Source: a virus. Taken from it: a DNA stretch of 64,000 bases. Shown one piece after another: positions 1 through 64,000 of this stretch (positions are counted from its first letter, which is position 1; each line of letters opens with the position of its first letter). The stretch covers positions 1 to 64,000 of the IMG/VR virus record IMGVR_UViG_3300023110_001595; one strand, 5' to 3'. A program made the translations under genes and the position numbers. Below the pieces are notes generated by a model. It ran no database searches, was not told the origin of the DNA, and saw only the letters and a list, made by a program, of their open reading frames with translations.

Positions 1-1
1 G

Positions 2-166
2 TACAAGAGGTGGCGAACCTCTGTATGGAACGAGGGTGGAGGTTCTCGCCAAGACTCCACATTAGCTTATTCGGAAATGCCTGGGGCACTTAAAGAAAAC
101 GTGGATAGTATTCCTAAAGGCATTAAAAGCGAAGAGGAATACGAAAAGATAAGGAAACTAATATGA
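2..166 (+). CDS. C-terminal end of an unidentified protein (cut by window start)
   Basis: An open frame enters from the left edge in frame 2 and ends at a TGA that overlaps the ATG of the next gene (ATGA). The 54 visible residues are rich in Arg and Gly near the start (KRWRTSVWNEGGGSRQDS) and end in a charged, probably helical tail (KSEEEYEKIRKLI). I do not recognise the family. The four-base stop/start overlap indicates that it is translationally coupled to the gene at 163. Too little of the protein is visible to assign a function. Confidence 0.6.
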   Translation, partial: YKRWRTSVWNEGGGSRQDSTLAYSEMPGALKENVDSIPKGIKSEEEYEKIRKLI

Positions 167-567
167 AACAATGGCTTAAGAAAATAACAGGCATCGAAGC
201 AGAAGAAAAACGTCTAGCTGAAGAAAAAGCAGCATTAGAAGCTGAATCTGATAAAAAGCTCAAAGCAAAAGATCCTAAAGCATATGCTACTAAAAAAGGT
301 GAACCTTGGGTAAATGTGCTTGATATGAAAGTCAATGAAGATAATATTCGCAATGGGTTTTTTGAACTTGATTGGAATGAACCTTTTATTGATTCTCTTA
401 TTGAAAATGGTTATGGTAGTGAAGGTGATGAACAAGAAGAAATAGTTGATCGCTGGTTCAAAGACATTGTTTATAATATGCTACAAGAAGAAGGACTTGA
501 CACAAATCGCGGAGCCGGTTATATTAATGTAGTACCAATAGACAAAGGCAAAAGCGAGGTATCATGA
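163..567 (+). CDS. Hypothetical acidic phage protein, coiled-coil N-terminus
   Basis: A 134-residue protein that I do not recognise. The first 45 residues are a Lys/Glu/Ala-rich probable coiled coil (KRLAEEKAALEAESDKKLK). The rest is acidic, with a tryptophan-containing stretch (FELDWNEPFIDSLIENGYG) that looks folded. It has no signal peptide or membrane segment. The ATG overlaps the previous stop and its own stop overlaps the start of the glycosylase-like gene at 564, so it sits in a tightly coupled early or middle operon with DNA repair and replication genes. A role in DNA metabolism is only inferred from this position. Confidence 0.75.
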   Translation: MKQWLKKITGIEAEEKRLAEEKAALEAESDKKLKAKDPKAYATKKGEPWVNVLDMKVNEDNIRNGFFELDWNEPFIDSLIENGYGSEGDEQEEIVDRWFKDIVYNMLQEEGLDTNRGAGYINVVPIDKGKSEVS

Positions 568-968
568 GAGACGACCTAATGGTCCAACAGCAAGTAGATA
601 ACGTTTGGCAACATATGGTAGGCGTTATTTGTTTAAACTGCACAGGCAGAAAACAAGTCAAAAAAGTTCTTCCTGTGTTATTTGCTGCTGCACCTACAGC
701 AATACACTTCTTAAATACACCAGAAAAATCTATAAAAAGCATTATAGAAAGTTTAGGAATGGTTAACATAAGATATAACCGTTTGAAAAGAATGAGTAAA
801 GATTTCTTGACATGGGACGGAAATGATGCTACAATGTTACATGGAATAGGCAAATATGGTAGCGACAGTTATCGTCTGTTCTACAAGCACGAGGTTCCCG
901 ACAATGTTGGTGACCATGAACTGAAACGTTATGTAGAAGAAGAGTTTTATGACTTACATACTAATTGA
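564..968 (+). CDS. MBD4-like HhH-GPD DNA glycosylase
   Basis: This 134-residue protein resembles the catalytic domain of the mismatch-specific thymine/uracil glycosylase MBD4. The key stretch is LHGIGKYGSDSYRLF (residues 92-106), the hairpin-helix-hairpin DNA-binding loop, which in MBD4 reads almost the same. It is followed by GDHELKRY (116-123), where Asp117 lies at the position of the MBD4 catalytic Asp. No C-terminal Cys4 iron-sulfur motif is present, unlike EndoIII and MutY, again as in MBD4. The start overlaps the previous stop (ATGA) and the stop lies 20 bases inside the exonuclease gene, which fits a base-excision repair or DNA-degradation module. The substrate (T or U opposite G, or a modified base of host or phage DNA) cannot be read from sequence. 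Confidence 0.65.
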   Translation: MRDDLMVQQQVDNVWQHMVGVICLNCTGRKQVKKVLPVLFAAAPTAIHFLNTPEKSIKSIIESLGMVNIRYNRLKRMSKDFLTWDGNDATMLHGIGKYGSDSYRLFYKHEVPDNVGDHELKRYVEEEFYDLHTN

Positions 969-1929
969 TACTGCTAATACTTTCTTTAGGGCTCGTCACG
1001 TTGTTCGTGGCGACATTGATACTAAGGTTGGCATGGCTATGCACATTACCCTTAACAGCATTAAGAAAGCGTGGCAGGACTTTGATGGTTCGCACGTTGT
1101 TTTCTGCTTAGAAGGACGCAGTTGGCGCAAAGATTATTATGAGCCTTACAAGCGCAACCGCAAAGAAGCACGTGATGCACTTACTCCACGTGAAGCAGAA
1201 GAAGATAAAGTATTTTGGGAAATCTTTGACGAGTTCAAAGAGTTTGTTACAGACAAGACTAACTGCACTGTATTGCACAATCCTGTGCTAGAGGCAGATG
1301 ATCTTATTGCTGGTTGGATACAAAATCATCCCAATGATGATCATGTTATTATTTCTACTGATGGTGACTTTGCACAATTGATTGCGCCTAATGTACGTCA
1401 GTACAACGGGGTAAGTAATACTACAATTACTGTAGAAGGATATTTTGATGACAAAGGCAAACCCGTGTGCGATAAGAAGACAGGTGAACCGAAGCCTGCT
1501 CCACAACCCGAATTTATGCTTTTTGAGAAATGTATGCGTGGTGACACTAGCGACAATGTTTTTAGTGCCTACCCTGGTGTGCGCAAGAAAGGCACAAAGA
1601 ACAAAGTAGGTTTGTTAGAAGCATTTGCAGACAAAGATAACAAAGGATATAATTGGAATAATATGATGCTACAACGTTGGGTAGATCACAACGGTGACGA
1701 GCATCGTGTACTAGATGATTACACACGCAATGTTACTCTATGTGATTTGACTGCACAGCCTGACCATATTCGCACAGAAATAAATAATACTATCCAATCA
1801 GCAGACAGCAAGAATGTATCACAAGTTGGTATGAGACTTATGAAGTTTTGTGCCCGTTGGGATCTTCAGCGTGTTGCTGATAATGCAGCGCAATTTGCAG
1901 AGCCATTACAAGCGAGGTATAATGTATGA
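949..1929 (+). CDS. 5'-3' exonuclease / flap endonuclease (T4 RNase H-type)
   Basis: A 326-residue FEN/PIN-like nuclease that should remove RNA primers or flaps during phage replication. The acidic metal-binding residues of the family are visible: Asp7 in ILIDTANT, Glu115/Asp117/Asp118 in LEADDLIA, Asp138/Asp140 in STDGDFAQLI, and the RGDTSDNV segment near residue 200 just before the helix-hairpin-helix-like region (PGVRKKGTKNKV). The length is close to that of T4 RNase H (about 305 residues). The ATG lies inside the end of the glycosylase gene and the stop overlaps the next ATG. It is the clearest replication gene in this part of the window. Confidence 0.85.
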   Translation: MTYILIDTANTFFRARHVVRGDIDTKVGMAMHITLNSIKKAWQDFDGSHVVFCLEGRSWRKDYYEPYKRNRKEARDALTPREAEEDKVFWEIFDEFKEFVTDKTNCTVLHNPVLEADDLIAGWIQNHPNDDHVIISTDGDFAQLIAPNVRQYNGVSNTTITVEGYFDDKGKPVCDKKTGEPKPAPQPEFMLFEKCMRGDTSDNVFSAYPGVRKKGTKNKVGLLEAFADKDNKGYNWNNMMLQRWVDHNGDEHRVLDDYTRNVTLCDLTAQPDHIRTEINNTIQSADSKNVSQVGMRLMKFCARWDLQRVADNAAQFAEPLQARYNV

Positions 1930-2399
1930 CATTTAAGGCAACACCGATACTACAAGACAAATTTTGGATTGTTGAACAAGAAGGTGAAAAAATAGGAACT
2001 TTGAGTAAAAACGATGAAGGTTTTGTTGTAAATTCAAAAGGTAAAGTTAACCTTTACAAAAACGAAAATCAACTTAAACGTACATTTGGTAAAAACTTTT
2101 TAGTTGCTAACATAAAAAAATCAACAAATGATCAGTCAAAAGATGTTCATGGATATCCTACAAGAACTATACCATTTAATAGTATGTTTGATATACAAAG
2201 GAAGTTACCATTATTCACAAAAAGTGAAAAGTCTAAAAGTGTATATTGTGCAGGTTATTATCTTGTAAAATTTAATGTAAATTGGTTAAAAAGTTTTTGT
2301 CCGAAGCTAATTACTATTGAGCGCAATGAGTTTATGGGACCATTTAAGACCGAATTAGAAATGAAATTAGCGTTAAATAATGTCAACAGATCCAATTAA
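1926..2399 (+). CDS. Hypothetical phage protein (157 aa)
   Basis: A 157-residue Lys-rich protein with no motif that I recognise. It is predicted to be a soluble alpha/beta protein. An Asn/Lys-rich first half (KGKVNLYKNENQLKRTFG) is followed by FCPKLITIERNEFMGPFKTELEM near the C-terminus. The ATG overlaps the stop of the exonuclease gene and its end overlaps the start of the 80-residue gene at 2380, so it is co-translated with both. Any link to DNA replication is inferred from position only. Confidence 0.75.
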   Translation: MTFKATPILQDKFWIVEQEGEKIGTLSKNDEGFVVNSKGKVNLYKNENQLKRTFGKNFLVANIKKSTNDQSKDVHGYPTRTIPFNSMFDIQRKLPLFTKSEKSKSVYCAGYYLVKFNVNWLKSFCPKLITIERNEFMGPFKTELEMKLALNNVNRSN

Positions 2400-2622
2400 C
2401 ACAATGCCTATACAGCAACTTATACAAATGGTAAAGGTTGCTGAACAAAGTAGAGCTAAAGAAGTACGTCTTGATATTAATCAAGCTAAGACACTTGCAT
2501 TTACATTAGGCGAAGTTATGACTAGATTACACGGCGATTTAGAAAAAATATTAGATGAAAAAATAGATAAATTGAATCAAGAGCAAATAATTGAAATTAA
2601 TATGGATTCGGGTGGCTGGTAA
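2380..2622 (+). CDS. Small hypothetical phage protein, helical
   Basis: An 80-residue, mostly helical protein (QLIQMVKVAEQSRAKEVRL, then GEVMTRLHGDLEKILDEKI). It begins within the last 20 bases of the preceding gene. It is the last gene of the first operon segment, because a late-type promoter box follows immediately. I do not recognise the family. A small adaptor or regulatory role would fit the size, but nothing in the sequence shows it. Confidence 0.7.
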   Translation: MSTDPINTMPIQQLIQMVKVAEQSRAKEVRLDINQAKTLAFTLGEVMTRLHGDLEKILDEKIDKLNQEQIIEINMDSGGW

Positions 2623-2626
2623 AAAA

Positions 2627-2634
2627 GATAAATA
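2627..2634 (+). promoter_or_regulatory. T4-like late promoter box (GATAAATA)
   Basis: GATAAATA matches the NATAAATA late-promoter class described for T4-like marine phages (T4 itself uses TATAAATA). It lies 31 bases upstream of the ATG at 2665, with an AAAAGGAAA ribosome site in between. Similar boxes precede virion genes in this window. Confidence 0.55.
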
Positions 2635-2664
2635 TATGCGTAGTTTATATAAAAGGAAACGCAT

Positions 2665-2949
2665 ATGAGTAGACCTAAGCCTACAGTAAAACTTGAGTTT
2701 ACAAATAAAGTGACATACAAATGTGAACAAGTTTTAGATGCAGAAGCAATCTGGGCTGTTTTCTATCAAGATAAACCGTTCAATTTAAAGAGTAGTAATA
2801 GTTTAACTGGTTATCCTGGTCCTAAATACAAAAAAACAAGTTTTTCAAATCCTGGACACGCACATAATCTTGCTAAAAAATTAAACGATATGTTTAACAC
2901 TGATGAATTTGCTGTTTTTAAACTAACAGCAGGCGAAAAACTCAAATAA
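2665..2949 (+). CDS. Hypothetical phage protein (94 aa)
   Basis: A 94-residue basic protein with no recognised domain. The AAAAGGAAA stretch upstream provides the ribosome site, and the stop overlaps the next ATG (TAATG). The sequence contains a Ser/Gly/Pro-rich middle (LKSSNSLTGYPGPKYKKTS) and an alternating pattern (AVFKLTAGEKLK) at the end. It is probably expressed late from the box at 2627. Confidence 0.7.
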   Translation: MSRPKPTVKLEFTNKVTYKCEQVLDAEAIWAVFYQDKPFNLKSSNSLTGYPGPKYKKTSFSNPGHAHNLAKKLNDMFNTDEFAVFKLTAGEKLK

Positions 2950-3338
2950 TGGCAGACAAAAAAACCTACACAAAACTTTTTTTAAAAGAACTAGGAAAAA
3001 GCTATAATGAGCTTAGTGTTAAAGAACATATGCCACTTTGGTGGTATAATACTAGACAAAAAGATGTAGGCGGACTTAGACTCACAGATAATGGTTTTGA
3101 TGTAATTAATAAAATAGAATTGCAAACTTACGATATACCATATCCTAGAGATATGCCTATGACTACACAAATTATTATATTTTTAGACAAATTTATTGAT
3201 TGTCCCTACTACTTAACAAATAGAAGTATTACAGTTACAAACGAACGTAAAGCAGTAGAACTTGGTTTGTTCAGCGGAGACTTACGCAAATACGGATTAA
3301 CAAAAGCAATGTCAAGGTCAAAGAAGGATGAGAATTGA
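2949..3338 (+). CDS. Hypothetical phage protein (129 aa)
   Basis: A 129-residue protein of unknown family. Aromatic residues cluster in EHMPLWWYNTRQKDVGG and CPYYLTNRSITVTNERKA. The remainder looks like a small mixed alpha/beta fold without a signal sequence. It overlaps the previous gene by one base and the downstream Smr gene by 11 bases, so the three genes are read as one unit. No function can be assigned. Confidence 0.7.
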   Translation: MADKKTYTKLFLKELGKSYNELSVKEHMPLWWYNTRQKDVGGLRLTDNGFDVINKIELQTYDIPYPRDMPMTTQIIIFLDKFIDCPYYLTNRSITVTNERKAVELGLFSGDLRKYGLTKAMSRSKKDEN

Positions 3339-3558
3339 TTTACACGGTTATCACATCCATACTGCTTGGCAACATTTTAACACGAGAATAACTGAAGCAT
3401 ATTTTGCTGGGCATAAAAAGTGTACAGTTATTACAGGTCAGGGTGCTATGATGCGTGAGTTTGAGACTTGGGCAAGAAATCATCCACGTATAAGAGAATG
3501 CAAACAAAGACCAAATAATCCTGGAAGTTTTATAGTAAAATTTAATAAAAAAGGTTGA
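3328..3558 (+). CDS. Smr-domain protein (possible nuclease)
   Basis: A stand-alone Smr (small MutS-related) domain of 76 residues. It has the N-terminal IDLHGYH motif (LDLHG class, residues 3-9) and the TGQG motif (residues 36-39) that define the family. The C-terminal half (HPRIRECKQRPNNPGSFIVKF) matches the usual end of the fold. Smr domains bind, and in several cases cut, DNA or RNA, including stalled-ribosome mRNA. As a single domain it is at the short end of the family. It is the last gene before a sigma70-like promoter. Confidence 0.8.
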   Translation: MRIDLHGYHIHTAWQHFNTRITEAYFAGHKKCTVITGQGAMMREFETWARNHPRIRECKQRPNNPGSFIVKFNKKG

Positions 3559-3583
3559 CCTTCTAACACTATTGTACTATATT
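3555..3583 (+). promoter_or_regulatory. Sigma70-like promoter TTGACC-N17-TATATT
   Basis: The -35 TTGACC starts at 3555 and the -10 TATATT ends at 3583, with a 17-base spacer. The promoter overlaps the last codons of the Smr gene and drives the secreted-protein gene at 3617. Confidence 0.7.
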
Positions 3584-3616
3584 AATATTAAATTAATAGG
3601 CACAAGAAGGCACAAA

Positions 3617-3925
3617 ATGAAACGTTTACTACTAGCATTAACACTTTTTGCATCAACAGCACACGCAGATGCAGGTTATTTGAATCAACACGGATGCCAT
3701 TACGGATCAACAGATGGCTGGCGTGGTATGTGGCACTGTCATCATATGGCTCGTTCATATTACACAGACCGTGGGCTAGTAACAGATCCTCCTGTCAACA
3801 CAGATCCTGGTTATAATCATGGTAATAGTCCTACACACGGACATAGTCATGATCACAGCAATAGCAATGATGCATTAAATATATTGCTAGGTATTGTAGT
3901 TTTAGATGCACTTTTAGGCAGATAA
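3617..3925 (+). CDS. Small secreted His-rich protein
   Basis: I take the ATG at 3617 as the start. It is preceded by an AGAAGG ribosome site and begins a clear signal peptide (MKRLLLALTLFASTAHA, with cleavage expected before DAG). A longer frame from 3572 would overlap the promoter. The mature part, about 85 residues, is very rich in His, Gly and Asn: GCHYGSTDGWRGMWHCHH, then HGNSPTHGHSHDHSNSN. It ends in a short hydrophobic segment (ALNILLGIVVLDALLG) that may anchor it. Two cysteines could form a disulfide. The His-rich stretch suggests metal binding in the periplasm. It has its own promoters on both sides, so it is a single-gene unit. Confidence 0.75.
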   Translation: MKRLLLALTLFASTAHADAGYLNQHGCHYGSTDGWRGMWHCHHMARSYYTDRGLVTDPPVNTDPGYNHGNSPTHGHSHDHSNSNDALNILLGIVVLDALLGR

Positions 3926-3928
3926 AGG

Positions 3929-3957
3929 TTGACACTGATAGCATTATATGCTATATT
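3929..3957 (+). promoter_or_regulatory. Sigma70-like promoter TTGACA-N17-TATATT
   Basis: A consensus -35 (TTGACA, 3929-3934) and TATATT (3952-3957) are separated by 17 bases. It lies just after the stop of the secreted-protein gene and 31 bases before the ATG at 3989, with an AGAGGG ribosome site between. Confidence 0.75.
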
Positions 3958-3988
3958 ATATGTATAGGGCAACATAGAGGGTAATAAA

Positions 3989-4387
3989 ATGTTTACATAC
4001 TGCGATGATATTATTTCCGATCTTTACAAAGACGTATACGGTGTACGTCCTCGTGAGGCATTTTATGCGGATTGGAATAACTGTACTCCTGCTGAGAAGC
4101 AGAAGACTTGGGATGAGTATTGCGATACTATTGAACAGCAAATCGCTGAACAAAAAATTCGCGAAGCAACTTGTATAGCACGTTTCGAAGATCGTATTAA
4201 AGACGTTATCAGTCTTGGTGCAGGTGATCGTACAACTGCTCTACGTTGGATTTCACAACAAGAAACTTTCTACCACATCCAAGATGTTGAGCATTTTGTT
4301 TGGGAGCAAGGTATCTTGTTCACAGATTATGGCAAGGCTCTTATCAAAGAACTTGCTGCAATTGTAACTTATGAGGAGATGTTCTAA
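3989..4387 (+). CDS. Hypothetical phage protein (132 aa)
   Basis: A 132-residue, largely helical, acidic protein (CDDIISDLYKDVYGVRPREA; EKQKTWDEYCDTIEQQIAE; FEDRIKDVISLGAGDRTTA). It has no known motif, signal or membrane segment. It is driven by its own strong sigma70-like promoter and its stop overlaps the ATG of a 55-residue zinc-ribbon peptide (TAATG). It is probably an early or middle gene. I cannot assign a function. Confidence 0.75.
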   Translation: MFTYCDDIISDLYKDVYGVRPREAFYADWNNCTPAEKQKTWDEYCDTIEQQIAEQKIREATCIARFEDRIKDVISLGAGDRTTALRWISQQETFYHIQDVEHFVWEQGILFTDYGKALIKELAAIVTYEEMF

Positions 4388-4554
4388 TGATTAATATGCA
4401 ATGTCCACATTGTTTTGAAGACAAACCACTAGGTGCAACTCATTGCCCTAAATGTACACATAAGGTTACAGCAGATGAAACAGGTTTAAACGAGTTTTTT
4501 GGTTTGCTATGGATGATTGTAATTGGTACAATTATTTGGAATCTTATTACTTGA
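4387..4554 (+). CDS. Small zinc-ribbon membrane peptide (55 aa)
   Basis: A short gene starting at an ATG that overlaps the previous stop (TAATG). The 55-residue product has a CPHC...CPKC pair (four cysteines as CxxC-x12-CxxC) typical of a small zinc ribbon, followed by one hydrophobic span (GLLWMIVIGTIIWNLIT) that reads as a transmembrane helix at the C-terminus. The stop codon overlaps the next promoter's -35. Such tiny zinc-ribbon/TM proteins occur in phages and bacteria with no known role. The cysteine spacing and TM make it a credible gene rather than chance. Confidence 0.7.
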   Translation: MINMQCPHCFEDKPLGATHCPKCTHKVTADETGLNEFFGLLWMIVIGTIIWNLIT

Positions 4555-4579
4555 CAATACTAAGAAGATACGCTAATAT
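4551..4579 (+). promoter_or_regulatory. Sigma70-like promoter TTGACA-N17-TAATAT
   Basis: TTGACA at 4551-4556 and TAATAT at 4574-4579 have a 17-base spacer. The promoter drives the MoxR-type ATPase at 4613, with AGAAAGGAA as its ribosome site. Confidence 0.7.
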
Positions 4580-4612
4580 AAGACATAGGCACTGATTTAG
4601 AAAGGAATACAA

Positions 4613-5698
4613 ATGTCAGACGTTATTCGTACACTATCTCCTAACAAAGCAAAAAACGCACTGCGTCACGCTATGAAGAAAAAGCGTCCTGTGTTTTTAT
4701 GGGGTCCGCCAGGTATCGGTAAATCCGATATTGTAGCACAGGTTACAAACGAGTTTTCTAACTCGCATCTAATTGATATTCGGTTGAGCCTTTGGGATCC
4801 AACTGATATTAAAGGCATTCCATACTTTGACAGCAAAAATGTTAAAATGGTTTGGGGTGCTCCATCAGAACTGCCAGACGAAGAGTTGGCAGCACAATAC
4901 GACAATATTGTTGTATTTTTTGACGAAATGAACTCAGCTGCACCTGCTGTACAAGCGGCAGCATATCAGTTGATTCTTAATCGTCGTGTCGGGCAATACA
5001 AACTGCCAGACAATGTTATCATTGTTGCTGCGGGTAACCGTGAAGCAGATAAAGGCGTTACATATCGTATGCCTTCACCACTTGCTAATCGCTTTATTCA
5101 CATTGAAATGGCTGTCGAATTTGACGATTGGTTCCAGTGGGCAGTAGATAACAATCAACACAAGGATGTTGTTGGTTACTTGACTTTTGCTAAAAAAGAC
5201 TTGTACGACTTCGATCCTAAATCCGCAAGTCGTTCGTTTGCAACACCACGTAGTTGGGCGTTTGTAAGTGAATTACTTGATGACGAACTTGACGAAGGTA
5301 CTACTACTGATTTGGTTTCCGGTTCAGTAGGTGAAGGACTTGGTGTTAAGTTTATGGCACACCGAAAGGTAGCCGCAAGTATGCCTAATCCAACTGATAT
5401 TCTTGCAGGCAAAGTAAAAGACATGAGCACGTCAGAAATCAGTGCCATGTATTCGCTGACTGTTAGTCTTTGCTATGAACTAAAAGAAGCATCAGATAAA
5501 AATGACAAAAAGTTTGATGATAAAGTCAATAACTTCTTACGCTTTGCAATGGATAACTTTGACACAGAACTAGTTGTTATGGGTATTAAACTTGCGCTAA
5601 CACAGTATGCGCTGCCAATTGATCCAGACGAAGTGGAATGCTTTGACGAATTCCACAACCGTTATGGTAAGTATATTAAAGCAGCACAAGCGGTGTAA
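4613..5698 (+). CDS. MoxR-type AAA+ ATPase
   Basis: A 361-residue AAA+ ATPase. Walker A is GPPGIGKS (residues 31-38) and Walker B is VVFFDEMN (Asp104/Glu105). Sensor-like segments follow (IIVAAGNRE and the Arg in LANRFIH). MoxR-type ATPases act as chaperones with von Willebrand A (VWA) proteins to insert cofactors or remodel complexes, and the next gene encodes such a VWA protein, so the two probably form one machine. A promoter precedes it and a hairpin terminator follows at 5711, making it a one-gene transcript with its partner separately promoted. Confidence 0.85.
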   Translation: MSDVIRTLSPNKAKNALRHAMKKKRPVFLWGPPGIGKSDIVAQVTNEFSNSHLIDIRLSLWDPTDIKGIPYFDSKNVKMVWGAPSELPDEELAAQYDNIVVFFDEMNSAAPAVQAAAYQLILNRRVGQYKLPDNVIIVAAGNREADKGVTYRMPSPLANRFIHIEMAVEFDDWFQWAVDNNQHKDVVGYLTFAKKDLYDFDPKSASRSFATPRSWAFVSELLDDELDEGTTTDLVSGSVGEGLGVKFMAHRKVAASMPNPTDILAGKVKDMSTSEISAMYSLTVSLCYELKEASDKNDKKFDDKVNNFLRFAMDNFDTELVVMGIKLALTQYALPIDPDEVECFDEFHNRYGKYIKAAQAV

Positions 5699-5710
5699 GT
5701 CGATAGATAA

Positions 5711-5740
5711 TGGGCAGTTTAGGCTGCCCATTATTCTATT
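5711..5740 (+). terminator. Rho-independent-like terminator
   Basis: A perfect 7-bp stem (TGGGCAG / CTGCCCA, 5711-5717 with 5724-5730) has a 6-base loop and is followed by a T-rich run (TTATTCTATT). It lies 12 bases after the stop of the MoxR-type gene. Confidence 0.7.
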
Positions 5741-5746
5741 ACGAGG

Positions 5747-5774
5747 TTGACAATTCTGTAAATAGTGTTATATT
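5747..5774 (+). promoter_or_regulatory. Sigma70-like promoter TTGACA-N16-TATATT
   Basis: TTGACA (5747-5752) and TATATT (5769-5774) have a 16-base spacer. It lies directly after the terminator and 27 bases before the ATG at 5802, with a GAGAGGAA ribosome site. Confidence 0.7.
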
Positions 5775-5801
5775 AATATTAGCACTGATGAGAGGAATAC
5801 A

Positions 5802-7109
5802 ATGTTTGATAATTGGCCATATATCGAAATGTCTACAAAAGACACATCTAGTAAACTTAAAAACTGGCAACCTAATCCAGATATTACAGAACAAGAATTA
5901 GATGTAATGCGTAAAGATGTGCTAGATCGCATCATTATTGCACGAGTAGGTTTGCTATTACGTCATCCGTTTTTTGGTAATATGGCAACACGTTTGCGTA
6001 TACAATGTGCAGACGATTGGTGCCCTACAGCCGCAGTCGACGGTCGTAACTTGTACTTTAACACACAATTCTTTAATGCAATGTCAAACAAAGAAATTGA
6101 ATTTGTTATTGCACACGAAATTCTACACTGTGTATTTGATCACTTGGGCCGTAGAGACGAACGTAATCCTTTGTTGTATAATATTGCTGCTGATTACAAA
6201 GTAAACAACTTGCTTGTTCGTGATCGAATTGGTGAAAAACCTAGCATTGTTGATTGTTATCAAGACTTCAAATATGAAGAATGGACATCAGAAGAAATAT
6301 ACGACGAATTGTATAAAGAGGCAGAAAAGAACGGTGAAGAATATTTAAAACAATTAGGTGAAATGCTAGACGAGCATTTGGACTTAGAAGGTGACGGTAC
6401 AGAAGAAGATAACAAAGATGGTAAAGGTCGCCCTAAGTACAGTAAAGGCGAAATGGATCAGATCAAAGACGAAATTAAAGAAGCAATGATCCAGGCTGCA
6501 CAAACTGCTGGTGCTGGCAATGTTCCAGGCGGTGTGCAACGTCTTATTAAACAACTAACAGAGCCTAAAATGAACTGGCGTGAATTGCTACGTCAGCAAA
6601 TCCAAAGCACAATCAAAAGCGATTACACATTTGCTCGTCCATCACGTAAAGGCTGGCACACAGGTGCTATTTTGCCAGGTATGAACTTCCAAGATACAAT
6701 TGACATTTGTGTTAGCATTGATATGTCAGGTTCTATTGGTGACGATCAAGCAAAAGACTTCCTAAGCGAAATCAAAGGTATCATGGACGAATACAAAGAT
6801 TACAAGATCAAAGTATGGTGTTTTGATACAGCAGTTTACAACGAAGAAGACTTTACTGCTGATGGCGGCAGAGACTTGAGTGAATACAAAGTGCTAGGCG
6901 GTGGCGGCACTGACTTTATGGTAAACTGGACATACATGAAAGACAACGATATTCAACCTAAAAAGTTCATTATGTTCACAGATGGTTATGCTTGGGATAG
7001 TTGGGGTGATTCGGAATACTGTGAAACTATTTTTATCATTCACAGCAATCACAATAAAAACCTAGAAGGTCCTTTTGGTATTACTGCTCATTATGAGGAG
7101 GCTGCGTGA
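5802..7109 (+). CDS. Putative metallopeptidase with C-terminal VWA-like domain
   Basis: A 435-residue two-domain protein of the putative metallopeptidase/VWA-like family (DUF2201 type). The N-terminal domain has the zinc-peptidase motif HEILHCVFDH (His105, Glu106, His109). A charged linker follows (EGDGTEEDNKDGKGRPKYS). The C-terminal VWA-like domain carries a MIDAS-type DMSGS motif at about residue 307 and GGGGTDF near 366-372. Such proteins are commonly encoded next to MoxR ATPases, as here. The pair may mature or remodel a phage or host complex, but the substrate is unknown. The end overlaps the GTG start of the next gene. Confidence 0.8.
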   Translation: MFDNWPYIEMSTKDTSSKLKNWQPNPDITEQELDVMRKDVLDRIIIARVGLLLRHPFFGNMATRLRIQCADDWCPTAAVDGRNLYFNTQFFNAMSNKEIEFVIAHEILHCVFDHLGRRDERNPLLYNIAADYKVNNLLVRDRIGEKPSIVDCYQDFKYEEWTSEEIYDELYKEAEKNGEEYLKQLGEMLDEHLDLEGDGTEEDNKDGKGRPKYSKGEMDQIKDEIKEAMIQAAQTAGAGNVPGGVQRLIKQLTEPKMNWRELLRQQIQSTIKSDYTFARPSRKGWHTGAILPGMNFQDTIDICVSIDMSGSIGDDQAKDFLSEIKGIMDEYKDYKIKVWCFDTAVYNEEDFTADGGRDLSEYKVLGGGGTDFMVNWTYMKDNDIQPKKFIMFTDGYAWDSWGDSEYCETIFIIHSNHNKNLEGPFGITAHYEEAA

Positions 7110-7384
7110 AACTAAAAGATCCTAATCCATTAGATGTTTTAGATCTGAGGAGAGTAAAATTTTGCCCTCCTCATTTTGCCATAGTTGATGTCCAAAGAAA
7201 ATACAATATAGATAAAGCTATATGCGATTGGATAGAAGAGAATCTAAGTGGCAGATATTTTTTTGGAAAATCATTAAAATATAAAGAAGATAATGGAATA
7301 AGTCAAACAAATAGAATAGGATTTGAACAAGAAAAAGAATTAAGTTTCTTTATGCTTGCTTGTCCACATTTGAAATACAACTAA
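7106..7384 (+). CDS. Hypothetical phage protein (92 aa, GTG start)
   Basis: This 92-residue protein starts with GTG at 7106, overlapping the stop of the VWA gene, with GAGGAGG just upstream as a strong ribosome site. It has two cysteines (FCPPHF, LACPHLK) that could bind metal but no recognised fold. Coupling to the metallopeptidase/VWA gene suggests a related job. This is inference from position only. Confidence 0.65.
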   Translation: MKLKDPNPLDVLDLRRVKFCPPHFAIVDVQRKYNIDKAICDWIEENLSGRYFFGKSLKYKEDNGISQTNRIGFEQEKELSFFMLACPHLKYN

Positions 7385-7393
7385 AATATAGGT

Positions 7394-7401
7394 TATAAGT
7401 A
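7394..7401 (+). promoter_or_regulatory. Possible late promoter box (TATAAGTA)
   Basis: TATAAGTA differs from the T4 late consensus TATAAATA at one base and lies 20 bases before the ATG at 7422, with AAGGAG between. A weak sigma70 reading (TTGAAA at 7370, 18-base spacer) is also possible. Confidence 0.35.
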
Positions 7402-7421
7402 TTATACAAGGAGTTCAAAAT

Positions 7422-7685
7422 ATGACCGAAAACACACAAACAAATCAAAACGAACTAAACATTCAAGATTTGGCATTGGCAAGAGCAGTTATTGAACTTG
7501 CTACAGAACGTGGTACGTTTAAAGCAAATGAAATTGCTAGTGTCGGTGCTTTATATAATAAACTTGATGCTTTCTTGAAAGAAGTAGAAGCACAAGCAAA
7601 AGCAGCACAAGATGGTGCAGCAGCAGCACAACCGGCTCCTGCTCCAGCAAATACAACAGAAACGGAGGCGACAAATGGCTCTTAA
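7422..7685 (+). CDS. Small hypothetical phage protein, Ala/Pro-rich tail
   Basis: An 87-residue protein with a helical first half (LALARAVIELATERGTFKANE, then VGALYNKLDAFLKEVEAQ) and a low-complexity Ala/Gln/Pro tail (AAQPAPAPANTTETE). The AAGGAG ribosome site precedes the ATG. The end overlaps the start of the next gene at 7675. I see no catalytic motif. A scaffold or assembly helper would fit the composition, but that is a guess. Confidence 0.7.
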   Translation: MTENTQTNQNELNIQDLALARAVIELATERGTFKANEIASVGALYNKLDAFLKEVEAQAKAAQDGAAAAQPAPAPANTTETEATNGS

Positions 7686-8301
7686 ACACGTAGGTAGGAT
7701 TGCCTCAAATCAACGAAAAATAGTAGTAGCATATAGAGTAGTTCCTGGAGATCCTGATTATTGTCTTGTAGTACAAACAGAAAATTTAAGTGCAGAAGAA
7801 CACGATAGTTTGATTAAAGCAGTCGAATCGGCAGCAGGTCAAGAAGCAAACGAATTTGCAGAATGTATGGCAAGAACATATCTTCCTGATGGACGTAATA
7901 TGTTAGCAGGTTTTAGTAGAACAGGCAAACTTAATAAAGTAATGACTAAAGAAGTTGAAATGGTTCCAAATGCAAACAGTGTGATTAATCTTGCAGAACT
8001 TAACAAAACTATTGCAGAGCAGAAAGGTGTAACAGTTGCAGATTTAGCAATCAAAGGCCCAGATGGCGAAACAGTACAGCCAGGTCCTAACGAAACTGAA
8101 TCAGCAGTTGATCCAGTTGCTACTTACACAGAAACACCAGCACAAGACGGCGTTATCACAGATGACCAATTAGCTGCGCAATATCGTTCACAAGCAGATG
8201 CTTTATTCAAAGAAGCAAAGGCACTTCGTGAACAAGCAGAAGAACTTGTACCAACAAAGAAAAAAACTACGGTAAAGAAAAAAGAACCTAGTGAAGCATG
8301 A
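7675..8301 (+). CDS. Hypothetical phage protein (208 aa), basic tail
   Basis: I choose the ATG at 7675 because CGGAGG lies 6 bases upstream. The longer open frame from 7612 runs through the low-complexity end of the previous gene. The 208-residue protein has a compact N-terminal domain (VGRIASNQRKIVVAYRVVPGD; NEFAECMARTYLPDGRNML) and a flexible region rich in Pro, Thr and Glu. It ends in a helical, strongly basic tail (VPTKKKTTVKKKEPSEA). I recognise it only as the kind of conserved uncharacterised protein found in marine T4-like phages. The end overlaps the gene at 8298 (ATGA). Confidence 0.75.
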   Translation: MALKHVGRIASNQRKIVVAYRVVPGDPDYCLVVQTENLSAEEHDSLIKAVESAAGQEANEFAECMARTYLPDGRNMLAGFSRTGKLNKVMTKEVEMVPNANSVINLAELNKTIAEQKGVTVADLAIKGPDGETVQPGPNETESAVDPVATYTETPAQDGVITDDQLAAQYRSQADALFKEAKALREQAEELVPTKKKTTVKKKEPSEA

Positions 8302-8585
8302 CGAACAGAAACGACTACTGGGATAAGATACTCTCAGAAATTGATATGGATTACATTCCAATTGAGTATATGAATACAGTAGTCGTAAAATTTCATGATG
8401 GAAAAGAGTGGGAAATAGACCTAGCTAAACCAAAACAATCCGAATCAGACGTTGAAAAAATATTAGATGACTTTTTCAAAGAATACGAAGATAGTATAAA
8501 TACTGTTGATTTTAGATTAGACCTACATAAATTAAAAAATGATATTTCTAAAAGAACTGCACGTTTTTTAAAAGTAAACAGATGA
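8298..8585 (+). CDS. Small hypothetical acidic phage protein
   Basis: A 95-residue acidic protein (YWDKILSEIDMDYIPIEYM; VEKILDDFFKEYEDSINTV) with no known motif. It is coupled by ATGA overlaps to both neighbours. It contains KFHDGKEWEIDL, which resembles short beta strands, followed by helices. No function can be assigned. Confidence 0.7.
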   Translation: MTNRNDYWDKILSEIDMDYIPIEYMNTVVVKFHDGKEWEIDLAKPKQSESDVEKILDDFFKEYEDSINTVDFRLDLHKLKNDISKRTARFLKVNR

Positions 8586-9142
8586 TTACAAATATTAATA
8601 TTAGTCTTGATTATAAAGAATTAGTCGATACTTATTATAAATTAGATATCGATAGTAAAATAAAAAATAATTACAATCTTAAACAATTAGCAGTGCAGTG
8701 TCGAAATGATGCTACACCAAAAGATCAATTGTCAGAAAGTTGTGGCAGCTTATATTATGATTGGCCTGCATATACTGGAAAAGGTGATATACCATTACGC
8801 AAACAAATATTTGAAGAAGATCAATTCAATACTGTATGTGATATCTTTCAAAATACAATTTTCGAAGAATTAATAGAAAAAATACAACAACAATACGATA
8901 TCATTAGAGGTCGTTTTATGTTATTACAACATAAAACTTGTTTAACATATCATAAAGACCCTAGCAAACGTATTCATATACCAATATATACAAACAACGA
9001 TTGTATGATGATTATAGACGATCAAGTCTATAGATTACCGTTTGGTGCAACATATTTGGTAGATACTACCGTTCCTCATACTGCACTAAATGCAAGTAAA
9101 GACCCTAGAGTGCATCTTGTATTTTGTTTAAATACTGCGTAA
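8582..9142 (+). CDS. 2OG-Fe(II) oxygenase-like protein (Asp/Asn hydroxylase type)
   Basis: A 186-residue protein with the double-stranded beta-helix signature of 2-oxoglutarate/Fe(II) oxygenases of the aspartyl/asparaginyl beta-hydroxylase type. The HxD pair is His124-Lys-Asp126 (TYHKDP), the distal iron ligand is His166 (TVPHTALN), and an Arg suited to 2OG binding follows in DPRVHLVFCL. The spacing fits the family. It shares this plan with the gene at 13495. A peptide or protein hydroxylation role is known for the family, but the substrate here is unknown. It closes the first + strand operon before a late promoter. Confidence 0.7.
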   Translation: MITNINISLDYKELVDTYYKLDIDSKIKNNYNLKQLAVQCRNDATPKDQLSESCGSLYYDWPAYTGKGDIPLRKQIFEEDQFNTVCDIFQNTIFEELIEKIQQQYDIIRGRFMLLQHKTCLTYHKDPSKRIHIPIYTNNDCMMIIDDQVYRLPFGATYLVDTTVPHTALNASKDPRVHLVFCLNTA

Positions 9143-9145
9143 TAT

Positions 9146-9153
9146 GATAAATA
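9146..9153 (+). promoter_or_regulatory. T4-like late promoter box (GATAAATA)
   Basis: GATAAATA followed by TATAAAAC lies 32 bases before the ATG of the fibre-like gene at 9185, with TAGGAG as ribosome site. A late promoter in front of a virion gene is the expected arrangement. Confidence 0.65.
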
Positions 9154-9184
9154 TATAAAACAGTACATTACCTAGGAGACTATA

Positions 9185-10291
9185 ATGGCTTTAAAGCTAA
9201 GACGCGGATTAAGTGCAAACCGTACAGATATTGTGCCTTCAGAAGGCGAATTAATCTATACAACAGATACCAAATTAATTTATGTAGGTGACGGAACCAC
9301 ACCAGGTGGTAACGTTGTAACCGCAAGTGGCGGAGGCGGTGGTAGCATTACTGGTATTACTGATAACACAACAGGTCCAGTATTGACTTTAAACAACACA
9401 AATATTCAAACAGGAGTTACTTTAGAATTAGGTGCAGATATTGATCTTAATCAATATGATATTACAGGAGAAGGTGATATTACTGTTACAGGTGATTTGA
9501 GTGTAACAGGTTTAGGGTCAGGTATAGTTTCAGCTAATGCAGTTAATACTTCTACATTGTCAGTAGCGCAAGGTATTACAGCAGATATTAAAGGTAGTGT
9601 TTTTGGTGATGACAGCAGTGTAATTGTAAGCGGTATAGATGGTAGTGTAATAGCAAGTTCTTTGACAACTGATGAAATATTTGTAGACGGTGTAACTTTA
9701 AATATAAATAATCCTACTTCATCTAATGCCCAAATTACTGCAAAGATAGCTAGTGATAATGATGTAAGCCTGGTAAATTTAGTTAGAGAGGCACAAACTG
9801 ATATCAGTGGTGACACGTTACCATATGGTAGAATTGCTTTTACTAGAGATGACAGTGTAGGTGAAGCTACTACATCATTTATTCAAGGCGGTAGAGATAC
9901 CATTGTTATTGCCTGTGATCCGAGTAGTACATTTAGTGCTCCATATAACTTGATATTCCAAAATGGTAGATTTGGCATAGGCGCCTTAACTCCTTCAGTA
10001 GAATTAGATGTTGTAGGTGATGCAAATATCTCAGGAACACTTACAGCAGGTGATGTTGTATCAAATGCAGCAGGCACACCTGCTATTACTTCAACAAGCG
10101 ATCTTACAATTACCGTAGCAGGCAGAGCCGAAATTACAGGTGGAACATTTAAATTAGCAAATTTAACAGATACAGAACGTGATGCAATTACTGCTGAAAA
10201 CGGAGATATGATTTATAACACGGATGATAATACAATACAAGCATATGTAAATGGTGCTTGGTATAGAATTGATACTTCTCCTATAGTATAA
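9185..10291 (+). CDS. Tail-fibre-like virion protein
   Basis: A 368-residue structural protein. The N-terminus (LKLRRGLSANRTDIVPSEGE, then IYTTDTKLIYVGDG) is the short module that opens many phage fibre and tropism proteins (Mtd-N-like). A Gly-rich hinge (SGGGGGS) leads to a Thr/Gly/Val repeat-like beta region (GDITVTGDLSVTGLGSG) typical of trimeric fibres. The C-terminus (MIYNTDDNTIQAYVNGAWY) is shared in style with the end of the fibre at 40367 (MIIFNQNTNKFQGYTGSSW). It is driven by the late box at 9146 and is directly followed by the subtilase gene, suggesting that both are virion-associated. Confidence 0.75.
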   Translation: MALKLRRGLSANRTDIVPSEGELIYTTDTKLIYVGDGTTPGGNVVTASGGGGGSITGITDNTTGPVLTLNNTNIQTGVTLELGADIDLNQYDITGEGDITVTGDLSVTGLGSGIVSANAVNTSTLSVAQGITADIKGSVFGDDSSVIVSGIDGSVIASSLTTDEIFVDGVTLNINNPTSSNAQITAKIASDNDVSLVNLVREAQTDISGDTLPYGRIAFTRDDSVGEATTSFIQGGRDTIVIACDPSSTFSAPYNLIFQNGRFGIGALTPSVELDVVGDANISGTLTAGDVVSNAAGTPAITSTSDLTITVAGRAEITGGTFKLANLTDTERDAITAENGDMIYNTDDNTIQAYVNGAWYRIDTSPIV

Positions 10292-10300
10292 GGATTTAGA

Positions 10301-12694
10301 ATGACTGAAAAATATTATCAACTAGGTGCGAACAATGCATCAGATTTTGAAAGTCTACATTACTTGCTTTGCTCGGCAACAAATAGTATAGAAAATATAC
10401 CTAATAGAGAATGTACTTGTCACGATGATAAATTACATTCTCCTACAAGAGGCACATTTTTACTCACAGATGAAGAAGCAGCAGTATTAAAAAATGATGC
10501 AAGAGTAAAATTTATCAACATCGATTATGCACTATATCCAGATGATTATAAAGCACCACCAGATGAAATCCAAGCAACAAGTGCTGAATTACTCACAAGA
10601 TATACAGGTAATGTAAAAATTTATAGAGAACACGAAAACAGTGATACTCTTCCTGGTACACCCGATAGCACCGATTATAATCGAGGACCATGGAGTTTAA
10701 CACGTCATGCACAAAAATTAGATCCTTGGGTGGATGAAAGTAGAACAGACAATTATGTCTATTCAGCAAACCCTACACAATATGGCGACGGTGCTGATGT
10801 AGATGTGATAGTTGCAGATGACGGTGGCGGATGGATAGGACACCCTGAATTTCAAAACAACTGTACAGGTGGTAGTGCACCTGATGGTTATACAGGTGGA
10901 AACAAATTACCGGGTAATGGAACTTGTGATGTATTAGATATTGTCCTAGATGCACCATATTATTTAGATCCTGATTATTTTGATGCCGATGCTGGCAACC
11001 GTCTAGAAACACGTTGGGACGGCACAACTGTTCCTGTAGAAAGTTTTGCAAGAGGATGGTGGACAAGCACTGATAACCGAAGTGCAACATTCAATGCTGC
11101 ATATCCAAGTGCAGGTGTTATATCGTCAGTAAACAGCAGCTACACTAGGGCTTATTGTAATGGTAGTAACACTGCACAGAGTAGTGTAGGGCAGCATTGT
11201 ACGCCCTGTATGGCGCTTACATACGGTAGAACACAAGGGTGGGCATACAATGCTAATAAATGGGTATTAAACTTGTATGGTGGCAACGGATCTGACATTG
11301 AACAAGGTTTTGATATGCAGAAAATTTTTCATAACACAAAACCTGTAAATCCAAAATATGGAACACAAGATCCAACTGTAAGTTCAAACAGTTGGGGGTA
11401 TCGTTCAAGCAAAGGTACAACAGGCGGGTACTATCATTTCCGTACAGATGCTCCTGTTCAATACGGTGGTATAAGTGACGAACCTTTGTTCATTTCTCAT
11501 ATGGGTGTTACAGGGGATGCAGGACGCTGGAAGTCGGAAATGAAAACAAACTCTTACACAACTGCACTAGATGAATTAATCGACTCTGGTGTAATTTTTG
11601 TATGTGCAGCTGGCAACAGTAATCAAAAACAAGTAAACTGGGATCATCAAGATTTTGACAATTATGTAAGTGATATATCAACAAGAACAATTGAAGACTC
11701 ATCATATGATGAATTTGGTATCGAAGTTACAGGAACAACCAACAGACGAGGTTTTCCACAACAAGGTGGATTAACACTAGGCGAAGGTAGTACCTTTGCA
11801 TTCAATGCAACTGCACCTGGAGGCACTGCATACTATAGAATTGTAGGCACAGATAGAACAGGTGCTATCGATTACAATAACGGTCCAATTACAATGCGAG
11901 CCGGTGATACAATAGAACTTACAAACGATGCGGATTCAAGCCATACTATGTTTATTAAGACATCAGCAACTACAGGTGCAAGTGATCAAGTAACTGGTGC
12001 AACAGGGCAAGGTGCTCATAGTGGATCTACAATAACTTGGACACCTACAAGCACTGGAACATATTATTATAGATGCTTGAACCATGCAAGTATGGGTGGA
12101 GAAATTGTAGTTACAGCAAGAGAGCAAACATACAAAACTATAAACATCGGTGCTCTTGATGACGAGTATGCTACAGGCAACTTAGAACGCAAAGTAAACT
12201 ATAGCGACAGAGGCGAAGGCATAGATGCTTATTTTGCAGCAGATGGTATTTTAGCAGCAAATAAATCTTACACAAGTGAAGGAAGATATCCTGACACATA
12301 TCCTGGATTCACAGCTAACAGTGGTAGTGGTGCAGGAATTCCAGAAGACTGCGCCTTTAGTGGCACTAGTGCAGCCTGTCCTGTAGGTGCAGGATTTATT
12401 TCAACTCTTGTAGGACTAAATCGTAATTGGACATACACAGATGTAAAAAGTTATTTTGCAAATTTAGACGACCAAGATCCTAGCGATTTTTATATAGGCA
12501 CAGAATCAACAAGTGCCACCGATAGCAACTGGAGTGATTACAATAGTTTAGAAGGTGGACCAGCTAAGGTTGGGTATCAAAATGCTGCTGCTATTAACCA
12601 AACAACTTTCCCAAAAAGAAGTGCTACAATTACTAATTTAAATATTACTGGTTTAAATATTAGTAGAGTAAATAAATTTGACAGAGGCAGATAA
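10301..12694 (+). CDS. Subtilisin-like serine protease with inserted cupredoxin-like domain
   Basis: A 797-residue S8-family (subtilase) protein. The catalytic Asp lies in VDVIVADDGG (about residue 173), the His in VGQHCTPCMALTYG (about 297), the oxyanion Asn in FVCAAGNSNQ (about 436) and the Ser in FSGTSAACPVGAG (about 690). Between Asn and Ser, residues of about 490-605 form an extra beta domain (MRAGDTIELTNDADSSHTMF and then YYYRCLNHASMGGEIVV) with the His, Cys, His, Met spacing of a type-1 copper (plastocyanin-like) site. There is no signal peptide. The position beside a fibre gene suggests a virion-borne protease that cuts host surface or phage structural proteins. Confidence 0.8.
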   Translation: MTEKYYQLGANNASDFESLHYLLCSATNSIENIPNRECTCHDDKLHSPTRGTFLLTDEEAAVLKNDARVKFINIDYALYPDDYKAPPDEIQATSAELLTRYTGNVKIYREHENSDTLPGTPDSTDYNRGPWSLTRHAQKLDPWVDESRTDNYVYSANPTQYGDGADVDVIVADDGGGWIGHPEFQNNCTGGSAPDGYTGGNKLPGNGTCDVLDIVLDAPYYLDPDYFDADAGNRLETRWDGTTVPVESFARGWWTSTDNRSATFNAAYPSAGVISSVNSSYTRAYCNGSNTAQSSVGQHCTPCMALTYGRTQGWAYNANKWVLNLYGGNGSDIEQGFDMQKIFHNTKPVNPKYGTQDPTVSSNSWGYRSSKGTTGGYYHFRTDAPVQYGGISDEPLFISHMGVTGDAGRWKSEMKTNSYTTALDELIDSGVIFVCAAGNSNQKQVNWDHQDFDNYVSDISTRTIEDSSYDEFGIEVTGTTNRRGFPQQGGLTLGEGSTFAFNATAPGGTAYYRIVGTDRTGAIDYNNGPITMRAGDTIELTNDADSSHTMFIKTSATTGASDQVTGATGQGAHSGSTITWTPTSTGTYYYRCLNHASMGGEIVVTAREQTYKTINIGALDDEYATGNLERKVNYSDRGEGIDAYFAADGILAANKSYTSEGRYPDTYPGFTANSGSGAGIPEDCAFSGTSAACPVGAGFISTLVGLNRNWTYTDVKSYFANLDDQDPSDFYIGTESTSATDSNWSDYNSLEGGPAKVGYQNAAAINQTTFPKRSATITNLNITGLNISRVNKFDRGR

Positions 12695-12706
12695 GTATGC
12701 TATATT
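12678..12706 (+). promoter_or_regulatory. Sigma70-like promoter TTGACA-N17-TATATT
   Basis: TTGACA (12678-12683, inside the last codons of the subtilase gene) and TATATT (12701-12706) have a 17-base spacer, 29 bases before the desaturase ATG at 12736. It starts the desaturase/oxygenase operon. Confidence 0.7.
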
Positions 12707-12735
12707 AAATGTAGTACATTTGTATAGGACTATCA

Positions 12736-13455
12736 ATGAATATTAGATTCCAAATATTTGGATTACAAATTTTATCATATCTATCAATCATACCTATGAT
12801 TATTTTTGCAAGTTGGTGGCAATGGCTAATTGCTGTATTCTTGTACTTTGTGTTTAATGGATTAGGCATGATTATGACATATCATCGATTGTTAACACAC
12901 AGAAGTTTTACTTGTCCTAAATGGTTAGAATATATACTTGCTTTTGTTACAACTTTTAGTTTCACTGGTAGTGCCATTACTTGGATAGCAATACATAGAA
13001 AGCATCATAAATTTGCAGATACAGACAAAGATCCGCACAGTCCGGATCATTTAGGATTTTGGAGAGTGCAATTTTTTACTGCGTTTGCCGAAGTAGAAGG
13101 TAGATATGCTACAGATTTAATGCGTGATCGTTTTTACAAATGGCAGCACAAATATTACACAACAATTTGCTATGCAACAATTTTAGTATTTACATTTATA
13201 GATCCAATGTTGTTAATATACGGATTATTGTTTCCAGCAGCACTAACATTGTTTTTTGGAACCTTAGTATTAAGTTGGGCACACAAAGATTATAAACCTA
13301 GAACAGTTATTTGGTTGGCATTAATTACATTTGGTGATGCTTTCCACGATGTGCATCATGATTATCCTAACAAATATAGACTACATAAATATGACCTGAT
13401 TGGATGGATTATTGAAAAAGTATTCGTCAGAAATAAAACCACACCTGTGGTCTAA
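12736..13455 (+). CDS. Membrane fatty-acid desaturase (delta-9 type)
   Basis: A 239-residue integral membrane di-iron desaturase. All three histidine boxes are present: HRLLTH (His50...His55), HRKHH (His87, His90, His91) and HDVHH (His204, His207, His208). Hydrophobic spans lie at about 10-45, 65-85 and 150-190, the usual acyl-CoA/acyl-lipid desaturase topology. It would introduce a double bond in host membrane acyl chains. Cyanophage desaturases are known. It heads an operon of 2OG oxygenases and glycan enzymes, and a second desaturase gene lies at 16074. The product is shorter than most bacterial desaturases but looks complete. Confidence 0.85.
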   Translation: MNIRFQIFGLQILSYLSIIPMIIFASWWQWLIAVFLYFVFNGLGMIMTYHRLLTHRSFTCPKWLEYILAFVTTFSFTGSAITWIAIHRKHHKFADTDKDPHSPDHLGFWRVQFFTAFAEVEGRYATDLMRDRFYKWQHKYYTTICYATILVFTFIDPMLLIYGLLFPAALTLFFGTLVLSWAHKDYKPRTVIWLALITFGDAFHDVHHDYPNKYRLHKYDLIGWIIEKVFVRNKTTPVV

Positions 13456-13494
13456 AGGATTAAATAAAGTTGGAGAAGTATATTGGAGGTTAAA

Positions 13495-14208
13495 ATGTCT
13501 ACAAGCTGGAAAGGACGCCACGAATTACCAGTCATTGCACGACTTGATTACAGATTTGACATCAAAAGACTCAAAGAAGAACTAAATCAGTTTGCAGCAG
13601 ATAAGATTTGGGACGGGCTAGGTAGCGATTATGCTCATATGTGTGAAACACATACAAAACTTCCAAAAATGTTTTTCAAAGAAGAAGAACTAGAGGAAGT
13701 TAATTGTGTTTGTGATTTAGATTGGAAAACGTCTAGTTATCAACAATTAAGTTTAACTGAGTTTGACGAATCGTATGATATTAGCCAACGCACAGAATTA
13801 AGTGGTAGTGCTTGGGATACAAGAGTAGCAAAACGTGATCCTAAAGCAGATGAACGCTGGTATAGAAAAGTTAAAGACGATGTGCCTTCGTATTTGCGTG
13901 AGGTTTTAGACACGTTTACAGGGTCGCACAGAACTCGATTTGCAAATTTAGCACCACATAGTGAAGTTAAGCCTCATATAGACTATGACACACTTTATGG
14001 AATAAGACTACACATTGCATTAGAAACTAATGATAAATGTTTTAATGGCGGGTGGGATAAAGATGGCAAAGAATATAAAGAGCACATTCCTGCTGATGGT
14101 AGTGTTTGGATGGTTAATCCTGGGGTCAAACATTATGCAGTAAACGGAGGCAATACTCCACGCAATCATTTAATAATAAGTTTAGATAGTCAAAAGGTTC
14201 TTATGTGA
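13495..14208 (+). CDS. 2OG-Fe(II) oxygenase, Asp/Asn beta-hydroxylase-like
   Basis: A 237-residue protein starting at the ATG at 13495, which has GGAGG 7 bases upstream. A TTG at 13483 is less likely. Iron ligands are visible as His161-Ile-Asp163 (KPHIDYDTLYG) and His213 (GVKHYAVN), followed by an Arg (TPRNHLIIS) that would bind 2-oxoglutarate. The N-terminal 110 residues are a helical/charged extension including SDYAHMCETHTKLPKM. The family hydroxylates Asp or Asn side chains or, in some members, small molecules. The stop overlaps the GTG of the next gene. Confidence 0.75.
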   Translation: MSTSWKGRHELPVIARLDYRFDIKRLKEELNQFAADKIWDGLGSDYAHMCETHTKLPKMFFKEEELEEVNCVCDLDWKTSSYQQLSLTEFDESYDISQRTELSGSAWDTRVAKRDPKADERWYRKVKDDVPSYLREVLDTFTGSHRTRFANLAPHSEVKPHIDYDTLYGIRLHIALETNDKCFNGGWDKDGKEYKEHIPADGSVWMVNPGVKHYAVNGGNTPRNHLIISLDSQKVLM

Positions 14209-14690
14209 AATACAAACATTATCATGTGATTGGTTTACAAAGAACTGGAACAAACTGGTTACACGCTACTGTAAAAGAAAACTTTGAGGTAACACGCAAA
14301 CAAACATTTTGGAAACATTTAACACCTTTGGGACAAAATCCTAATTATCACAATATACACGGACCTTTGGGTTCATTGCTAGAACTTGATCCAGATGTAT
14401 TTTACATAGTAACCTGTAAAAATTTTGATGCATGGTGTCAATCTATAAAAAAACGTAGAGTAGATTTTTGGATATCTCATAATTTTCCTAACAGTGAAGA
14501 AAAGAAAACAGAGGATATTTATTACGCTTGGGTCAAATGGAAAAATAATAATATAAACAAAAAAAATTTTTTCTATAAAAATTATGAAGATTGGAATAAA
14601 AATTGGAAAACATATTTTTCGGAAATAGAAAAAATTACAGGTTGGCAAAAGAAATATGATAATTATATTACAATAAATAAAAGGTTTTAA
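14205..14690 (+). CDS. Sulfotransferase-like P-loop protein
   Basis: This 161-residue protein starts with GTG at 14205, overlapping the previous stop. The N-terminus HYHVIGLQRTGTNWLHATV has the spacing of the 5'-phosphosulfate-binding loop of PAPS-dependent sulfotransferases (GxxRTGTxxL), after a beta strand. The middle (FYIVTCKNFDAWCQSIKKRR) is in the place of the 3'-phosphate-binding strand and helix. It is shorter than most sulfotransferases (about 250-300) and could be a minimal or degenerate member. Context with a glycosyltransferase and oxygenases suggests tailoring of a glycan or lipid. Confidence 0.55.
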   Translation: MKYKHYHVIGLQRTGTNWLHATVKENFEVTRKQTFWKHLTPLGQNPNYHNIHGPLGSLLELDPDVFYIVTCKNFDAWCQSIKKRRVDFWISHNFPNSEEKKTEDIYYAWVKWKNNNINKKNFFYKNYEDWNKNWKTYFSEIEKITGWQKKYDNYITINKRF

Positions 14691-14692
14691 TA

Positions 14693-15283
14693 ATGTATGT
14701 AAAAGAAATTAATAATCCTATAATTCACGAAGTATTTGAAGCAATTAAAGGTGTATGGAATCTTGTGCAAAATGACAATCGTTTTCAAGGTAAGTACAAA
14801 TATATGCATTATGCAGGATCTACAGAAGAAACTGTAGAAATTATTTACGATAAATTTCCTCTTTTACTTGATTTCAGAATGAAACTTGATTTAACGCCAG
14901 GTATTTTATTTTTATCTTATAATGATCCGTCAAAGCAACTTTATCAATGTGATCCCCATAACCATGATAAAGAAGGAAGTTTATTTTTTCCTGTTGTACA
15001 TAGTGAAGGAGCGGGCACAGCATTTTATAATCCTCCAGAAGATAAAATTTATGACGTAGATAGGATTGCTCCAGGTGGTATAGAATATACAATTCAACAT
15101 TGCAATTGGTTTGAACCTGCTGAAGTGCATAATATGTCAACACCTCATATTATGAATACAAAAATACTTCATGGAGCATATGAACTTATACCAGATTACC
15201 CCGATAATCATTATAGAGTAGCTTGTAATTGGCAGTCAAACATATCGTTTAACGAAATAGATAGAATTTTACATGATACCTAA
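14693..15283 (+). CDS. Cupin / 2OG oxygenase-like hypothetical protein
   Basis: A 196-residue protein whose pattern suggests a double-stranded beta-helix enzyme. CDPHNHDKEGSLFFPVVHSEG (His89, His91, Asp92) is followed by ILHGAYEL with another His and by YRVACNW with an Arg near the end. The spacing resembles the neighbouring 2OG-Fe(II) oxygenases, but the first motif is HxHD rather than a clean HxD, so a metal-cupin role is also possible. It starts 3 bases after the previous stop and overlaps the glycosyltransferase start by 11 bases. Confidence 0.5.
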   Translation: MYVKEINNPIIHEVFEAIKGVWNLVQNDNRFQGKYKYMHYAGSTEETVEIIYDKFPLLLDFRMKLDLTPGILFLSYNDPSKQLYQCDPHNHDKEGSLFFPVVHSEGAGTAFYNPPEDKIYDVDRIAPGGIEYTIQHCNWFEPAEVHNMSTPHIMNTKILHGAYELIPDYPDNHYRVACNWQSNISFNEIDRILHDT

Positions 15284-16070
15284 TGTTCTTCATAATGTCT
15301 GGATAGGTGAAAAAATACCTACTTTTAATTTTACATTAAGTTGGCGTGATGCTATGCCAAACTTTAGAATTATTAATTGGCGTGACGAAAACATCGAATC
15401 AGAATTTAAAAACGACAAAACTTATAGGTATTTAAAGAAACACTATGGTCCAACTATGATTTCAGATTATATTAGGTTATGTATTTTAAAAAAATATGGA
15501 GGAGTGTATGCAGATTTAGATGTTATGTTTTTAAAAGATATAAAAAATTTTTTGAATACTCCTGCTTTTTGCACCTATCAATTTCCGCATATACCGGAGA
15601 ACAAAAAACTAAAAAAAACACCAACAGGTTTGAGTTTGAGAGATTGCGTAAAGAACTTTGTAAATGTTTATAATTTTTACAATACAGACATATATCTTTG
15701 TAATAATTTAATAGGCAGTGAACCAGGCGGACAATTTATAAATGAAATGTTAGATGCTTTTTTAGAACAATTAGATTTGCCTGTAGATAAAAGATTTAGT
15801 TATGTAGATTATGGTAATGGACCTATGCTAACAACATATGTTGCAAAAAAATTCTGCGATGTTAATGGATATACCGAACATAGAGAACAGGTATCGATTT
15901 ATCAAAGCGATATATTTCATCCTACAAACTATATACAATATAAAGATGCAAACGTAAAAAGACAATTGAAAAACACATTAAAAGAACAAATTTTAAAAGC
16001 AAAACAATCAAATAGTTATGCATTGCATATCCAAGGATCAGAAGAAGTAGATTTATATCTAGAAGGTTAA
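15273..16070 (+). CDS. DXD-motif glycosyltransferase (capsular/OCH1-like)
   Basis: A 265-residue GT-A-type glycosyltransferase of the 'sugar-binding region containing DXD' group. It opens with IPNVLHNVWIGEKIP, typical of the family. The segment MISDYIRLCILKKYGG is followed by VYADLDVMF, where Asp81-x-Asp83 is the metal/nucleotide-sugar motif. Family members add hexoses to glycans or toxins' targets in the cytoplasm. Here it is co-translated with 2OG oxygenase-like genes, a desaturase and downstream radical SAM genes. The acceptor is unknown. Confidence 0.8.
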   Translation: MIPNVLHNVWIGEKIPTFNFTLSWRDAMPNFRIINWRDENIESEFKNDKTYRYLKKHYGPTMISDYIRLCILKKYGGVYADLDVMFLKDIKNFLNTPAFCTYQFPHIPENKKLKKTPTGLSLRDCVKNFVNVYNFYNTDIYLCNNLIGSEPGGQFINEMLDAFLEQLDLPVDKRFSYVDYGNGPMLTTYVAKKFCDVNGYTEHREQVSIYQSDIFHPTNYIQYKDANVKRQLKNTLKEQILKAKQSNSYALHIQGSEEVDLYLEG

Positions 16071-16073
16071 AAA

Positions 16074-16835
16074 ATGTTAAAAACTTTTCATCAAAAACTA
16101 TTATTTTTACAATCAGTGCTTTATATAACAAGCATTATTGGTTTGATATTTTATTGGGATCCTATATGGCTGCTGTTATCTGTGTTTGGAAAATATATAT
16201 TTGCTAATTTAGGTTTAGAAATTGGTTATCATAGATTACTATCGCATAGAAGTTTTACTACAAGCAGAACAGTAGAAAACATTTTAACATTCTTAGGAGT
16301 ATATGGTGGTTTTGGTCCTAGTTTAACTTGGACGGCTAATCATAGAGTACATCATAAAAACAGTGATAGGGAAGGTGATCCTCATCCTGCTTCAGAAACT
16401 TGGAAAACATTTTTTTGGTTAAATGATAAAGTTCCAGTAAATCCTAGTGTAGTTAGAGATTTGCTACGAAATCCATTTCATAAATTTTTGCGTGATTGGT
16501 ATTTTACAATTTGGTATTTAACATTAATAGTTGCATTTATTATAGATCCACGTATTGCAATTTATCTATTTGCTATTCCAGGAGCAACAGGACTTTTAAG
16601 TGGTGCAGCAATAAACATACTATGTCATAAATTTGGATACAGGAATTTTGAAACAAAAGATAAAAGCACAAATAATTGGTGGGTAAATCTTTATGCAACT
16701 TTTGGTGGAAGCGGATGGCATAACAATCATCATGCTAATCCTGGCAGTTATACTACAAAAGTCAAATGGTGGGAATGGGACTTAGATGGTTGGATTATTG
16801 AAAAGTTTTTGATGAAAAAGGAATCTTTAAAATGA
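16074..16835 (+). CDS. Second membrane fatty-acid desaturase
   Basis: A 253-residue desaturase, a paralogue of the one at 12736. The histidine boxes are HRLLSH (His53...His58), HRVHH (His90, His93, His94) and HNNHH near residue 213. Hydrophobic segments flank them (FLQSVLYITSIIGLIFYW; TFLGVYGGFGPSLTW; LIVAFIIDPRIAIYLFAI). The two copies differ enough in sequence to have different positional or substrate specificity. It lies in the same operon and its end overlaps the start of the gene at 16832. Confidence 0.85.
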   Translation: MLKTFHQKLLFLQSVLYITSIIGLIFYWDPIWLLLSVFGKYIFANLGLEIGYHRLLSHRSFTTSRTVENILTFLGVYGGFGPSLTWTANHRVHHKNSDREGDPHPASETWKTFFWLNDKVPVNPSVVRDLLRNPFHKFLRDWYFTIWYLTLIVAFIIDPRIAIYLFAIPGATGLLSGAAINILCHKFGYRNFETKDKSTNNWWVNLYATFGGSGWHNNHHANPGSYTTKVKWWEWDLDGWIIEKFLMKKESLK

Positions 16836-18028
16836 TAATTATGTTAGATAAAGATGATCCTAAAATTACTAAATTTAGAGAAAAAATATTTGAAGAAGAT
16901 TTAAATTTGCCTTTAAGTTATATGAATTATGGCTTAAACAAATTAAAAAGAATAACAGACAATAAACTAAGCGAAGAAGAATATCAAAATGCATTTAAAG
17001 CATCTAATGTAAAATGGAACGATGAAAAAATAGATAAAGTATGGTTAATGCCTAATGTTGCAATTAGTGCTGCATACGAAATTGATAATGATACATATAG
17101 AGGTGGATATTTAACATATACACTTAAATCTAAAAGGTCAAAATTTAGAAGTTTAAATTTCAAAGAATTTGGGTTTTTAACACATCAATGCATAAGAGCT
17201 TGCGAGCTAGGTAAAAAAGAATTAATATTAACTGTGTATGAGTATAACAGAAAAATGTCTGCACAAGTGCGGGCGTTAAAACACAAAGGCTATGCCGATG
17301 TAGCAGGAAATATCTTGCATCAAGAATTTGATTACAAAGGTATAAAAAGTCTTAATGGTGTAGATCAACATATTTTTAGTATAGATTTTGAAAAACTATT
17401 TAAAAAATACGATCCATATCTTCTTGAAATGAAAAATGAGGAAACTTTACCTGTAAAAGCAAAATATCCTACACAACCAGAAAAATATCCTTATGTTGTA
17501 GATTTAGGATTATCTGTAGATGTAGATGTTCTACAAAAAGAATTTGATGATTTTGATAAAAAAGACAATTATATGCTAAAACGCCTAAATGATTTTGTAA
17601 TAAGTCCAAGTATAAACATTATTTTAATGACGTACTTAGGATTTCGAAGTAGTGTATATCAAGGTGTAAGTTTAAACAAACCAGGAAGTTTAGAATTAAA
17701 AGAGTCAGTGGGTTCTGCTACTAGAGATTTGTTAGATAAGTTTGATGATGTATGCAGGGTAAATTATATTACGACTCATAAAGGATGGAAAACAAAATCT
17801 CATAAAGATCACGAAGATTATACAACACAAGGATTTAGAATTATAATTCCATTTGCCGAAATGAAAATGACGTTTGAAAAACGTGTTGAATATATGTTCA
17901 AACCAGGGAGAGCTTACTTTGTAAATGTTGCTGTTGAACACGTAGGCGAACACGGAAGTTTATTAAATACACGTACAGGAATACTTTTTAAAATGTGTAA
18001 TGATAAAATGATTTGGGATAACGTATGA
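16832..18028 (+). CDS. Two-domain protein with C-terminal 2OG-Fe(II) oxygenase-like domain
   Basis: A 398-residue protein. Residues of about 1-190 form a mixed alpha/beta region (RGGYLTYTLKSKRSKFRS; CELGKKELILTVYEYNRKM) that might be acyltransferase-like, although I cannot confirm this. Residues of about 215-398 have a 2OG oxygenase pattern: KSHKDHEDYTTQGFR with an HxD-type motif (near 323), AVEHVGEHG (His near 369), then LNTRTGILFKM with an Arg. A fusion of a transferase and an oxygenase would suit small-molecule tailoring. The start overlaps the desaturase and the stop overlaps the radical SAM start. Confidence 0.55.
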   Translation: MIIMLDKDDPKITKFREKIFEEDLNLPLSYMNYGLNKLKRITDNKLSEEEYQNAFKASNVKWNDEKIDKVWLMPNVAISAAYEIDNDTYRGGYLTYTLKSKRSKFRSLNFKEFGFLTHQCIRACELGKKELILTVYEYNRKMSAQVRALKHKGYADVAGNILHQEFDYKGIKSLNGVDQHIFSIDFEKLFKKYDPYLLEMKNEETLPVKAKYPTQPEKYPYVVDLGLSVDVDVLQKEFDDFDKKDNYMLKRLNDFVISPSINIILMTYLGFRSSVYQGVSLNKPGSLELKESVGSATRDLLDKFDDVCRVNYITTHKGWKTKSHKDHEDYTTQGFRIIIPFAEMKMTFEKRVEYMFKPGRAYFVNVAVEHVGEHGSLLNTRTGILFKMCNDKMIWDNV

Positions 18029-19578
18029 GTCTATTTTTGTGTGTAATACCAAAGCACAGCGTAAATGTGCCGCCTTTGAGTCTTGGTTTTTTACAAGGGG
18101 CTTGTAAAAAACACGGAGTGAATGTACAAATACGTGATTTTAATTTTGACTTATGGCAAAAAACAATTTATACAGACAAATGGCACAGTATTTGGCTCGA
18201 GACAAATCAAACATTATTCAAAGGCGAAGAATTTAATAAGTTTTGTGAAGAAATGTATGACAATGAGATACATTCTTGGGCAAAAGAAATTGTTGCTACA
18301 GATCATACACATATTGGTATTAGTTGTTTTAGTCATAGAAGTTTGCCTACATTTAAAAAACTTGCCACAGCAGTTAGAAAATTAGATCCTAAAAAAATTA
18401 TTATTGTAGGTGGTGCTCCTATGACACAATATGGCAAACATATTTTAGAAATGGATCTTGCAGATTTTGTAGTTTTGAGTGAAGGTGAGGAAGTATTACC
18501 TAATATTGTTAAAGGAAAATACAAACCTGGTATTATAGAAACAAAACAAATTGACAATTTAGATAATCTAGAAATTCCAGACTATACAGGTTTAGATATA
18601 ACACAATACACAGGAGGTTCTCCTGTAGGTGATCAAGTAAGAGATGTAAAATATAAAAAGCGTAACGAACTAGCAATTATTGGTAGTAGAGGTTGTGTTA
18701 GAAAATGCACATTTTGTGATGTAGAAGCATATTGGCCTAAATTTCGTTGGCGTAGCGCACAAAACATATTTGACGAAATGATGCACTACAAAGATACTTA
18801 TAGTATTGATAGGTTTTTCTTTTATGATAGCTTAGTAAATGGTAACACAAAACAATTTGAAGAGTTACTTGATCTAATTATTGCTGCGGGTTCGCCATTT
18901 AAAGGAATGCAAGGACTTGCAATATTTAAAAGAATGCCTGAACGTATATTTAAAAAAATGCGAAAAGCAAGATGGCATAGCATGATTATTGGAGTTGAAA
19001 GTTTTAGCCAAGAAGTGCGTGATCATATGCGTAAAAAATTCTCTAACAAAATAATGCATGAAAATTTAGAACATTACAAAAAATATAAAATAAATTTAGT
19101 ACTCTTAATGATTGTGGGTTATCCTGGCGAACTAGAAAAACATCATAAAGAAAATTATGAATGGATGAAAAATAACAGACAATTTGCAGGTAATCCTATC
19201 AAACAAATCGAAGTTGGGACTACAATGTTAGTATTTCCTGGTTCTCCTGTGTTTTATGAAAATATGTTTGAATACTATGTAGATGATAACGGAGATTGGG
19301 TAGTAACTAACGGAAAAGAAATAAACAATATGAAAATCCGAAACGCAAGACGTAAAGATTTGATAAAATGGGCTGAAGAATTTGGGTTAGGAACTAATAG
19401 TGTTTATGGCACTGGTGGACAACTAGTAGGTGATGTTGAAGATAGAGACATTGTAAATAAAATACATAAATTAGAACACAGCACGGATCTAAAATTAGAA
19501 GATGAATATGTAAAACAAGTCTTAGGTTGGGAAAGTGATCCTAATCGTCAGACACATGAATTTTGGCAAATGTTATAA
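18025..19578 (+). CDS. Cobalamin-binding-type radical SAM enzyme
   Basis: A 517-residue class-B-like radical SAM protein. The first 170 residues look like a B12-binding Rossmann domain (PPLSLGFLQGACKKHGVNV; HIGISCFSHRSLPTFKKL; KKIIIVGGAPMTQYG; DFVVLSEGEEVLPNI). The 4Fe-4S motif is GCVRKCTFC (Cys224, Cys228, Cys231), followed by a typical barrel. Members methylate unactivated carbons or do other radical chemistry on lipids, sugars and antibiotics. It ends the + strand operon, and the convergent radical SAM gene overlaps its last 6 bases. It has no SPASM-like cysteine cluster at the C-terminus. Confidence 0.8.
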   Translation: MSLFLCVIPKHSVNVPPLSLGFLQGACKKHGVNVQIRDFNFDLWQKTIYTDKWHSIWLETNQTLFKGEEFNKFCEEMYDNEIHSWAKEIVATDHTHIGISCFSHRSLPTFKKLATAVRKLDPKKIIIVGGAPMTQYGKHILEMDLADFVVLSEGEEVLPNIVKGKYKPGIIETKQIDNLDNLEIPDYTGLDITQYTGGSPVGDQVRDVKYKKRNELAIIGSRGCVRKCTFCDVEAYWPKFRWRSAQNIFDEMMHYKDTYSIDRFFFYDSLVNGNTKQFEELLDLIIAAGSPFKGMQGLAIFKRMPERIFKKMRKARWHSMIIGVESFSQEVRDHMRKKFSNKIMHENLEHYKKYKINLVLLMIVGYPGELEKHHKENYEWMKNNRQFAGNPIKQIEVGTTMLVFPGSPVFYENMFEYYVDDNGDWVVTNGKEINNMKIRNARRKDLIKWAEEFGLGTNSVYGTGGQLVGDVEDRDIVNKIHKLEHSTDLKLEDEYVKQVLGWESDPNRQTHEFWQML

Positions 19579-20685
19579 TTTTCTTTTTGGTATTTTACTA
19601 TCAGCACTACTTACACAACTATCTGTTATACATGGCATAGCAGAATCAAAGAGTTTAAATCCTGTTTCTATATTGCCTAGTGGAACATCGTGACAACTGT
19701 ACGAACGTTTAATACTTCCATCAGGTTCTCTAATTATAATTCCTTGATAGCCAGCATTACAACTCCAACCTTTGAACTTGTTAAAATTAAATGCATTAAA
19801 TCTTTCTGCTTGATCCATATACCATGCTTTCCCATCTTTGTCTCTAAATTCAACTTGAAAATGCCAAGGCACACTTGCATCTGGTTTATGATATGCATCA
19901 GCAGGTATCTCAAACTTAGGACTAGGACGTCCTGACCATTTTCGTTTTACTTCTGTGTAGGCCCTTTGTGGCATTCCGTTCCAGAGTCGTTTGAGGTCTT
20001 CTTCTTTGTATCCGTCAACCACTCTTGACGCAGTAGGATCGGACTGTGGTTTGAGGGTAACGTTGATTCCTTGTTCGTGGAAGAAGAGTGCGTTTTCCCA
20101 GTCTCTCTCGAACCACTCAGGTACCATAACCATATTAATGGTAATCTGTACATCATGTTCTTGACACAGGATTAACTTGTCTGCAAAGTCCTGCATCTTC
20201 TCCTTTGTATCTAAATGTTCTGTGTGCAGACTTGCTGTTATACTTGCTCTATGGAATGGCTTTACACATTCTACATACTGTTCAAACCATTTCATAGGGC
20301 GTGAACAGTTTGATGTCATATGGACACTAGTATAGTTAGTGTTATCAACATCGTTGGCAAGATGCTCCAAAATATCCAAGTAACCAGGATGGAAAGTAGG
20401 TTCCCCACCGCTAAGGCTAAAATGGAAACTATTAAATCTATTCTCACGTGCTTGCCTTTTTATCTCATCGATTGTATGAAGACAGAGTTCTGTAGGTCTA
20501 TGGTCTTTACGATCGCTACGGGCATAAGGCCAACAATAACTGCATCGGTAGTTACAGAATCTTCCAAGTAACCAAGATACTGTGAATATGTCACGATACA
20601 ATAAAGTACGCTGACCAACGCTAACGATGTCATCAAACGGTATCTTAGTGAAGTCATAGTTACTCCATTTTAAATCTTCAGTCAT
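19573..20685 (-). CDS. Radical SAM enzyme (CNYRCSYC type) with C-terminal cysteines
   Basis: A 370-residue radical SAM protein. The cluster motif is CNYRCSYC (Cys44, Cys48, Cys51) after WLLGRF, and the SAM-binding GGEP is in FSLSGGEPTFHPG. A C-terminal region holds several cysteines (SCNAG, SYSCHDV, MPCITDSCVSS), consistent with a Twitch/SPASM-like auxiliary site. It resembles the gene at 25473 (shared GRxCNYxCSYC and GGEPT). A consensus promoter lies 5 bases before its ATG, predicting a leaderless mRNA. It sits next to a QueC-like gene on the same strand. Confidence 0.8.
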   Translation of the reverse strand: MTEDLKWSNYDFTKIPFDDIVSVGQRTLLYRDIFTVSWLLGRFCNYRCSYCWPYARSDRKDHRPTELCLHTIDEIKRQARENRFNSFHFSLSGGEPTFHPGYLDILEHLANDVDNTNYTSVHMTSNCSRPMKWFEQYVECVKPFHRASITASLHTEHLDTKEKMQDFADKLILCQEHDVQITINMVMVPEWFERDWENALFFHEQGINVTLKPQSDPTASRVVDGYKEEDLKRLWNGMPQRAYTEVKRKWSGRPSPKFEIPADAYHKPDASVPWHFQVEFRDKDGKAWYMDQAERFNAFNFNKFKGWSCNAGYQGIIIREPDGSIKRSYSCHDVPLGNIETGFKLFDSAMPCITDSCVSSADSKIPKRKL

Positions 20686-20690
20686 ATTTT

Positions 20691-20719
20691 ATTATACTCT
20701 ATTCCTATATATTTGTCAA
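20691..20719 (-). promoter_or_regulatory. Consensus sigma70 promoter TTGACA-N17-TATAAT, leaderless arrangement
   Basis: On the minus strand a perfect -35 (20719-20714) and perfect -10 (20696-20691) are separated by 17 bases. Only 5 bases (AAAAT) separate the -10 from the ATG at 20685, so the transcript would start at or inside the start codon. Confidence 0.75.
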
Positions 20720-20724
20720 TTAAA

Positions 20725-21363
20725 TTATAAAGAGCCAAACGCCCATTTACGTTCTTTACACCACCAACAAGCATCACAGTGTCCTAAAAACCCTATTCTA
20801 TGTTCAACTTCGCAACTTCTTGTAAGAGGAAACAATTCGTAAGTTAATCCATAATGATCATACAAAGATTTTATGACTTTTTTATCACTGTTGGTAAAAG
20901 GCGTACAAAAAGTATCAGCAATAAAGATGGGACGTTCTAAATTTGGATTACGTGTAATTTGTTCGGTATTCCAACTCGGTCCACAAAAACTGTCAGCTAT
21001 ATCTTTAGGAGGATTAGCTGTGAGTGCTGTGTACAAATATGCAGAATTTTTAGAGGTTTCTTGCCCTGCTACATAGTTACAAAATGCAGGACTGTCTTGC
21101 ACTTCTGCATAACTTATGTAATGTTTTACATTCCAATATCCTGTAAGTTGGATACATTTTTCAATAACATTAGTAGACGTAATAGCTGTGATTCTACTTC
21201 TTTCATTGTTTGCAAGTGTATGTATGTGTATTGTACCTTGTTTTTTATGTTTCATCAAAATGTACAATAATAACGAACTATCTGCGCCGCCTGAGCACAA
21301 AAGAGAAATGTCTTTGTTTTCGCAAAATGGTATGTATAAATCAGCTATTTTAATTTCTTGCAT
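20725..21363 (-). CDS. QueC-like PP-loop ATPase (copy 1)
   Basis: A 212-residue PP-loop (N-type ATP pyrophosphatase) protein. The ATG at 21363 is preferred over an upstream TTG at 21372. The P-loop is SGGADSS (residues 24-30). The C-terminus carries TRSCE...CDACWWCKERKWAFG, a Cys-x11-Cys-x2-Cys-x2-Cys set that matches the zinc site of QueC (7-cyano-7-deazaguanine synthase). QueC converts a carboxylate to a nitrile through an adenylate and ammonia. Here four paralogues occur without QueD or FolE in the window, so a different acid substrate is likely. It is about the length of QueC. Confidence 0.75.
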   Translation of the reverse strand: MQEIKIADLYIPFCENKDISLLCSGGADSSLLLYILMKHKKQGTIHIHTLANNERSRITAITSTNVIEKCIQLTGYWNVKHYISYAEVQDSPAFCNYVAGQETSKNSAYLYTALTANPPKDIADSFCGPSWNTEQITRNPNLERPIFIADTFCTPFTNSDKKVIKSLYDHYGLTYELFPLTRSCEVEHRIGFLGHCDACWWCKERKWAFGSL

Positions 21364-21370
21364 CACAAAC

Positions 21371-21389
21371 AATATTTATTATAAATATT
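21371..21389. promoter_or_regulatory. Palindromic bidirectional late promoter box
   Basis: AATATTTATTATAAATATT is a perfect 9-bp inverted repeat around one central T. It reads TATAAATA on the + strand (toward the nitroreductase at 21393) and AATAAATA on the - strand (toward the QueC-like gene at 21363). Both reads fit the NATAAATA late-promoter class. On the + strand only 5 bases separate the box from the ATG. Confidence 0.5.
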
Positions 21390-21392
21390 TGT

Positions 21393-22334
21393 ATGAGACA
21401 AATTATTGATAATGCTATAATCTGGATGAAAGAAAATTATCCAGATCGTACAAATGAATATGAAAAGTGTTATAGAGATTTAGAGTATATATGCAATGCT
21501 ATTGAGAAAGACTGCATAAACGATACCACCGATCATATTACAAGAATAGGTAATATGTTTTGGCAAGATGATATACGAATGGTAGAAACTTATGAAGTAG
21601 AAATAGCAACGTACAAATTTTTATTAAACGAGTATTCAAAACGTAAAAACGAAGAAACATTTTCAAAAGTAAAACGTAGTATCGATAAATTAATACACAT
21701 TGTAGAGCATGGTATATCTGCAGATTCTGCTTGGCACAAAATAGTCAATGCAAGTAAAAATGCAAATCACTGTCAACGTAATTGGTTTTTCGGAAAACAA
21801 ATTCCAAGCACTACTGTAGATAGTCTAATTCACGTTGCAACCAATATGCCTACTAAACAAAATTTGGAACTTTATAGATTAATAGTATCAACTAACAGAG
21901 ATTTAAACCATAGTTTATACCAATTATCTATATCAGAAGACGGAACTCCAAAGAATCGTAATTCTCAAATTGATGCTAACGTTGTCTTTGTATATTGTAT
22001 AAACACAGAATACGATTCAAAAAATTCAATTGATTTAGATCTAGCAGGTGCCAAATTACATTATGCAATAGGAATAAGCTCAGGTGCTGTATCATTAGCT
22101 GCCAATCAAATGGGATTACGAACAGGATTTTGCCAATGTTATTTAGGAACAAGGGTAAGAGATTTACTCATTAGTAAAGGAGTTGATTTAAAAGAAACTG
22201 ATCTTCCTGAACTAATGCTAGGCATAGGTATACCTAATGTAAAATATAAATGGACAGATGTTGTAAAACGTGATAACATTATTAACGAGATCGAACCTCA
22301 TTTCAAAAATGTAACAGTAAACCTAATTAATTAA
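21393..22334 (+). CDS. Nitroreductase-family FMN oxidoreductase
   Basis: A 313-residue protein. The first 110 residues are a helical extension (YEKCYRDLEYICNAIEKD). The rest reads as a nitroreductase: PSTTVDSLIHVATNMPTKQN (FMN-binding start), IDANVVFVYCIN, HYAIGISSGAVSLAANQMG with the LGLRTG-like turn, and LPELMLGIGIPN at the end. It is the only + strand gene inside the minus-strand island and converges on the SGNH gene at 22323. FMN reductases of this family often oxidise or reduce small-molecule intermediates, for example azoline oxidation or B12 ligand synthesis. The substrate here is unknown. An ATG at 21426 is an alternative start. Confidence 0.65.
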   Translation: MRQIIDNAIIWMKENYPDRTNEYEKCYRDLEYICNAIEKDCINDTTDHITRIGNMFWQDDIRMVETYEVEIATYKFLLNEYSKRKNEETFSKVKRSIDKLIHIVEHGISADSAWHKIVNASKNANHCQRNWFFGKQIPSTTVDSLIHVATNMPTKQNLELYRLIVSTNRDLNHSLYQLSISEDGTPKNRNSQIDANVVFVYCINTEYDSKNSIDLDLAGAKLHYAIGISSGAVSLAANQMGLRTGFCQCYLGTRVRDLLISKGVDLKETDLPELMLGIGIPNVKYKWTDVVKRDNIINEIEPHFKNVTVNLIN

Positions 22335-23120
22335 TTGGTTAAAATATGATTCAAAGTATTTTTTGATTAATTTTGTCCAAACTTTTTGATGTAAATGATA
22401 TCCATCGGGATAAATGAAAACATTTTTTCTAATATTTTCATCGTCGGGTTTGAAATTATAAAGCTCACAAACTTTATGATCAAGCGTAAAATTACCTATT
22501 GTTTTAAAATTGTGTAAAGAAAATTCTCTTTGCACTCTAGTTTCATATATTATATCATTATCTACACTGAACCATATTACTTGATGTCCAAACATTTTTA
22601 TTAATGCATTTATTGCTAAAAGTTTAGAAATTTGTTCTTCGGCTTCCATTCTTCTGTCAGACATTGTTTTAACACGAAGTATACTTTTTATTGTTTTTTT
22701 ATCTATTTCTAAATCTTCGCCGTTCCATAATTTACTGATGCCATAGTAACAAATATATTTTTCCCATACACCGCGATCTTCTGTTCCTAAAATACTTTGA
22801 TCACTCCAAAACCCTGGCAAACCGTCTACCATGTCCCATTCTTTATATTCTAACAAATTCTTTCTATAATAATCTTGATATCTTCCTATAGTAGGTATTT
22901 CAGCAAATATTAAACATTTTTCTTTTTTATGTTTATTCATTATACCGTGCATACGAGAAAAATAACTTTCTATACCTAGTGCATATATCCCATAATTACT
23001 AAATTCTACATCATAATTATCAGTTACAAATGTTCCCATTGTATTCCATCTAGGAACTGTATGGCTTGTTCCAAATAATATTACTCTATTAAAATTTTCC
23101 AAACGCCCAATACCTTTCAT
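22323..23120 (-). CDS. SGNH-hydrolase-like protein (copy 1)
   Basis: A 265-residue protein with the blocks of SGNH/GDSL hydrolases. Block I is LFGTSHT (Ser19). A Gly/Asn-type turn lies in NYGIYALG. The catalytic Asp-x-x-His pair is in PDGYHLHQK near the C-terminus. Divergent SGNH proteins deacetylate or acylate surface sugars. It overlaps the end of the QueC-like gene at 23089 by 32 bases, so the two are co-translated. Two other SGNH-like genes lie in the same island (23732, 36166). Confidence 0.6.
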   Translation of the reverse strand: MKGIGRLENFNRVILFGTSHTVPRWNTMGTFVTDNYDVEFSNYGIYALGIESYFSRMHGIMNKHKKEKCLIFAEIPTIGRYQDYYRKNLLEYKEWDMVDGLPGFWSDQSILGTEDRGVWEKYICYYGISKLWNGEDLEIDKKTIKSILRVKTMSDRRMEAEEQISKLLAINALIKMFGHQVIWFSVDNDIIYETRVQREFSLHNFKTIGNFTLDHKVCELYNFKPDDENIRKNVFIYPDGYHLHQKVWTKLIKKYFESYFNQLIN

Positions 23121-23739
23121 GGCACCACCAACAATCTTTACAAGGTTTTGTAAAATCCTCGGTCACATCCTTCCATCCTTCGCAACTTCTTGTAATTGGA
23201 AAAAGACTATCTAAAATACCATATTTTTTGTATTTTTCAGCAAGTTTATCTTTAGTTAATTTTCCGTAGGGCAAATAAAGTGCGGGTTGGATAAAATCAA
23301 AGAATAAACGTTTTCCTTCTTTTCGATCAGGTACAGGACAGGTTTCAACAATATCTATAGTTTTATTATCAATTACAACTACGGCGTCTTTGACCGGAGC
23401 CATACTAACTGCATTCATTTGTAAATCAATATTGTATTTTTTATAAATTTCTGTTTGAGCTTTATCAAAAAAATCTTTTTGTGGTGCTGGTACATAATGG
23501 ATATGATGTTTTACTATTAGATTATTGTTAAAATAATTACTTATAAATCGAACAACATTAGCAGCAACAGCACTATTCCAATTTTGTTTCAAAGAATGCG
23601 AAAGAGTGAGAACGTGTATATCCTTTTTATATGAATTATCAACACAAGTTTTTACCAATTCAAATAGCATAAGCGAACTATCTGCGCCACCACTACAATT
23701 TACTAAAATGTTATTGTAATCTTTAATATAATTATTCAC
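23089..23739 (-). CDS. QueC-like PP-loop ATPase (copy 2)
   Basis: This 216-residue PP-loop protein starts with GTG at 23739, overlapping the SGNH stop, with AGGA about 9 bases upstream. The P-loop SGGADSS lies at residues 16-22. The C-terminal zinc-type set is TRSCEG...CKDCWWCHERYWAFG (Cys-x13-Cys-x2-Cys-x2-Cys). It contains an unusual NAVSMAPVKDAVVVID segment where QueC would hold other substrate loops. It is flanked by SGNH genes on both sides. The conserved FPITRSCEG motif is shared by all four copies. Confidence 0.75.
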   Translation of the reverse strand: MNNYIKDYNNILVNCSGGADSSLMLFELVKTCVDNSYKKDIHVLTLSHSLKQNWNSAVAANVVRFISNYFNNNLIVKHHIHYVPAPQKDFFDKAQTEIYKKYNIDLQMNAVSMAPVKDAVVVIDNKTIDIVETCPVPDRKEGKRLFFDFIQPALYLPYGKLTKDKLAEKYKKYGILDSLFPITRSCEGWKDVTEDFTKPCKDCWWCHERYWAFGKF

Positions 23740-24442
23740 GCCATTTTCCTAAATTGTATCCTGGATACTTTTCAGCAATCATATCAAAAACAAGTTTTGC
23801 AACTAACTTATTTCCTTTGCCATTCATATGCATACCTTTGTCTAAAACAAAAGTATCTGGAAATCCAAGAGTTTCTTCTATACTTGTACAATTATTATGT
23901 TTATTTTTATTGAACCAAGAAAACGTAATATTATCAATTCCTATGTTATCAAGTATTACATCTCCCGCCATAAGAAATGCTCTATCATATTGTTCCATTA
24001 CTTCATGGTGTGTATGTTTATAATATGACGTATGTAATTTTTGTTTTGTTCTTTCATTATATAATTTGCTTTGTAGGCCATTTGTTGTGCTTGTAAATAT
24101 GCACAAATGAGGATTATAATACTTTCTATGCATTGCATAATATCTTACATCAATTCCTATCATCCAATTAAGCAAATTATTTTCAAATTCTATGTTAGGG
24201 TTTACATAATGATGTCTATAAGGAGTTGTAATTTGTCTAATTATAATGTCTGGTTTAATTTTATAAATTGCTCTTTCCATAAGTCGATAAGCAAGGAAAT
24301 TACTACCTCCTCCTATTCCTAAATTAAACACTTTTGAATTAGGTATTAGTTGCTGCAATTGATAAGGATAAGTTTCTTTATGAGTACGAATACCAGTACA
24401 AAACCCATCTGTATAACTACATCCTACACACACTATTTTCAT
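23732..24442 (-). CDS. SGNH-hydrolase-like protein (copy 2)
   Basis: A 236-residue SGNH-family protein read from the ATG at 24442 (a GTG at 24454 is in frame; GGAA lies close upstream of the ATG). Block I is CVGCSYTDGF (Ser9), block II is NLGIGGGSNFLAYRL, and the catalytic Asp/His pair lies in DKGMHMNGKGN near the end. No signal peptide is present, so it acts in the cytoplasm or on the virion. It lies between a radical SAM gene and a QueC-like gene and overlaps the latter (GTGAATAA). Esterase or sugar O-acetyl transfer/removal is known for the family. Confidence 0.7.
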   Translation of the reverse strand: MKIVCVGCSYTDGFCTGIRTHKETYPYQLQQLIPNSKVFNLGIGGGSNFLAYRLMERAIYKIKPDIIIRQITTPYRHHYVNPNIEFENNLLNWMIGIDVRYYAMHRKYYNPHLCIFTSTTNGLQSKLYNERTKQKLHTSYYKHTHHEVMEQYDRAFLMAGDVILDNIGIDNITFSWFNKNKHNNCTSIEETLGFPDTFVLDKGMHMNGKGNKLVAKLVFDMIAEKYPGYNLGKWRE

Positions 24443-24443
24443 T

Positions 24444-25472
24444 TTATATTCCACATTTTTCCGAACACAATGGTAATAATCTTCTCTTAAAGTTTCTTGG
24501 TAAGTCTTTTTGAAAAAAGGTATTACTTAATACTTCTAGCATACTATGATGATTTAAATTATTAAAGTTTTCACCATAAAGTTCTATTTTTTCATCTAAC
24601 CAGCCAAATCTTCTGCGATCATCTGGTCTTCCTGTGTGCATACTAAAATAACAACAAGGCCAGACTTCTCCCATTTGGTTAATTTGTATACGTGATAAGC
24701 GTGTCCAAGGACAAGGACTTTTTCTTTTCATTTGTTCTGCTGTTACAACTTCAATTAATGGTATAGAATCATCAAACCATTCAACACTTTTTCGTAGTCT
24801 ATCAACTTTCAAAGATTTAGGAGCAGTAATTTCTCCTGCTGGCATACCTTTATACTCCATTACAGGTATGTAAGTGTCAAAACTTCTGTTCAATACAAAT
24901 TCAATGAAGCCCATTTTTTTTGCTCTAGCACTTGCCTCTTCAATTTGATGTATATTATGATCAAAAACAATCATTCTCCAACGTGCGAGTCCACCAGCGT
25001 CTATATATGCCTTTGCATTTTTCATAACAGCGTCAAAATTTACACCACGTCTGTATATGTGATTAGTATCTTCTAATCCATCAACACTAAATGTTACTAC
25101 AGAAGCAGGAATCTTTTGTGTGACAATTGCTAAATTACGCCAAAAATTTTCAAACCTTGCGCCGCCGTTGGTATGAATGTTTAATCTAACTTTTTCTCCT
25201 GCCACAGAATACAAATATTCTAACATTTGTATAAATTTTGGATGACTAGATATGTCGCCAAAGTTTCCATTAAAGCTAATCTTTGCAGTATTTGTTTCCG
25301 CTGCAAAATCACAAATTTTTTGCCAAACTTTTTCATCTATGTGTTGTAACTTAACAAAAGGACTTACAGGGCCTCCTTGTACGTTTCTAATACAGGCGCC
25401 GCAAAAACTATTACAATAACTTGTTACATCTACTTGAATTTCGAAAACATTGTAAGGGTCTATCGCTTGCAT
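24444..25472 (-). CDS. Radical SAM/SPASM enzyme with GDP-type variant motif
   Basis: A 342-residue radical SAM protein. The cluster motif is CNSFCGAC (Cys20, Cys24, Cys27). The usual GGEP is replaced by NGNFGD, as in the paralogues at 34027 and 35094 (CGxLGDP). Other shared segments are SVDGLEDTNHIYRRG and DHNIHQIEEA. The C-terminal half has SPASM-like cysteines (SPCPWTRL, WPCCY, LCSEKCG) for auxiliary clusters. SPASM enzymes modify peptides or sugars. The start is immediately after the preceding stop (25473), so it is tightly coupled. Confidence 0.8.
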   Translation of the reverse strand: MQAIDPYNVFEIQVDVTSYCNSFCGACIRNVQGGPVSPFVKLQHIDEKVWQKICDFAAETNTAKISFNGNFGDISSHPKFIQMLEYLYSVAGEKVRLNIHTNGGARFENFWRNLAIVTQKIPASVVTFSVDGLEDTNHIYRRGVNFDAVMKNAKAYIDAGGLARWRMIVFDHNIHQIEEASARAKKMGFIEFVLNRSFDTYIPVMEYKGMPAGEITAPKSLKVDRLRKSVEWFDDSIPLIEVVTAEQMKRKSPCPWTRLSRIQINQMGEVWPCCYFSMHTGRPDDRRRFGWLDEKIELYGENFNNLNHHSMLEVLSNTFFQKDLPRNFKRRLLPLCSEKCGI

Positions 25473-26609
25473 TTATTCCAAATGACCTTCCATTACCTTA
25501 TTGTAGTTTTCTTCATACTTACTTTTTGGTGCGCACAAACCACAACCACAAGTGTGTTTGGGACATATAATTGTAGGCAAAGTGTTGTTGTTCATTTTTT
25601 CTTTTAGATCTGCTAAAATTTTATCGCCATCACTAATTTTACCAATAGGACCTCTAGTTTGATCAAAGCGGGCCTGGCAAGTTTGGTGGTGATAAACACT
25701 ATCTGTTTGTTGTTCAAGATGTAAAAAGAAATAATTTACACTACAATGCCATCCTTTGAATTCTCTTAGATCAACAAAGGTGCTTTTACGACTTTCGCCG
25801 TTCAAACTCAAGCACATTTCTCTACTTCCGCAACAAGGACGTCCGATTGTCATACCTAGTTTTTTCTTTTCACTGGTTTTTTCTCCAGCAGCACTTAGAA
25901 CAGCAGCTTCTTCTTTTGTTTCATTTAATTCTGCATTTTTATATGTCCAATAATTTTTCATATAATCTAATTGTTCATCAGTGTACATATGCGCAAAGTT
26001 ACTTTTACTGTCTGGCTCTTCACCAATAATTCTTGGAACGTATTTTACACCTAAATCGTGTAGATAATAACACAAATCTTTACATTCGTCAAAATACGCA
26101 GCGTGAAACATTACATTACAACTAATACTAAAATCTGCATCATGAAATTGTTTTATTCTATCACGTACTTGTTGTTTAAGTTTGTTATCACTTTCTGCGT
26201 GATAGCTAACTGTAATGTGTCCTAAATTTTCCATTACTGCATCAGCCATTTTTGCGCTCATTGCACCATTACTTGTAAGTGCAAAACCACAAGCCCATTT
26301 ATCTTGATACTTAGCTTCGTATTCTTCTTTTAAATATTTTACAAAAGGAATAAAATTTGGATTTACAGTGGGTTCGCCGCCTGTAAAACTTATACTTGTG
26401 TGTTTATAAGTACGTTTTTCCATATAAGTGTCAATATATTCAAATAAGAAATCTACAGCACTTTTAAGTTCATCTAAACTAGCGTGAGGACTAAAGTTAT
26501 CGTGCCTATGTGCAGGACAATAACTACAATCGTAATTGCAACGTCTGCCTAAATCCCAAGTAACTTGGAAAACTTTGCCTGTTAATAAATCAACTGTATC
26601 AAAACTCAT
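25473..26609 (-). CDS. Radical SAM enzyme (CNYDCSYC type)
   Basis: A 378-residue radical SAM protein related to the gene at 19573: VTWDLGRRCNYDCSYC (Cys24, Cys28, Cys31), then SFTGGEPTVNPNF. The C-terminal region holds cysteine pairs (GRPCCGSR, WHCSVNYFF, TCQARF) and a dense end TIICPKHTCGCGLC that probably binds extra Fe-S clusters. It overlaps its upstream neighbour by one base (TAATG), and the next gene starts right after its stop. Function is unknown beyond radical chemistry on some island intermediate. Confidence 0.8.
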   Translation of the reverse strand: MSFDTVDLLTGKVFQVTWDLGRRCNYDCSYCPAHRHDNFSPHASLDELKSAVDFLFEYIDTYMEKRTYKHTSISFTGGEPTVNPNFIPFVKYLKEEYEAKYQDKWACGFALTSNGAMSAKMADAVMENLGHITVSYHAESDNKLKQQVRDRIKQFHDADFSISCNVMFHAAYFDECKDLCYYLHDLGVKYVPRIIGEEPDSKSNFAHMYTDEQLDYMKNYWTYKNAELNETKEEAAVLSAAGEKTSEKKKLGMTIGRPCCGSREMCLSLNGESRKSTFVDLREFKGWHCSVNYFFLHLEQQTDSVYHHQTCQARFDQTRGPIGKISDGDKILADLKEKMNNNTLPTIICPKHTCGCGLCAPKSKYEENYNKVMEGHLE

Positions 26610-27922
26610 TAAATATAATCCTTAAATATAGGTTCCACATCAAGTAAACTTTCAGCTCTAATTTTATCTAAAGTATCGGTATACTGTTTAAAATAATCCC
26701 AATGCTCATTATGATAGCTTTCGCTTGACATATAACTTATTACGCTGTTGCGTATATCTTTTGCTTTATTTTTAGTGTTTTCAGGAAAATCTGAAGTTTC
26801 GATCCAATCAATAAATCCGTCAAAATTTTCTGTAACTTTGTTTTTCAGTTCATCTGGTAGCACACGGATATTTAAGTGTTTAGGATGATGTGCCATATGG
26901 AAAGTGATAATAGGTTTACTTTTAAAACAGTTCAGTTTTTTGAAATTACTTTCTGTAAGTTTCCATTTCATAAAATCTACCATATGGTTTACATTGTATG
27001 CTGTTACTGTAAATGCTAACCAAGCAATAATATTCGGAGATGATGCATCTAAACTATATAAATTTTTTAATAACTTGCTCCATTTGGCCGGATTTCGTTG
27101 ATATTCCAATACTTTACCCATTCCATCTATACTAGCACCTACTCTAACTTGTTTAAATTGCTTCCACATATCAATTACTCTTGGAGGCAATGTGCTCATA
27201 TTTGTATTATATTCCACAATAATATTTTTAGCGTTATCTGTTTCAATACAATGTTCTAGAAAATCATAATGTCTATCAATCAACATAGGCTCTCCGCCGG
27301 CAAAGTATACGTGCTCAATGTTTTCAACATTTTTATATAATTGTTGCCAAAAACTTTCGTTGTGAACCCAATTATACGCATCGGATACTAGTTTATTGCC
27401 TTTACGGTATATTTGCACCTCGCCACTGGTTTCTTTATATGTTGTTTTACCAGTTAGCTTTTCCCAATCTTCATACCAAGTGTCACTATCGGTAGGACCA
27501 CACATACGACATTTTAAATTACAGAAGTTTCCAAAACGCAAATCGTAATATTGAACAGGATTTTCATCAGTATCGATAGTGCCATCTTCATTAGTTATAC
27601 TTTTTGCTATATCAAACGTAAAATTAGGCCAGTTTTTTTCTTCGTATTTGCGTCTACTGTTTAATCCGTTAAGTTCTTCGTTTTTACAACGTCCGCATTC
27701 ATCGCTCCATACACCATTCAACATATTAAGTCTAACATTTTTCATAAGTTCGGCATTACGTGCTTCATTTAGATCATCTATGCCAACATTATAAGCAGTA
27801 CCATCTTCTTTTCGTATTACGCCTTGATTTTTTGTTATGTTGGCCTGACAACATATTCTAATATCTCCATTGCTTCTTGCTGCTTGGAATATCCAAGGTA
27901 TAGGACAAAATGTTTCTGTCAT
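26609..27922 (-). CDS. N-terminal-Twitch radical SAM enzyme (copy 1)
   Basis: This 437-residue protein belongs to the 'twitch domain-containing radical SAM' architecture. A cysteine-bearing N-terminal domain (FCPIPW with Cys6; IRICCQA with Cys24/25; ECGRC with Cys76/79) precedes the radical SAM motif CNLKCRMC (Cys134, Cys138, Cys141). YFAGGEPMLIDRHY supplies the SAM-binding GGEP. The long C-terminal half contains HMAHHPKHLNIRVLP, shared with the copy at 32584 (HFVYHPPHLNVKVLP). It starts with an ATG overlapping the previous stop (TAATG). Confidence 0.8.
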   Translation of the reverse strand: MTETFCPIPWIFQAARSNGDIRICCQANITKNQGVIRKEDGTAYNVGIDDLNEARNAELMKNVRLNMLNGVWSDECGRCKNEELNGLNSRRKYEEKNWPNFTFDIAKSITNEDGTIDTDENPVQYYDLRFGNFCNLKCRMCGPTDSDTWYEDWEKLTGKTTYKETSGEVQIYRKGNKLVSDAYNWVHNESFWQQLYKNVENIEHVYFAGGEPMLIDRHYDFLEHCIETDNAKNIIVEYNTNMSTLPPRVIDMWKQFKQVRVGASIDGMGKVLEYQRNPAKWSKLLKNLYSLDASSPNIIAWLAFTVTAYNVNHMVDFMKWKLTESNFKKLNCFKSKPIITFHMAHHPKHLNIRVLPDELKNKVTENFDGFIDWIETSDFPENTKNKAKDIRNSVISYMSSESYHNEHWDYFKQYTDTLDKIRAESLLDVEPIFKDYI

Positions 27923-29067
27923 TAAAATAACTCCGGGGTAATCAATGGTTCAAGTTTTTCCCATAATTCTTGATTTTTATCCATCCAATGTTCGTTTCTA
28001 ATCTTATTAAGCTGACTATCGTTGCGCACAAATAGCCCAAAATCTCCTGGTGTTTGCATTTCATTAATTAACAGTTTAAATATTTTTCTATATTGAACAG
28101 GATATTTACTTTGCTTTTCTTCTATGTAATTTAAAATCCAAGATTTTAACGATTCTGGTAAATGGCGTGACCGCATCCATTCCGGACCGTCAACAACTAC
28201 GCATTCATGCCATAGTTTTTCTTCTATACAAAAATCAATAATTTCGTGTATTTTGTTTATATTGTAAATACTTATTGCACTATGAACATTTATATTGTCA
28301 AAATGTTTTTTGTACCATTGAATGTTATTATATACATTTTCCCAATCACTATCCTTACGTAAAAAATCATTCAATCTACCATAACTATCAATACTTAAAT
28401 CAATGTTTACTTTTTTACAGTTTTTAAGTAATTGTAATAGTTTTTCATTAGGAACAATTGATGCATTTGTAACTAATAAAATAGTGATATTTTCAATAGT
28501 GCATTTATTAAGAACTTTTATCAACTTTTCTTGCTCCATCATGGGCTCACCGCCTAATACTTTGATGAAACGTAAATCACTCAGATCATATTCGTCAACG
28601 ATAGTGTTATCTGTAATAACACCACGTGGTATTTCAATTCCTAATTTCTTTGCATCACTATACCAATGTGTACTTAATTGCGGAATACACATTCTACATT
28701 TGTTATTACAAACATTAGATAGTGCTAAATCAATGTTTGTCAATTTTTTAATTTTTCCTCTACCTTCTTCTACCGAAGGTAAACCAAAATCACTTGTCCA
28801 AGGAGAAATTAAATCTAATCTCATACTCCTTGCACTGTGTTTTTCATCTTCGTAACATTTCTTACAACCGTGAACATACTCGTCATTGAGCATTTTTTGT
28901 CGCAACCAATTCATATACTCGTGATTAAATGGATCAGGATGTGCTACATTAAGATCTTTAGGAACTTCATCTTGTTCAAACACACAGCAAGGAAATATTT
29001 GTCCATCAGGACGCATTGCCATATGATGAAATGGCATAACACAAGCATATTTTGGTGGTTTATCCAT
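27922..29067 (-). CDS. N-terminal-Twitch radical SAM enzyme (copy 2)
   Basis: A 381-residue radical SAM protein read from the ATG at 29067 (a TTG further upstream is less likely, and the ATG overlaps the SDR stop by 8 bases). The N-terminal Twitch-type cysteines are YACVMPFHH (Cys9), FPCCVF (Cys27/28) and GCKKC (Cys68/71). The cluster motif is CNNKCRMC (Cys120, Cys124, Cys127) and LGGEPMMEQEKL is the SAM motif. It is shorter at the C-terminus than the copies at 26609 and 32584. It lies in the longest run of overlapping genes in the island. Confidence 0.8.
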   Translation of the reverse strand: MDKPPKYACVMPFHHMAMRPDGQIFPCCVFEQDEVPKDLNVAHPDPFNHEYMNWLRQKMLNDEYVHGCKKCYEDEKHSARSMRLDLISPWTSDFGLPSVEEGRGKIKKLTNIDLALSNVCNNKCRMCIPQLSTHWYSDAKKLGIEIPRGVITDNTIVDEYDLSDLRFIKVLGGEPMMEQEKLIKVLNKCTIENITILLVTNASIVPNEKLLQLLKNCKKVNIDLSIDSYGRLNDFLRKDSDWENVYNNIQWYKKHFDNINVHSAISIYNINKIHEIIDFCIEEKLWHECVVVDGPEWMRSRHLPESLKSWILNYIEEKQSKYPVQYRKIFKLLINEMQTPGDFGLFVRNDSQLNKIRNEHWMDKNQELWEKLEPLITPELF

Positions 29068-29614
29068 TCCAATATTCCGGTTGCATTGGATCAATACTTA
29101 ATTCATTAATGTTTAAATGTTTAGGAGTATCAACAATCCATTTGATGTATTCAGCAGCCGCATCAATATCCATACATTTTCTATCAGGATGCTTTTGTTG
29201 ATTATTACTTAGTGTGCCAAAACTGATATAACTGATTTTTGGTCCACTTGCCCAAACACCTGTTAGCCCTAATGTGTTTGAATAATCTCGCAATGCCTTC
29301 TTTTCTGCATTGTACAGCCAAGCACCGCCTTTTTTTACTCTATCTGTTGTACTACCTATATTGATAATATGACAGTTATGCTTTACTAACACACATTTTT
29401 TGTAAACAATGTCTAACAAACTGGTTTGATTAAACCTAAACAAAGCACTACAATTAACAAAAACGTCATGTTCTAGTACTGCTTCTGCACATCGTTCCAT
29501 ATCTAACTTTTTACCGAAATCGTATCCAGTTTCTCTACTGATGAATTCTGCATCAGGATAAATTTTTGCCAATGCAGCAGCTACTCCAAAGTCTTTATTA
29601 CCTGTTATAATCAT
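29060..29614 (-). CDS. Short-chain dehydrogenase/reductase (SDR) family protein
   Basis: A 184-residue Rossmann-fold oxidoreductase. The N-terminus MIITGNKDFGVAAALA is a variant TGxxxGxG nucleotide loop, INIGSTTDR carries the catalytic-type Ser88, and YNAEKKAL supplies the YxxxK pair (Tyr101, Lys105). It is short for an SDR (usually about 250) and lacks part of the C-terminal substrate loop. It would reduce or oxidise a sugar or small molecule with NAD(P). It overlaps the QueC-like gene upstream and the radical SAM gene downstream. Confidence 0.7.
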   Translation of the reverse strand: MIITGNKDFGVAAALAKIYPDAEFISRETGYDFGKKLDMERCAEAVLEHDVFVNCSALFRFNQTSLLDIVYKKCVLVKHNCHIINIGSTTDRVKKGGAWLYNAEKKALRDYSNTLGLTGVWASGPKISYISFGTLSNNQQKHPDRKCMDIDAAAEYIKWIVDTPKHLNINELSIDPMQPEYWNG

Positions 29615-30428
29615 TTATTTCCCTTATTACACTACCTACACGTTTATTTGCCCATTCACGTTCTTCGCACCACCAGCATTGTTTGCATTCCGGTATGTAC
29701 ATACCTACTTTGTAATCTTTAAAATGCCCACAAGCGTCTTTTACAATGTCGTGATGATTTATATCACCTTCGCAACTGCGTGTAATCTTATATAAATCTA
29801 ATATATTGTGTATATAATACTGTGCTACAATCCAATCTTTTTTTACAAATCTAAAAGGATGCACAAATGTTGCATTTACCTTGCCGCTGTAAAACCATAA
29901 ATCAGTTAATTGTCCATCTTCTGCATCTTTGTCTCTGTTGGTCATACGATCTTCACGCAAATCATCAGGATTTTTACTAGTTGCATTGTACACTGCATCC
30001 AAGTTGTATTCCCAAGCAGCAAATTTATTAAAACTACCAACAATAATTTGGTCTCCGCTGCGTCCGTCTATTACAGGACCAATGACTCCGTGTTCTAATT
30101 CTGGAGGAATGTAGGTTGTATATCTGTTTTCAATAATATAAGGAAACAAGTCATTTAGTTTATCAAAAACTTGCATAGAAATATAACCTTGCCAAGGTCT
30201 TGTTTCCCAACAACGTTGATATGTGATAATATCGACTTTAGTATTCAAATTATATCTTTGTATCATACTGCAAAGCAAGTATGTAAGTAATGCACTATCT
30301 GCTCCACCGCTGAGATTTACACCGATACGTTGCCATTTTCCGTCTATAGGAATACTCAAATGCGACACAGTGTGTAACAAAACATTATCAGCAATATTTT
30401 TATACAAGCTATTGTTTACTTCATACAT
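29598..30428 (-). CDS. QueC-like PP-loop ATPase (copy 3)
   Basis: A 276-residue PP-loop protein, longer than QueC. The P-loop is LSGGADSAL (near residue 40). The C-terminal motif TRSCEGDINHHD is followed at some distance by ECKQCWWCEEREWANKR, so the cysteine set is expanded compared with copies 1 and 2. An extra cysteine (DACGHF) lies between. The middle holds inserted loops (GPVIDGRSGDQIIVGSFNKF; ATSKNPDDLREDR) that likely shape a different substrate pocket. The ATG overlaps the radical SAM stop by 8 bases, pairing it with the gene at 30421. Confidence 0.75.
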   Translation of the reverse strand: MYEVNNSLYKNIADNVLLHTVSHLSIPIDGKWQRIGVNLSGGADSALLTYLLCSMIQRYNLNTKVDIITYQRCWETRPWQGYISMQVFDKLNDLFPYIIENRYTTYIPPELEHGVIGPVIDGRSGDQIIVGSFNKFAAWEYNLDAVYNATSKNPDDLREDRMTNRDKDAEDGQLTDLWFYSGKVNATFVHPFRFVKKDWIVAQYYIHNILDLYKITRSCEGDINHHDIVKDACGHFKDYKVGMYIPECKQCWWCEEREWANKRVGSVIREINDYNR

Positions 30429-31749
30429 TATAAACTAATTCTCCGTCTACGAACTTAAAACGTTGTATATGATCATTGAAGTTTTGATTCCACAATAAAT
30501 CTGATTTAGGAATATATTTTAACAGGGCTTGATAATCTTTATTTGTGGCTTGGTGTTTCATAACATATTCACGCACTTGCTCAATGGCTTGCAATGCACT
30601 GGTAATATCCGTCCACCATCCGTATTTTATTTCTTCATCCCAAACATAATTATACATTTCTTTGGTTGTAAGTATGTTTCTTCTACGTTCTTTATCTAAT
30701 TTAATTACTGCATTCCTTGCATTCTCAATTTCATTAAGTGTCGGTCCTCTGTATTTTAACATCATTACACTAGGATTTAAATACGCAGGTGTATAAACAA
30801 TGCTGCAATTTATATAATCTAATTCAAGCGACAAAAACCCACGCATAACATCTTCAAATTCCATCAACTGATATACACTTGTAGTACATACCAAGTTTAT
30901 ATGACTGTGCTTATTATCAACTGCTTTGAATTTTTCTATGTTTTCTTTTAACTTGTTCCAATCTCCTTGTCTAAAGTATGGATACAGTCGAGGTCCTGCA
31001 TCTACACTTATCATTATATTACAATATCCAAATTTTTTCAAGAGAAAACTTAGGGCTTCTGGATCAAAATCTGCATTAAAATTGCTGTGGAATATAATTT
31101 TTATGTTTTCAGCATTTGGGTGTTCACTAAGTTTTTCTAGTGTGGGCAAAAATTGCTTTTGATACAGCACTTCGCCGCCTGCAAAATCAATTCGTTCCAA
31201 GTTAGGAAAGTTTTTGTTTAAATCTTCGGCTATTTCTAATGCACGTTTGGTGCTGATTTGCATTGTAAAATCATCATCAACAGATGATCTGTGCATACGT
31301 CCGGTAAGTTGATGTAATTGGTGTTTGTAATCATCATCATCAGGTTCATATCCTTTGAGTTTCTTCATCCAACCACTACTAAACACTTGACTGCAATGCA
31401 AACAAGCCATGTTACAACTGTGACTAAAACGTATTTCTACTGTTTTGAGGCCTGCAAAATCTACTTCACCTGTTTCTGGATTGTAATATTTGAGATCTGC
31501 TTCCTGTTCTTGGCGCATACTTTTGCCAGCTCGATCTCTTTCAACGTGTTCGCACATATCACAGCCTACGCTCCACTCACCACGCATCATTTCCAGTCTA
31601 TGTTTGCGGAATAGTTCGTTGTTATAGAACTCGCTGGGCAACCAAGCATCATCTAAAATTTGCATTTTTTCGTGCTGCTGCGGACAACTTGTTACAAAGC
31701 CGTTTTTAAAGTTTAATCCACCTATTGTATAGTAACAAGGTAAGCTCAT
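30421..31749 (-). CDS. N-terminal-Twitch radical SAM enzyme (copy 3), GGEV variant
   Basis: A 442-residue radical SAM protein read from the ATG at 31749, which overlaps the QueC-like stop (ATGA) and has GGAG upstream. The cluster motif is CNMACLHC (Cys112, Cys116, Cys119). N-terminal cysteines are LPCYY, TSCPQQ and GCDMC. The SAM motif reads FAGGEVLYQKQF, with Val instead of Pro in GGEP. ISVDAGPRLYPYFR follows in the barrel. It sits between two QueC-like genes (29598 and 31746), which makes functional coupling with them likely. Confidence 0.8.
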   Translation of the reverse strand: MSLPCYYTIGGLNFKNGFVTSCPQQHEKMQILDDAWLPSEFYNNELFRKHRLEMMRGEWSVGCDMCEHVERDRAGKSMRQEQEADLKYYNPETGEVDFAGLKTVEIRFSHSCNMACLHCSQVFSSGWMKKLKGYEPDDDDYKHQLHQLTGRMHRSSVDDDFTMQISTKRALEIAEDLNKNFPNLERIDFAGGEVLYQKQFLPTLEKLSEHPNAENIKIIFHSNFNADFDPEALSFLLKKFGYCNIMISVDAGPRLYPYFRQGDWNKLKENIEKFKAVDNKHSHINLVCTTSVYQLMEFEDVMRGFLSLELDYINCSIVYTPAYLNPSVMMLKYRGPTLNEIENARNAVIKLDKERRRNILTTKEMYNYVWDEEIKYGWWTDITSALQAIEQVREYVMKHQATNKDYQALLKYIPKSDLLWNQNFNDHIQRFKFVDGELVYNV

Positions 31750-32594
31750 ATATTCTCCAATAAGAAGCCATTGCAATTATCCAAGCCCCATTGCTTTTCT
31801 TGACAGAAAAAACAGTGTCCGCACTCTGGTGGATATTGTCTATTGCGTCTATATTCTTCGCCAAACTCTCTTACATCGCCTTCGCAACTTCTAGTAAGTT
31901 TTAACAAATCCCATTGATTGTAATTATGATACTGTGCCATTGTAAAGTTTTTTCGTAGTAAACCAAATGGATTAATAGCAGGTCCGCTAATAACCCAATC
32001 CCAGTTGTCTTTCATGTATTCTTCGTTACGGAACGTGGGTTCATCTTCAGTAGCAAACGGCGGATTCATAGTGATACCAGTGTATATTAGATCAATATTG
32101 TATCTGTGCATTACGTATTCTTGGAAATCTAATGTACATAACACATCACAGTTTGCTTCCCTTGGTAGTTTTGTAAACAAGTGTTCTTTGCCTAAACGTG
32201 TAAGCGGTACATCTTCAAACTCTGGAGGTAAAAAGCCCCACACTTGTTCTTGTATAATATTTGGAAAACGTGCCTTTAAATAATTATACACATCTTCTGC
32301 CATTGGTGAAAGCCAAGGCTTTTCTTTCCAAAAACGTACAAGTGTCATACAGTAAATTTTGTTATTGTAATTGTTTTTTTCTATGTAATCACAAAGCATA
32401 TAAGTTAGGATACTACTATCTGCACCACCACTTAAACTAACCAGTAAGTTTTTTGCATTGGGATCAAAATGCACAGGTAATCCATTTATTCTATGTAACT
32501 CAGGATATGGTCTAAACAGTAATTCATAAGTGTCTATAAATTTTTTGTTTTTATATCCTTGTTCTAAATAGTCAAGATAGTGTTTATCGTCCAT
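31746..32594 (-). CDS. QueC-like PP-loop ATPase (copy 4)
   Basis: A 282-residue PP-loop protein. I take the ATG at 32594, which overlaps the radical SAM stop. The open frame upstream of it is the shadow of that gene's end. The P-loop is SLSGGADSSIL (near residues 50-60). The C-terminus is TRSCEGDVREFG...ECGHCFFCQEKQWG, again with the Cys-x2-Cys-x2-Cys end. It resembles copy 3 in length and in KxxWxxPMAEDVYNYL-type loops. Its neighbours on both sides are N-Twitch radical SAM genes (30421, 32584). Confidence 0.75.
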   Translation of the reverse strand: MDDKHYLDYLEQGYKNKKFIDTYELLFRPYPELHRINGLPVHFDPNAKNLLVSLSGGADSSILTYMLCDYIEKNNYNNKIYCMTLVRFWKEKPWLSPMAEDVYNYLKARFPNIIQEQVWGFLPPEFEDVPLTRLGKEHLFTKLPREANCDVLCTLDFQEYVMHRYNIDLIYTGITMNPPFATEDEPTFRNEEYMKDNWDWVISGPAINPFGLLRKNFTMAQYHNYNQWDLLKLTRSCEGDVREFGEEYRRNRQYPPECGHCFFCQEKQWGLDNCNGFLLENI

Positions 32595-33984
32595 CAAATA
32601 TGTCCTGCATTTTAGGAAATACTTCTGCAAAGCTGTTACCACGTTGTGCATCACATCTTTGTAAAAACTCTTGCATTTCTGGCAAACGTCTACTCCAGTC
32701 TTCACTTTCCATAAAACTTAGCATTCCTTCTAATCTTTTTAATCCATAAGGAGCAACTTTCCATTGATCATAAGTTACTTTACCCTTATGCCAACTAGGT
32801 ACACCTAGTTCCCAATTTTCTTCCCACCAAGGATAAAATTCCTCATACTTTTTACGCACTTCTGCTTTAAACCATTCGGGCAATACTTTTACATTAAGGT
32901 GTGGAGGATGGTATACAAAGTGATAATTAATACCACCTGCACCAAATGGCCACATATTAATTTTTTTAAACTTTTGCGTTAATTTCCATTTTATAAAATC
33001 TGGCAAGTAATAAATGTTTAAGGCTTGTACTGCACAAGCAATTGTAATTTCTACATTGTTACTAGTTTCATTATCTAATATATGAAATACTTCTTCTGTA
33101 CGTTGCCACTTACTTGGATAACGTATATAATCATTCATTTCGTGTATGCTATCTACACTATAATGGAATCGTACTAATTTAAATTCTTTCCATAGATCAA
33201 ATAAATCCTCTCTCCATTCAACTCCATTTGAGTTATAACGTAGTTCAAGATCTTTTGCAATACCTTGTCGTATTGCTTCTTCAAGTATTTCATAATGCTC
33301 CTCAATAATAAGACTTTCGCCACCTGCAAAATAAATTTGCTGCATATTTGGCATTTGTTCATAAAACTGTTTCCAAAATACAGGATTTTGCTTATGCCAA
33401 TTATAACTACTACCGTTTGTGCTACCTTTGTCTTGCCATTGCATTGTTTCTTTTAACGATTCATTTTGAACTGCTGGAAAAATCTTTTTGTAGTCTTTGA
33501 TCCAACCCGAACTATCATGGGGTGAACACATTACACAAGCAAGTTGACATTTTGTACCAAAACGCAAATCAATATATGCAAGCTGTGGAGGTACTTCCCC
33601 GTCCTCTGTTGTATTAGCAATTAAGTCATCTACATTTACACGCTGACTCCAATATGCAGTTTCCCACATACGTTTACTATTGTGCCCAGCAGCTTCTTCT
33701 TTGTAACATTTTAAACAACTAGGAGGCATTTCTCCATTCATCATTTGTTTACGTACATTTTTCATATACTTGCTGTTCCAAGCAGTTTGAAAATCTGTAA
33801 CATTCAAATTATTTGGTTTACCATCATCTGTTTTTAATATGCCAACTTGTCCGCCGTGTTCTTTGTCGTTGGTTGGTCCAACACTTGATGCATTTGCTGT
33901 ACAGCAAACTCTCATACTACCGTCGGGTCTTGTGCTTAGATGCACCCAAGGAAGGATGCAAAAGGTATCGCTTACTTTACTCAT
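32584..33984 (-). CDS. N-terminal-Twitch radical SAM enzyme (copy 4), GGES variant
   Basis: A 466-residue radical SAM protein. N-terminal Twitch cysteines are DTFCILPW (Cys9), MRVCCTA (Cys27/28) and SCLKC (Cys90/93). The cluster motif is CQLACVMC (Cys146, Cys150, Cys153). The SAM motif reads YFAGGESLIIEEHY, with Ser instead of Pro. The C-terminal half matches the copy at 26609 (HPPHLNVKVLP). It is the first gene of the overlapping run 33984 to 22323, with a 42-base gap upstream that holds only a weak TATAAT-like box. Confidence 0.8.
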   Translation of the reverse strand: MSKVSDTFCILPWVHLSTRPDGSMRVCCTANASSVGPTNDKEHGGQVGILKTDDGKPNNLNVTDFQTAWNSKYMKNVRKQMMNGEMPPSCLKCYKEEAAGHNSKRMWETAYWSQRVNVDDLIANTTEDGEVPPQLAYIDLRFGTKCQLACVMCSPHDSSGWIKDYKKIFPAVQNESLKETMQWQDKGSTNGSSYNWHKQNPVFWKQFYEQMPNMQQIYFAGGESLIIEEHYEILEEAIRQGIAKDLELRYNSNGVEWREDLFDLWKEFKLVRFHYSVDSIHEMNDYIRYPSKWQRTEEVFHILDNETSNNVEITIACAVQALNIYYLPDFIKWKLTQKFKKINMWPFGAGGINYHFVYHPPHLNVKVLPEWFKAEVRKKYEEFYPWWEENWELGVPSWHKGKVTYDQWKVAPYGLKRLEGMLSFMESEDWSRRLPEMQEFLQRCDAQRGNSFAEVFPKMQDIFDGR

Positions 33985-34026
33985 ACTGTACTTACCTAAT
34001 TATATACATACTTTATGATTATATGA

Positions 34027-35097
34027 TCATTTCCTTGTTTCGTTGGTTTCAACATAGTATAGCTCATTGTGATATGCTTTGTTTTTTGCACAAGTTTTTA
34101 TACATCTAGTCAAATGTAAAGGATGCCCAGGTGTCCAACTAGCTTCCAAAAGTTTTTTATACCATTCATGATTTAAAATGTCATCTAAACTATGTTTTTG
34201 CAAACTATTCCATCCATCGTTAAAATAGTTTAATTTGTCTACAATTTTTTCAGAATTTTTAAAAACACTATCCCATAAAAAACAACAAGGCCAGACAGTT
34301 AAATCATTTGCAATAAAAATTTCTTGTTCGTGAACATATTTACAAGTGATTGTATCAATAATATTTTTTACTTTTTCTTGGTTAGTGTCACGCTTTTTTG
34401 TTTTGTATTCCAAAATAAATTTATCTAATTCTTTTGCTACATCTTTTTGTTTGTGTTCTTTACTTCCAGTGGTAGTAATTACTTTTGTTTCTTTATTGTT
34501 TTTCTTACCAATATGAGATATCCATTGATGGTAACTGTTACGCATACCTGTTCTAGTTGCAAAATCAAAACCTAATACAGCAGCGTGAGCTCGTGCTGTT
34601 ACCAAATCTTTTTCGTTATGATCAAATTCAATAAACACCCACGTGGCGTGTTGTTCTGGTGCATTTTCTGCAAATGCTATCATATTACGTTCTATTGTTG
34701 ACCATTTTGTATTCACTCTATAAATATGATTAGTATCTTTGTGTCCATCAACACAAAAATGTACGTGCAATTTACCTATATATTTTTGAGCTAATTTTCC
34801 TAAATCTATCCACCATTGTTGACTGTTATATCCTCCGTTTGTGCTGTATTCACAATAAGCATTTCTTTCTAAAAGATATTCAGTCATTTTATAACAATCA
34901 GGATTAACTATTGGATCTCCTAACACACCGCAAAACTTAAATTCAACACCATTGTAATTATCATTTGGAAAAATTCTTTTTAGGTCTTCAAAAGTAAAAG
35001 AATTAACTTTTAAATGATTACTATGCAAAGTTCTTGCACAGCCTGGACAAGCTGCATTACAATCACTAGTAATTTCTAGTTCCACTTTTTGTATCAT
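34027..35097 (-). CDS. Radical SAM/SPASM enzyme, GDP-type (copy 2)
   Basis: A 356-residue radical SAM protein. The motif CNAACPGC (Cys13, Cys17, Cys20) lies right at the N-terminus. GGEP is replaced by CGVLGDPIVNPD. VDGHKDTNHIYR and FDHNEKDLVTARAHA are shared with 24444 and 35094. A Lys-rich insertion (TGSKEHKQKDVAKELDKF) precedes SPASM-like cysteines (ITCKYV, VWPCCFLW, TRCIKTCAKN). The ATG overlaps the stop of the paralogue at 35094 (ATGA), so the two are a translationally coupled tandem pair. Confidence 0.8.
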   Translation of the reverse strand: MIQKVELEITSDCNAACPGCARTLHSNHLKVNSFTFEDLKRIFPNDNYNGVEFKFCGVLGDPIVNPDCYKMTEYLLERNAYCEYSTNGGYNSQQWWIDLGKLAQKYIGKLHVHFCVDGHKDTNHIYRVNTKWSTIERNMIAFAENAPEQHATWVFIEFDHNEKDLVTARAHAAVLGFDFATRTGMRNSYHQWISHIGKKNNKETKVITTTGSKEHKQKDVAKELDKFILEYKTKKRDTNQEKVKNIIDTITCKYVHEQEIFIANDLTVWPCCFLWDSVFKNSEKIVDKLNYFNDGWNSLQKHSLDDILNHEWYKKLLEASWTPGHPLHLTRCIKTCAKNKAYHNELYYVETNETRK

Positions 35098-36173
35098 TTA
35101 AATTGTGCTCCAAACGGATCAAACTCTTTACCGCACTTCATACTACAAACTTTTAATTTGCCATCTGCACAACTAGGCTTGTTCCAACTGGCTTCTATGT
35201 TATCAAATATACCTGTATCAAACACTGCACGTAATCCGTGTGTCTTAGCATCGATTGCATTTTTGCCGCCTACGTCATCAATGAAGTCCCATACTTGTTC
35301 TACTTTAGGATCTTTGTGCCACCATTTATACATACGTCCAGCAGTCCAACAACAAGGCATTGCAAGTCCTTCTGCTGTTATAAACAAGTTGCCTTCGTCT
35401 TTGACTTTACATTGTATTTCTGCTCTGTCATAGTATGCATCCATTGTACCGTGTTTGCTTTTTACCTGGTCATATTGTTTTATAGCTTGGTTTTGATATT
35501 TTTCATCTGGCTTCTTAAGTTGTGCAGTCTTGTTTCCTTTTTTATCTACTGCTTGATGTGACTCTTTCTTTTCACTACTAGCAGTTACAAATCTACCTGT
35601 TTTTTTAGATACAAATCTTTCAAAGCCCATACGTTCACTGATTTCTCTTGCTTCTTCAACTTGATGTTGATTATGCTCAAAAATTAGGAAATCCCAACGT
35701 GCCCTTCCTCCGGCAGCAATAAAACTACGCATTGCTCGTTCTACATTATCCCATACAACACCCTGCCTGTATAGATGATTAGTGTCACTAAGACCATCCA
35801 CGCTAAAAATAACAGTGCCCATCCTGCCGTAGATTTTGGCCAATTCAGCCCACCATGCTTCATCTCTTGCTCCTGCGTTTGTATTCATGCTGAGCCACAT
35901 ATCTTTGTTGTGTTCTCTAAAATATTTGAATATTTCAAGTGTATCTCGTGCAACAATAGGATCTCCTAAATTGCCACACATATACATTGTTTTTAATTGT
36001 GCAATAAACTCTGGTTCAAATATACGTTTACAATCTTCTAGTGTAAGTTCATTCAAATCTATATGCGGATTTAATGCGCCTCCGTTTTGATTACGATCAC
36101 ACATAGGGCAATTAGCCTGACAGTTTTGTGTATTTTCTAAGTGTATACTTCTTATATCTTCATACTTATACAT
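35094..36173 (-). CDS. Radical SAM/SPASM enzyme, GDP-type (copy 3)
   Basis: A 359-residue radical SAM protein. The cluster motif is CQANCPMC (Cys18, Cys22, Cys25), and MCGNLGDPIVARD replaces GGEP. SVDGLSDTNHLYRQG and FEHNQHQVEEA match the other two GDP-type copies. A Lys/Gln-rich insertion (ASSEKKESHQAVDKKGN) lies before the SPASM-like cysteines (QCKVKD, MPCCWT, VCSMKCG). It overlaps the SGNH gene at 36166 and the tandem copy at 34027. Confidence 0.8.
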   Translation of the reverse strand: MYKYEDIRSIHLENTQNCQANCPMCDRNQNGGALNPHIDLNELTLEDCKRIFEPEFIAQLKTMYMCGNLGDPIVARDTLEIFKYFREHNKDMWLSMNTNAGARDEAWWAELAKIYGRMGTVIFSVDGLSDTNHLYRQGVVWDNVERAMRSFIAAGGRARWDFLIFEHNQHQVEEAREISERMGFERFVSKKTGRFVTASSEKKESHQAVDKKGNKTAQLKKPDEKYQNQAIKQYDQVKSKHGTMDAYYDRAEIQCKVKDEGNLFITAEGLAMPCCWTAGRMYKWWHKDPKVEQVWDFIDDVGGKNAIDAKTHGLRAVFDTGIFDNIEASWNKPSCADGKLKVCSMKCGKEFDPFGAQFK

Positions 36174-36897
36174 AATATTTGCCTATAAAATTTAAAATTT
36201 CTTCATTTGTTTTAGGTCCGATATGCTGATTATCAAACGCTGTGTCTAGTCTGATAATGTGAGATACATTAAAAGCAGCAGCAGTAAAATCCTCTAAGGC
36301 AAATTCTACTGTTTTAATGTTAAATAAATTTAACATTTTTATAGTTGTTTCCTTTGCCCATAAAGAATTATATTCTATTAAATTTCCATATCGCATTAAA
36401 GATTTAAATATTTTTGATCTGCCTCCTTCTGCAAGTATGCTTGCAACTGAAGGTGTATTACCTTCATAAGGAAAACATAGTCTCATTTGCTTTGGCCATT
36501 GTATAACAACTAATTTAGGTAATTTTATTTCAGATGTTACTAAATTTAAAACATTCATTAGAATAATATTTGTACTGCCGCCGGAAATTCCTAAATTATA
36601 CACTGGAATATTTAATTTATCTTCTAACAAATTACTGTATCTTTCTTTTTCATATTGAAACAATCCGTATGTATTACTGCAACCGAATGCTAATGCGTAG
36701 TCATTGTTAAACTGAAATTCTGGTGTTCTATATCCAAAAGTATTTGTGTTATAATATATAGGATTTTTTGATAGATTTGCATAGTGCCAATTATCGCCTC
36801 TACGTTTTTTTTGCTTGTTCCAAGTATGTTCGTCTACAGAATTATCCCAATTCTTAATAGACTTTTTAATTCCAACTTTAAGAAAAGGACTAGACAT
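36166..36897 (-). CDS. SGNH-hydrolase-like protein (copy 3)
   Basis: A 243-residue SGNH-like protein. I use the ATG at 36897 because AAGGAG lies just upstream. An ATG at 36912 is in frame. After a 65-residue charged N-terminal extension come block I FGCSNTYG (Ser74), NLGISGGSTNIIL (Gly/Asn block) and the Asp/His pair in FDNQHIGPKT. The arrangement matches the copy at 23732 (GCSYTDG, NLGIGGGSN). It overlaps the radical SAM gene downstream and the glycosyltransferase-like gene upstream, so it is likely to act on the same product. Confidence 0.65.
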   Translation of the reverse strand: MSSPFLKVGIKKSIKNWDNSVDEHTWNKQKKRRGDNWHYANLSKNPIYYNTNTFGYRTPEFQFNNDYALAFGCSNTYGLFQYEKERYSNLLEDKLNIPVYNLGISGGSTNIILMNVLNLVTSEIKLPKLVVIQWPKQMRLCFPYEGNTPSVASILAEGGRSKIFKSLMRYGNLIEYNSLWAKETTIKMLNLFNIKTVEFALEDFTAAAFNVSHIIRLDTAFDNQHIGPKTNEEILNFIGKYYV

Positions 36898-38029
36898 TTT
36901 GACTCCTTGCATAAAGTAATAATGCTTCCTTTAATGTATTTTTTCTGCGACTAAGTCTATATAATTCTAAATTATATTTTAAAGCATAATGCATTTCTTT
37001 CCGTATATCTAATAAACTTGCTGTGTCATATTTTTTAAGTTTGTTTAAGTTATCAATAATTATTTTTATTCTGTGTTCAATAGGATAATCGTTATCGTAG
37101 CTTTCATTCCACCAATACTCAAAAGTTATATATCCTTTATTCCTTAATTCTTGTATTATGCCAGGATTACCTAAAGTCATAAAAGGCATTCCAATACCCA
37201 ACGGTTTATAAACTTTTTCACTGAGCAAAAGTCTATCATTTTCCACATCGGTCTCTGTATTTAAGAACAAAAAACTTTCACTACATTCTTTTGGAACAGA
37301 GTTGGTAGGCATTGTACTACTCAAATCCGTTATATCTAATACATCAAATTTCATTCTATCAATTTGAGTATTTGGATACATTTTTTTATAAAATTGGAAT
37401 TCGTCAAATACATTTCCCCAAGTATTATAACCGTCGTGAAAAAGATTTTTTGCTATCAATTGATCTAATAGTAAACAACGATGGTATCTAGCTACTCTAG
37501 TAAGATTTATATATAATTTTTTTGGATTATATTCAACTACATCGTCGTAAGGTTGAAAACGATTCTTCCATCTATCATCGTAAAAAGATTTTCCGTGTTT
37601 GCTGTCAAATTTTTTATCAACTGTAACAGCAAAAAATTTTATATAAGGATATTTAACAATAAAGTAATCAAGGGTCTCGGCGTGTGTTTTTGGACATTCC
37701 ATAATTTCACCAATGCACACATGAACATTAGGCAAAGACAAAAAATTTTTATTTTCGTTTAAAAAAATGTCAAATTTATTTTTCCAACGTTCCACTTTTT
37801 CAATTTTGTCATTTTTAATGTAAGGAACTTGAACAATATAAAATTTATCTTCTCTGTAAGTTTTTGTGTAATCAACTTCGTCAACACTATCGTTGAAATC
37901 TGCAATTACATCCATTAAAATATAATTATACCAAGGAGCACGTAAGGCACGGTTATAAACTGTTATACCTCTATCATCAAAAAATTCATAATGTTTTTTG
38001 CCGAGGTATTTCATTACAATTTTAGTCAT
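36890..38029 (-). CDS. Probable glycosyltransferase (GT-B/fucosyltransferase-like C-terminus)
   Basis: A 379-residue protein. The best clue is the C-terminal block SEKVYKPLGIGMPFMTLGN followed by LRNKGYITF, which resembles the nucleotide-sugar site (E-K-x(2)-KP, then PF and LR..G..TF) of phage fucosyltransferase-like GT-B enzymes. The N-terminal half (NYILMDVIADFNDSVDEVD) is unassigned. It starts with an ATG overlapping the small gene at 38022 and ends over the SGNH gene. The acceptor is unknown. A confident family call would need profile comparison. Confidence 0.5.
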   Translation of the reverse strand: MTKIVMKYLGKKHYEFFDDRGITVYNRALRAPWYNYILMDVIADFNDSVDEVDYTKTYREDKFYIVQVPYIKNDKIEKVERWKNKFDIFLNENKNFLSLPNVHVCIGEIMECPKTHAETLDYFIVKYPYIKFFAVTVDKKFDSKHGKSFYDDRWKNRFQPYDDVVEYNPKKLYINLTRVARYHRCLLLDQLIAKNLFHDGYNTWGNVFDEFQFYKKMYPNTQIDRMKFDVLDITDLSSTMPTNSVPKECSESFLFLNTETDVENDRLLLSEKVYKPLGIGMPFMTLGNPGIIQELRNKGYITFEYWWNESYDNDYPIEHRIKIIIDNLNKLKKYDTASLLDIRKEMHYALKYNLELYRLSRRKNTLKEALLLYARSQNV

Positions 38030-38246
38030 CTAAAATTAACCTAACATCTTTTCCAGGACTTGTTTTGCTAGGTAAACCTCCATACTGCTCTATGTACCAT
38101 TCAATAACAGCCTTATACCAGTTTTGACTGTTATGATGTGCTTTTTTATTAAACTGCCAAATATTGTTATTTGTTGCTTGCATTGTGCTCAATGCTCTAG
38201 CACTTTCTTTTTGTAATTGTCTTACATCTAAATCATTTATATCCAA
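38022..38246 (-). CDS. Small hypothetical protein (74 aa, TTG start)
   Basis: The 74-residue frame begins with TTG at 38246 inside the end of the methyltransferase-like gene. No ATG is available upstream of the conserved-looking part. It is helical (RQLQKESARALSTMQATNN) and then has Trp/His-rich SQNWYKAVIEWYIEQYGG, ending KTSPGKDVRLILDD. It is coupled on both sides by overlaps. The unusual start lowers confidence, but the reading frame fills the gap exactly between two real genes. Confidence 0.55.
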   Translation of the reverse strand: MDINDLDVRQLQKESARALSTMQATNNNIWQFNKKAHHNSQNWYKAVIEWYIEQYGGLPSKTSPGKDVRLILDD

Positions 38247-39273
38247 TTTTCATAAACCTTTTGTACTGTGTCAAATCTAGTTCACCTTCATATAAAACAT
38301 TAGACATTGGTGTTTTTTTGCTAAATTCTTCTAACGTTTTGCTGCAATTAACGTGTTCTTTAATTTCAAAATAATTATTATTTTGTAATACTATTAGTTG
38401 ACCTGGAATAATTTTACTATACCAATCTTGAAAATCTTCAATATGTTCAGTGCTGGTATTTATAATTGTATTAGGATAACTCCATAGAGTTTCAATGGTA
38501 CCGTTATTTTTTTCTACGTCATATATGTGTTCGTCAAATCGTAGTTCATGTATGTCTTGTGTACAGGATTTAAATTTCCATTCGTTTATAATCCAAGGTT
38601 TGTTAAAAATATTTGAAATTTGTAAAGTACTTGGGTCTATATCGAAACTTATAATTTCATCTACATTAATGTCAGATTCAAAAATCATAGTAGCTAATGT
38701 TGCATACCATCCTGCACATAAAAATACAACACCTAAATCTCTGTTAATTTCTTTTAATTTTTCAACTAGCCATTGTTTACTTTTTATTTGTCCTCTGCTG
38801 AGGCAATCTTTATCAAATTCAATATTATTTGTTATTAGATCTTTTAGAGCTTTTACAAAATGACTATCTGTATGTTTTTCTAGTATCCTAAACATACTCC
38901 ACATATTGTCATCTAATATTAGTTTTTTTAAATCTTCGTCGCCAATCATTCTAAAAATACTGTGTATATTATTTTCGGTTACTGATTTTCTTAAATCTTC
39001 GTTTCCTGGTAGTAATCTAAATAAACTGTGTAAATTATTTTCTAAAACTGCTTTACGCAAATCTTCCAAATCGCCTATGCATCTTTTGTTTTCAACAATT
39101 CTAAAAATACTATGTATATTATTTTCTAAAACAGCTTTACGTAATTCTTCATTGTCACTTAATTTCAGAATGCTATGCAAATCTTCATCAACATATGATC
39201 TACGTAATAATTCGAAATTTGTATCGTTTTTATTTAATATTTCAAATCTATCTAGTACTTCAAATATTTCCAT
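38233..39273 (-). CDS. Repeat protein with C-terminal SAM-methyltransferase-like domain
   Basis: A 346-residue protein from the ATG at 39273 (AAGGA upstream). Residues 20-130 hold five copies of a 19-residue helical repeat, consensus xEDLRKAVLENNIHSIFRx, with irregular spacers. The C-terminal part looks like a class-I methyltransferase: VVFLCAGWYATLATMIFE as the glycine-containing first strand, EIISFDIDP as the acidic strand-2 end, then WSYPNTIINTSTEHIEDF at the strand-4 region. A substrate-recruiting repeat array fused to a methyltransferase is plausible. The start overlaps the glycosyltransferase stop by 14 bases. Confidence 0.65.
   Translation of the reverse strand: MEIFEVLDRFEILNKNDTNFELLRRSYVDEDLHSILKLSDNEELRKAVLENNIHSIFRIVENKRCIGDLEDLRKAVLENNLHSLFRLLPGNEDLRKSVTENNIHSIFRMIGDEDLKKLILDDNMWSMFRILEKHTDSHFVKALKDLITNNIEFDKDCLSRGQIKSKQWLVEKLKEINRDLGVVFLCAGWYATLATMIFESDINVDEIISFDIDPSTLQISNIFNKPWIINEWKFKSCTQDIHELRFDEHIYDVEKNNGTIETLWSYPNTIINTSTEHIEDFQDWYSKIIPGQLIVLQNNNYFEIKEHVNCSKTLEEFSKKTPMSNVLYEGELDLTQYKRFMKIGYK
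38884..39216 (-). repeat. Five coding repeats of a 19-residue helical unit
   Basis: Units at residues 20-38, 41-59, 69-87, 91-109 and 112-130 of the methyltransferase-like protein share the pattern (E/D)xLR(K/R)xVxENNxHS(I/L)FR(I/L/M). The middle three are nearly identical and the first and last are diverged, as in a decaying or specialised solenoid. Confidence 0.85.
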
Positions 39274-40294
39274 CAAATTTTTCCTTAAGCCAATCAAAGT
39301 CATTAATTAAACGTAATTCATCTGGTTTGTTTTTGTTTCTTGCGCCATATGATGCACCTGCTTTTGCTCCAATAAGAGCATATTCTCCAAATTTAGGATC
39401 ACCTTCAATATATGTACACCAAGTTCTTAAACGTTCATTTGTTTCTTGGCTTTTTTGCCTATCAATTACTTTACTACTTAGTTTACAACATTCTCTAAAA
39501 GCACTCTTCCACGTATTAAAAGGATCTGTGTTAAAGGCTGTAACGTTAGATATTTTATTCATTGCTACAAATTTATCACTAACACTTGTTGTCATATCTG
39601 GTTTACTTACATCCATAACAAGAGTTTTTTCTGTTGGAAAAAGTTTCACTCCGCCATATCCATATACTAGTCCATTAACTGGATTCATACTGCGCCATAC
39701 GTGTACGGCTTGCTTATTGTGATGTTCTGGAATATAATCAAAAGAAAATTCGTCTGTTAGTTGTGCATCACCATCTATGATCCAAAACATATCAGTTTCA
39801 CACAAACTTGCAGCAGCAATATGAGCTTGATGTATTCCTTTGACACCGTGTATACGTTTTACATCTGGAAAACGTGCTAAAACACGTTCATAATTTTCAT
39901 CAGCATTAGGTTCATTGTAACTTATAAAAACTTTATCAAAATTTGAGATAACAGGTTTACTTGCTTGAATAGGTACGAATTTTTTGTTTATATAAAATCT
40001 TGCTTTTAATTCACCAGGTCCATGATGACTGTTTTTTGGCATTAAACACACACCGTCATAAAAGTCACCATTCTTAAATACGTGAGTATATGTGTTGTTA
40101 TATTCATCAACTGTATAATTAAAATCAAAGTCTTCGTCAACCACAAGGTTATCATAAACAATCCAAAGCATTTTTGTAAGACTTTTACGTTTTGCTTGTG
40201 GAACATTTTCAGCATATTTTGCTGTGGGAAATCTAGTTTTTAGTTTTGTGAATTGTAACTCAGACGGATTGCCAATATAAAAAATATCATACAT
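39260..40294 (-). CDS. GT-A glycosyltransferase-like protein (copy 1)
   Basis: A 344-residue protein of a type common beside fibre genes in marine T4-like phages. The second half has VFISYNEPNADENYERVLARF, then RIHGVKGIHQAHIAAA and MFWIIDGDAQL, where Asp-Gly-Asp is a DXD motif. VYGYGGVKLFPT follows. The first 110 residues are a separate domain. A paralogue of the second domain is at 44803 (SYDEPNAEQN, RVHGVKGSDSAHKAA, VDGDN). A consensus promoter lies 6 bases before the ATG, again predicting a leaderless mRNA. Confidence 0.7.
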   Translation of the reverse strand: MYDIFYIGNPSELQFTKLKTRFPTAKYAENVPQAKRKSLTKMLWIVYDNLVVDEDFDFNYTVDEYNNTYTHVFKNGDFYDGVCLMPKNSHHGPGELKARFYINKKFVPIQASKPVISNFDKVFISYNEPNADENYERVLARFPDVKRIHGVKGIHQAHIAAASLCETDMFWIIDGDAQLTDEFSFDYIPEHHNKQAVHVWRSMNPVNGLVYGYGGVKLFPTEKTLVMDVSKPDMTTSVSDKFVAMNKISNVTAFNTDPFNTWKSAFRECCKLSSKVIDRQKSQETNERLRTWCTYIEGDPKFGEYALIGAKAGASYGARNKNKPDELRLINDFDWLKEKFDGNI

Positions 40295-40300
40295 ACAGTA

Positions 40301-40329
40301 ATTATATGAGATTTGTATTCTAATGTCAA
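40301..40329 (-). promoter_or_regulatory. Consensus sigma70 promoter TTGACA-N17-TATAAT, leaderless arrangement
   Basis: On the minus strand TTGACA (40329-40324) and TATAAT (40306-40301) have a 17-base spacer. Only TACTGT separates the -10 from the ATG at 40294, so transcription should start at the start codon. It heads the minus-strand run through the glycosyltransferase, methyltransferase and radical SAM genes. Confidence 0.75.
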
Positions 40330-40341
40330 TATTAGATTTTA

Positions 40342-40349
40342 GATAAATA
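40342..40349 (+). promoter_or_regulatory. T4-like late promoter box (GATAAATA)
   Basis: GATAAATA lies 17 bases before the fibre-like ATG at 40367, with CGGAGG as ribosome site. It is divergent from the sigma70 promoter at 40301, so the 72-base gap holds one early/middle and one late promoter. Confidence 0.65.
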
Positions 40350-40366
40350 TTAGGACGGAGGACGTT

Positions 40367-41824
40367 ATGGCAGATTTTATACCAGGTGAAGCATATAGAT
40401 TAGATATCGTTGGAGCAGACGAATCAGTAATTGTAGATAGTTGGCAAGGACAAGTAAAAGCAGATGTTGTATCATCAAATGGATTGATACAAGTTGATGT
40501 TTCAACAGGTAAACTTTATGGACCAATGGTCGGTAATATAGAAGATACCGAAGGTAATGTAGTTTTCAATTTATCAGCACAAGTTTTAAAATCCGATCTA
40601 GAAGGTAGCGTGTATGATACAAGCGGTCAAATCAAACTTATCGACGGTATGACTGCTAGAGTTATAGCACCTGTTTATGGTAATGTTGTTGACAGCGAAG
40701 GTACAACTATTGTTGATACTGCAAATAAAACTATAACTGCAACTACGTTTACTGGCGATTTTTACGGAGATTTGCACGGTAACATTACAAGTGACAGTGT
40801 TATATATGGTACATTTAGCGGCGACTTCAACGGTAACGCTTACGGTGAGTTTTTTGGCGACTTAGTTGGAGAGCACACGGGCGATGTTATTGGAGATTTA
40901 ACTGGTAACGTTACCGGTAATGTAACAGGTAATGTAAATGGACATTTACTTGGTGCTAATTTGAATACAGCAGAAGGTGAACCTCCTGAAGTAAAAATAA
41001 CAAATTTAAACAACACAATCGAACATCCACAATATAGCTTTTACGGCGGCTTAGAACATCATATTGATCCTGATCCAGGTGCTGTTGCAAACGGTCCTAT
41101 TGTTTATCTAGGTGATACTAGAGCAGATACTGCACTACGTGCTCATGTACATCATTATAACGGACAAGAGATTATCAAGTTACATGATCCGGTTGATCCT
41201 ACCAGCGAAACAGCACCTGCTACTATTAGAGGACATTTTGATGGAAACTTTATATACAGTGACGTAAATGGTGCACAGGATGCATTAACTGTTAGTGAAC
41301 AAGGCACTGTGTTACACGCTGTAAACGGTGTTGTAACAATTGGTGGCTATATTACAGATGCAATAGATTGCGATATAAATATTTTCTCAGATGCAATCAC
41401 AGTGGAAACAAGTGCCGATGAAGAATTTTTAAATGTCAAAAACTACAATGGTACAGTAAATGCAAAAACTGCTATAGGAACAGATAATCCACTTGCAATT
41501 ATTTCAGGTGAAGGTTACAATGGAACAAACTTTGTAACTGGTGGCTTGTTTGGTATCTATGCAGATGCAGCACCAACTGATACTCATGTAGAAAGTAAAT
41601 TTGTTGTTAGCTTACCGAAAGGAAACGACAATCACAGTCAAACAAATCCAAGACGTTTGAGCTTTGACGGTGACGGTGTATTGACAGTGCCTGTATTTAA
41701 AGCAAGAGGCACTACTTTTGCAGACAGAGATTCAATGACAGCAGAAGCTGGCATGATTATTTTTAATCAAAATACAAATAAATTCCAAGGCTACACAGGT
41801 AGTTCTTGGGTTGACTTACACTAA
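40367..41824 (+). CDS. Tail-fibre-like virion protein with GxxxG-rich repeats
   Basis: A 485-residue structural protein. From about residue 129 it carries short repeats with Gly-Asp/Asn-Val pairs (DFYGDLHGNITS; GDFNGNAYGEFFGDLVG; GDLTGNVTGNVTGNVNG) expected to form a beta-helical or trimeric shaft. The C-terminus (ADRDSMTAEAGMIIFNQNTN then GYTGSSWVDLH) is the same type as that of the gene at 9185. It lies alone on the + strand between two glycan or radical SAM gene blocks, with its own late box. Confidence 0.75.
   Translation: MADFIPGEAYRLDIVGADESVIVDSWQGQVKADVVSSNGLIQVDVSTGKLYGPMVGNIEDTEGNVVFNLSAQVLKSDLEGSVYDTSGQIKLIDGMTARVIAPVYGNVVDSEGTTIVDTANKTITATTFTGDFYGDLHGNITSDSVIYGTFSGDFNGNAYGEFFGDLVGEHTGDVIGDLTGNVTGNVTGNVNGHLLGANLNTAEGEPPEVKITNLNNTIEHPQYSFYGGLEHHIDPDPGAVANGPIVYLGDTRADTALRAHVHHYNGQEIIKLHDPVDPTSETAPATIRGHFDGNFIYSDVNGAQDALTVSEQGTVLHAVNGVVTIGGYITDAIDCDINIFSDAITVETSADEEFLNVKNYNGTVNAKTAIGTDNPLAIISGEGYNGTNFVTGGLFGIYADAAPTDTHVESKFVVSLPKGNDNHSQTNPRRLSFDGDGVLTVPVFKARGTTFADRDSMTAEAGMIIFNQNTNKFQGYTGSSWVDLH
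40753..40941 (+). repeat. Imperfect Gly-Asx repeats in fibre gene
   Basis: About ten short units of the form G(D/N)(F/V/L)xG lie in tandem, closing with three near-identical GNV(T/N)G units. The DNA copies (GGTAACGTTACC, GGTAATGTAACA, GGTAATGTAAAT) have diverged at third positions, so this is selected protein periodicity rather than fresh duplication. Confidence 0.7.
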
Positions 41825-41838
41825 ATTTATGTTATAAT
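41811..41838 (+). promoter_or_regulatory. Sigma70-like promoter TTGACT-N16-TATAAT
   Basis: TTGACT (41811-41816, in the last codons of the fibre gene) and TATAAT (41833-41838) have a 16-base spacer. It lies 30 bases before the ANL-enzyme ATG at 41869, with CGGAGG as ribosome site. Confidence 0.7.
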
Positions 41839-41868
41839 AAAAACTAAAGATTCGGAGGTGTTTTCAGA

Positions 41869-42858
41869 ATGATCTATATTGATGGAATAGAATATCTAGA
41901 AAGTGATAACGATCACGTAAGATCCGCAGTTATTAACTATCTTGAAAACTGGAATATTACAGTAACTACCAGCGGTACAACTGGTAATCCAAAAACATAT
42001 CAACACAGTGCAGAACTAATGCGCAAAGTTGCAGAATACAATGCAGAATATTTTATGCTTGATTCAAACAGTAGTATGATGGCATTATACAATCCTAGAG
42101 GCATTGGTTTTACAAGTATGAGTTTGTATCCTTGTCATGTTGCAAACTGTGATACATTTATTGAGACAACAGTTGCAAATCTACCAGATAGAATACGTGA
42201 AGTGCAGCCAACAAATATGTTGATACTTCCTAATGTTTGGAAAACTTGGCATAGACACAAAAAGTGGCAAAACTTGGATTTGAGCTGTATGAAGCAGATG
42301 CAAGTAGGCAGTGATATTACACCTACAGGACTTATGGAAGATTTGCGTTCAAAAGGTGCGCAACAGGTTAACACAGGTTACGGCAGCACAGAAGTACCTC
42401 CTATCATTATGAGTACAGAACGCCAAGACGTATATAAGTTAACCGATATTAATCCTAACATCGAATACAAGTTTGAGAAACACGATGATGGCACAACTGA
42501 GTTTTGTTGTAAGTACAAAAATCAAACAGAATGGTGGAACAGTGGCGACCTAGTAGAGTTTACAGACACAGATGAGTTTGCACTATCGGGACGTAGATTT
42601 AATGCATTCAAAATGGAAAACTGTGGTGACAGAGTTTATCCAGAACAAATCGAAAAAGTTGCTATTGAAAATGGTGCAAGTTTAGCACTATGTAGAAAAG
42701 TTGCACACGAATGTGTTGTGTATTACACAGGTGATTTGGATATTACTAAGTTTACAAAACAACATAAGTGCGCATACGAAATCACAGCAAAAAAAGTAGA
42801 CGAAATCAAAGTAGACGATAATCTGCGTAAGATTGATAGGACACAAGTTTTTGTATAG
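41869..42858 (+). CDS. Adenylate-forming enzyme (ANL superfamily), compact
   Basis: A 329-residue AMP-forming ligase. The P-loop-like A3 motif TTSGTTGNPK lies at residues 33-42. NTGYGSTEVPP is the A5 motif. WWNSGDLVEF (A7) and LSGRRFNAFK (A8) follow. The C-terminal RKIDRTQVFV contains the A10 catalytic Lys region. It is much shorter than typical acyl-CoA synthetases (about 500) because the N-terminal subdomain is reduced. It should activate a carboxylic acid as an adenylate for transfer to an amine, thiol or carrier. The partner gene overlaps its end. Its own sigma70-like promoter suggests early or middle expression. Confidence 0.8.
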   Translation: MIYIDGIEYLESDNDHVRSAVINYLENWNITVTTSGTTGNPKTYQHSAELMRKVAEYNAEYFMLDSNSSMMALYNPRGIGFTSMSLYPCHVANCDTFIETTVANLPDRIREVQPTNMLILPNVWKTWHRHKKWQNLDLSCMKQMQVGSDITPTGLMEDLRSKGAQQVNTGYGSTEVPPIIMSTERQDVYKLTDINPNIEYKFEKHDDGTTEFCCKYKNQTEWWNSGDLVEFTDTDEFALSGRRFNAFKMENCGDRVYPEQIEKVAIENGASLALCRKVAHECVVYYTGDLDITKFTKQHKCAYEITAKKVDEIKVDDNLRKIDRTQVFV

Positions 42859-43465
42859 ACTAGAAGTTTACGACGGTACACAGGATTTAGAAGATTGGTA
42901 CGAAGGTGCTGCTGCTAGAGGCTTTTACAACAACCATAACAAAACAGTGCTTATTGATTATATTGATAAGCACGAAGATGCTACACTAATACTTTTATAT
43001 TATAAAGACAGAGTAATAGGCACAACAATCACACACAGTTTGCGTCAACTAGGAATATTAGGTAAAGATGCACATCGTATTGCTGCACGTACAGCATTGC
43101 TTATTGAACGTGTGGATGACATACGTGGACACAAAGTACACAACAATGATCGCAGCCCAATGAATCATCACACAAGTCAAATGCTAACACCTGCTTGTTT
43201 TTATTACTTAGGGCTAGACAAGCCTATGTATGTAAGCACAAACAACTTAGAGACAGCAAGCCAACGTAAAGTGCATAGAACTTGGGCAAAGATTATGCAT
43301 AGACACAAATATCTTAAAGATCCTTTTGAACTAGAGTACAAAGGTGCATTTCAAACATTTTGGAAAGTAGATGTTGAACACTGGTTAAATGATTTGTCTA
43401 AAGTGCAATGGCCCGAATCAAAACAAGTGCTAGACGTATTTGCTGCACAACTCAAAAAAGTCTGA
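42851..43465 (+). CDS. Probable partner of ANL enzyme, acyltransferase-like (uncertain)
   Basis: The 204-residue protein has no good ATG. I use the TTG at 42851, overlapping the ANL stop, with AGGA about 10 bases upstream. A TTG at 42833 is also in frame. The pattern LILLYYKDRVIGTTITHSL, then ARTALLIERVDDIRG and MYVSTNNLETASQRKVHRTW loosely recalls GNAT acyltransferases, but I do not recognise the family with confidence. Following an adenylating enzyme so tightly, an acyl or aminoacyl transferase role is a reasonable inference. It converges on the radical SAM gene at 43430 with a 36-base overlap. Confidence 0.6.
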   Translation: MYRLEVYDGTQDLEDWYEGAAARGFYNNHNKTVLIDYIDKHEDATLILLYYKDRVIGTTITHSLRQLGILGKDAHRIAARTALLIERVDDIRGHKVHNNDRSPMNHHTSQMLTPACFYYLGLDKPMYVSTNNLETASQRKVHRTWAKIMHRHKYLKDPFELEYKGAFQTFWKVDVEHWLNDLSKVQWPESKQVLDVFAAQLKKV

Positions 43466-44803
43466 CATTTCTGGAAACACTTGTTTGTGATCAACTCCAC
43501 GTCTGCGTCCTTGTTCTTTAAAGAAGTTGTGGAAATCTCTACGTCCTTGTATAACTTTTTCTAACGGATATTCTGTTGTATCCATGTAATCAACAACACG
43601 TCTAAACTTTTCATATTCTATAGTGCTAAATGCATCTTTGCGATTGTCATCTACATTTTCTTTTATAAACTGCAAATGGTCACGCATATAAGTCATATAG
43701 TTGTTTGGCAGTATATTAATATCATATTGTAGAGGCTCTTTAAGATGTGGTGTATCAAAACCCAAACGTTGCCATCTGTGTGTTTCTACATCATTATACT
43801 TGGCACGCCATTCTAATATTTTTTCTAGTAGTGTGCGGAATGTTGTTACACTGAATATGTTAAACGTAATCATCAACACCATAGGTGCTTCACAGTTACG
43901 CATAAAATAATCCAAGTTGCGTTCAAAAACTTCGATGTCTAATCCGTCACGTATGTATTCTGCACGTTTACCCCAAGTGTCAATACTTGTAAACATTTTA
44001 AAGCGTCTAATCTTGTTGTTTGTTAACAGGTCATTTACACGGTTTGTAAACTTTTCTAACTGCTTTGGTTTGCCACCTAAGTTGCTGTTACAGTTTAATT
44101 CAAGTTCTGGCTTAGGGTCTGCGTCCAACATATCAAACAGTTTATATGTGCTTTTTTGTATTGTAGGCTCACCACCTGTAATACGCAATATGTGTAACTC
44201 TTTACTTAATTCTGGCCACCAGCGCCAAAATGCATCTAAATACGGATTGTTTTCTTCTTCAAATATTTGAAACCAATCAATGTCGCATCTATGGTTTTTT
44301 ACGTTTGTATATGGGCCATGTTGTTTGATTTCTTGATAATATCTACTGCTGGCTTTTGGATGACAGTATCCACAACGGAAGTTACACTCATTACCAAAAC
44401 TAACTTCTAAGTATTCTGGATTTACATCAAACTCTGCACCACCTTCTTTTACAGCGTTTAGTCTATGTTTAAAGAAGATAGTTTGATTACGCTGTTTTCT
44501 ATCACTTACGTAATCTTTGCCAAGTGCTTCAATCTTCCAACAATAGTTACAACCAGTAGGTTGTTCGCCACGCATCATTGCAGCACGTTCTTGCTTCTTT
44601 TGCGCTGTGTTGTGTATTGCACTTGGATTTTCTAACAACGGTGCTGTGTCAATCTTATGAGGAGCAGGATGATAACAACTGTGTGTTTCACCTGTTTGGA
44701 AATATATATTGGCATGATACCATTTAGCAAAACAAAACGTTGGTGATATTTCTTGTGTTATACCATCAATGCGTTTAATTTCTTCGCTTTCGCTACGCTC
44801 CAT
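43430..44803 (-). CDS. N-terminal-Twitch radical SAM enzyme (copy 5)
   Basis: A 457-residue radical SAM protein of the N-Twitch architecture. N-terminal cysteines are TFCFAKW (Cys24), HSCYHP (Cys43) and GCNYC (Cys85/88). The cluster motif is CNFRCGYC (Cys140, Cys144, Cys147), and RITGGEPTIQKSTY is the canonical GGEP. It is separated from the other ten radical SAM genes by the fibre/ANL block and is coupled by one base (TAATG) to a glycosyltransferase-like gene upstream. The convergent overlap with 42851 leaves no room for a terminator. Confidence 0.8.
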   Translation of the reverse strand: MERSESEEIKRIDGITQEISPTFCFAKWYHANIYFQTGETHSCYHPAPHKIDTAPLLENPSAIHNTAQKKQERAAMMRGEQPTGCNYCWKIEALGKDYVSDRKQRNQTIFFKHRLNAVKEGGAEFDVNPEYLEVSFGNECNFRCGYCHPKASSRYYQEIKQHGPYTNVKNHRCDIDWFQIFEEENNPYLDAFWRWWPELSKELHILRITGGEPTIQKSTYKLFDMLDADPKPELELNCNSNLGGKPKQLEKFTNRVNDLLTNNKIRRFKMFTSIDTWGKRAEYIRDGLDIEVFERNLDYFMRNCEAPMVLMITFNIFSVTTFRTLLEKILEWRAKYNDVETHRWQRLGFDTPHLKEPLQYDINILPNNYMTYMRDHLQFIKENVDDNRKDAFSTIEYEKFRRVVDYMDTTEYPLEKVIQGRRDFHNFFKEQGRRRGVDHKQVFPEMSDFFELCSKYV

Positions 44804-45729
44804 TATTGTTCTCTATCTAAAAATTTTCTACTGTTGTCTCTTACAGGATTTTGGTATACATTTTTAAAGAACATACTTTGTTGTGCGTTTAAAGGATCTT
44901 CAGCAATGGGTATATTTAATTCTTCAATTAATTTTTCGCCTAAATAATTAGTATCCAATTCCATGCTTTCTTCATCAAATTCACCTTTTTGATCCCAATA
45001 TTCATTAAGCCATTCAAAATCACGTACATTAACATAATCCCAATCTGTACACATAGTTTTGTACAAACCTTCTCTAGCACCGTATATAGCCCAACGTCCG
45101 TTTTCAACGTCTGCACCTACCATTAACCAAATATACAATCGGTGTAAGTTTTTCCAGTGATTACGTTTAAATCCTTCATAGTCAGGACGAACACCTTGAT
45201 CTAATGCCATTTTAACGCCTTCACGGAAACCAGCACGCCACGCCTGATGAGGTGTAGCATTGTTATATATCATACTATATGTTCCGTTCATTTGTACATA
45301 TTCAGTATCCCAACAAAAATCTACCTGTGCGTGTGGATTATCTTTTGGAGCATTTTCGTGTGTGCGCATATTTAAAACATGACTCTTAGGCCAACATTTA
45401 ATTCCGCCGTTTCCATACGCTAATCCGTTGATTATATTTTCAGCAGTCCAACTAATAACCTTATTAGTTAAATCAGTATCTTCATCAAAGTTTATAACCT
45501 GTGACAAAAAATCATCTCTAATTCTATTATCACCATCTACGGTAATAAATCTATCTGTTGTAGATTTTTCAGCAGCAGCTTTGTGTGCGCTATCACTACC
45601 TTTTACACCATGTACTCGTTCGGCCCAAGGAACCTTACTACATAAGTCTGCAAAATTTTGTTCTGCATTTGGTTCGTCATATGACAAGTATATAATATCG
45701 TAATCAACAACTCTGAATGTGCTAGGCAT
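44803..45729 (-). CDS. GT-A glycosyltransferase-like protein (copy 2)
   Basis: A 308-residue paralogue of the second domain of the gene at 39260, read from the ATG at 45729 (GAGGAA upstream). IIYLSYDEPNAEQNFADL, RVHGVKGSDSAHKAAAEK and FITVDGDNRI (DXD) align with the other copy, and LAYGNGGIKCWPKSHVL matches VYGYGGVKLFPTEKTLV. The C-terminal 60 residues are acidic. It is flanked by a radical SAM gene and an unknown gene, then by two further GT-A-like proteins. Confidence 0.7.
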   Translation of the reverse strand: MPSTFRVVDYDIIYLSYDEPNAEQNFADLCSKVPWAERVHGVKGSDSAHKAAAEKSTTDRFITVDGDNRIRDDFLSQVINFDEDTDLTNKVISWTAENIINGLAYGNGGIKCWPKSHVLNMRTHENAPKDNPHAQVDFCWDTEYVQMNGTYSMIYNNATPHQAWRAGFREGVKMALDQGVRPDYEGFKRNHWKNLHRLYIWLMVGADVENGRWAIYGAREGLYKTMCTDWDYVNVRDFEWLNEYWDQKGEFDEESMELDTNYLGEKLIEELNIPIAEDPLNAQQSMFFKNVYQNPVRDNSRKFLDREQ

Positions 45730-46270
45730 CAACTTCCTCTAGATAGTAAGAATCAAATCTACGTGTAGTATACACAGAAAACGGTGTTCCGTCAAATTCA
45801 AAATCTTCTGAAAATGGCACAAAATTTCCATCTGTAAATTTTATAAGTCTATATAATACATTTGGATCATTCTTTTTTGTAATGCTAAAATAATACTTTG
45901 AAAGATCTATGTTAATATTTTGATCTAACAATTCTGATTCAAATTTATCATCTAACATTATATGCCAACTTTTGTTTTTATTATTTTTAGTTAGAATTAC
46001 TTGTTTCTCTTTCGGAATAGCAGTGGGTATTTCATATAGAAAACTCCACATTAATTTATCCTCGTCTATTTGCTTTGTATTTTTTATACTGTATTTTTTC
46101 TCGATAAAATCAAATTCTACTTTGTGTTCAAGAAGACTTAATTTTCCTGTAATAAAATCTTCAACTTCTTCTATATCAACTTCTAAAAATTGAAATCTTT
46201 TGTCAGGCTGGTTGCTTATTTTGTAAATTGTTCCATCGTCTTCAAAACATACAAATCTTTTTACATTCAT
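45722..46270 (-). CDS. Hypothetical protein (182 aa)
   Basis: A 182-residue protein with many alternating hydrophobic/charged segments (RFVCFEDDGTIYKISNQP; KQVILTKNNKNKSWHIML) suggesting a beta-rich fold. It has no signal or known motif. It overlaps both neighbours and lies among glycosyltransferase genes near the structural block. It could be a small virion or assembly protein or a sugar-pathway accessory. I cannot tell. Confidence 0.7.
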   Translation of the reverse strand: MNVKRFVCFEDDGTIYKISNQPDKRFQFLEVDIEEVEDFITGKLSLLEHKVEFDFIEKKYSIKNTKQIDEDKLMWSFLYEIPTAIPKEKQVILTKNNKNKSWHIMLDDKFESELLDQNINIDLSKYYFSITKKNDPNVLYRLIKFTDGNFVPFSEDFEFDGTPFSVYTTRRFDSYYLEEVDA

Positions 46271-47118
46271 ATTCCTAAGACCTTTTCATATTTTTTAATT
46301 ATGTCATTAGTAACAAAATCTTTTTCGGTGTAATGAAAGATTCCATTTTGTTGATAATTTCCAATTTTCAATTTTAGATCGTCGTCTAAATATACACCTA
46401 CTCTGTCTTGCCATCTAACTGAAAAATTATCGTTCCAATTTTGACATTTTGGTTTCATATGCACAAAACTAGGATATTCACTTTTATTATTTGTAATCAA
46501 ATGCGTATTATCTAGTAATAAACTTGCTATAGATGCTGTTAAATCCATACTTGGATTGTTTAAATGTTTTAGCTTGTTATTTACTGTTTTATAAATTGAT
46601 TGCCAATTATTTGTTATTAATTCAAGCCAGTCATTAAACTCGTGTGCTAAATCTGATTTTTTAAAATAATGAAAACCACTGTATAAACTTGGAATATTGT
46701 TTAGGTAAAAATGGTTGTATCTATAATAGTTTTTATCAGGAATCACTTCTCCTCTATATGTTGTAACTTTGCTAGTATAAAATAAATCGTAATTTTCTAA
46801 ATAATCAAACCAAAAAGAAATGTCATCTAATACCAGCATATCTGTATCTATCACTGCTGTGTTTTCATATGGTATAGCGTGATAAATTTTCCATCTATTA
46901 CTAACTTTCCAATCTTCGTTTTCAGCGTGATCGCCCCAAGGAATTTCCACTATATGATCAAACACCTGCTTGTATTTTCGTGGCACTGGATCATTTGTAA
47001 TTAAGCATACACTGCTATTTTCATTTGTAACTTTAATACTCATTGCAGCTAAGTATGCTTGACGCACGTAGTCAAAATTACTGTTTTGGGCAAGCATAGT
47101 AAAATTATTGGTTGTCAA
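46267..47118 (-). CDS. GT8-like/DXD glycosyltransferase (copy 1)
   Basis: A 283-residue protein. It starts with TTG at 47118, where GGAGAG lies 8 bases upstream. An ATG at 47097 has no visible ribosome site. The fold cue is the GT-A pattern YVRQAYLAAMSIKVTN, CLITND, then TAVIDTDMLVL, where Asp-Thr-Asp is the DXD, and a late His-containing segment (FVHMKPKCQNW). It is related to the next gene (47105), which has the same order of elements. Both likely move a sugar from a nucleotide donor. Confidence 0.65.
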   Translation of the reverse strand: MTTNNFTMLAQNSNFDYVRQAYLAAMSIKVTNENSSVCLITNDPVPRKYKQVFDHIVEIPWGDHAENEDWKVSNRWKIYHAIPYENTAVIDTDMLVLDDISFWFDYLENYDLFYTSKVTTYRGEVIPDKNYYRYNHFYLNNIPSLYSGFHYFKKSDLAHEFNDWLELITNNWQSIYKTVNNKLKHLNNPSMDLTASIASLLLDNTHLITNNKSEYPSFVHMKPKCQNWNDNFSVRWQDRVGVYLDDDLKLKIGNYQQNGIFHYTEKDFVTNDIIKKYEKVLGI

Positions 47119-47935
47119 TTATTCTCTCCAAGCTAAACTTATTCATTATATGACAATTACTGCCTTTGAGATTTACTGCTGTATACTCACCAAAACGATT
47201 TGTTTTTTGTACAAGAATTTTTATTTCATCTTCAACTATATCAAGTAAAACATCTTTGTCAATAGCATAAAATTTCTTGCCTGGAAGTATACCCGCAAAG
47301 TCACCAGATTTGTATCCATTCATTATGTGTAGCGCAATGCTAAAAGCAAAATCATTTCTATATACAGTTGTACGGAATTGATACATACTTCTATAATGCA
47401 TATAATTTTCTTTAATATGCTTTACTAAATCAAAAAACATTTTTGTTTGTTCTGATTTTTTAAAATAAAATACAGTAGCCCAATAAAAATCTATGCTGGT
47501 ATCACTAATACGTAAAAATTCAGATGTTCCTGTGTGTATACCTACGTGGATTGCATCCTTGTAAAGTAACAATTCCTTCTGTTGTAAAAAGCAATTATTT
47601 AAAATATCATTACTAATAACGTAATCAGTATCCATTACAATTGTTTCATCATAAGGAGTAAGGTAATATACGTCTGCCCTATCGGTATTTAGAAAAGATG
47701 TTATCTTATTATATAAGTCACCGTCGTGATGTCTTTTTGTCGTATTATGATAATTTTTGCTAGTCGATTGAATTACAGTATCAAACAAATTATTACTATT
47801 ATCATAGTCAGAGGTTGTAACAAGACTGACTGGTAAGTTCAAATACTTTTGTATTCTTTTTGCTAAAAATTCAGCTTGTTTTATATAGTTTAGTGTACCG
47901 TTGTTGTTAGCAAATAACAAGACGCCTTTTGTCAT
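47105..47935 (-). CDS. GT8-like/DXD glycosyltransferase (copy 2)
   Basis: A 276-residue protein, tandem to 46267 and of similar plan: YIKQAEFLAKRIQKYLNLPV, SLVTTSDY, then ETIVMDTDYVISND with the Asp-Thr-Asp motif, and YWATVFYFKKSEQ matching YSGFHYFKKSD of its neighbour. The ATG overlaps the stop of the 115-residue gene at 47932 (ATGA). The two copies probably arose by duplication and diverged strongly. Confidence 0.65.
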   Translation of the reverse strand: MTKGVLLFANNNGTLNYIKQAEFLAKRIQKYLNLPVSLVTTSDYDNSNNLFDTVIQSTSKNYHNTTKRHHDGDLYNKITSFLNTDRADVYYLTPYDETIVMDTDYVISNDILNNCFLQQKELLLYKDAIHVGIHTGTSEFLRISDTSIDFYWATVFYFKKSEQTKMFFDLVKHIKENYMHYRSMYQFRTTVYRNDFAFSIALHIMNGYKSGDFAGILPGKKFYAIDKDVLLDIVEDEIKILVQKTNRFGEYTAVNLKGSNCHIMNKFSLERIIDNQ

Positions 47936-48279
47936 AAATTTATAATACTTTCAACAGTTCTGTTTTTTTTCAATTTGTTATATTCAACAAAATATTGGTT
48001 AGTTGCTTCAAAATATTTTGTGTATAATTCAGCACTAAAATTTGCAACATTATCTACTTCAATCGGTATACTGTTATCATCAATCAAGATTGTTCCATCC
48101 TGTTCTAAAGTTACTAAACTTTGACAAAAACTTATAAGTTCTTGTGTAACTGTAAATTGTCCACCGTTATAGTAGTATACTAAATTTTCTTTATATTGCT
48201 CTCTTAACAAACGTTTTTGATTGTTTAGAGTAACCATATAGTTACTGTGGTCTAATGCTTTTTGAAGACGTTCGTCCAT
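47932..48279 (-). CDS. Small conserved-type phage protein (115 aa)
   Basis: A 115-residue helical protein (MDERLQKALDHSNYMVTLNN; LREQYKENLVYYYNGGQF; YTKYFEATNQYFVEYNKLK). It has a consensus sigma70-like promoter and a strong AGGAGG ribosome site, so it and the two glycosyltransferases behind it are transcribed independently of the virion genes upstream. I do not recognise a domain. The type is familiar from fibre regions of marine T4-like phages. Confidence 0.7.
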   Translation of the reverse strand: MDERLQKALDHSNYMVTLNNQKRLLREQYKENLVYYYNGGQFTVTQELISFCQSLVTLEQDGTILIDDNSIPIEVDNVANFSAELYTKYFEATNQYFVEYNKLKKNRTVESIINL

Positions 48280-48301
48280 ATATACCTCCTAGATATGTTA
48301 T

Positions 48302-48330
48302 AGTATATATTAAACTATTTGTATTGTCAA
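48302..48330 (-). promoter_or_regulatory. Sigma70-like promoter TTGACA-N17-TATACT
   Basis: On the minus strand TTGACA (48330-48325) and TATACT (48307-48302) have a 17-base spacer. The gene starts 23 bases downstream at 48279, with AGGAGG between. It fills the gap after the virion gene at 48331. Confidence 0.75.
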
Positions 48331-49482
48331 TTATAAATCGGAATCTTTTGTTCCGGTTGGAACATCAAGCACGATTCCATTGTAAGTTACACCATCGTAT
48401 ACAAATGTACTGTTTGGTGTTTTTGTGTAAACTGTGCTTGTAATAGTTGCTCCTACACTTTCATCTGCAGGAGCACCTTGTTCACCAAATTCTTGTTGAT
48501 ATCCAGTCCCTGTATCACCGTCGTCAAATTCAATTCTAAATTGTAACTGTGTAGCACTGGCTAATGCACTATTAGTTCTAGCATAAATTCTAAAAAAGTT
48601 ATCATCGTAGATCTGGCTTACAGGAATACCTCCAGGATTACCACCTGCTCTACCGCCGCCTTGTTTCTCAAATATTTTAGTCCAAGTAGCACCACTACTA
48701 ATATTAGCGTTACTATATCCTGTGCCCGAACCAGGACTAATTGCTTCACAAATCCAATCTGTTTGATTTCTACGTCTGAATCTTACAGTTCCGCTGTCAC
48801 TTAAAACTTGAGCCCAATCCCAATCCTTACTATAAAGAGTGCCTGTTGTGCCTCCTGTTGCACTAGATTGAAAAAGTATTTCTCCGCCGGCTGCTAAGAA
48901 GTAAATTAATTCATTATGACTAGGAAAATTTACTGTAACTTCGTGCCTAATTACTTTTACGGCATCTGCACTACCGCCCCAATTTGCTGTCCTTTGACTA
49001 GATGTGCTTACTCCGCCACTGGTTTCTAACGGCTCTAATCCTGTAAAACTACTGCTAGGAAATTCTGTAGAAGCATGATTAAATGCTAAAACTGTATCAG
49101 CAATAGTATCTAAATCTAATTTATGCTGCCAAGCAATAAGATCTCTATTAGATATATCTGCAAAATCTGGATAAGTTAGTTTACCTTCAAATTCAGTAGG
49201 ATCGATATCACTTGCTAAACTTGCATAGCAGTGATTATGTCCTGCCTGTAAATCTAGCCATAAATTAAAATGTTGTTGTTCGGTAACCGTATCACTAACC
49301 CCTGGAGTACTGCCTCCAACTACATTGTCACTTGTAAAATTCCTACCATATCCTCCAGATGTAGTAAGAGGAGTTGTTAAACTACCATAATCATTATAGA
49401 CAGAAACATTGCCTAAACGTCCAGCTATTAATTCTCTAATTGCATTATAATGTGATGCTAGTATCGGGGTATTTACAGCCAT
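48331..49482 (-). CDS. Virion structural protein (tail/fibre-associated), copy A
   Basis: A 383-residue probable virion protein. The N-terminus MAVNTPILASHYNAIRELIAGRLG resembles that of the next gene (MPEIISAARYNEIQGKISALLG). The shared C-terminal domain has LIYFLAAGGEILFQSSA and DWAQVLSDSGTVRFRRR, matching RAFFNAGGQIRFNAS and DWETMLTNSGQIQFGR in the neighbour, so the two are paralogues. No catalytic motif is visible. It has its own sigma70-like promoter in a 48-base gap, which is unusual for a virion gene. Confidence 0.7.
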   Translation of the reverse strand: MAVNTPILASHYNAIRELIAGRLGNVSVYNDYGSLTTPLTTSGGYGRNFTSDNVVGGSTPGVSDTVTEQQHFNLWLDLQAGHNHCYASLASDIDPTEFEGKLTYPDFADISNRDLIAWQHKLDLDTIADTVLAFNHASTEFPSSSFTGLEPLETSGGVSTSSQRTANWGGSADAVKVIRHEVTVNFPSHNELIYFLAAGGEILFQSSATGGTTGTLYSKDWDWAQVLSDSGTVRFRRRNQTDWICEAISPGSGTGYSNANISSGATWTKIFEKQGGGRAGGNPGGIPVSQIYDDNFFRIYARTNSALASATQLQFRIEFDDGDTGTGYQQEFGEQGAPADESVGATITSTVYTKTPNSTFVYDGVTYNGIVLDVPTGTKDSDL

Positions 49483-49500
49483 TATATTTCCTTTTTTAAC

Positions 49501-49529
49501 ATTTTAAACTATGCACACAAATTTGTCAA
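49501..49529 (-). promoter_or_regulatory. Sigma70-like promoter TTGACA-N17-TAAAAT
   Basis: On the minus strand TTGACA (49529-49524) and TAAAAT (49506-49501) are separated by 17 bases, 18 bases before the ATG at 49482, with AAAAAGGAAA between. It lies entirely in the gap between the two paralogous virion genes. Confidence 0.65.
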
Positions 49530-49530
49530 A

Positions 49531-50433
49531 TTATAATTCACTTGTCTTACTATATGAAGGTGCAGGTGTATTTACATAAGTTCCGCTTGCTCTTAGATGA
49601 GAAACTGAACTTGTTAATATACCTGAAACATATTCGTCTGCGCCCCCTGATCCTACATCAAGATCACTAAAAACTATATTAAATGTTATTTCGTTATCGT
49701 TTTTTTCTTTAGCTTCAATATACCATTCATTTTCTGCATAAGTTCCGCTTGGATCAGCTTCTTTAAGATATATTCTTTGATAGGTATCTGTCAAATCTTC
49801 GTTGCCAATTGCGTATGCAGTACCACTTCCTGTTGTTGCAGTAGCAGCTCGTCCAAATTGTATTTGCCCACTGTTTGTAAGCATTGTTTCCCAATCTTGG
49901 TTTTTAGATAAATCATCACCAGAAACACTACTAATATCAATGCTGGCATTAAAACGTATTTGTCCACCAGCATTGAAAAATGCTCTCCGTGCATTTGCAT
50001 CTGCAAAACCTACATCAATAGTGTGATTAATTGTTTGTGGTGTTGCTGTGCCGCCCCACGGCGTAGCTGAACCATTTTTAATACTGTTTACTCCAGCAGA
50101 TTCGGTATCAGTTTGAGAAAGTGCTACTGTAAACCTATCATTTTCTAAAGTAGTAATAAGAGTTTCGTATGCTGCATATAATGCTTCAGTAATATCATCG
50201 TCTTCTGTTACAGTTTCGATTGTTGTTGGAGTAGTTCCATTGATATGTACATATACTTTTTCAAAATCAGTGTACAAAGAATTCATATGATTTGCTAAAA
50301 CAATTGATTCCACAGGCTCAGGATTAGAAGATACACTTTGATTGTAACCTTTATCTCCTGATCCAACTCCTAGTAAAGCTGATATTTTTCCTTGTATTTC
50401 ATTGTAACGTGCTGCTGAAATTATTTCTGGCAT
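49531..50433 (-). CDS. Virion structural protein (tail/fibre-associated), copy B
   Basis: A 300-residue paralogue of the gene at 48331. After the helical N-terminus (IISAARYNEIQGKISALLGV) and a long helical region (NHMNSLYTDFEKVYVHING), the beta-rich second half repeats the paired motifs NAGGQIRFNAS and NSGQIQFGRA, ending LTSSVSHLRASGTYVNTP. It is one of a row of virion genes on the minus strand. It ends 48 bases before copy A. Role in tail or baseplate decoration is inferred from neighbours. Confidence 0.7.
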   Translation of the reverse strand: MPEIISAARYNEIQGKISALLGVGSGDKGYNQSVSSNPEPVESIVLANHMNSLYTDFEKVYVHINGTTPTTIETVTEDDDITEALYAAYETLITTLENDRFTVALSQTDTESAGVNSIKNGSATPWGGTATPQTINHTIDVGFADANARRAFFNAGGQIRFNASIDISSVSGDDLSKNQDWETMLTNSGQIQFGRAATATTGSGTAYAIGNEDLTDTYQRIYLKEADPSGTYAENEWYIEAKEKNDNEITFNIVFSDLDVGSGGADEYVSGILTSSVSHLRASGTYVNTPAPSYSKTSEL

Positions 50434-50454
50434 ACTATCTCTCCGTTGTAGTAC

Positions 50455-52017
50455 TTATACTTTCAGCACACACTCGACTAATTTTTCTTCTGGGTCTGTA
50501 TTTGTTTCTAATGCAATACCAACTAGAGCTCTTGTAGCTGTAGGCCCTGCAACGCCATCTTCCCAAGCGTATACTGGTGTACCTTTTTCAATTACTCCTT
50601 TGCAACGAACAGGCACACGGCCTTTAAGAGCAATTGCTTGTCCGTCGATTTCTGAATTCATTAGATATGCCGGATTCTCACTTATAACACCAATTGCTAA
50701 ATCGCTTGATTTACAAGGTTTTGTTTCTGCACTAACGTCTTCTTCTGCTGCAAATTTTGCTTGTGACACTGTCATAACAGTACCAACTGGATGTTCTTCT
50801 TCGGTTGTATATTTTTCAGCTAAGTCAGCATACTGTGCTTGTGTAGCAGTACCGTTAAATAATACTGCTGTCAAGTTACCTGATGCATCTCTTGCTGCAA
50901 TAGTATTTGGAGTTGCTGCTGTACTAGCAAGTCGTCCTGTGCCTGCAACATCTACATTTGTTGCTTTATCTGCTGTACCTCTAAAAGATGTTGCATGAAT
51001 CTCCGCAAATTTTTCACTTGCGCCACCAATATTGTATACATTATCAGTTTCTGGATAAAGTCCGGCATCATCTGCTGCTACATTTCTAATAGAAACAATA
51101 TTTACTGGCGAGCCTGCACCGCTACGCAATGCACCAAAAAAGATTTTATCTCCAACTTGGTTTTTAATGTTACCTTGATTTCCTGAAACAATGTTTACTA
51201 ACAAATCATTGCCGGCGCCTACTGTAAATCCAGGATCACCAAAACGCACAAGATCACCACCTGATTGTGCATCCTTAAATGATAAATTATTAGCTGAAAT
51301 AAAACTACTAGCTTCTAAACCATTAATTTTTAAAGCGTTACTTGCTGTACCCCATATAATAGGTTCATCTGCTGCACCTGAGACTGGATCTCCTATGCTG
51401 TTATCTGTAATACCATCTGTTCCAGTATTAACAAAAGTAATACCTCTTTTAATTAAGCTAAAACCTGTTAAAGCAGGAGTGCCATCTGGCTGTAATGTTG
51501 CAAGTGTAAATTCTTCATTTGAAATTACATATAAAGACACATCGTTAATTAATGCAACAATAATTGTTTTTTCGTTCTCAGCATTATCAAGCACATTAAC
51601 ACTGAGCATTTGTGTTGTACCGCTACCGGCAGATTGAGGACCAACAAGTATAAATTCTCCGCCAGCTGTTTTACCGTACAATTGATTGCTTGTACTACTC
51701 CACCAAAGGTCGCCTTCGTTTAATCCTACTGGTTCAGTAGCACTTACTTCAGTGCCGCCTGCTGTTTTCCAAGCACTACCTGTGTAAAATTTTAATTTTA
51801 AAGTGCTTGAATCATACCAAACTTGTCCGTCAATTGCTTTTACTGGCGCAGTAGTACCTGAAAAAGATTCTAAAAGGTGTAGATAATTTTCGTTTTGTAC
51901 TTCGCCGTATCCGCTGTAATTTCGTCCAACAAACTTAATGTCTGTTGTTTGATCAATTGTGCCATCTTCAACTACTGTAAGTTGAGTGCCGTTATATCTG
52001 TTTACAATATATGCCAT
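50455..52017 (-). CDS. Tail-fibre protein, shared N-terminal module (copy 1)
   Basis: A 520-residue fibre. The N-terminal module (FVGRNYSGYGEVQNENYLHL, then DGQVWYDSSTLKLKFYTGS) occurs in the next two genes and probably attaches the fibre to the baseplate. The C-terminal part (AEKYTTEEEHPVGTVMTVS, then IALKGRVPVRCKGVIEKGTP) is a small beta domain that recurs at the tips of marine phage fibres. A late-type box lies 26 bases upstream of its ATG. No enzymatic motif is visible. Confidence 0.8.
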   Translation of the reverse strand: MAYIVNRYNGTQLTVVEDGTIDQTTDIKFVGRNYSGYGEVQNENYLHLLESFSGTTAPVKAIDGQVWYDSSTLKLKFYTGSAWKTAGGTEVSATEPVGLNEGDLWWSSTSNQLYGKTAGGEFILVGPQSAGSGTTQMLSVNVLDNAENEKTIIVALINDVSLYVISNEEFTLATLQPDGTPALTGFSLIKRGITFVNTGTDGITDNSIGDPVSGAADEPIIWGTASNALKINGLEASSFISANNLSFKDAQSGGDLVRFGDPGFTVGAGNDLLVNIVSGNQGNIKNQVGDKIFFGALRSGAGSPVNIVSIRNVAADDAGLYPETDNVYNIGGASEKFAEIHATSFRGTADKATNVDVAGTGRLASTAATPNTIAARDASGNLTAVLFNGTATQAQYADLAEKYTTEEEHPVGTVMTVSQAKFAAEEDVSAETKPCKSSDLAIGVISENPAYLMNSEIDGQAIALKGRVPVRCKGVIEKGTPVYAWEDGVAGPTATRALVGIALETNTDPEEKLVECVLKV

Positions 52018-52042
52018 TCTTGTTGTTTCCTCGTGCTTAAAC

Positions 52043-52050
52043 TATTTATC
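52043..52050 (-). promoter_or_regulatory. T4-like late promoter box (GATAAATA)
   Basis: On the minus strand GATAAATA (52050-52043) lies in the 34-base gap after the fibre gene at 52052, 26 bases before the ATG at 52017. A CGAGGAA ribosome site lies between. Confidence 0.65.
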
Positions 52051-52051
52051 G

Positions 52052-53911
52052 CTAAACTGCTGAAGTACTGATCTCTCCTGTTGTAGGTGCCCATAAAGCA
52101 GATGCTATCTCCATAGAAATAGTTATTCGTGTTATTGTTAGGTTAACTGTTGCTGTTGGATCAGTGATTGCAAAATCACCAATTACGTTGACGTTTTGAA
52201 CACCGGCACTATCAACAGCAGTTAGTGTTTTTGAAACACCGCTGTTAACATCAATAGGATCTGTTGTAGCTGTATAGTAATATGCGTGAATATTTGCAAC
52301 GGTTCCATTCCTATCAGTGCTAGGTGTACTGATTTCTGATAATAATGTAGCAATGTTAACAAGTAATACATCATCACAAGTACCATCGCCGTATGATCCT
52401 GGATTGTATGTTGTGCCTATTCCTGTTACGTCTAATCCCATTACTACCGGTTGTGAAAGAATTGCATCATCAACATACTTTTTGTTTGTAACATCGTTAT
52501 TTGCAGTAGGAGTAGCAACATTCTTAATTTGTTTTGCATTGGTTAATTCAATAGCATCAACACTGGTAATTTGTAAACCTTTTGTAGTTGAAATAGTATC
52601 ATCGGTGATAGTCATTGTGTCACTACCACCACCGATTTGTAAATTAGTTAATTTGCCTACAGTTGTCAAACTACTGTTTACAACACTGCTACCTAATGTA
52701 TCCAAAGAAAGAACATTTGCTGTACCGATAAAATAACTATCATTTAGTTTATTTAGAGCTATACCATGAGAACTTGTCCAATTATCCGTATCATAACTCC
52801 AAGTCCAACGTTTATCATCACCCGATACTCTAACAACTATACCAGCATCGTCTGCATCTATATCACTAATAAGTGTACTGTCGTCTGTAATTGCAAGTTC
52901 TATTTGCTTATCTTCGACACGCAAAGTAGCAACATCTAAACTTGTTGTATCACCTTCTACTAATATATTTCCTGTTACACGTAAATCGCCTGCAATGTCT
53001 ACAGTATATTGGGGTAATGCATTTTGGAAAAATCCAACTTTCTTTTCACTTGAATCAAAATACACACTGTCTTCTAAATTGTTGCTGTTAAATGCAAGTT
53101 TTAGATCTTGATTGCTTTTTTGTATTTTGAAATTTGTTACAGCACCGTCTTGTCTGATATTTAAATCTAAATCATCACCAAGATACAAACCGTTGTCGTT
53201 TTTAATAATTATGTACCCTGTGGTAGTATCGTTACTATCAGCACTTAAAAAACTATTTTGATCGTAGACATTACCAAAATCGTCTATTAGATTTTTAGCA
53301 GATGTAGCACTACCTGTAAAAGTGTAATTACTAAACGCAGAACTAATGTTAAATCCTACTTGGAGATTTGTAAATCCTGCTATTGTAGGAAATGGTGTAA
53401 ATGCATCTTTTGTTTCAATGCCAACAATTGCCCCATTAATAAATCTTTTAATTACTACTCTATTTTGCCCTAGTGTATCTTTTATTGTTTCAACAAAATC
53501 GCCTGTGCGTGATTGCGATTTATCATAATCCGGTCCTACTAATATTGTTTCAGTTCCGTTCCAAAAGAACATTTGATCTTTTGCACCGTCGATCCAAATA
53601 TCTCCTGCAATTAATTCTGTTGGTTGTGTTGCACTGTAAATTGTGCTATCTGTACTTCTAAATGTTACACCATCATATACTTTTAATCTACCTGTAGAAG
53701 TATCATACCATAACTGTCCTCTAATTGGACTGCCAGGTGCAGTTGTGTTTGAAAAATTTTCAAGCATTTTGATAAAGTTTTCATTTATACTTTCACCAAA
53801 TCCTTGATAGTTTTTACCTATAAGATTAATGTCAGCGGATGTAGTATCTAACCTACCGTCAACTAATTCTACTAATAGAGACCCGTCTGTTTTATTAAGT
53901 TTATAGGCCAT
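52052..53911 (-). CDS. Tail-fibre protein, shared N-terminal module (copy 2)
   Basis: A 619-residue fibre with the common N-terminal module (IGKNYQGFGESINENFIKM, RGQLWYDTSTGRLKVYDG). The middle has beta-strand-rich blocks (GDLRVTGNILVEGDTTSLD; KQIKNVATPTANNDVTNKK) seen in other fibre shafts. The C-terminal 130 residues form a distinct beta domain (TAVDSAGVQNVNVIGDFAI; TATVNLTITRITISME). It starts with an ATG overlapping the stop of the collar fibre (TAATG), so the two are co-translated. Confidence 0.8.
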   Translation of the reverse strand: MAYKLNKTDGSLLVELVDGRLDTTSADINLIGKNYQGFGESINENFIKMLENFSNTTAPGSPIRGQLWYDTSTGRLKVYDGVTFRSTDSTIYSATQPTELIAGDIWIDGAKDQMFFWNGTETILVGPDYDKSQSRTGDFVETIKDTLGQNRVVIKRFINGAIVGIETKDAFTPFPTIAGFTNLQVGFNISSAFSNYTFTGSATSAKNLIDDFGNVYDQNSFLSADSNDTTTGYIIIKNDNGLYLGDDLDLNIRQDGAVTNFKIQKSNQDLKLAFNSNNLEDSVYFDSSEKKVGFFQNALPQYTVDIAGDLRVTGNILVEGDTTSLDVATLRVEDKQIELAITDDSTLISDIDADDAGIVVRVSGDDKRWTWSYDTDNWTSSHGIALNKLNDSYFIGTANVLSLDTLGSSVVNSSLTTVGKLTNLQIGGGSDTMTITDDTISTTKGLQITSVDAIELTNAKQIKNVATPTANNDVTNKKYVDDAILSQPVVMGLDVTGIGTTYNPGSYGDGTCDDVLLVNIATLLSEISTPSTDRNGTVANIHAYYYTATTDPIDVNSGVSKTLTAVDSAGVQNVNVIGDFAITDPTATVNLTITRITISMEIASALWAPTTGEISTSAV

Positions 53912-55962
53912 TAGGTACCTCCGTAATATATAATAAAGTTAAGTGTTACATATGGATTTACAATGTTTATTGGAAGGTTTTGTAAATCAATTACACCACC
54001 ACTAGTTTCTAATCTTGTGCCAGTACCAGAAGTATCACCGTTATTAGCAACACTATCAGTGCCACTATAAGTTGCTGTAGATGTAGCATAATATTGGTTA
54101 TCATCGCCATCATTTAGATCGTGTTTGTGTTCTGGCAAGTTTTCTTGCATTACTGTAATTTCTTCATTACCAGCAGCATCGCCTATACCTGACACACCAC
54201 TTGAAATAGCATTAGATGGTAACGATCCGCTTCCTATACCAGTTGCCATTGTAGGGAAACGTCCTCTTAAATCTGGAACTCTAAAATAGTTGTTGTTATC
54301 AGGTGCACCTCTATCTGTTGGACTACCATAATACCAAGTTGCTGAATTAGTAGGATCATATCCTAATGCTGTTTTTAAATTACCGTAAGTTGTATCAATA
54401 GGGTAGAAGCTGCCGTCACACAATAACCAATTAGCGGGTGCTGTTATTCCACCATACATAATAATTGTGCCAACTGGCATAGTATCAAAACTACCAAATA
54501 ATTGACTTGGTGTTGCCTTTTCCAATATACCAGATGCATTGTTATAAATCAACAAAGTATCGTTTGTTTGATCAACAGTTGTTGCTAATGTTTGATCGCT
54601 AATAATTGCTGGTGCGGCTTGTGTTGAAAATGTTTTTGTGCTACCACCTGTTTGACCATCAAATACAAAACTGCTGCCTGTTATTTGTCCAGTCATACCA
54701 AATGTTGTTGTGCTGTTTAGTTTGCCTGTACTTCCAGCTGTGCCGCTTACATTACCTGTAACGTTGCCTGTCAAATTACCTGTTATTCTATTTGCATATA
54801 ATGTGTCAAAAGGTAATACACTGCTACCAATATTTCTAACATTTGCAGAATCAGGAATTAAGTTTGCAAGTGTAATATTACCATCAATAGTAGCATTGCC
54901 ACCAACGTTTAAATTTTTTGTTATTCCTACACCACCAAGTGTTGTAATAGAACCTGTTGTAGGATTGTTGCTTTCTGTATCTCCTGTAACACTGATATTA
55001 CTATCAGTTTTTATATTACCAATTACATCTAAACTTTCAGTAGGATTAAGATTGTTAACGCCTACATTAGTGTTACTTTTAATACGTAAAGGAACAGCAA
55101 GTGTTCCGTTGTTGTTAATACGCAAATCAATAGGTGCACCGGGTATACTGTTTTCAACAATACTATTATTACCCTCAACTAATAAACTTAATGTTTTTGC
55201 AGTACCAACTTCAATACCATCATTGTTTTTTACTTGAATTTTTTCAGATACTTGGTTTACGATATTGTTACGCATTACTGTGGTTGTTGGTATAGATGCG
55301 CCGTTGATAAGTAAATTTGCTGCTAGATCAGCAGTGCCATTAAATTTAGCAGTTGTTAAACTTTTGTTGAAATTTACACCTACTTTTAATGGTGTTGTAG
55401 CACTATATCCAGCAAAAGGAGTTCTTGGAGAGAACTCAACTCTTGTGTATATAGTAACTGGAATATTTTCTATATAATTAATAATTACAGGACGCTTAGG
55501 ATTACCCGATTCTGTTGATTCTATTTCTTCTACAAGTGCTCCAGTTTTATTTTCATCAACATAATTTGGGCCTACTAATAACCAACCGCTTCCGGTATAT
55601 AAATAAAGTTGACTTGTACTCGTGTTTACCCACAAGTCTCCTTTGACACTATTTGCTACTTCTGGTTCGAAAGCGCCTTTTTTAAGCCCACCTGCAGCAA
55701 CCCAGTTTGTGCCATCATATATTTTAAGCTGATCTATTTCTTGTGTAGTGTCGTACCAAAGTTGTCCTTCAACTGGATTAGTAGGAGGACTAGCATTAGC
55801 AAAGTTTTCTAACAATTGTAAGAAGTTTGTATTTACTGCTAAACCATAATCAGTTATAAGCCTACCAGGTAAGCTCAAACTTGTATCGTTGTTAAAACTA
55901 CTTTCTTCTACTGTGATTTCACCTTTGTTTGCTTGATCTGTGAAAGGAACTTGATATGACAT
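53911..55962 (-). CDS. Tail-collar fibre, shared N-terminal module (copy 3)
   Basis: A 683-residue fibre with the same N-terminal module (LITDYGLAVNTNFLQLLENF, EGQLWYDTTQ) and a repeat shaft (RITGNLTGNVTGNVSGTAG). The C-terminal domain is a phage tail collar domain: PVGTIIMYGG, then ANWLLCDGSFYPID, and FRVPDLRGRFP. Tail-collar domains occur in short tail fibres such as T4 gp12 and often bind host surface sugars. It overlaps its upstream neighbour by one base. Confidence 0.85.
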   Translation of the reverse strand: MSYQVPFTDQANKGEITVEESSFNNDTSLSLPGRLITDYGLAVNTNFLQLLENFANASPPTNPVEGQLWYDTTQEIDQLKIYDGTNWVAAGGLKKGAFEPEVANSVKGDLWVNTSTSQLYLYTGSGWLLVGPNYVDENKTGALVEEIESTESGNPKRPVIINYIENIPVTIYTRVEFSPRTPFAGYSATTPLKVGVNFNKSLTTAKFNGTADLAANLLINGASIPTTTVMRNNIVNQVSEKIQVKNNDGIEVGTAKTLSLLVEGNNSIVENSIPGAPIDLRINNNGTLAVPLRIKSNTNVGVNNLNPTESLDVIGNIKTDSNISVTGDTESNNPTTGSITTLGGVGITKNLNVGGNATIDGNITLANLIPDSANVRNIGSSVLPFDTLYANRITGNLTGNVTGNVSGTAGSTGKLNSTTTFGMTGQITGSSFVFDGQTGGSTKTFSTQAAPAIISDQTLATTVDQTNDTLLIYNNASGILEKATPSQLFGSFDTMPVGTIIMYGGITAPANWLLCDGSFYPIDTTYGNLKTALGYDPTNSATWYYGSPTDRGAPDNNNYFRVPDLRGRFPTMATGIGSGSLPSNAISSGVSGIGDAAGNEEITVMQENLPEHKHDLNDGDDNQYYATSTATYSGTDSVANNGDTSGTGTRLETSGGVIDLQNLPINIVNPYVTLNFIIYYGGT

Positions 55963-56564
55963 TAAGTATTACCTCCACTTAAACTTTGTACTCTAACCGT
56001 GTAATCAATTTGTATAAGTCTGTTTAACGATTTTTGCACAGGATGGAAAATCACGTGTGTCAAAAGTCTGCCACTTCCACTAGGAGAATATCCAACTAAT
56101 CCTAGTTCATCAAAAACAAATTGCGCTTCAGTATCTGCTGCTGTATCAAATGCATCTTGTCCATCTGGTTCACCATAATCTAGCAATGCACTTACAACAA
56201 TATCAGTATAATTTGTACCTGTCACATGACGTGTTTCGATTTTATTTCTTTGTGGATCGACATTATTTACGGAACGGTCGTCGACTACTTTTTGATATGT
56301 TTGATTGTAAAGGCTGGCATTAGTACCAGTGCTGTTTGGTGTTAAGTATGTAATAATACCAGTTGGATCAACACTAGTACCACCGTTGCCAAACGCCATT
56401 TCATAGATAAAACCTTCTCCGGCATTACCTAAACTTTCAGCAAGACTGATACTCATATTTTCATAATGAATAGCATTACGCTTGTTTACAAATACGTGTC
56501 CAGAATCTGGATTATGTATTTTAATATGTCCTTCTATGTGTACGCCACTTTGTTCATTAATCAT
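55962..56564 (-). CDS. Virion structural protein (200 aa)
   Basis: A 200-residue protein with a beta-rich pattern (GVHIEGHIKIHNPDSGHVFV; EGFIYEMAFGNGGTSVDP; FVFDELGLVGYSPSGSGRL). I recognise the type as an uncharacterised structural protein in the fibre/baseplate region of marine T4-like phages. A late-type box lies 24 bases upstream. It is the first gene of the co-translated block that continues with the collar fibre. Confidence 0.7.
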   Translation of the reverse strand: MINEQSGVHIEGHIKIHNPDSGHVFVNKRNAIHYENMSISLAESLGNAGEGFIYEMAFGNGGTSVDPTGIITYLTPNSTGTNASLYNQTYQKVVDDRSVNNVDPQRNKIETRHVTGTNYTDIVVSALLDYGEPDGQDAFDTAADTEAQFVFDELGLVGYSPSGSGRLLTHVIFHPVQKSLNRLIQIDYTVRVQSLSGGNT

Positions 56565-56587
56565 ATTTTCATTCCGTTCCTATATTG

Positions 56588-56595
56588 TATTTATC
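56588..56595 (-). promoter_or_regulatory. T4-like late promoter box overlapping stop codon
   Basis: On the minus strand GATAAATA (56595-56588) includes the TAA stop of the giant gene (CGA TAA) and lies 24 bases before the ATG at 56564. The late box and stop codon share bases. Confidence 0.6.
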
Positions 56596-59500
56596 GGGGT
56601 AGCGATATTGTTTTGTCTGTTATAAATTTAGCAATTTGATTTTCACTGTCTGCTATACTTTTTCCTGGATCTGTCCAAGTTTTTCCTGTTTTTCTAATTA
56701 CTTCAATTATGGTTCCATTTGCAGGTGGATCAATATAATCTGCCAAATATAATGCAGTTACAGTGCTATCTCCCCACACAATTGTTTCCATTGTAACTTC
56801 TGGAGCACGAGTAACATCTGCTTCTGGTGAATCTTGATCTATTGTGTGGTCAAACTCTACTATATTATCTTTACGTAATCTAGTACCTGCTAAGAATACA
56901 TCAATTTCATCAATACTGCTTGGTGTGAAATCAAGTATAAATTGTTTACTACTACTATCACCAATAAATGTTGTTTTTATAACTTCATCTTTGTATGGAA
57001 TATTTTCTTCAATGCCTTGGCCTGTAACTTTTGTGCCTACTTCATAAGTAGATTTTACACCAGTGCCTAGTGTACCTCTACGTACCTGTCTTAACAAATT
57101 GCCATCCAATGTGTAATATTCAATACGTTCTTTATCTATCCATACAACACCTGGTGTACCTAATGCTTTATTAGGTGATTGTATACCAGTTGAGTCTTTT
57201 AATTGAATAACTTGATCATAATAATTCAAAGGTTGTTGCAATTCATATTCGTTTTGATTGTTTAATCTCTTATAATGATATCTATTCAACATATCTTTGA
57301 ATATTCTAAATCCAAATTTTGGTTTACTTGTCTGTGCAGCAAATTGTAACACATCGATTTTATCATTTGGTAGTACTTTTTTATAAAGTTGTACACCGTC
57401 TTTTGCAGTAGATATTTTATAATCTTTTTGTGGAACTTGGATTTCTCCGTTTACAAATACCCAAACATAATTTGCACTCAGTGCTGGTTTTTGTAATTTA
57501 ACAAAACCTTTACTCAATAAGTTTTTATCAATGTATTCTTGAGAACCAACAGGTGCTTGATTTGTATTCCATACAACATCATAACTGTTTCTTTCAAACT
57601 CATTAATGTCATGATTGCTAAACGTATACACACTAACTGTTTCCCAAGCATCTGGTGCTTCTTTTAAGACTAAATTATCTGTCTCAACCAGTGTTACATC
57701 TAGTAATTTTAAATCTGCTGTGCTTTCATCATTTGCAACCATTGCAGGAGTATCATCAGTGCTTTTTAATTCAAACAAGTCTCTAACATATCCTTGTAGT
57801 TCAATAGTCATATTATCACCATCACGAGTAAAACTTTCTACTCTTGCATTAACTATTGTGCTATCGTCTGTTAATCTAAATGACACATCTTGGTCTCTTA
57901 CTAAGTCGTCAAGTGCAGAACCATTTTCAATTACAACTTGTGTGTTAAAGAAGAAATACTCTGCATCTCTTATAATAAAAATTTCTAATTTTGCACCAGG
58001 AAGTGCAACATTGTTTGACAAAATTTCAACCCTGCCATTTAGAGGATCATAATTCCATTCTTCGTCTGATAATAAAACTTCATCTAAATAAACAATAACA
58101 TCTTTACTGTCAATTGCAGTAGTATCTTCAAATTGCCAGGCTTGAATGTCATACTGTCTCGCTATAGTTGTAGTATAACCAATTCTGTATCCCGGATGTA
58201 AAAACTTTGACCCTTTTTCACGCTGTACTAATACATTGCTTGCATATGGTTTTTTCAAAGAAGGTACAGCAACATCGTTTGTAAATCTGTGTGTAATGTT
58301 TAACCCATCAGTAACCATGGTTTTATCGATAACCATTTCACTAAACTGATTTAGTTTTTCACTATACACAGTGTATCCAATTACAGTGCCTTCATCTAAA
58401 ACGGTAGGAAATTCTAAAGTACCAAATCCATCAGCATTAGTATCATATCCGTATTGTGTAGCAGGTTCTTGTTTGACTCCATTCACAGTAACAAAAGTAC
58501 TTTGTTCTTCTGTAAAACGTATGGGCAATTCGTAATATGTATTTGTCCCATCTGCAATAATATTATCACTATCTAAAATATTGACTCCGTTGGTTCCAAT
58601 GCTTACAATTGTTAAATTTTTGTTTGCAGCGATTGCAGAACTATCTGCTAAACTTAGAAGTCTAGTTTCAAAATCTAGTTTTAAATCAGCATTGTCTATA
58701 ACTTCACCTTCGACTGTTACAACCACAGTATTTTCTGTCTGCGGAAATGCGTCAAATTCCCATTCTATTGTTGTGCCATCTGTAAGATAACTTCTTGTAG
58801 AAATAATACCTTGTCCTTCGCTAACACGACTGTAAACTTGAATATCAACTGCATCTAAAACTTGGCCAGGTACTTGTTCTTCAGGGCCTTTACTAGTAGT
58901 TGGTGTAACAAATCCATCTCCATCCACAACAATATCACCAGGATCTATACCTGTTGCTGTGGTATACTGAAATCCTCCACCTTGTAAACTAACGTCAAAT
59001 GCTGTGCTTTCAGGTGTAAAGCTACCGTCGCTGGTTGATTTTCTCACAACAATTACATCATCAGCTTTTGTAGTAATCACATCGCTATCTAAGAATATAG
59101 TTAATGAAATATCGTCACCTTGTGGTGATACCATTTTTGCATTAGGATTAGTTCCTGTAGCAGGATATGCAGGATCATCAATACGCACATTGTTTAAATA
59201 AACATTGTATGTGACACCCGATTCTAATACTTTAGACAAATTAACTATTTGTGTACTTCCGTCTAAAACAATTATTTCATCTTCATTGTTTATATCATAG
59301 GTATCAAAATCAATGCCAAATCCTTGTAAGTCCCAACCTAGACTTTCTCCAAATCCAATGCTATCAACTTGAACTCCACCATAATCAACTCCGTCCATTA
59401 ACTGAGATAATTCTTTACCTGGCATTCCGGTTGTTGGATTGTAGAAGAAATTAATTCTATCCGCTGCTGTCAACAAGTCAGTTGATTTTTTATAATTAAT

Positions 59501-62500
59501 AATTACTTCTGCATTATTTGCAGGTGCATTAGTAAAAGTTATTCTTCCTGTGTATCTTTCATAACTTCTTGTTTTATCTAATTCGTTTGATATTGTAAAA
59601 TCACTTATTAGTTGGTCTACGCCTCCTACAGTAATTGAAATATCTGCACTACGAGTACTCAAAGGCCACTTCAAATTAAATTCTGTTAAGCCACCATTGC
59701 CAACAAATGTTTCTGTTTCGTCTAAAGTTGTGAACAAGTAATTGCCTGAAACTCTATCAAATTTCATTAACATATGTGTGTTACGCACTAAGTTATTGCC
59801 TATAACAGCATAAACAATAGCCTCTTCGCCATCTTCATTTAATCCACCATTAATAGTAACTGTAGGTGTATTGAAATATTTTGCACCAACAGTATCTACT
59901 TCAATATAACCAATGCTGTCACCACTTAGATAAGCAAAACCTTCAAGTGTTGGACCACCGCCTCCTTCGACTGTGATATTCGCAGTGTTTACATATCCGC
60001 TTCCGCCACTGTAAATCACAAATTCTTTGATTTCAAATCCTACATTATCATACCAATTACGTTTTGGATATTCTAAAACTTCGCTGTCTACATTTTCAAA
60101 ATTATTGTTTATAAATTTAATTGCTTCAGGTACAACCTTTCCTACCACAGGATCATAACTTGGAGGCAAATCAAAATCAGTGACGTTGGTTTGTGTTGGT
60201 TCAATCTTTTCATAAGCACTTACATATTCTCTAATCTTTGTACTATAAGGTTTTACCTCACTGATATACTCCTGATAATTTGGTAAGTTATCATTTTGAT
60301 ATGTGATTTTTTGCGCAAGTTCACCTACATTGTGTTTTGCGGTTACAAAACTAGATTTGAATATCCAGTCTACATCAATTTGTTCACTAATAGCATATCT
60401 TACACTACTGAAGAATAATTTGTTCCATTCAACTTCTAATTGATCTACAAACAAATTATTTTGAATCGTATTTAAAATAATACGTGTTTCTTGTGTAGGT
60501 TCTCTATCATAGAAACTTGTGTCATAAATTTGCTTATCATAACCTACAGATTCGTTTTGATACAATGTTGTTGTAAATTGAATTGTACCATTTTGTCTAC
60601 CAATAGTTTTATAATTTACAGTATAATCAACATTTGATTGATTGTCAATCTTTTCTAACAACAACCAGCCGCCTGTGCCTATGGTTTCAATTTTAATAAC
60701 ACTACCAATTATGTCATCTAAACTTTCTAATTCATATGCACCTGGAATAATAAAGTTTATTGCTGTTTCTGCATTATATCCTTGTGCATACCAATCTTCA
60801 TAGTTCCAATAAAGTGTAGTGTCGTAATCTTGTATTTGATTTCTAAACCACTCGCCTGTACTTGCAATCCAGTTGTAGATTGCCCAGAAACCACCTATGC
60901 TAGAATCGTTTTTAACAAGTACACTAAATGGACGTACAATCAATGTTGTGTTATCTAAATAATTTTTACCACCATTTAAGATTTCAACACTTGTAACTTG
61001 TCCTAAGTTGTTTATGTATGTTTTAATTTCTGCACCATAACCTGTGCCTTCAATTGTTACAGTTGGGCCATCTCTTGTTGCACCGCTGGTATAATTACTG
61101 TCAATATAGCCACGCCCTGCATTTGTAATTTGTACTTCAGTTATCGTACCGTCTTCAATAATCGGTGTAAGAACAGCCTGTTCAATTTTTGCAGTACCAA
61201 TAAAACGTAATAAATTTTCACTTTCTATTTCTGTATCCCATAAATGACTATATTTGCTCGGAGCAGGATCAATTTGTTGCAATGGTGATATATCAAACTC
61301 ATCAACAACTACATAACCTTTCAAAACACCATTTACACGCTCAACAATCTGTTTGAGTGCTTCTTTACGGTTTACAAACATACTTTGGTTTGGTTCATTT
61401 AAAATACCAAAACGTCTAGCAATACTTACTCTAGTATCTGGCAATTGAATATTTTGTTCATTGTATCCAACAAGACTATCTACCCATTTGTCAACAATGT
61501 CTGTATTAGGTTTGCTACTTGCTAAACCTTCTGTTAACAATTGGTATTCGCTATGTATGTTATTTTCTTCATTATCAGAAACTGAATAATCAATATGTAA
61601 AACTGTATTTTTATCTTTGATTAAATTTTTAACATTGTGTAACGCAAATGTTTGACTGTCAAAAAGATTAATATATCTGTATCCTTGTCCTGCAGGATCT
61701 TTAATTAAATTTTCTACATTATTTGCGCTAATATTTCTGCCATAAGTGTTTGGAACAGTAGTCTTTCCTTTGACCCAGAAGTAATATCTAGGCACTGCAA
61801 TACCTGTTATTGCATCATATGTGTTTGTAATTGTATATGTATCATCGCCGTATAAACTTAAACCACTTATACCATCTGCTAAACCTTCGGTTGTATCTGC
61901 TATACTGTCCCATTCGCTGGGTAGATATTCACTTTCTACCCATTCGTATACGTCAATATCAAACCCTGGCACTATTTGATTCCAATAGTTGGATTTATAT
62001 TGTATATCTCCTTGATATGGTGTATACCATTTTACAGTATCTATATTCCACCATAGCTTTCCAACGTGTTCTTTGCCCCATAAATCAGCAGATCCTGTAT
62101 TTGTCGATCCAGTGTTATAAACAGCAGGATCATAATATAATTTGTAAGATATTTCTTGCTCTGCTGGTCCAGCAATACGTCCTTGAATCGGATCAATAAA
62201 ATCTAAATATGTAATTAAATCTTTTGTTGTTTTGTCGTATAACCACACACCTTTAACTTTTGCTAGATTGACATATCTATCAACTTCGGCAGTAAGTGTC
62301 CAAGCTGTTGCACCTATGTTAGTTCTAAAATCTTGTATGACTCCAACATTGTTAGTACTATCTCCTAAAATAACATCTAGTGGTTGAGATGGCGCAACCA
62401 TATACAGGTGGTTTCTATTCAAATATCCATATGCTCTATTTGCCTGTGTCACATCTGTACTTGTAAATAATTTTTCAGCATAGATCATTCCGTCTTTTGT

Positions 62501-64000
62501 TTCGTTCAAAACTTCATACAAATATACTTGCGAATTGTCTTTTACTGCGTCAATTATTTGTGTAGTAGAATTGTCAAAAGTTGTAGGAGTTTCTAATGGT
62601 GTAGATGTGTCGTCTTTAACATATCTACTGCCAAGTGAAGTGATTGCTCCAGGCAATAATTCGCTGTATGAATCAAATGTTGTTTCAAATTGAGTATCAC
62701 CACGTTCGCTTGTAACTGCTAGACGTGTATCTTCTAAATCAACATATACTCCAAATCTGTTGTTCTTTTCTCCATCAGGTGAATATAATTCTTGGTCTAA
62801 TGCAAATTGACTGTTTTGTAATTTGTATAGGTATACTTTACCATTAAGTATTCCGGCAGCATCTGAATTAGGAGCACCAATTGCTAATCTAGATCCGTTG
62901 CTGTTTAATGAAATACTATATCCAAAAAATTCGTTGTCAACTGGAGAATCAATATTTTGGTCAAAAACATATCTGTTGTTTTGTTTTCTATATATAGCAA
63001 CACGATATTCACTACCAGATAAAACGCCTGATAATGCTAACACTTCACCATTTTCACTTATATCATATGTGATACCAACATCACTTGCTAATCCAAAACC
63101 ACTACTATCTTCATTATATAAATCTGTTGCTTCGTCGAGATCAGATGTTACATAACCAGTATAATCAACATAAGTATCAAGCTGATTCCATAAATTTGAA
63201 TCAAAGGGATTACCTGCCGGTACAAGTGTATTAGCTTGATACAAACTACCTAAGTAATACACAATTTCATTTTCAATATATTTTCTTACAGTGTTCCATT
63301 CACCTCTATAACTTTCATCAATATTATATCTGTAAGATTCAACATCATTATCTACTTGGTTTGTAATGATATATACTCTACCATTATCAGCTAAACTTCT
63401 AATATACAAATGATAATCAAAATCATTAGGAGACACAACTTTTACACCGAGTCCAAATTTTTCATCTGTACCAGGAGCACTGCTCAATATAATGTCAACT
63501 AATTCAAAGTTATTATCAACAAGTTTTTTATAAATGTAAACAACACCTTGATTTGTATACTTGCTCGGTAATGCTGCTGCATCTGCTTTTATAATTTCTA
63601 CTTTTTGCCAATCTTGGCTATCTAAGTCTATTGTACTACTTTCAACTGTTACATCTCTTAGAGCTTGCCAAAGTACACCTTTGCTACTTACAATATCACC
63701 TGCAACATATGCGTCTAAAGGATCTAACTCACCCAAGTATCTACTCTTAACATTAGTTGCTGTAGGTGCGCCAACATATAGATATTGTCCGTCTGCAGAA
63801 ATATCTACACTAGATCCAAATTCTCCGTCATCATGATAAGTTGTGATAGCATCTAATGTTTGCGATAATTTAAAATCTAATGCTTCGCTACTTCTTGTAT
63901 AAATGTAAACTCTTCCGTATCCTAAATCAGGAGCACCTACGGCCATTATTGTGTTATTGTAACTTGCAGATACACTACGTCCGTATTTGTAACTGCTTTC
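56591..64000 (-). CDS. Giant FG-GAP virion protein (5' end beyond window)
   Basis: The frame is open through the right edge, so at least 2,469 residues are visible and the start is outside. The visible N-terminal part carries FG-GAP-type repeats (YGRSVSASYNNTIMAVGAP; FGSSVDISADGQYLYVGAP; FGYSISLNSNGSRLAIGAP), as in integrin-like propellers. Further along are repeated GGxGY modules (AGRGYIDSNY, GGKNYLDNT, GGSGYVNTANITVEGG) and strand-rich domains with turns such as TVTVEGEVIDNADL. Such giants form tail fibres or baseplate structures in marine T4-like phages. A late box for the next gene overlaps its stop. Confidence 0.8.
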   Translation of the reverse strand, partial: ESSYKYGRSVSASYNNTIMAVGAPDLGYGRVYIYTRSSEALDFKLSQTLDAITTYHDDGEFGSSVDISADGQYLYVGAPTATNVKSRYLGELDPLDAYVAGDIVSSKGVLWQALRDVTVESSTIDLDSQDWQKVEIIKADAAALPSKYTNQGVVYIYKKLVDNNFELVDIILSSAPGTDEKFGLGVKVVSPNDFDYHLYIRSLADNGRVYIITNQVDNDVESYRYNIDESYRGEWNTVRKYIENEIVYYLGSLYQANTLVPAGNPFDSNLWNQLDTYVDYTGYVTSDLDEATDLYNEDSSGFGLASDVGITYDISENGEVLALSGVLSGSEYRVAIYRKQNNRYVFDQNIDSPVDNEFFGYSISLNSNGSRLAIGAPNSDAAGILNGKVYLYKLQNSQFALDQELYSPDGEKNNRFGVYVDLEDTRLAVTSERGDTQFETTFDSYSELLPGAITSLGSRYVKDDTSTPLETPTTFDNSTTQIIDAVKDNSQVYLYEVLNETKDGMIYAEKLFTSTDVTQANRAYGYLNRNHLYMVAPSQPLDVILGDSTNNVGVIQDFRTNIGATAWTLTAEVDRYVNLAKVKGVWLYDKTTKDLITYLDFIDPIQGRIAGPAEQEISYKLYYDPAVYNTGSTNTGSADLWGKEHVGKLWWNIDTVKWYTPYQGDIQYKSNYWNQIVPGFDIDVYEWVESEYLPSEWDSIADTTEGLADGISGLSLYGDDTYTITNTYDAITGIAVPRYYFWVKGKTTVPNTYGRNISANNVENLIKDPAGQGYRYINLFDSQTFALHNVKNLIKDKNTVLHIDYSVSDNEENNIHSEYQLLTEGLASSKPNTDIVDKWVDSLVGYNEQNIQLPDTRVSIARRFGILNEPNQSMFVNRKEALKQIVERVNGVLKGYVVVDEFDISPLQQIDPAPSKYSHLWDTEIESENLLRFIGTAKIEQAVLTPIIEDGTITEVQITNAGRGYIDSNYTSGATRDGPTVTIEGTGYGAEIKTYINNLGQVTSVEILNGGKNYLDNTTLIVRPFSVLVKNDSSIGGFWAIYNWIASTGEWFRNQIQDYDTTLYWNYEDWYAQGYNAETAINFIIPGAYELESLDDIIGSVIKIETIGTGGWLLLEKIDNQSNVDYTVNYKTIGRQNGTIQFTTTLYQNESVGYDKQIYDTSFYDREPTQETRIILNTIQNNLFVDQLEVEWNKLFFSSVRYAISEQIDVDWIFKSSFVTAKHNVGELAQKITYQNDNLPNYQEYISEVKPYSTKIREYVSAYEKIEPTQTNVTDFDLPPSYDPVVGKVVPEAIKFINNNFENVDSEVLEYPKRNWYDNVGFEIKEFVIYSGGSGYVNTANITVEGGGGPTLEGFAYLSGDSIGYIEVDTVGAKYFNTPTVTINGGLNEDGEEAIVYAVIGNNLVRNTHMLMKFDRVSGNYLFTTLDETETFVGNGGLTEFNLKWPLSTRSADISITVGGVDQLISDFTISNELDKTRSYERYTGRITFTNAPANNAEVIINYKKSTDLLTAADRINFFYNPTTGMPGKELSQLMDGVDYGGVQVDSIGFGESLGWDLQGFGIDFDTYDINNEDEIIVLDGSTQIVNLSKVLESGVTYNVYLNNVRIDDPAYPATGTNPNAKMVSPQGDDISLTIFLDSDVITTKADDVIVVRKSTSDGSFTPESTAFDVSLQGGGFQYTTATGIDPGDIVVDGDGFVTPTTSKGPEEQVPGQVLDAVDIQVYSRVSEGQGIISTRSYLTDGTTIEWEFDAFPQTENTVVVTVEGEVIDNADLKLDFETRLLSLADSSAIAANKNLTIVSIGTNGVNILDSDNIIADGTNTYYELPIRFTEEQSTFVTVNGVKQEPATQYGYDTNADGFGTLEFPTVLDEGTVIGYTVYSEKLNQFSEMVIDKTMVTDGLNITHRFTNDVAVPSLKKPYASNVLVQREKGSKFLHPGYRIGYTTTIARQYDIQAWQFEDTTAIDSKDVIVYLDEVLLSDEEWNYDPLNGRVEILSNNVALPGAKLEIFIIRDAEYFFFNTQVVIENGSALDDLVRDQDVSFRLTDDSTIVNARVESFTRDGDNMTIELQGYVRDLFELKSTDDTPAMVANDESTADLKLLDVTLVETDNLVLKEAPDAWETVSVYTFSNHDINEFERNSYDVVWNTNQAPVGSQEYIDKNLLSKGFVKLQKPALSANYVWVFVNGEIQVPQKDYKISTAKDGVQLYKKVLPNDKIDVLQFAAQTSKPKFGFRIFKDMLNRYHYKRLNNQNEYELQQPLNYYDQVIQLKDSTGIQSPNKALGTPGVVWIDKERIEYYTLDGNLLRQVRRGTLGTGVKSTYEVGTKVTGQGIEENIPYKDEVIKTTFIGDSSSKQFILDFTPSSIDEIDVFLAGTRLRKDNIVEFDHTIDQDSPEADVTRAPEVTMETIVWGDSTVTALYLADYIDPPANGTIIEVIRKTGKTWTDPGKSIADSENQIAKFITDKTISLPR

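Follow-up and report, generated by a model that had tools for sequence, protein, structure and literature searches.

What is a copper-protein fold doing inside a viral protease? The question is raised by an ORF of 797 aa (positions 10301-12694, + strand) in the 64,000 nucleotides of viral DNA analysed here (positions 1 to 64,000 of IMG/VR record IMGVR_UViG_3300023110_001595; hereafter the window). The ORF starts with ATG, is preceded by AAGGA and is present in one copy only in the 75,782-base virus record. Its product matches Peptidase_S8 (PF00082) at residues 180-718 (E 1.4e-6; 28.3 bits for a curated cut-off of 21.8), and this Pfam match is interrupted by a Copper-bind domain. The fold, the Asp, His, Asn and Ser residues and the GTSxAxP motif are shared with the other S8 subtilases (subtilisin, kexin/furin and proteinase K-like enzymes). 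We fetched 61 relatives of the protease from IMG/VR and found 22 in phage records; counts were made over the 41 or 42 distinct relatives that cover each position. The catalytic residues are invariant among them, all on the + strand: Asp173 (10817-10819; D in 41/41), His299 (11195-11197; H in 42/42), the oxyanion Asn439 (11615-11617; N in 42/42) and Ser690, within the motif GTSAACP (12368-12370; S in 41/41). The full-length AlphaFold2 model matches subtilisins in Foldseek (target TM up to 0.68), with a mean pLDDT of only 67, a moderate value. Judged by its sequence, the protein is an S8 subtilase with intact catalytic residues and would be proteolytically active.

Residues 1-80 (10301-10540, + strand) probably form an I9-like propeptide. 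Pfam gives no propeptide match in this part of the protein; the predicted secondary structure of residues 4-74 has the order strand-helix-strand-helix-strand expected for such a domain, and the best full-length fold matches include pro-forms, e.g. ProN-Tk-SP and pro-subtilisin E. The gene just upstream (9185-10291, + strand) carries an Mtd_N domain at residues 4-39 (Pfam, E 2.8e-11), in agreement with the initial annotation, which had placed the protease beside a fibre gene. The closest named relatives of the protease are those of cyanomyoviruses; gp23 and psbA were not found in the 75.8-kb record. Around the subtilase gene promoter-like matches are no more numerous than expected by chance, and terminator-like matches are few. 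Gene context and the annotation of relatives suggest that the protein is part of the virion.

The insert occupies about residues 498-608 (110 aa; 11792-12124, + strand) and lies, as had been noticed from the sequence, between the oxyanion Asn and the catalytic Ser; we call this position site A. It was identified by Pfam (Copper-bind, PF00127, residues 520-604; E 4.3e-5; 24.3 bits for a cut-off of 21.2), by profile match, by a model of the module and by Foldseek. The initial annotation had proposed a cupredoxin-like domain within a subtilase and named structure prediction as a check. Modelled alone with 47 relatives, the module gives nine strands in a cupredoxin fold with a pLDDT of 97, and its top PDB fold matches are all cupredoxin-fold copper proteins (rusticyanin, Cu nitrite reductase, plastocyanin and auracyanin), so that the assignment is borne out. 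Both Pfam and Foldseek speak against a PA-domain fold, and Foldseek also against an immunoglobulin fold; nor is the insert a free-standing short ORF like petE, being embedded in a reading frame of 797 aa.

The proposed His, Cys, His, Met order of a type-1 copper site also holds. The predicted ligands are His548 (11942-11944), Cys592 (12074-12076), His595 (12083-12085) and the axial Met598 (12092-12094), all on the + strand, carried by the motifs MRAGDTIELTNDADSSHTMF (residues 532-551) and YRCLNHASMGG (590-600). The closest solved protein by sequence profile is amicyanin (E 4e-6): its ligands align with these four, and it has the same C-x2-H-x2-M loop. Fold and ligand order are likewise those of the amicyanin/plastocyanin family (PF00127); the members of that family are free periplasmic electron carriers, whereas the phage module sits inside tail-type proteins, where copper binding is predicted. 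On both sequence and model, the insert is a cupredoxin with a full set of type-1 ligands, and is expected to bind copper.

We then considered the conservation of this site over a set of 82 modules less than 80% identical to each other (nr80), as found by profile. Of these 82 modules, 81 retain the full ligand set, at a mean column identity of about 54%. The first His, the Cys, the second His and the Met are 100% conserved wherever covered, and only one Tyr is conserved to the same degree. The pattern used to search IMG/VR fixed the Cys and the second His, and neither the first His nor the Met; the first His lies outside every search pattern. Among the modules obtained without any ligand motif, 28 of 29 are complete, the remaining one being a partial match. 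The metal site thus defined is, from these alignments, under strong selection. The idea that every module keeps its ligands was nevertheless rejected by a wider search: the same virus has a degenerate cupredoxin-like stretch (L159; 69500-69868 of the record, - strand) within a 4,604-aa ORF, in which the Cys, the second His and the Met are missing (YYISQNDINVSG). Because of this copy, the cupredoxin fold probably tolerates ligand loss. Since the ligands are conserved although copies can lose the site, real metal binding is favoured over a bare beta-sandwich.

Comparison with the relatives shows that the insertion is precise. Proteases 70-85% identical on both flanks (e.g. L017 and L021) have a short turn instead of the module, and L021 reads through the insertion point as RGFPQQGG-KTVDGVTGEVT-YKTINIGA. 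Two other loops of the same family accept inserts and are empty here: site B, in the Asp-His loop (residues 228/229; 10982-10987, + strand), where relatives carry a cupredoxin or a module of about 310 aa, and site C, in the His-Asn loop (residues 381/382; 11441-11446, + strand), where L002 carries a cupredoxin. For 42 distinct proteases, a cupredoxin is present at site A in eight (the carriers being the ORF described here and L007-L016), at site B in four (carriers L049, L051-L053, L058-L060 and L067) and at site C in one, to which L120, found later, adds a second by sequence. No insert is present in 25 of the 42, and their catalytic residues are equally intact. On the tree of the protease core the presence of a cupredoxin changes at least five times, or at least seven if the sites are told apart. 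The module is dispensable, and mobile between sites within one protease family. Site A directly precedes the strand TINIGALDDE and site C follows the SNSWGYR strand; we take TINIGALDDE to correspond to VIAVGAVDSS of subtilisin BPN', which would put sites A and C near the S1 side of the substrate cleft.

Cupredoxins are not the only guests of these loops. Sites A (L025, L049) and B (L055, L056, L066) also accept a different module of 283-312 aa, which has no Pfam match, carries the motif EHVFHTIHMHG and was found in 85 phage records; it shares 86% identity with a segment of a protein of Syn33 whose annotation is baseplate wedge subunit (L068:9001-9885). Compared with other S8 enzymes, this phage family has long insertions and takes foreign modules at three loops. 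The subtilase relative of S-TIM54 (L005:3998-10420) has an alpha/beta-hydrolase-like insert near residue 110, as judged by eye. The same protein has a long C-terminal part resembling Ig-type repeats; another cupredoxin-like motif lies near residue 2038.

The module is also widespread outside this family. A tblastn search with the module of the present ORF finds one phage record at 1e-5, and with a relative's module 25 at 0.01; a single-sequence scan of IMG/VR returned only identical loci, and a pattern derived from the module alignment was needed. With that pattern at least 599 stretches were retrieved, at least 564 of which encode relatives. Other subtilases have the module ahead of the Asn (L088, L097) or at the C-terminus (L093, L099, S-CAM4, S-H9-1, ACG-2014e). 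Further hosts are baseplate-wedge proteins, RCC1-repeat proteins, one TIG-domain protein, an Ig-domain protein beside gp13 and very long ORFs. The tail spike/proximal fibre protein adjoining the subtilase of P-SSM2 has two copies, and further examples are the S74 protein of P-SSM5 and the gp9 of S-H34 and S-RIM14. In cyanophage gp9, the connector between baseplate and tail fibres (phrog_677), the C-terminus is a cupredoxin with all four ligands (L003:7152-7904, L038:6084-6962, L068:5569-6789). Such a module-ended gp9 is the next gene downstream of module-free subtilases in a whole clade (L034-L046, L066) and in S-SSM7; G005 likewise has a subtilase without insert, yet a gp9-like protein whose module keeps its ligands. 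A structure search of viral models independently returned S8 peptidases, proximal tail fibres, an S74 protein and gp9. In each of the eight named cyanomyovirus records tested, one module or more lies in an ORF of 175-2,145 aa, larger than a free plastocyanin. In addition there are short ORFs of 107-144 aa, which are probably free petE plastocyanins. Among phage structural-type proteins the module is therefore optional and mobile, as phage Ig-like decoration domains are. In four loci (L117, L118, L132 and L150; + strand) ORFs of about 1,060-1,110 aa start with two tandem cupredoxin modules.

The phylogeny of the modules indicates how many times the subtilases acquired them. The B-site modules form one clade (support 100/100). 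By the AU test, neither a single clade of A-site modules (p 0.36) nor a shared origin of A and B (p 0.40) is rejected, while A with C as one clade (p 1e-4) and all subtilase-borne modules as one clade (p 5e-58) are; these p-values are somewhat optimistic, the groups having been defined once the tree had first been inspected. The A with C result led us to reject a single capture from which the module would then have reached all sites. Because A with C, and all subtilase-borne modules together, fail as one clade, the module sequences indicate that subtilases captured cupredoxins several times.

How are these observations best put together? The reading we hold with modest confidence is that of a mobile decoration of the virion, comparable to the phage Ig-like domains but with a selected metal site that would bind copper. 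A tail-associated subtilase with its catalytic residues kept would be made as a proenzyme, processed and carried on the particle. Into its surface loop between Asn and Ser a cupredoxin would have been grafted, drawn from a large exchangeable pool of modules on tail and baseplate proteins of marine T4-like and related phages. The module would hold copper in its type-1 site, the metal most likely stiffening and shaping a small beta-sandwich. By analogy with the Ig-like domains, this sandwich may serve surface contact or docking near the substrate cleft, i.e. as an exosite that holds the enzyme on its substrate, host envelope or neighbouring tail protein. Phage proteins fold where free copper is scarce, in the cytoplasm, so that the site might also remain empty or be filled by zinc. 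We propose only tentatively the more general idea that marine T4-like phages make systematic use of an exchangeable tail module, in protease loops, gp9 and fibres, to provide their virions with type-1 copper sites, and that the copper is of use to the particle: for example, it might lock the module once the virion has left the copper-poor cytoplasm, or engage a copper receptor of the host.

Two functions had been offered for the domain in the initial annotation. A binding module fits the mobile decoration just described; a redox- or metal-regulated protease is unsupported, because in close relatives the module sits at two other loops, is missing, or belongs to gp9 or a tail fibre instead. Such regulation would mean that copper loading, perhaps only after leaving the copper-poor cytoplasm, alters the loop beside the active site and switches the protease on. 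It is true that the insert separates Asn from Ser in an intact enzyme and immediately precedes the TINIGALDDE strand, that all its metal ligands are conserved, and that several different phage subtilases acquired such modules independently. But the module may occupy any of three internal loops or the C-terminus, it is absent from 25 of 42 distinct relatives whose catalytic residues are equally intact, and it is common in tail proteins that are not proteases; we therefore consider this explanation quite unlikely. Since the module moves between loops and proteins and is absent from most relatives, protease activity would be independent of it. A fixed allosteric switch was rejected as the main reading, the position of the module changing among relatives, and we regard a fixed control of the protease by metal as unlikely. 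The module looks like neither an obligate protease switch nor an electron carrier. For it to act as a plastocyanin in the host, or to oxidise a component of the host surface, would be consistent with a type-1 site, with the short free cupredoxin ORFs that occur in the same genomes and with the free petE plastocyanin that cyanophages carry (PMC2984593); electron transfer is nevertheless very improbable for a module buried inside large tail or protease proteins with no electron partner, in genomes where a free petE is already present.

If the module were a plain Ig-like decoration, its ligands would owe their conservation to chance or to folding, and in practice the site would hold no metal. The phage Ig-like domains are equally mobile, and the copy in the same virus that lacks three ligands suggests that the metal is not needed by every member. 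That copy also shows, on the other hand, that ligands can be lost when not needed, and the His, Cys, His and Met, with one Tyr, are the most conserved positions in 82 diverse copies, 29 of them obtained free of the motif; we regard a metal-free decoration as unlikely. Alternatively, the metal could be the bait: a loaded domain mimicking a copper carrier would dock on a copper-uptake receptor of the host, a copper version of the Ferrojan-horse idea. This would suit the strict conservation of the metal site and the presence of modules in tail and baseplate proteins, and metal in tail fibres has already been proposed as receptor bait in the case of iron (PMC11705849). It appears improbable to us, as the host receptor is only putative and the module is often far from the fibre tips (gp9, protease loops, the Ig-domain protein beside gp13), at positions less typical of a receptor ligand.

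Parallels to the copper-binding decoration exist in several known systems. The PA-domain subtilases (C5a peptidase, tomato SBT3) likewise have a whole beta-rich domain between Asn and Ser, and PA domains may act as substrate-holding exosites in other subtilases; here, in contrast, a cupredoxin takes the place of the PA domain, and its position varies among family members. The Ig-like domains in structural proteins of phages are optional, mobile beta-sandwiches on tail and head proteins; the present module is equally optional and mobile but has a cupredoxin fold and a conserved metal site. Cyanophage petE is a phage-borne cupredoxin too, but a free one, a short auxiliary metabolic gene outside the tail proteins. 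Iron-binding HxH motifs have been proposed in phage tail fibres, namely T4 gp37 and R22Y gp12 (PMC11705849); those sites are for iron, made of His only and located in fibres, whereas ours is a type-1 copper domain. In the literature searched, which was mostly without subscription journals, we found no account of cupredoxin modules in the tail proteins of phages. Should copper indeed occupy the modules, metalloprotein tails would be a feature of very common marine viruses, with consequences for attachment, for the duration of infectivity and for the trace-metal chemistry of the sea. Closely related proteases, some lacking the insert and others bearing it at different loops, form a natural set for testing the effect of the metal domain.

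Other genes on the + strand of the window deserve mention. Aspartyl/asparaginyl beta-hydroxylase-like genes (8582-9142 and 13483-14208) flank the fibre and subtilase genes. Two genes resemble fatty-acid desaturases, one by Pfam (12736-13455; FA_desaturase, E 1e-12) and the other by sequence only (16074-16835). Further upstream, 4613-7109 holds a MoxR-VWA-like pair, in which an AAA ATPase (phrog_1297) precedes a DUF2201 putative metallopeptidase/VWA gene.
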